Of a stretch of 11,669 bases of DNA, positions 1 through 11,669 are shown one piece after another. Origin of the DNA: a bacterium HR27 (GTDB taxonomy: Bacteria; Chloroflexota; Chloroflexia; Thermomicrobiales; Thermomicrobiaceae); assembly GCA_002898975.1 (NCBI GenBank), contig BEID01000013.1:1-11669 (forward strand). Reading direction: 5' to 3'. The position numbers were made by a program, and so were the translations under genes. Every line of letters begins with the position of its first letter. The first letter of the stretch is position 1. The notes under the pieces are model-generated. The model saw only the letters and a list, made by a program, of their open reading frames with translations. It ran no database searches and had not been told where the DNA came from.

Positions 1-16
1 GGAAGGAGTGCGTGCG

Positions 17-1255
17 GTGCTCGCGGCTCACCCCTTCTTCGTCTGGTTCCCCTGCCGGTCGTACGCGGAGTGGAATGCCCACGTCGCTCAGCTCGAACGC
101 ATGCTTTGCCGGCTCGTCCCAACGTTCCAGCGTCTCCTCTACCCGCGGTGGGCCAACGAGCCTGCCGACGCCAACAGCGTCGTCTTTCACCTCGGCGCCG
201 CCGTCATCGTCGTCGAGCACCCGAATCGGCTCGGATGGTACGTGCTCGATACGGATGAAGAACACTGGGTATTTGTCGGCTCCAAACACCTCCATCCCAT
301 GCCGGATCAGCCTGGCGGGCTCGTCTGGGTGTTGGAGGATGACACGCAGGAACTCCTTGTCTGTCCGCCTGGTGAGGAGAACAACCGCATCCCGCTCCGG
401 GACTCCTTCCCTGAGGGACTCGCGGCGTTCCTGGGGCACCTCCTTCCCGGTGCCACGCGGTTGCACATCCACGTTGGACCAGACGAGTTCCTCGGAGAAC
501 CAATCGCAAGCTGGCGCATTCCGTACCGCGAGCCGGACGTCGCCGCCAACCTCTCCTTCGTGGTGGAAATGGCGCCCTCAAGCGTGCACGGCCTCGTGGT
601 GACGGGCGAGATAACACCCGGAACGTCTGTGACCCTCCGTGGATCTATGTACCACTGGACCTCGTTCGATTGGGAGCAGCGTGTTTTTGCCCCAGCCCCC
701 GTGCTCGAGGCACGCGTCCTTGGCTTTGTGTGGTGTGACCATAACTGGACGCTCACCCCACCCCAGTGGGAAGCTGGATCCGTCGCGCTGCTTGCCCAAC
801 CCCTGGGAGACACAACACGGTTGACTGCCTTTGGCGACGTGGTCGCTGGCCCACTCGTAGCAGCGGCGTTGGATCCCGTGCTCGCCCGCGAACTCGACGC
901 CGAGCGTCGGTGGAGTGCCCCTGTGCTCCTCCCCGTGCTCTCGGGCGGAGGCGAGCCGCTCACTGGGCAAGCGAGCCACGCGGTTGCCTACCGCTCGGTC
1001 CCCGCCTACTGGCCGCACTGGACGCAGACGCTCGTGGAACTCTACCCACGGTACCTCGCCGGTGAGCTGACCATCGAGGGCGTTGCACGCGTCATCCGGG
1101 AGAAGCACCCCGAGTTCATGGGGGATGGCGGGTACCTCTTGAAGTGGCGGCACAGCCAGGCGAGGAAGGATCCCACGCTCGTCGAACAACTCCTCCCCAT
1201 GAAGTATCCGGACCGAGCCACCGCGATCCGTCGTGCGCGCCGGCAATATCGCTAA
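17..1255 (+). CDS. Hypothetical protein, about 412 aa
   Basis: I do not recognise this protein. The frame stays open to the window edge, but the perfect Shine-Dalgarno-like GGAAGGAG at 1-8 sits 8 nt before the GTG at 17, which I take as the start; an upstream GTG at 8 overlaps that site and is less likely. The protein appears soluble: no signal peptide or membrane segment is evident. The first 330 residues are rich in beta-type stretches with many Trp and His (for example GWYVLDTDEEHW and HLHPMP). The last 75 residues are basic and helical (VARVIREKHPEF, then KWRHSQARKDP, ending ATAIRRARRQYR), which could bind nucleic acid. Base use looks less GC-biased than in the replicase downstream, so it may have a different history. 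Function unknown; coding status is fairly certain from the long open frame. Confidence 0.72.
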   Translation: MLAAHPFFVWFPCRSYAEWNAHVAQLERMLCRLVPTFQRLLYPRWANEPADANSVVFHLGAAVIVVEHPNRLGWYVLDTDEEHWVFVGSKHLHPMPDQPGGLVWVLEDDTQELLVCPPGEENNRIPLRDSFPEGLAAFLGHLLPGATRLHIHVGPDEFLGEPIASWRIPYREPDVAANLSFVVEMAPSSVHGLVVTGEITPGTSVTLRGSMYHWTSFDWEQRVFAPAPVLEARVLGFVWCDHNWTLTPPQWEAGSVALLAQPLGDTTRLTAFGDVVAGPLVAAALDPVLARELDAERRWSAPVLLPVLSGGGEPLTGQASHAVAYRSVPAYWPHWTQTLVELYPRYLAGELTIEGVARVIREKHPEFMGDGGYLLKWRHSQARKDPTLVEQLLPMKYPDRATAIRRARRQYR

Positions 1256-1264
1256 TTGCGATAT
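1246..1264. repeat. Perfect 7-bp inverted repeat across the stop codon
   Basis: ATATCGC at 1246-1252 and GCGATAT at 1258-1264 are exact reverse complements separated by TAATT, which contains the TAA stop of the upstream gene. It could be a weak transcript-end hairpin or an operator. There is no T-tract after it, so I do not call it an intrinsic terminator. Confidence 0.4.
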
Positions 1265-1266
1265 CG

Positions 1267-1298
1267 GCGACATCCACGCGACATTGAACGCGACATTG
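1267..1298 (+). repeat. Three GCGACAT direct repeats, 11-12 bp apart
   Basis: GCGACAT begins at 1267, 1278 and 1290. The last two copies lie in a longer exact repeat, ACGCGACATTG at 1276-1286 and 1288-1298. Spacing of about one helical turn places all three on the same DNA face. They lie 57 bp upstream of the excisionase-like HTH gene at 1355. Inference: binding sites for that small HTH protein (such proteins often bind direct repeats) or an operator of the replication operon. Candidate promoter elements nearby (TTGAAC at 1284, TTGGCG at 1296) are too weak to assign. Confidence 0.5.
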
Positions 1299-1354
1299 GC
1301 GCGTCCGTACGCTCTCTTTAGTTCACGGATTGACGAGCGCAAGGAGGACGCGCC

Positions 1355-1588
1355 ATGCCCACTACTAATGTACGACCTGCTACTTTGTCGGTTGCCGAAG
1401 CCGCCCGCCTGCTCGGGGTGGGTCGCTCGCTCGCCTACGAATTGTCCCGGTGGCGCGGCGAACTCGCTCCCGGCGTTCCGGTCGTCCGGGTCGGCGGTCG
1501 TCGGTACCGGGTACCAACGAAAGCACTCGCGGAAGTCCTGGGGTTGAGAGAGGAAGAACTCTGGAAGCGGCTGGGGGTCGAACAATGA
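1355..1588 (+). CDS. Excisionase/AlpA-like small HTH DNA-binding protein
   Basis: A 77-aa protein with the MerR-type winged helix fold of the HTH_17/excisionase family. Residues 11-30 (LSVAEAARLLGVGRSLAYEL) form the helix-turn-helix and residues 42-63 (PVVRVGGRRYRVPTKALAEVL) the wing. Such proteins are recombination directionality factors or local regulators in phages and integrative elements. The start is well supported: AAGGAGG at 1341-1347 lies 7 nt before ATG 1355. It is the first gene of the replication operon, and its TGA overlaps the ATG of the next gene (ATGA at 1585-1588), implying translational coupling. Three direct repeats just upstream may be its target. Whether it is a true Xis or a regulator of replication cannot be told from sequence; the integrase is 8.9 kb away, which makes a regulatory role at least as likely. 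Confidence 0.85.
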   Translation: MPTTNVRPATLSVAEAARLLGVGRSLAYELSRWRGELAPGVPVVRVGGRRYRVPTKALAEVLGLREEELWKRLGVEQ

Positions 1589-1773
1589 CCGCGCCCCAGC
1601 CAACTTCCGGGTCGGCGGCACACCCGCAACGCCTTGCTGACAGCACCAGCATACGTTGCTGGTTTTGCGGCGCTTCGATCGAGCCGATCGAAGCCTGGGT
1701 CGACGGCGAGCAATGGTGGCGCTGCCCGCACTGCGGCGCACTGCTCGAACGTAAGGTAGGGGGTGCGCGGTGA
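1585..1773 (+). CDS. Small zinc-ribbon protein, 62 aa
   Basis: Residues 24-50 form a zinc ribbon with two knuckles, CWFC (Cys25, Cys28) and CPHC (Cys47, Cys50). It resembles treble-clef/rubredoxin-like metal sites found in many small DNA- or protein-binding factors. The first 20 residues are Ser/Thr/Pro/Gln-rich and probably disordered. I chose the ATG at 1585, which overlaps the preceding stop as ATGA, rather than a longer upstream frame whose extra N-terminus is an Arg-rich shadow. Its own stop at 1771-1773 overlaps the replicase start (GTGA at 1770-1773). This tight coupling on both sides suggests it works with the replicase, for example as a DNA-binding or recruitment factor; that role is inference. 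Confidence 0.75.
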   Translation: MTAPQPTSGSAAHPQRLADSTSIRCWFCGASIEPIEAWVDGEQWWRCPHCGALLERKVGGAR

Positions 1774-4700
1774 GCACCCCCCGCCCCACTGCACCTGTTT
1801 CCGCGACCACGCTCCGTGACGTGCTCTTCGAGTATACCCGCCGCGGCTGGCGGCCGCTCCTACTCGAGCCGGGCTCGAAGCAGACGTTCGAGCGCGGCTG
1901 GTCGAGCGACCCGCCCGACCTCGACGCGCTCCTCACCCGGCTGGACGGTCGTCTCTGGAACGTTGGTCTTCTCCTCGGCCCGATGAGCAACGGGCTGGTT
2001 GATCTCGACCTTGACTGTCCTGAAGCGCTTACCCTCGCCGACAGCTTCCTGCCACCGACGGATGCCGTCTTCGGTCGGTCGTCGAAACCCCGTGCGCACC
2101 GGCTCTACCGCTGCGACCCCGTGCCACCCTCGGCCGCCTATCGGGACGTTGATGGCACCATGCTCGTGGAACTCCGTGCCGACAGACGCCTCACCATGGT
2201 GCCGCCGAGCGTCCACCCCTCCGGCGAGCCGGTCACCTGGCACGCGGACGGTGCGCCAGCACAGGTCGACCCGGCGCGGCTGGCCGAGTCGGTGAGACGG
2301 CTGGCAGCTGCGGCACTCCTCGCCCGGCACTGGCCAACGCCAGGCGCCCGCCAGGAGGCGGCACTCGCGCTCGCTGGTGGTCTCGCCCGGCTCGGCTGGG
2401 GTGAGGACGCGATCGCCGCCTTCATCCTGGCCGTTGCCCAGGCCGCCCAGGACGAAGAAGCGGACAAGCGTGCAGCCGCCGGCCGCGACACCGTGGCCAA
2501 ACAGCGCGCAGGCGAACCGACGACCGGCTGGCAGCGCCTGAGCGAGCTCGTCGAGCCTCGTGTCGTCAAGCTGGTACGCCGGTGGCTCGAGCCGCCGGTG
2601 CGGCGGGTGGGTCCATATGCGTTTACGGACCGGGGCATCGTGTTCGTTCGCGAGTCCGCGCACGGCTTCGAAGAACGGCCCCTCGCAAATTTCACTGCGG
2701 AGATCGAAGACGTGCTCGTCGCGGACGACGGCGTCGAGACGCGCCGGTTCTTCGTCCTGCGCGGCCGCGTCGGCGAGCGTGAACTTCCACCCCTGCGCGT
2801 CCCGGCCGAGAAGTTCGCCAGCATGACTTGGGCCATGGAGTGGGCACCGCTCGCCGTCCTCCACGCTGGCCAGGCGACCCGCGACCGCGTGCGCGAGGCG
2901 ATCCAGCTGGCCTCCCTCGACGCGCCAGAACGTCGGGTGTTCACGCACAGCGGCTGGCGCCTGCTCGACGGCCGCTGGTGCTTCCTCCACGCCGGTGGCG
3001 CACTCGACGCGAACGGACCTGTCGAGGGTGTGCAGGTCGAGCTGCCCGATGAACTCGCCCGCTACACGGTCGCTGCCCCACCGGACCGTGCAACCCTCGA
3101 GGCGGCTGTCCGTTTCGTCTGGGATACCCTGCCGACCGTCACGCCAACCGCTTACGCCGCGCTGTTCGGTGCGCTGACCACCGCGCCGCTGACCACGCTC
3201 ATCGATGTCGACGCCTGCCTCTGGTGCGTTGGCCAGACCGGCCTCTTCAAGACCTCGGTCGTCAGTGTGCTCCTGAACCTCTACGGCGCGTTCCCCCCGA
3301 CCACGGCACCGGCCAGTTTCGAGTCCACCGCGAACTACTTGGAGAAAATTGCGTTTCTCGCGAAGGACCTGCCGCTGCTCGTCGACGACGTGCGTCCCCC
3401 GCAGACCGCTGCCGAAGCAGCGGAGTGGCGGCGGAAGATCGAGCGCCTCGTGCGCGCCGTCGGGAACCGTGCCGGTCGGGGCCGCATGGCCGGCGATACG
3501 AGCCTGCTCCACGGCACGCCGCCACGGAGTTTCGTGGTCGTCACCGCGGAAGATGACCCCGCGGGGAGCTCGACCGTCGGCAGGACGCTGATCGTCCGGT
3601 TCGCTCCCGGCACGGTCGATACCGGCACGCTCGCCGCCTGGCAACGCGATCCGACACCGCTCCAGCTCGCCGGTGCGGGGTACCTGCAGTTCCTCGCGAC
3701 GCTCCTCGACCAGCGCGGACCAGCGGCCTTCCGGGCGCTGCGGGATCAGCAGCGCATCCCCCAACTCCCCGCGGGGGTGCACCCGCGGCTTCCGCAGACG
3801 CTCCGGCACCTCCTCACCGGCTGGACCCTCTTCGCGTGGTTCGCGACGCAGTCCGGTGCCGTCCCCGAGGAGGAGGCCGAGCAGCGGCTCGCTGCCGTCG
3901 CAGAGCAGCTCGTGCACCACGCCGTCGAGACCGCGGCGGCCGTCCGTGCGGAGCGCCCGAGCCACCGGTTCGTGCTGGCGCTCGGTGATCTCCTGGCGAG
4001 CCGTCGCGCCCACCTCGACGGTCGCGCGGGAACCGCACCACCCGACGCTGAAGCGCTGGGATGGGTGCGTGGTGAGGATGGTACCCTGTACCCACGCGGG
4101 GAACGGATCGGCTGGGCCGACGACGTCGGACTCTACCTCATCCCCGCTGCCGCGCACGCCCAGGTGCGCAAGCTCCTCCACGAGCGGGGGGAGACCTTTG
4201 CTGTCTCCAGTCGCACGCTGCTCGAGGCTTTGGCGCGAGACCGGTACCTTTTGCCGTCGAACCGGTCGGATAACCGTCGTACGCTCGTCATCAAGGTTGA
4301 AGGACAGGCCGTGACCGTTTGGCCGCTCGACCGCGCCGCCGTGGCGGCCGCATGGACCGGTGCGCACCCCGATCCGGACGATCCCACAACCCCACCAGTT
4401 ACCCCAGTTACCCCAGTTACCCCAAACCCCGACAGTCAGACAGACCGCGAAAACGTTCCCGGCCCCGCAGCACGGACGGATACACTCCAGACCCCCTCTC
4501 CTCATATTTGGGGTAACTCGGGTAACTCGGGTAACCAACCGCATCGGGACGCTGATTTTGCGGTTACCCCAAATACGGCGATCGGCGACGTTCGGGTAAC
4601 CGTTGGGGTAACCGAGTCAAACCCCCGTCCGAACGACGCGCACCGGTTACCCCAACGGTTACCCCTTCTTCCCGCACCGACGCCTTGGGGTAACCGGAAG

Positions 4701-6533
4701 GACGGTGCACATCCGCATGCCGACGGGGCTACTTCGGAGCAGGTTACCCCAGTTACCCCAGTTACCCCAAATACACCAAGAGGGGGGTATAGCGTTTCCG
4801 CTGGCATCCCAGCCATCCCCTTCACCGTCCTGACCAGCGCCAGCGACGGCCACCTGCTCGACCGGCTGGGGAAGCTCGTGGCGCTCGACCTCGAGACGGT
4901 CGGCCTCGACCCCTACCAGGGGCGGATCCGCCTGGTCGCCATTTCTGACGGCACCACCACCCTCCTCCTCGACGCCGCGCCACTCGGTGCGCAGCTGCCA
5001 CAGCTCCTCCGCCGCGCCTTCGCCGACCGCACCGTCGTCCTCCACCATGGCGCCTTCGACCTGGGCTGGCTACTGGTCCACGGCCTGCCGCTCCCCCACC
5101 AGTGCCGGGACACCATGCTCGAGGCGCTGCTCCTCGATGCCGGCCAGCGGCTGCACGACCGCCGGGCGTTCGCCTTGGCGACGCTCGCTGCCGACCACCT
5201 GGGGCTGGTGCTCGACAAGACGCTCCAGACGAGCGACTGGTCCGGCGAACTCAGCGACGCCCAGCTCGCCTATGCGGCCCGCGACGCCTGGGTGACGGTC
5301 ACGCTCGCCGAGCAGCTCACTCCGCAGCTCGCCGAGCGCGGCCTTACGGCGGTCGCCGACGTCGAAAACCGGGCGCTCCCGTTCGTGGCCTGGCTGCGCA
5401 CGACGGGGGTGCCGTGGGATGCTGCCGCCTGGGATACCGCCGTTGCGGCCGCCGAGCAGGCGAAGATCGAGGCCGAGGCTGCGCTCCGCCAGCTCCTGCC
5501 GCCGGACGGCCTCTTCGGTGCCACCGTGAACCTCGACTCCCCCAAGCAGCTCAAGCAGGCCTTGGCCGCGCTCGGGTTGGACCTCCCCGACACCGCGGAC
5601 GAGACGCTGTCGCTTGCGGACCACCCCGTGGCGGCGGCCCTGCGGCGCTACCGGGCGGCCGCCAAGCTCGTCTCCTCCTACGGCCGGGACTGGGCAACGC
5701 GGCACCCAGTGACCGGCCGGGTCCACCCGGACTGGCAGCAGCTGGGGGCGGCGACCGGCCGCATGGCCTGCCGCGACCCGAACGTGCAGCAACTCCCGCG
5801 CGAGGGTGGCTTCCGCCGAGCGGTCGCCGCACCACCCGGCCGCGTGCTCGTCAAAGCCGACTACTCGCAGATCGAGCTTCGGGTGGCGGCCGAACTCTCC
5901 GGTGACCCGCAGCTCCGCGCGGCCTTCCAGCGCGGCGAGGACGTGCACACGGCGACGGCCCGGCTGGTGCTGGGGGTGGCCGAGCCGACGAAAGCCGACC
6001 GGCAGAAGGCGAAGGCCCTGAACTTCGGACTCCTGTACGGGATGAGCGCCGAAGGCTTCCGGCGGCAGGCGGCACGCGACTACGGCGTCCTGCTCACGCC
6101 GGAGGACGCGCAGCGGCTGCGGGAGCGCTTCTTCGCGGTGTACCGGGGGCTGCGCGCCTGGCAGCGGCAGGCCCGGGGGGACGAGCCGACCGACGTGCGG
6201 ACGCGTTTGGGCCGGCTGCGGGTGGGGGTGGACAAGCTGACGACGAAGCTCAACACGCCGGTGCAGGGGACCGCGGCTGATGGGCTGAAGTGCGCCTTGG
6301 CCTTGCTCTGGGAGCAGCGGCAGCGGCTCGGCTCGGCGGTGCCGGTCGTCGTCTGCCACGACGAGATCGTGTTCGAGTGTGACACTGCGGAGGCCGAGCA
6401 CGTGGCCGCGGTGCTCGAGCGCCTCATGGTGCGCGGCATGCAGCGGGTGCTGCGGAAGATACCGGTCGCGGTGGAGGTGGCGGTGTGCCGGGACTGGAGC
6501 GGGACGCCACTCGTTGGGGGAGACGCACGGTGA
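1770..6533 (+). CDS. Primase-polymerase / AAA+ ATPase / family A DNA polymerase fusion (single-chain replicase)
   Basis: A 1587-aa fusion. Residues ~15-180 are a Prim-Pol (archaeo-eukaryotic primase) domain: catalytic acidic motif GLVDLDLD (Asp78, Asp80, Asp82), SKPRAHRLY (His110), and VELRADRRLTMVPPSVHP (Glu134). Residues ~280-860 are a DUF927/AAA+-like ATPase, probably a helicase: FTHSGWR near 391, Walker A GQTGLFKTS (488-496, Lys494), Walker B LPLLVDD (Asp539, Asp540), candidate arginine finger Arg605. Residues ~865-1005 are a low-complexity linker carrying DNA repeats. Residues 1030-1190 are a DnaQ-type 3'-5' exonuclease with all acidic residues (Asp1040/Glu1042, Asp1097, YAARD Tyr1168/Asp1172). 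Residues 1200-1580 are a family A polymerase: TGRMACRDPNVQQLP, motif A KADYSQIELR (Asp1364), motif B Arg1411/Lys1415/Phe1419/Tyr1423, motif C CHDEIVFE (Asp1531). No 5'-nuclease domain is present. The GTG start overlaps the previous stop. The same plan, primase-helicase plus proofreading PolA, is known in apicoplast Prex and hot-spring viral polyproteins, but I cannot check identity with those. Confidence 0.95.
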   Translation: MSTPRPTAPVSATTLRDVLFEYTRRGWRPLLLEPGSKQTFERGWSSDPPDLDALLTRLDGRLWNVGLLLGPMSNGLVDLDLDCPEALTLADSFLPPTDAVFGRSSKPRAHRLYRCDPVPPSAAYRDVDGTMLVELRADRRLTMVPPSVHPSGEPVTWHADGAPAQVDPARLAESVRRLAAAALLARHWPTPGARQEAALALAGGLARLGWGEDAIAAFILAVAQAAQDEEADKRAAAGRDTVAKQRAGEPTTGWQRLSELVEPRVVKLVRRWLEPPVRRVGPYAFTDRGIVFVRESAHGFEERPLANFTAEIEDVLVADDGVETRRFFVLRGRVGERELPPLRVPAEKFASMTWAMEWAPLAVLHAGQATRDRVREAIQLASLDAPERRVFTHSGWRLLDGRWCFLHAGGALDANGPVEGVQVELPDELARYTVAAPPDRATLEAAVRFVWDTLPTVTPTAYAALFGALTTAPLTTLIDVDACLWCVGQTGLFKTSVVSVLLNLYGAFPPTTAPASFESTANYLEKIAFLAKDLPLLVDDVRPPQTAAEAAEWRRKIERLVRAVGNRAGRGRMAGDTSLLHGTPPRSFVVVTAEDDPAGSSTVGRTLIVRFAPGTVDTGTLAAWQRDPTPLQLAGAGYLQFLATLLDQRGPAAFRALRDQQRIPQLPAGVHPRLPQTLRHLLTGWTLFAWFATQSGAVPEEEAEQRLAAVAEQLVHHAVETAAAVRAERPSHRFVLALGDLLASRRAHLDGRAGTAPPDAEALGWVRGEDGTLYPRGERIGWADDVGLYLIPAAAHAQVRKLLHERGETFAVSSRTLLEALARDRYLLPSNRSDNRRTLVIKVEGQAVTVWPLDRAAVAAAWTGAHPDPDDPTTPPVTPVTPVTPNPDSQTDRENVPGPAARTDTLQTPSPHIWGNSGNSGNQPHRDADFAVTPNTAIGDVRVTVGVTESNPRPNDAHRLPQRLPLLPAPTPWGNRKDGAHPHADGATSEQVTPVTPVTPNTPRGGYSVSAGIPAIPFTVLTSASDGHLLDRLGKLVALDLETVGLDPYQGRIRLVAISDGTTTLLLDAAPLGAQLPQLLRRAFADRTVVLHHGAFDLGWLLVHGLPLPHQCRDTMLEALLLDAGQRLHDRRAFALATLAADHLGLVLDKTLQTSDWSGELSDAQLAYAARDAWVTVTLAEQLTPQLAERGLTAVADVENRALPFVAWLRTTGVPWDAAAWDTAVAAAEQAKIEAEAALRQLLPPDGLFGATVNLDSPKQLKQALAALGLDLPDTADETLSLADHPVAAALRRYRAAAKLVSSYGRDWATRHPVTGRVHPDWQQLGAATGRMACRDPNVQQLPREGGFRRAVAAPPGRVLVKADYSQIELRVAAELSGDPQLRAAFQRGEDVHTATARLVLGVAEPTKADRQKAKALNFGLLYGMSAEGFRRQAARDYGVLLTPEDAQRLRERFFAVYRGLRAWQRQARGDEPTDVRTRLGRLRVGVDKLTTKLNTPVQGTAADGLKCALALLWEQRQRLGSAVPVVVCHDEIVFECDTAEAEHVAAVLERLMVRGMQRVLRKIPVAVEVAVCRDWSGTPLVGGDAR
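4397..4427 (+). repeat. Iteron triplet A (plus orientation)
   Basis: Three head-to-tail AGTTACCCC units at an exact 9-bp period, ending in CAAAC. They are read as Val-Thr-Pro repeats in the replicase frame. This is the left boundary of the array. Confidence 0.85.
4398..4768. repeat. Array of 15 GTTACCC iterons inside the replicase gene (candidate origin)
   Basis: Fifteen copies of GTTACCC occur in about 370 bp. Plus-strand copies start at 4398, 4407, 4416, 4563, 4646, 4658, 4743, 4752 and 4761. Minus-strand copies (GGGTAAC) start at 4511, 4520, 4529, 4594, 4606 and 4688. Twelve of the 15 extend to GTTACCCC, and most isolated copies are preceded by G, giving palindromic GGTTACC. Three triplets have an exact 9-bp period. 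I saw no further copies elsewhere in the window. The array lies in the linker between the ATPase and exonuclease domains (residues ~877-1000). Iterons inside a replication-protein gene are known from the lambda origin in gene O. The call as an origin or protein-binding array is inference; the repeats themselves are directly visible. Confidence 0.9.
4504..4538 (-). repeat. Iteron triplet B (minus orientation)
   Basis: Three units at 9-bp period in the opposite orientation to triplet A. On the minus strand it reads GGTTACCCG, AGTTACCCG, AGTTACCCC followed by AAATATG. On the plus strand it encodes WGNSGNSGN, a peptide unrelated to triplet A although the DNA unit is the same. Confidence 0.85.
4742..4774 (+). 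repeat. Iteron triplet C (plus orientation)
   Basis: Three GTTACCCCA units at 9-bp period followed by AATAC. It is almost identical to triplet A, in the same orientation and codon phase, about 345 bp away, and forms the right boundary of the array. Confidence 0.85.
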
Positions 6534-6865
6534 CAGCCAGTCGGTGCCCCGACGACCGCATCAGCGAAAAAGCCTTCAGCCAACTCGTGGTCGACCTTGC
6601 GCATCTCCTCGGCTGGTCGGTCTACCGCACCTGGCTCTCCGTGCGCTCGCCGGCCGGCTTCCCCGACCTCGTGCTCGCCAAACCGGGCCGGCCGCTGATC
6701 CTGGCCGAACTCAAGAGCGAACGCGGCCGGCTCTCGCCGGCGCAGGAACAGTGGCTCGCCGTGCTCCGCCAGGTGCCGGGGATCGCGGTCTTCGTCTGGC
6801 GGCCGAGCGACTGGGACGCGATCGTCGCCGTGTTGCAGGGGGTGGGTGACGGTGCGGCTCCGTGA
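6530..6865 (+). CDS. VRR-NUC domain nuclease, 111 aa
   Basis: A compact VRR-NUC family nuclease of the PD-(D/E)XK superfamily, the type seen as stand-alone phage nucleases and in FAN1. The core is visible: GFPDLVLAKPGRPLILAELK supplies Asp46, Glu60 and Lys62 (PD-x13-ExK), followed by Gln72 in LSPAQEQWL and the terminal strand IAVFVWRPSDW. Stand-alone members are thought to act as Holliday-junction or structure-specific nucleases, which would fit resolving or trimming replication products. I prefer GTG 6530, which overlaps the replicase TGA (GTGA), with purine-rich GGGGGAG 7-8 nt upstream; the longer frame from 6485 would add a 15-residue overlap without a ribosome site. The gene is coupled to the replicase, and its 3' end overlaps the next start by about 20 nt. 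Activity is inferred from family motifs. Confidence 0.88.
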   Translation: MTASRCPDDRISEKAFSQLVVDLAHLLGWSVYRTWLSVRSPAGFPDLVLAKPGRPLILAELKSERGRLSPAQEQWLAVLRQVPGIAVFVWRPSDWDAIVAVLQGVGDGAAP

Positions 6866-7217
6866 CCTCGAACGCGCGATCAACGAAGCAGCGTCGGCGC
6901 AGCTCCGCTGGTACCTCACCTTCGCCGGCCGGCGACCGGACGACCAGGACCTCGAGCGCCTGTGGGCGCTCCAGACCCAGCTCGCACACCTGTTCGGCGA
7001 GAAGCGGCGACTCCTGGCCGAGCGGACGGTGGACCGGCCCGAGCTGGTGCCGGTGGCATGGCTGCTGGGGCGGCCGTGGGTCGCACCGCCCGACCCCCAG
7101 CTCCGGCAGGGGGACGGGACGGAGCGGTTGCGGCAACTCCGGCCGGTGGTCGAGACGAAAGGACGGGAGGTGAACGGTGGTGAGCGTGAACGGATGGACG
7201 GAAACAGTCGCAAATGA
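6846..7217 (+). CDS. Hypothetical protein, about 123 aa
   Basis: Not recognised. The N-terminal 60 residues are strongly helical and charged (RLRDLERAINEAASAQLRW, then DLERLWALQTQLAHLFGEKRRLLAE), with a coiled-coil-like heptad feel. A Pro-rich hinge, LGRPWVAPPDPQL, and a hydrophilic Glu/Arg-rich tail follow. GTG 6846 is taken as the start; GTG 6852 is also possible with the GGGGGT upstream. The gene overlaps the nuclease gene by 20 nt. It overlaps the next gene by 41 nt, an unusually long overlap which hints that either this tail is dispensable or the next gene starts slightly later. Its place between nuclease and HTH gene suggests an accessory role in DNA metabolism, but nothing in the sequence proves it. 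Confidence 0.65.
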   Translation: MTVRLRDLERAINEAASAQLRWYLTFAGRRPDDQDLERLWALQTQLAHLFGEKRRLLAERTVDRPELVPVAWLLGRPWVAPPDPQLRQGDGTERLRQLRPVVETKGREVNGGERERMDGNSRK

Positions 7218-7608
7218 CGCCCTCGCCGCACTCCGGCCGCGGCAGCGGCGCTTCCTCGAGGCCTACCTGAGCGGCCTGTCGCTGGTGGAGGCTGCACGCG
7301 TCTCCGGCGTCTCCGAGTCGACGGCGCGGCGCTGGCTCCGCGACCCAGCTGTCCGCCAGGCCGTGCGCCAGGCGCAGCGCGAAATCGTCGGTGAGGCCGT
7401 GCAGCGGCTGGCGCACTTGTCCGCGCAGGCGGTCGCGACACTCGCGGACATCTTGACACACGAGCCGAACAGCGCGGTCCGCTTGCGCGCGGTCGAGACG
7501 GTCCTGGCGAACCTGGTCCGTTTGCTTGAGGTCTTCGACCTGCACGAGCGGATCGAGGCGCTCGAGCAGGCCGTGGTATCCTTCCGCGGAGGTGCGAACC
7601 GTGCGTAG
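7177..7608 (+). CDS. phBC6A51-type HTH protein (terminase small subunit-like)
   Basis: A 143-aa protein. After a short leader, residues 19-34 (LRPRQRRFLEAYLSGL) and the helix-turn-helix at ~35-55 (SLVEAARVSGVSESTARRWL) match the layout of phBC6A51-like and small-terminase-like phage proteins, followed by DPAVRQAVRQAQREIV. The remainder is a long helical oligomerisation region with a coiled-coil C-terminus (DLHERIEALEQAVV). Small terminases bind the packaging start site, but proteins of this type also occur without a large terminase in mobile elements, where their role is unclear. No large terminase is in the window. GTG 7177 is served by GGGAGG at 7165-7170; GTG 7180 is an alternative. Family call fairly confident, packaging role not. 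Confidence 0.8.
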   Translation: MVSVNGWTETVANDALAALRPRQRRFLEAYLSGLSLVEAARVSGVSESTARRWLRDPAVRQAVRQAQREIVGEAVQRLAHLSAQAVATLADILTHEPNSAVRLRAVETVLANLVRLLEVFDLHERIEALEQAVVSFRGGANRA

Positions 7609-7828
7609 GCTCCTTCTGCGTCTCGAGCAGCTCGAACGGCAGCTTCCGCCGCAGGATGTCCGCGTCGTCTTTGTTGAGTTGGCTCCGGACGGGCAGCTCG
7701 TCGTCTGGCCGACAGGTGAGCCGTACCGACCGGTCGGCGAGGTGGTCTCCGTCCGCCTCGAGTGGGACGACGAAGCACTCCTACAGGCGCAGGAACAGAA
7801 AGGGTCGGACACGGCGCACGCTGGTTGA
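7601..7828 (+). CDS. Hypothetical protein, 75 aa
   Basis: Not recognised. A helical, Leu/Arg/Gln-rich N-terminus (RRLLLRLEQLERQL) precedes a beta-type segment (VRVVFVELAPDGQLVVWP, then VVSVRLEWDDE). The start is GTG 7601, with GCGGAGG at 7586-7592 and 8 nt spacing, and it overlaps the end of the HTH gene by 8 nt. A longer frame from 7526 lacks a ribosome site and would add a Ser/Arg-rich shadow sequence. It is the last gene of the rightward operon, and a 9-bp hairpin spans its stop codon. Tight coupling suggests a partner of the preceding HTH protein. Confidence 0.65.
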   Translation: MRRLLLRLEQLERQLPPQDVRVVFVELAPDGQLVVWPTGEPYRPVGEVVSVRLEWDDEALLQAQEQKGSDTAHAG

Positions 7829-7839
7829 GTCGTGCGCCG
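7812..7839 (+). terminator. Hairpin across the operon's last stop codon
   Basis: CGGCGCACG (7812-7820) and CGTGCGCCG (7831-7839) are perfect 9-bp reverse complements with a 10-nt loop holding the TGA at 7826-7828. It is GC-rich and correctly placed for the end of the rightward operon, but no T-run follows, so it may be a factor-dependent terminator or an RNA-stabilising hairpin. Confidence 0.45.
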
Positions 7840-7928
7840 AGCATGAGCGCGGCGACCGGGTAGGCGGTCACGATCTTCCGCGCGGGCGGTCCTGAGACCC
7901 GCGCCCCACCTCGTTTCCGCTCCGTTCG

Positions 7929-7978
7929 AAAATCCGCGAATTTTGCCAAAAAACCGATTTTTCTTCCCGAAAACGGTT
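7929..7978. repeat. Cluster of nested AT-rich inverted repeats
   Basis: Three overlapping inverted repeats: AAAAT (7929-7933) with ATTTT (7940-7944); TTTTG (7941-7945) with CAAAA (7947-7951); and a 10-bp two-part stem, AACCG + TTTTC (7952-7956, 7959-7963) with GAAAA + CGGTT (7969-7978), loop TTCCC. The T-runs make the last hairpin the most terminator-like structure in this gap on either strand. Confidence 0.5.
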
Positions 7979-7983
7979 GGAGC

Positions 7984-7998
7984 GTTGATAACATCAAC
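7984..7998. promoter_or_regulatory. Operator-like palindrome GTTGAT-aac-ATCAAC
   Basis: Exact 6-bp inverted repeat with a 3-bp spacer, next to the AT-rich cluster. The size and form suit a dimeric HTH regulator, such as the XRE protein at 9993, but there is no gene start beside it, so its role is unclear. Confidence 0.3.
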
Positions 7999-8049
7999 TC
8001 TCTCGCCAGGCGCCGACGCTCGCCGGGCATGGTGGGGACCGGAGGAGGA

Positions 8050-8080
8050 GGGATCAAGGTGACGATGTAACCTTGATCCC
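8050..8080. repeat. Perfect 11-bp hairpin
   Basis: GGGATCAAGGT (8050-8060) and ACCTTGATCCC (8070-8080) are exact reverse complements with a 9-nt loop. Neither strand has a T-tract after the stem, so it is not a classical intrinsic terminator. It may be an operator, a transcript-processing hairpin or part of a bidirectional stop. Confidence 0.5.
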
Positions 8081-8168
8081 CTCGGATCGTGGCAACCGCA
8101 GCACCTACCTCGCCGCTCGCCTCAAGCGCGACCGCACCTGCACGCGCGGGTACTGGCGGAGACACGAA

Positions 8169-8202
8169 GACCGGCCGCCGGGATCACTCCCAGCGGCCGG
8201 TC
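8169..8202 (-). terminator. Strong hairpin ending the leftward operon
   Basis: GACCGGCCGC (8169-8178) pairs perfectly with GCGGCCGGTC (8193-8202). Inside it GGGA (8180-8183) pairs with TCCC (8188-8191), leaving a 4-nt loop and one C-A mismatch. It begins 17 nt after the stop codon of the leftward operon's last gene. The T content after the stem on the minus strand is modest (TCTTCGTGTCT), so efficiency is uncertain. Confidence 0.65.
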
Positions 8203-8219
8203 CCATCTCGGTTGCAGCG

Positions 8220-8561
8220 TCACGCGACGGCTTCGATCGCCTGCTCGAGCGCGCGCAGCTGCTCGGCATCGTCGCCGTAGAATACACGATCGGACTGAAA
8301 CAGCGCTGCGCACGTCGCCGCCAACTCGCGCCGAACAGCAGGCGGAGCGAGAAGCGGAAGCAAGAAGAGTCGTGCGTCCGGATACCCGGCGCTACGGAAG
8401 TAGTCATACGCCTCGAGCAAGCGGAGCACGAGTGCCAGGTCCGGGTCGAGCACTTCGACGTAGGCCGCGAGCGTCTCGACCGTGACCTTCGCGAGCTGCG
8501 GGTCGATCTGGATGACCGTCGCCACACAGTCACCCCATACGGCTGCAAGCCGGTCTGTCAT
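8220..8561 (-). CDS. Hypothetical protein, 113 aa
   Basis: Not recognised. Largely helical, Leu/Ala-rich and acidic, with no membrane segment: an N-terminal helix MTDRLAAVWGDCVATVIQ, a Pro-hinged middle LFLLPLLAPPAVRRELAATC, and a C-terminal helix DDAEQLRALEQAIEAVA. I chose ATG 8561, which overlaps the TGA of the upstream gene (ATGA at 8561-8558), rather than a longer frame reaching 8900 that would run through that gene. It is the last gene of the leftward operon and is followed within 20 nt by a strong hairpin. Its composition suggests a small protein-protein adaptor, but no function can be assigned. Confidence 0.65.
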   Translation of the reverse strand: MTDRLAAVWGDCVATVIQIDPQLAKVTVETLAAYVEVLDPDLALVLRLLEAYDYFRSAGYPDARLFLLPLLAPPAVRRELAATCAALFQSDRVFYGDDAEQLRALEQAIEAVA

Positions 8562-8806
8562 CGCTGGTCCCCTTCCGTATCGCGCTCGACGGCGGTCAGG
8601 CGCAGGAACCGCTCGAGCGCCTTCGGACTCGCCACGCTGGCGAACGTGTTGACGAAGGTCGCCCGTACCACAGCAGGCTGGTACGCGAGCAGGACCTGGT
8701 AGTCGGCGACGAACTTGGCGGCCTGCTCGTCGTTTGCGGCGGCGTTGAGCAACGTCGCCAAGTTGCGGGCGGCTTGTTCGGCTGCGGTGATGTCCCAGGT
8801 CGTCAT
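8558..8806 (-). CDS. Hypothetical protein, 82 aa
   Basis: Not recognised. An all-helical-looking acidic protein (ITAAEQAARNLATLLNAAAN, then DEQAAKFVADYQVLLAY) with a charged C-terminus RDTEGDQR. ATG 8806 has GGGAGGA 6 nt upstream on the minus strand, so the longer frame to 8848 is rejected. Its stop overlaps the next start, so the two small proteins are probably made in fixed ratio and may form a complex. It sits 90 nt downstream of the OB-fold gene in the same direction. Confidence 0.68.
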   Translation of the reverse strand: MTTWDITAAEQAARNLATLLNAAANDEQAAKFVADYQVLLAYQPAVVRATFVNTFASVASPKALERFLRLTAVERDTEGDQR

Positions 8807-8896
8807 CGTCAGTCCTCCCTTCGCAGCTGGACACGGTTTCTGAAACAACGCCGATGCCGTGTGGCGGTCCGCGGGTCATGGCAGCGTTCCTTCCCC

Positions 8897-9289
8897 TCAC
8901 TGCTCGAGCCAGGCCAGGAGCTGCTCGGCGTAGGCGACGAGTTCCGACGCCGGCACGGCAGTGCCGTGCAGGACGTCGGCCGCCGCACGCAAGGCGCTCA
9001 TGCGGAGCATCCGCCGTTCCCGCTCACCAGCGGGTCCTGGTGCCGGTGCGGGTGTCGCTGGCGCTGGTGCGGTGTCGGCGATCGTGACGTCGACGATGCG
9101 CGGGTACTCGCTCGACCCGTTCACGGTGACGACGTAGGTCTGGCCGGGGAGGAGCGCCTCGGCCAGTGCCGCGTCCCAGCAGAAGAGCGCCTGCTTCTCA
9201 CCAGCGACCTTGACCCGCCAAAAGCGCTTCCCGTTCTGGCTGGTGCGCTCTTCGACCTCGCTGACAGTGACCGTCCGCGTCTCCGCCAT
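8897..9289 (-). CDS. OB-fold protein, SSB-like, 130 aa
   Basis: Residues 5-72 look like a small OB-fold: VTVSEVEERTSQNGKRFWRV, KQALFCWDAALAEALLPG, TYVVTVNGSSEYPRIVDVTI, with alternating beta strands and exposed aromatics (Phe23, Trp24, Phe36, Trp38, Tyr52). An Ala/Pro-rich linker (~73-87) then leads to a basic helical C-terminus (~88-130) ending in LLAWLEQ. Such proteins bind single-stranded DNA in phage-type replication modules. It lacks the acidic DDIPF-like tail of cellular SSB, so it probably does not recruit partners in the cellular way. ATG 9289 is preceded by GGAGGG. It lies 30 nt after the SWIM-protein gene and shares its transcript. Role as the element's single-strand binding protein is inference from fold and context. 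Confidence 0.65.
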   Translation of the reverse strand: MAETRTVTVSEVEERTSQNGKRFWRVKVAGEKQALFCWDAALAEALLPGQTYVVTVNGSSEYPRIVDVTIADTAPAPATPAPAPGPAGERERRMLRMSALRAAADVLHGTAVPASELVAYAEQLLAWLEQ

Positions 9290-9319
9290 GGCTGTCCCTC
9301 CGTTCCCGTTCGCCGTCCC

Positions 9320-9856
9320 TCACCAGAGTGCCGACACCGTCCCGTCACCCTCGCGGACGAAGCGCCCGTCGTAGGTCGCCTCAGCCTCGGCTTCGCAGGC
9401 CAGGCAGCGGCCGTCCGCGTCCAGCTCACCGCCGCAGGTGTCGCAGCGCTCGTCGAGCGGCTGGAAGCGGCCGCGTGGACCGGTCGGGTCCACGAGGAGG
9501 CAGCGCCGGCAGCGTTGGCCGGTGAGGTCTGTGTCCGACTCCTCGACCGCACCACAGCGGTCGCACTGGTAGCGGCGGCGGGGCTTTGCGCCCCGGCCGC
9601 CGTCCTGCTGGCGCTCGCGGACGAGCTGTGCCGCGATCAGGTGCTTGCAAGGGATCCCGAGCTTCTTCGCCCGGTACTGGTGATCCGGGCAGGTGCAGGA
9701 CTCCTGCGCCAGGTTCACGAGATACGCGTAGCCTTCGCCGTTGAGCACGCAGTAGACGCCGTCCTGCCCGTAGACCGGTGCGACCTTGCCCTGCTCGACC
9801 AGCGCGACCGCCTTCTCGTACCGCTCGGCCAGTCCCTTGATCTGCTGCGTCGTCAT
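9320..9856 (-). CDS. SWIM zinc-finger protein with two zinc ribbons, 178 aa
   Basis: Residues ~10-80 carry a SWIM zinc finger: Cys54-x-Cys56, then Cys70-x-His72 (CTCPDHQYRAKKLGIPCKHL), preceded by the usual beta strands (VYCVLNGEGYAYLVNLA). Two four-cysteine ribbons follow: Cys98/Cys101/Cys116/Cys119 and Cys138/Cys141/Cys151/Cys154. SWIM domains bind DNA or proteins and occur with helicases, transposases and recombination factors. The start is ATG 9856, with AAAGGAG 10 nt upstream and a near-consensus promoter about 47 nt further on; a longer frame reaching 10087 would cross that promoter. First gene of the leftward operon. It is non-enzymatic as far as visible; likely a DNA-binding or scaffold partner of the replication proteins (inference). 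Confidence 0.85.
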   Translation of the reverse strand: MTTQQIKGLAERYEKAVALVEQGKVAPVYGQDGVYCVLNGEGYAYLVNLAQESCTCPDHQYRAKKLGIPCKHLIAAQLVRERQQDGGRGAKPRRRYQCDRCGAVEESDTDLTGQRCRRCLLVDPTGPRGRFQPLDERCDTCGGELDADGRCLACEAEAEATYDGRFVREGDGTVSALW

Positions 9857-9902
9857 CACCGCTCGGCTCCTTTCGGCTGCGACTCTTTCACTCTCTGTGG
9901 CA

Positions 9903-9931
9903 AGTATAGCGTATCGTGTGACGCCTGTCAA
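9903..9931 (-). promoter_or_regulatory. Near-consensus sigma70 promoter of the leftward operon
   Basis: On the minus strand TTGACA (9931-9926) and TATACT (9908-9903) are separated by exactly 17 bp. The -35 is perfect and the -10 matches five of six. Transcription would begin near 9896 and enter the SWIM gene about 40 nt later. This is the best promoter in the window. Confidence 0.85.
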
Positions 9932-9953
9932 GGGTCGTTTTGCGGTTGACCCT
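9931..9953. promoter_or_regulatory. Operator-like inverted repeat AGGGTC-N11-GACCCT
   Basis: Six-bp arms at 9931-9936 and 9948-9953 lie between the divergent promoters and touch the -35 box of the leftward one. The XRE-family gene starts 40 bp away, so autoregulation plus control of the leftward operon is a natural reading (inference). Confidence 0.4.
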
Positions 9954-9958
9954 GAGCG

Positions 9959-9967
9959 TGCTAGACT
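9959..9967 (+). promoter_or_regulatory. Possible extended -10 promoter for the XRE-integrase pair
   Basis: TGCTAGACT gives a TGn extended -10 with TAGACT at 9962-9967. A weak -35, TTGCGG, lies at 9940-9945 (16-bp spacer). The start codon at 9993 is 26 bp downstream, so the leader would be short. Weaker than the opposing promoter. Confidence 0.4.
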
Positions 9968-9992
9968 CGTCTCGGAAAGGAGTGGTGGAGCG

Positions 9993-10232
9993 ATGGAGGT
10001 GAAACCGCTTCGCGCCTGGCGGTACGCCCGAGCGCTCGGACTCCGCGAGCTGAGCCGGATCACGGGCCTCTCGCCGCAGACGATCACGGCACTCGAGCAC
10101 GGTCGCAGTCGCGGCTATCCGGCGACCTGGCGCAAGCTGGCGAGCGCGCTCGGAGTCGAGCCGGAGCAGATCCTCGAGTACCGCCGTGCCGTTGGTCTCG
10201 ATGCGAGCGAACCGGAGTCATCCGATGCCTAA
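9993..10232 (+). CDS. XRE/Cro-family HTH regulator, 79 aa
   Basis: A single Cro/C1-type helix-turn-helix domain fills residues 6-63. The HTH itself is at about 17-37 (LRELSRITGLSPQTITALEHG), then GYPATWRKLASALGVEPEQIL, the usual end of the fold. Such proteins repress or balance opposing operons in phages and integrative elements. ATG 9993 has GGAAAGGAG at 9974-9982. A longer frame from 9786 runs backwards through the promoter region and is not used. The gene is divergent from the SWIM/OB-fold operon and 51 bp upstream of the integrase, so it probably controls both; the inverted repeat at 9931-9953 is a candidate operator. Confidence 0.88.
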   Translation: MEVKPLRAWRYARALGLRELSRITGLSPQTITALEHGRSRGYPATWRKLASALGVEPEQILEYRRAVGLDASEPESSDA

Positions 10233-10283
10233 CCGCTCGCTCCGGCGGCGACCCGGCTCAGCAGGAGTGAAAGGAGTGCGTGC

Positions 10284-11501
10284 ATGCCAACCGTACCCGA
10301 GACGGACAACGGACGCAAGCGGCGCCGCCGCGGCAGCGGCGAAGGCACCGTCTTCTTCGACCAGCGCCGCGGCAAGTGGGTGGCGCAGCTCTCCGTGCCG
10401 GATCCGGTGCGGGGGCGGCTGCGGCGCATCTCCCGGATCGCCGACACGCAGCGGGAAGCACTCAAGCTCCTCCAGAAGCTGCGCGAGGAACACGAGCGGG
10501 GCGTGCTGGCGCACGGCCGGCCGCCGACCCTCGGGCAGTTCCTCCACCAGTGGCTCGAAGGCCGCCGGCCGAGTCTCCGACCCCGCACGCTCGACACGTA
10601 CGAAACGGTGATCCGCAGCCGGATCGTGCCGGTGCTCGGCAGCCTCACGCTGGACAAGGTGACGCCGGCAGCGCTCCAAGCCGCCTACAGCCAGCTCCTC
10701 GCCCGCGGCCTCGCCCCGCGTTCTGTCGTCCACGCCCACCGACTCCTCCACCGCGCCTTCGAGGACGCCGTGAAATGGGGCCTGCTCGGCCGCAACCCCT
10801 GTGACCTGGTTGACCCGCCGCACGCACCGCGACCCACGATCCAGCCGTTTTCGCTCGAGGAAGTCCGCGTGCTCCTCGCTGCCTGTGCGGACGACCCGAT
10901 CGGCCCACTGGTGACCGTGGCGGTCCTCACCGGGATGCGGCTCGGAGAACTCCTCGGCCTGCAGTGGGGTGACATCGATTGGGAACGTGGGGAACTCTCC
11001 GTCGCCCGCGCCATCCAACGCAGCAAGGGGCGAGGGCTCATCACGGTTGAGCCGAAGACGGCTACCTCGCGCCGGCGGGTGCCACTCCCGCCGCAGGCCC
11101 TTGAGGCGCTGCGCGTCCAGCGTCGCCGGCAGCTCGAGCAACGCCTGGCCGCGGGACCGGCCTGGGCCGACGGCGACTGGGTCTTCACCACGAGCCTCGG
11201 CACCCCGATCAGCCCGTCGGACGCACACCACGCCTATCAGCGCCTGCTCGAGCGGGCCTGGTTGCCGCGCCGGCGCTTCCACGACCTCCGGCACACCACG
11301 GCGACCTTGCTCCTAACCGACGGCGTGCATCCGAAGGTGGTGGCGAGCCTCTTGGGCCACAGCACGATCCAACTCACGCTCGACACCTACAGCCACGTCA
11401 CGCCTGGCCTGGCCCACGAGGCAGCCGGACGGTTGGGCGCGCTGATTGCTAACTCGATTGCTAACTCGAATCGCGCGGCACCGGAGGACGACGGTGACTG
11501 A
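10284..11501 (+). CDS. int: Tyrosine recombinase (phage-type integrase), 405 aa
   Basis: A site-specific recombinase of normal length. Residues ~18-60 resemble an AP2-type arm-binding domain (GTVFFDQRRGKWVAQLSV). Residues ~81-165 form the SAM-like core-binding domain (TLGQFLHQWLEG, RTLDTYETVI). Residues ~188-385 are catalytic with a full active set: Arg219 (TGMRLGELLGLQW), Lys258, His333 and Arg336 (FHDLRH), His359 (LLGHS), Tyr369 (DTYSHV). ATG 10284 has AAAGGAG nearby upstream. It ends 36 bp from the 3' end of tRNA-Tyr, the classic arrangement for an integrase beside its attachment site. No frameshift or missing residue is visible, so it should be active. The last codons contain a 12-bp tandem duplication giving IANSIANS. 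Confidence 0.95.
   Translation: MPTVPETDNGRKRRRRGSGEGTVFFDQRRGKWVAQLSVPDPVRGRLRRISRIADTQREALKLLQKLREEHERGVLAHGRPPTLGQFLHQWLEGRRPSLRPRTLDTYETVIRSRIVPVLGSLTLDKVTPAALQAAYSQLLARGLAPRSVVHAHRLLHRAFEDAVKWGLLGRNPCDLVDPPHAPRPTIQPFSLEEVRVLLAACADDPIGPLVTVAVLTGMRLGELLGLQWGDIDWERGELSVARAIQRSKGRGLITVEPKTATSRRRVPLPPQALEALRVQRRRQLEQRLAAGPAWADGDWVFTTSLGTPISPSDAHHAYQRLLERAWLPRRRFHDLRHTTATLLLTDGVHPKVVASLLGHSTIQLTLDTYSHVTPGLAHEAAGRLGALIANSIANSNRAAPEDDGD
11445..11468 (+). repeat. 12-bp tandem duplication in the integrase 3' end
   Basis: ATTGCTAACTCG occurs twice in a row (11445-11456, 11457-11468), in frame, encoding IANS twice just before the stop. It lies outside the catalytic domain. Confidence 0.8.
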
Positions 11502-11560
11502 CTCTGTCGTAGCCGCATACGAATGCGTGTTTTCGGGTGGGGAGAGAGGGATTCGAACCC
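11502..11560. other. Probable attachment-site region (attR side)
   Basis: The integrase stop is at 11501 and the tRNA-Tyr 3' end at 11538. Tyrosine integrases commonly use the T-arm/3' end of a tRNA gene and restore it on insertion, so the crossover core probably lies within about 11538-11560. No second copy of the tRNA 3' end was found in the window, so the opposite att site must lie further left. Exact core unknown. Confidence 0.5.
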
Positions 11561-11622
11561 CCGACGCGCATCAGCGCACCGATTTTACAGACCGGCCCCT
11601 TGAACCGCTCGGGCATCTCCCC
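11538..11622 (-). tRNA. tRNA-Tyr (anticodon GUA)
   Basis: An 85-nt class II tRNA on the minus strand. Acceptor GGGGAGA pairs with TCTCCCC. The D-arm has CCC/GGG, and the anticodon stem CCGGT/ATCGG has loop CTGTAAA, giving GTA. A long variable arm (GCGC-tgat-GCGC) is as expected for bacterial tRNA-Tyr, and the T-arm is GGGGG-TTCGAAT-CCCTC. The discriminator base is A and CCA is not encoded. It appears intact, so integration did not destroy it. It is the likely host landmark at the element's right end. Confidence 0.95.
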
Positions 11623-11669
11623 ACAAAAGCGACCCGGAGGTGTCCCCCTCACCCCTGGGCCGCGAAGAA

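Follow-up and report, generated by a model that had tools for sequence, protein, structure and literature searches.

The reading best supported by the sequence data is that the fifteen GTTACCC repeats translated within a single replicase gene of the window (the whole 11,669-base stretch of DNA analysed here) form an iteron origin located inside that gene. As a whole explanation, we put at roughly three in four the probability that the array serves a small integrative element as its replication origin, bound and opened by the helicase part of the fused replicase (Table 1). The same stretch of DNA would probably serve both as a start signal and as a flexible hinge of the protein.

Table 1. Features of the window that bear on the array (G003 and G005 are genomes of the same genus).
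Feature	Position	Strand	Basis or remark
77-aa HTH_17 protein (alternative candidate binder, or excisionase-like)	1355..1588	+	PF12728
Fused replicase, single ORF of 1,587 codons: Prim-Pol, helicase, iteron linker, family-A exonuclease/polymerase	1770..6533	+	ORF list, Pfam
Prim-Pol domain, residues 21-165	1830..2264	+	PF09250, E 1.4e-11
Helicase region	2577..4376	+	C-terminal part about 4014-4364
Iteron array (candidate origin)	4398..4768	.	15 GTTACCC, order +++ --- + -- ++ - +++
First forward triplet	4398..4423	+	without counterpart in G003 and G005
Reverse triplet	4510..4535	-	GTTACCC matches
Last forward triplet	4743..4768	+	same place in G003 and G005 is GTTACA x3
3'-5' exonuclease domain	4872..5330	+	PF01612
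DNA polymerase A domain	5514..6500	+	PF00476, E 7.6e-68
TerS-like protein	7177-7608		PHROG 51, E 3.4e-9; Pfam Terminase_2 just below cut-off
Tyrosine integrase	10284..11501	+	PF00589, E 4.6e-26
tRNA-Tyr, possible attachment site adjoining the integrase	11535..11623	-	attachment inferred by analogy with G003

The sequence-only reading had described fifteen copies in about 370 bp, in both orientations and with triplets at a 9-bp period, and this description holds: all exact matches to GTTACCC in the window, nine forward and six reverse, fall within the array, at a spacing of 9 bp inside triplets and 12 bp inside pairs, the period being exact in three triplets (4398/4407/4416, 4511/4520/4529 and 4743/4752/4761). 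The estimate that such a count lies far above chance is likewise borne out, as the word occurred 0.49 times on average, and at most 3 times, when the whole window was dinucleotide-shuffled 200 times. With multiple short repeats at near-helical spacing (9 and 12 bp) adjoining an initiator gene, the array shows one feature expected of an iteron origin. Of the six combinations of orientation and phase possible in the ORF, the copies use four (forward 7 and 2, reverse 4 and 2) and translate, depending on the register, as VTP, RLP, GNS or GVT; given that the peptide varies while the word stays constant, the constraint acts on the DNA. No array copy lies in the reverse register reading TAA, because the ORF must stay open.

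In the host genome (2.07 Mb in 419 contigs, 62.6% complete), all six matches to the tandem form GTTACCCNNGTTACCC lie in the array, and no GTTACCC cluster of the kind that would have spoken against an origin was found elsewhere. The pattern GGGGTAAC matches 30 times in this 62.6%-complete genome, 12 times in the array and 18 times elsewhere, singly on each of 18 contigs; read backwards, the same pattern has 13 matches. The GC content is 0.61 in the array and 0.70 in the flanks, the lowest 60-base piece among those listed being at 0.52, and a clear AT-rich unwinding element was not found in these values for the array, the flanks and the 60-base pieces. The GC-skew check proposed earlier did not favour the array, since the cumulative minimum lies away from it, at 5928, and no turn of the skew was found at the array itself.

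The placement of the array between the ATPase and polymerase halves agrees with the positions of the Pfam domains; moreover, helicase homology ends at 4379, so that the iterons lie directly 3' of the helicase C-terminal part. The fused ORF is unlikely to be an assembly artefact, given its three full-length homologues (1,581-1,587 aa, 75-89% identity) on other contigs. The helicase has a fold of the SaPIbov1-Rep/Cch type across both its core and its C-terminal part, and we read the latter as a winged helix from the strands and helices of the model. With respect to sequence, Pfam DUF927 (PF06048) gave no match to the window ORF at E 1e-3; among 26 homologues of the helicase region, 7 carry it. 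A helicase profile produced weak Cch and Rep matches among 64 in the PDB (5dgk, E 0.008; 8tch, E 0.014), which are outscored by unrelated matches, and a PDB sequence search with the single window protein yielded one match, an irrelevant one.

The comparison with close relatives supports the interpretation of the array as an origin within the replicase gene, inasmuch as the layout of the repeats has been kept. The replicase of G003 is 63% identical to that of the window over residues 11-1581. In both G003 and G005, the helicase and the polymerase are adjacent ORFs, the array occupies the 5' part of the polymerase ORF, and its word is GTTACA, one base off that of the window. The order in G005 is that of the window minus the first triplet, namely ---, +, -- (12 bp), ++ (12 bp), -, +++ (9 bp); G003 lacks the first triplet and the single + and has only two of the reverse triplet. 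For the 12 window copies with counterparts, motif positions 1-5 agree at 57 of 60 sites in each relative, as against 99 of 199 and 105 of 203 in the flanks, and position 6 is changed in all 12 (11 C to A, one C to G). Given that G003 and G005 are closely related, the change from GTTACCC to GTTACA probably represents a single evolutionary event, and we take this parallel change to mean that a common, predicted binder has shifted its specificity. By eye, and as a lead only, one helix of the C-terminal part appears to differ between P0001-P0004 (T/M/A) and G003, G005 and P0121-P0123 (R).

In G013, a genome of the same family, the same junction is occupied by 13 cores of the word GGGACA, which use all six registers, and DUF3854 is found where the window has Prim-Pol, which indicates that the array goes with the helicase and not with the primase. 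Thus, the repeats persist while the peptide changes, as the check suggested by the sequence-only reading would have it. On the contig with the G005 array, nine AACTCAC copies in a single orientation are also present (L041, 7094-7405).

Clusters with differing words recur upstream of other polymerases. Among 105 polymerase loci ranked by similarity to the window or to P0006 (six of them too short upstream), at least seven copies within 800 bp upstream were found in 10 of the 13 loci at or above 400 bits, a cut-off chosen after seeing the data, and in none of the remaining 72, of which L059, L067 and L075 reach six. None of 14 control polA loci reaches seven in the same stretch (maximum 5), these being assumed to be of the chromosomal type, though the open frame of L030 is just 684 aa long. 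Whole-locus scans detected 6 to 8 copies outside the tested stretches in L060, L063, L066, L077, L100 and L029; L029 is the sole control with at least six, namely eight AGCTATC in both orientations at 1238-1461, by the polA locus and outside the 800-bp stretch.

The array is located in a long open frame in L053 (DUF3854, DUF927 below cut-off, PolA), L054 (Prim-Pol, D5_N, DUF5906 and PolA, with AGGTTAA x7 and ACGTCAC x6), L192 (CHC2 zinc finger, a middle part without domain assignment, PolA) and L193 of G187 (a fused replicase with one in-frame stop in the polymerase part); the 5' end of the frame is open in L050 and L052. There is no array in L062 (best 4), which combines Prim-Pol, an AAA_25 ATPase and PolA in one frame, in L051, with AAA_25 proteins in separate frames, in L204 (weak Toprim, PolA), or in the polymerase loci L042 and L166. 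In the few typed cases, the array thus goes with MCM-like or D5-type ATPases, not with AAA_25. A one-base word difference also separates CGTCCGC (13 copies in L192, 11 in L050) from CGTCAGC (11 in L052, 8 in L193); L192 and L193 each contain one copy of the other group's word, and the polymerases are 46-58% identical across the two groups. Scans of viral contigs found no relative with the window family, no match with P0012 and, with L053, its own contig as the sole match; at the protein level, inspection by eye revealed no obvious repeated peptide in the P0012 and P0013 linkers.

The junction next to the helicase was also assessed in 28 loci, of which 27, counting the window, come from genomes of the phylum and one is viral; one of the 28 was too short. 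A junction was counted if some 7-mer occurs at least seven times, with copies in both orientations, between -100 and +700 bases of the helicase end. Such junctions were found at 18 of 27 loci, compared with 4 of 255 other 800-base segments of the same loci (Fisher 2.6e-18), where the loci are partly non-independent and the threshold was chosen after seeing the data. Three of these four segments belong to the L211/L212 arrays, further 3' of the DUF927 match, and the other to L221. The nine loci below seven at the tested junction are L042, L043, L199, L211, L212, L213, L214, L219 and L221; L043 is borderline (six copies in one count, four in another), and L199, L213, L214, L219 and L221 are array-free. 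Repeat-free homologues of the same architecture had been named in advance as evidence against an origin, and homologues without repeats do exist (the polymerase loci L051, L042 and L166, the fusion L062 and these five helicase loci). All five loci in which a window-like helicase is fused to or adjoins a PolA gene (the window, G003, G005, G013 and L053) possess the array.

PF06048 itself is found at 15 loci, which belong to 9 of the 301 genomes from the phylum, and at 12 of the 15 a bidirectional 7-mer cluster exceeds the best of five shuffles by two copies or more, several of these loci being near-copies within one genome and the L135 cluster lying away from the junction. With respect to reading frames, the arrays of L195, L196, L215, L218 and L220 extend beyond any one open frame on the gene strand, those of L216 and L217 straddle the helicase stop, and those of L197, L200 and L201 lie inside the gene's own 3' open frame. 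The notion that the word simply tracks helicase relatedness was dropped, as GGTTACA also occurs beside a helicase that is only 32% identical (G383, L196). Among 12 named plasmid and gut phage records with distant helicase relatives, none reaches seven copies and two reach six; 9 of 122 other segments of these records reach seven, so that a dense 7-mer cluster can also have another meaning.

Several plasmids present repeats of their own. The Cyanobacterium aponinum plasmid pAL20118a (L226, 12,210 bp) contains ATCAGAT 30 times, on both strands; 9 of its 13 one-kilobase bins have copies, and some fall in the N-terminal part of a polymerase gene, which lies directly 3' of a DnaB-like helicase gene. 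In Streptomyces linear plasmids, dense bidirectional 7-mers (CGGAACC, CGACACG and CCGCGAC) are located at 602-1256 of L138, 1417-2076 of L139 and 1699-2156 of L141, mostly in annotated coding genes near ssb and apart from the helicase junction. The annotation given to distant relatives of the window helicase in L142 and further Rhodococcus plasmid records is telomere-binding protein, and in L142, a linear plasmid, the neighbor of the helicase relative is annotated as terminal protein.

We propose that the MCM-like helicase part would bind the GTTACCC iterons, most likely through its C-terminal domain, assemble on the array, and then open and unwind the DNA. At the opened site, where replication would start, the Prim-Pol part would prime and the family-A polymerase part extend within the same polypeptide, the fused protein presumably working uncleaved. 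The origin DNA would be kept open as coding sequence and so also provide the hinge that joins helicase and polymerase. It is an even bet, in our estimation, that the translated origin is a design found generally in the primase-helicase-polymerase fusions of mobile elements, at least those with MCM-like and D5-type helicases, with specificity shifting by parallel change of all iterons together with the initiator's DNA-binding domain; an iteron origin serving as a coding linker would allow origin, initiator and polymerase to travel as one gene.

An operator array inside the replicase gene, through which the HTH_17 protein or another regulator would control the polymerase half, is unlikely. The HTH_17 gene is situated just upstream of the replicase and has homologues in the G003 (68%) and G013 (48%) regions, but none was found in the examined stretches of L053, L054 and L193, all of which bear arrays; furthermore, arrays follow helicase genes without a family-A polymerase match in the examined stretch (e.g., L195, L215, L218). 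Since no HTH_17 homologue was found in the examined stretches of these three array-bearing loci, we prefer the helicase C-terminal domain as candidate binder to the 77-aa HTH protein put forward in the sequence-only reading, although the latter may yet be the binder in this element.

We give still less weight to a partition, packaging (pac) or transfer site in place of a replication origin. The window does encode a TerS-like protein, but no homologue was found in the examined stretches of G003, G013 and G005, all array-bearing, and a packaging site was rejected on this ground; moreover, the placement of the array tracks the helicase end, and neither ParA/ParB nor relaxase families are among the matches of the nine scanned window ORFs. 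A capsid family is also absent among the matches of these nine ORFs. An integrase and a tRNA-Tyr are present alongside the sub-cut-off TerS-like protein, and the element, whose contig ends at the left, is possibly a phage satellite (PICI-like), given the TerS-like protein and the lack of a capsid match in nine ORFs. At 12 bases, no second att copy was found in the window. In G003 (L038), 55-base direct repeats with 52 identical positions (10223-10277 and 19418-19472), one of them in a tRNA-SeC gene, lie 9.2 kb apart; the stretch between them, which encodes an integrase, a primase-helicase and a polymerase with no TerS match, is probably a complete integrated relative.

It is improbable that the functional unit is a pRN1-like stem or cruciform of the opposed triplets instead of the 7-mer: these triplets could pair, and the pRN1 origin is described, in the passages concerned, as a stem-loop just 3' of the primase-helicase gene (PMC4234260), but their 2-base spacers are not fully complementary (CA vs TC), and the conservation of positions 1-5 extends to isolated copies among the 12 aligned. 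That a low-complexity coding linker grew by slippage, as the simple-repeat look of VTPVTPVTP and GNSGNSGN might suggest, is scarcely credible in view of the four registers and two orientations, the conserved copy positions in relatives, and the similar arrays that no single gene-strand frame spans (e.g., L195, L196, L215).

Of the components of the origin reading, intragenic origins (lambda O), iteron origins beside such helicases and, from passages of its description, a DUF927-PolA polyprotein (PMC7689252) are already known. Iterons translated as a helicase-polymerase linker were not found in open-licence titles and abstract openings, among the matches listed, and the same holds, among the matches listed from the open-licence literature, for the recurrence of translated iterons with differing words and for a parallel one-base iteron change. 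If the reading is true, origins could be read straight from the replicase genes of uncultured elements, the linker revealing the iteron, and origin, helicase and polymerase might be coupled in a single polypeptide. Furthermore, the sister elements offer natural initiator-domain/iteron pairs (GTTACC vs GTTACA) for studying the evolution of origin specificity; iterons differ among SaPIs, too.

With regard to the lambda-O arrangement claimed at the outset, the intragenic position stands and nothing else is common: lambda O is not known to be a helicase, the window protein has a helicase fold, and an origin of the lambda-O type was rejected, with no homology claimed. In the passages on lambda, the iterons lie within the coding sequence of the initiator gene O, and the four of them, each an 18-bp inverted repeat, are accompanied by an AT-rich region, unlike the 7-bp words of the window, which lack such symmetry (PMC6022878). 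The PolA polyprotein of OS3173 (TOSV), from Aquificae viruses, unites a DUF927 region with a proofreading family-A polymerase in 1,606 aa, as its description has it (PMC7689252), and the window resembles it in the fusion of a helicase to the PolA exonuclease/polymerase. In the text of that paper, 'origin of replication' occurs 0 times and the passages on the polyprotein name no Prim-Pol (PMC7689252); the array-in-linker idea is directly checkable on these viral polyproteins. In pRN1, again according to the relevant passages, the origin is just 3' of orf904, the primase/helicase/winged-helix gene, which resembles the window, but it is a stem-loop past the stop codon and the helicase belongs to SF3 (PMC4234260).

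The nearest mechanistic precedent is SaPI/SCC Rep and its origin. SaPIbov1 Rep and SCCmec Cch/Cch2 have in common with the window a helicase fold that includes the C-terminal part, and the SaPI and SCCmec iterons, in SCCmec at a putative origin, are described as lying directly 3' of the helicase, as in the window. According to passages of one study, the C-terminal domain of SaPI Rep recognises the iterons directly 3' of rep, and the family-A polymerase CCPol with MP prefers to prime at this iteron region (PMC7581432); C-terminal winged-helix domains of primase-helicases have, in a passage elsewhere, been proposed as origin recognisers (PMC5862659). In pattern 2 SCCs, as described there, the family-A polymerase is a separate gene, unlike in the window (PMC7581432). 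The window thus differs from the SaPI/SCC systems in that its predicted origin is translated, within an ORF running from Prim-Pol to family-A polymerase, and comprises 15 copies in both orientations.
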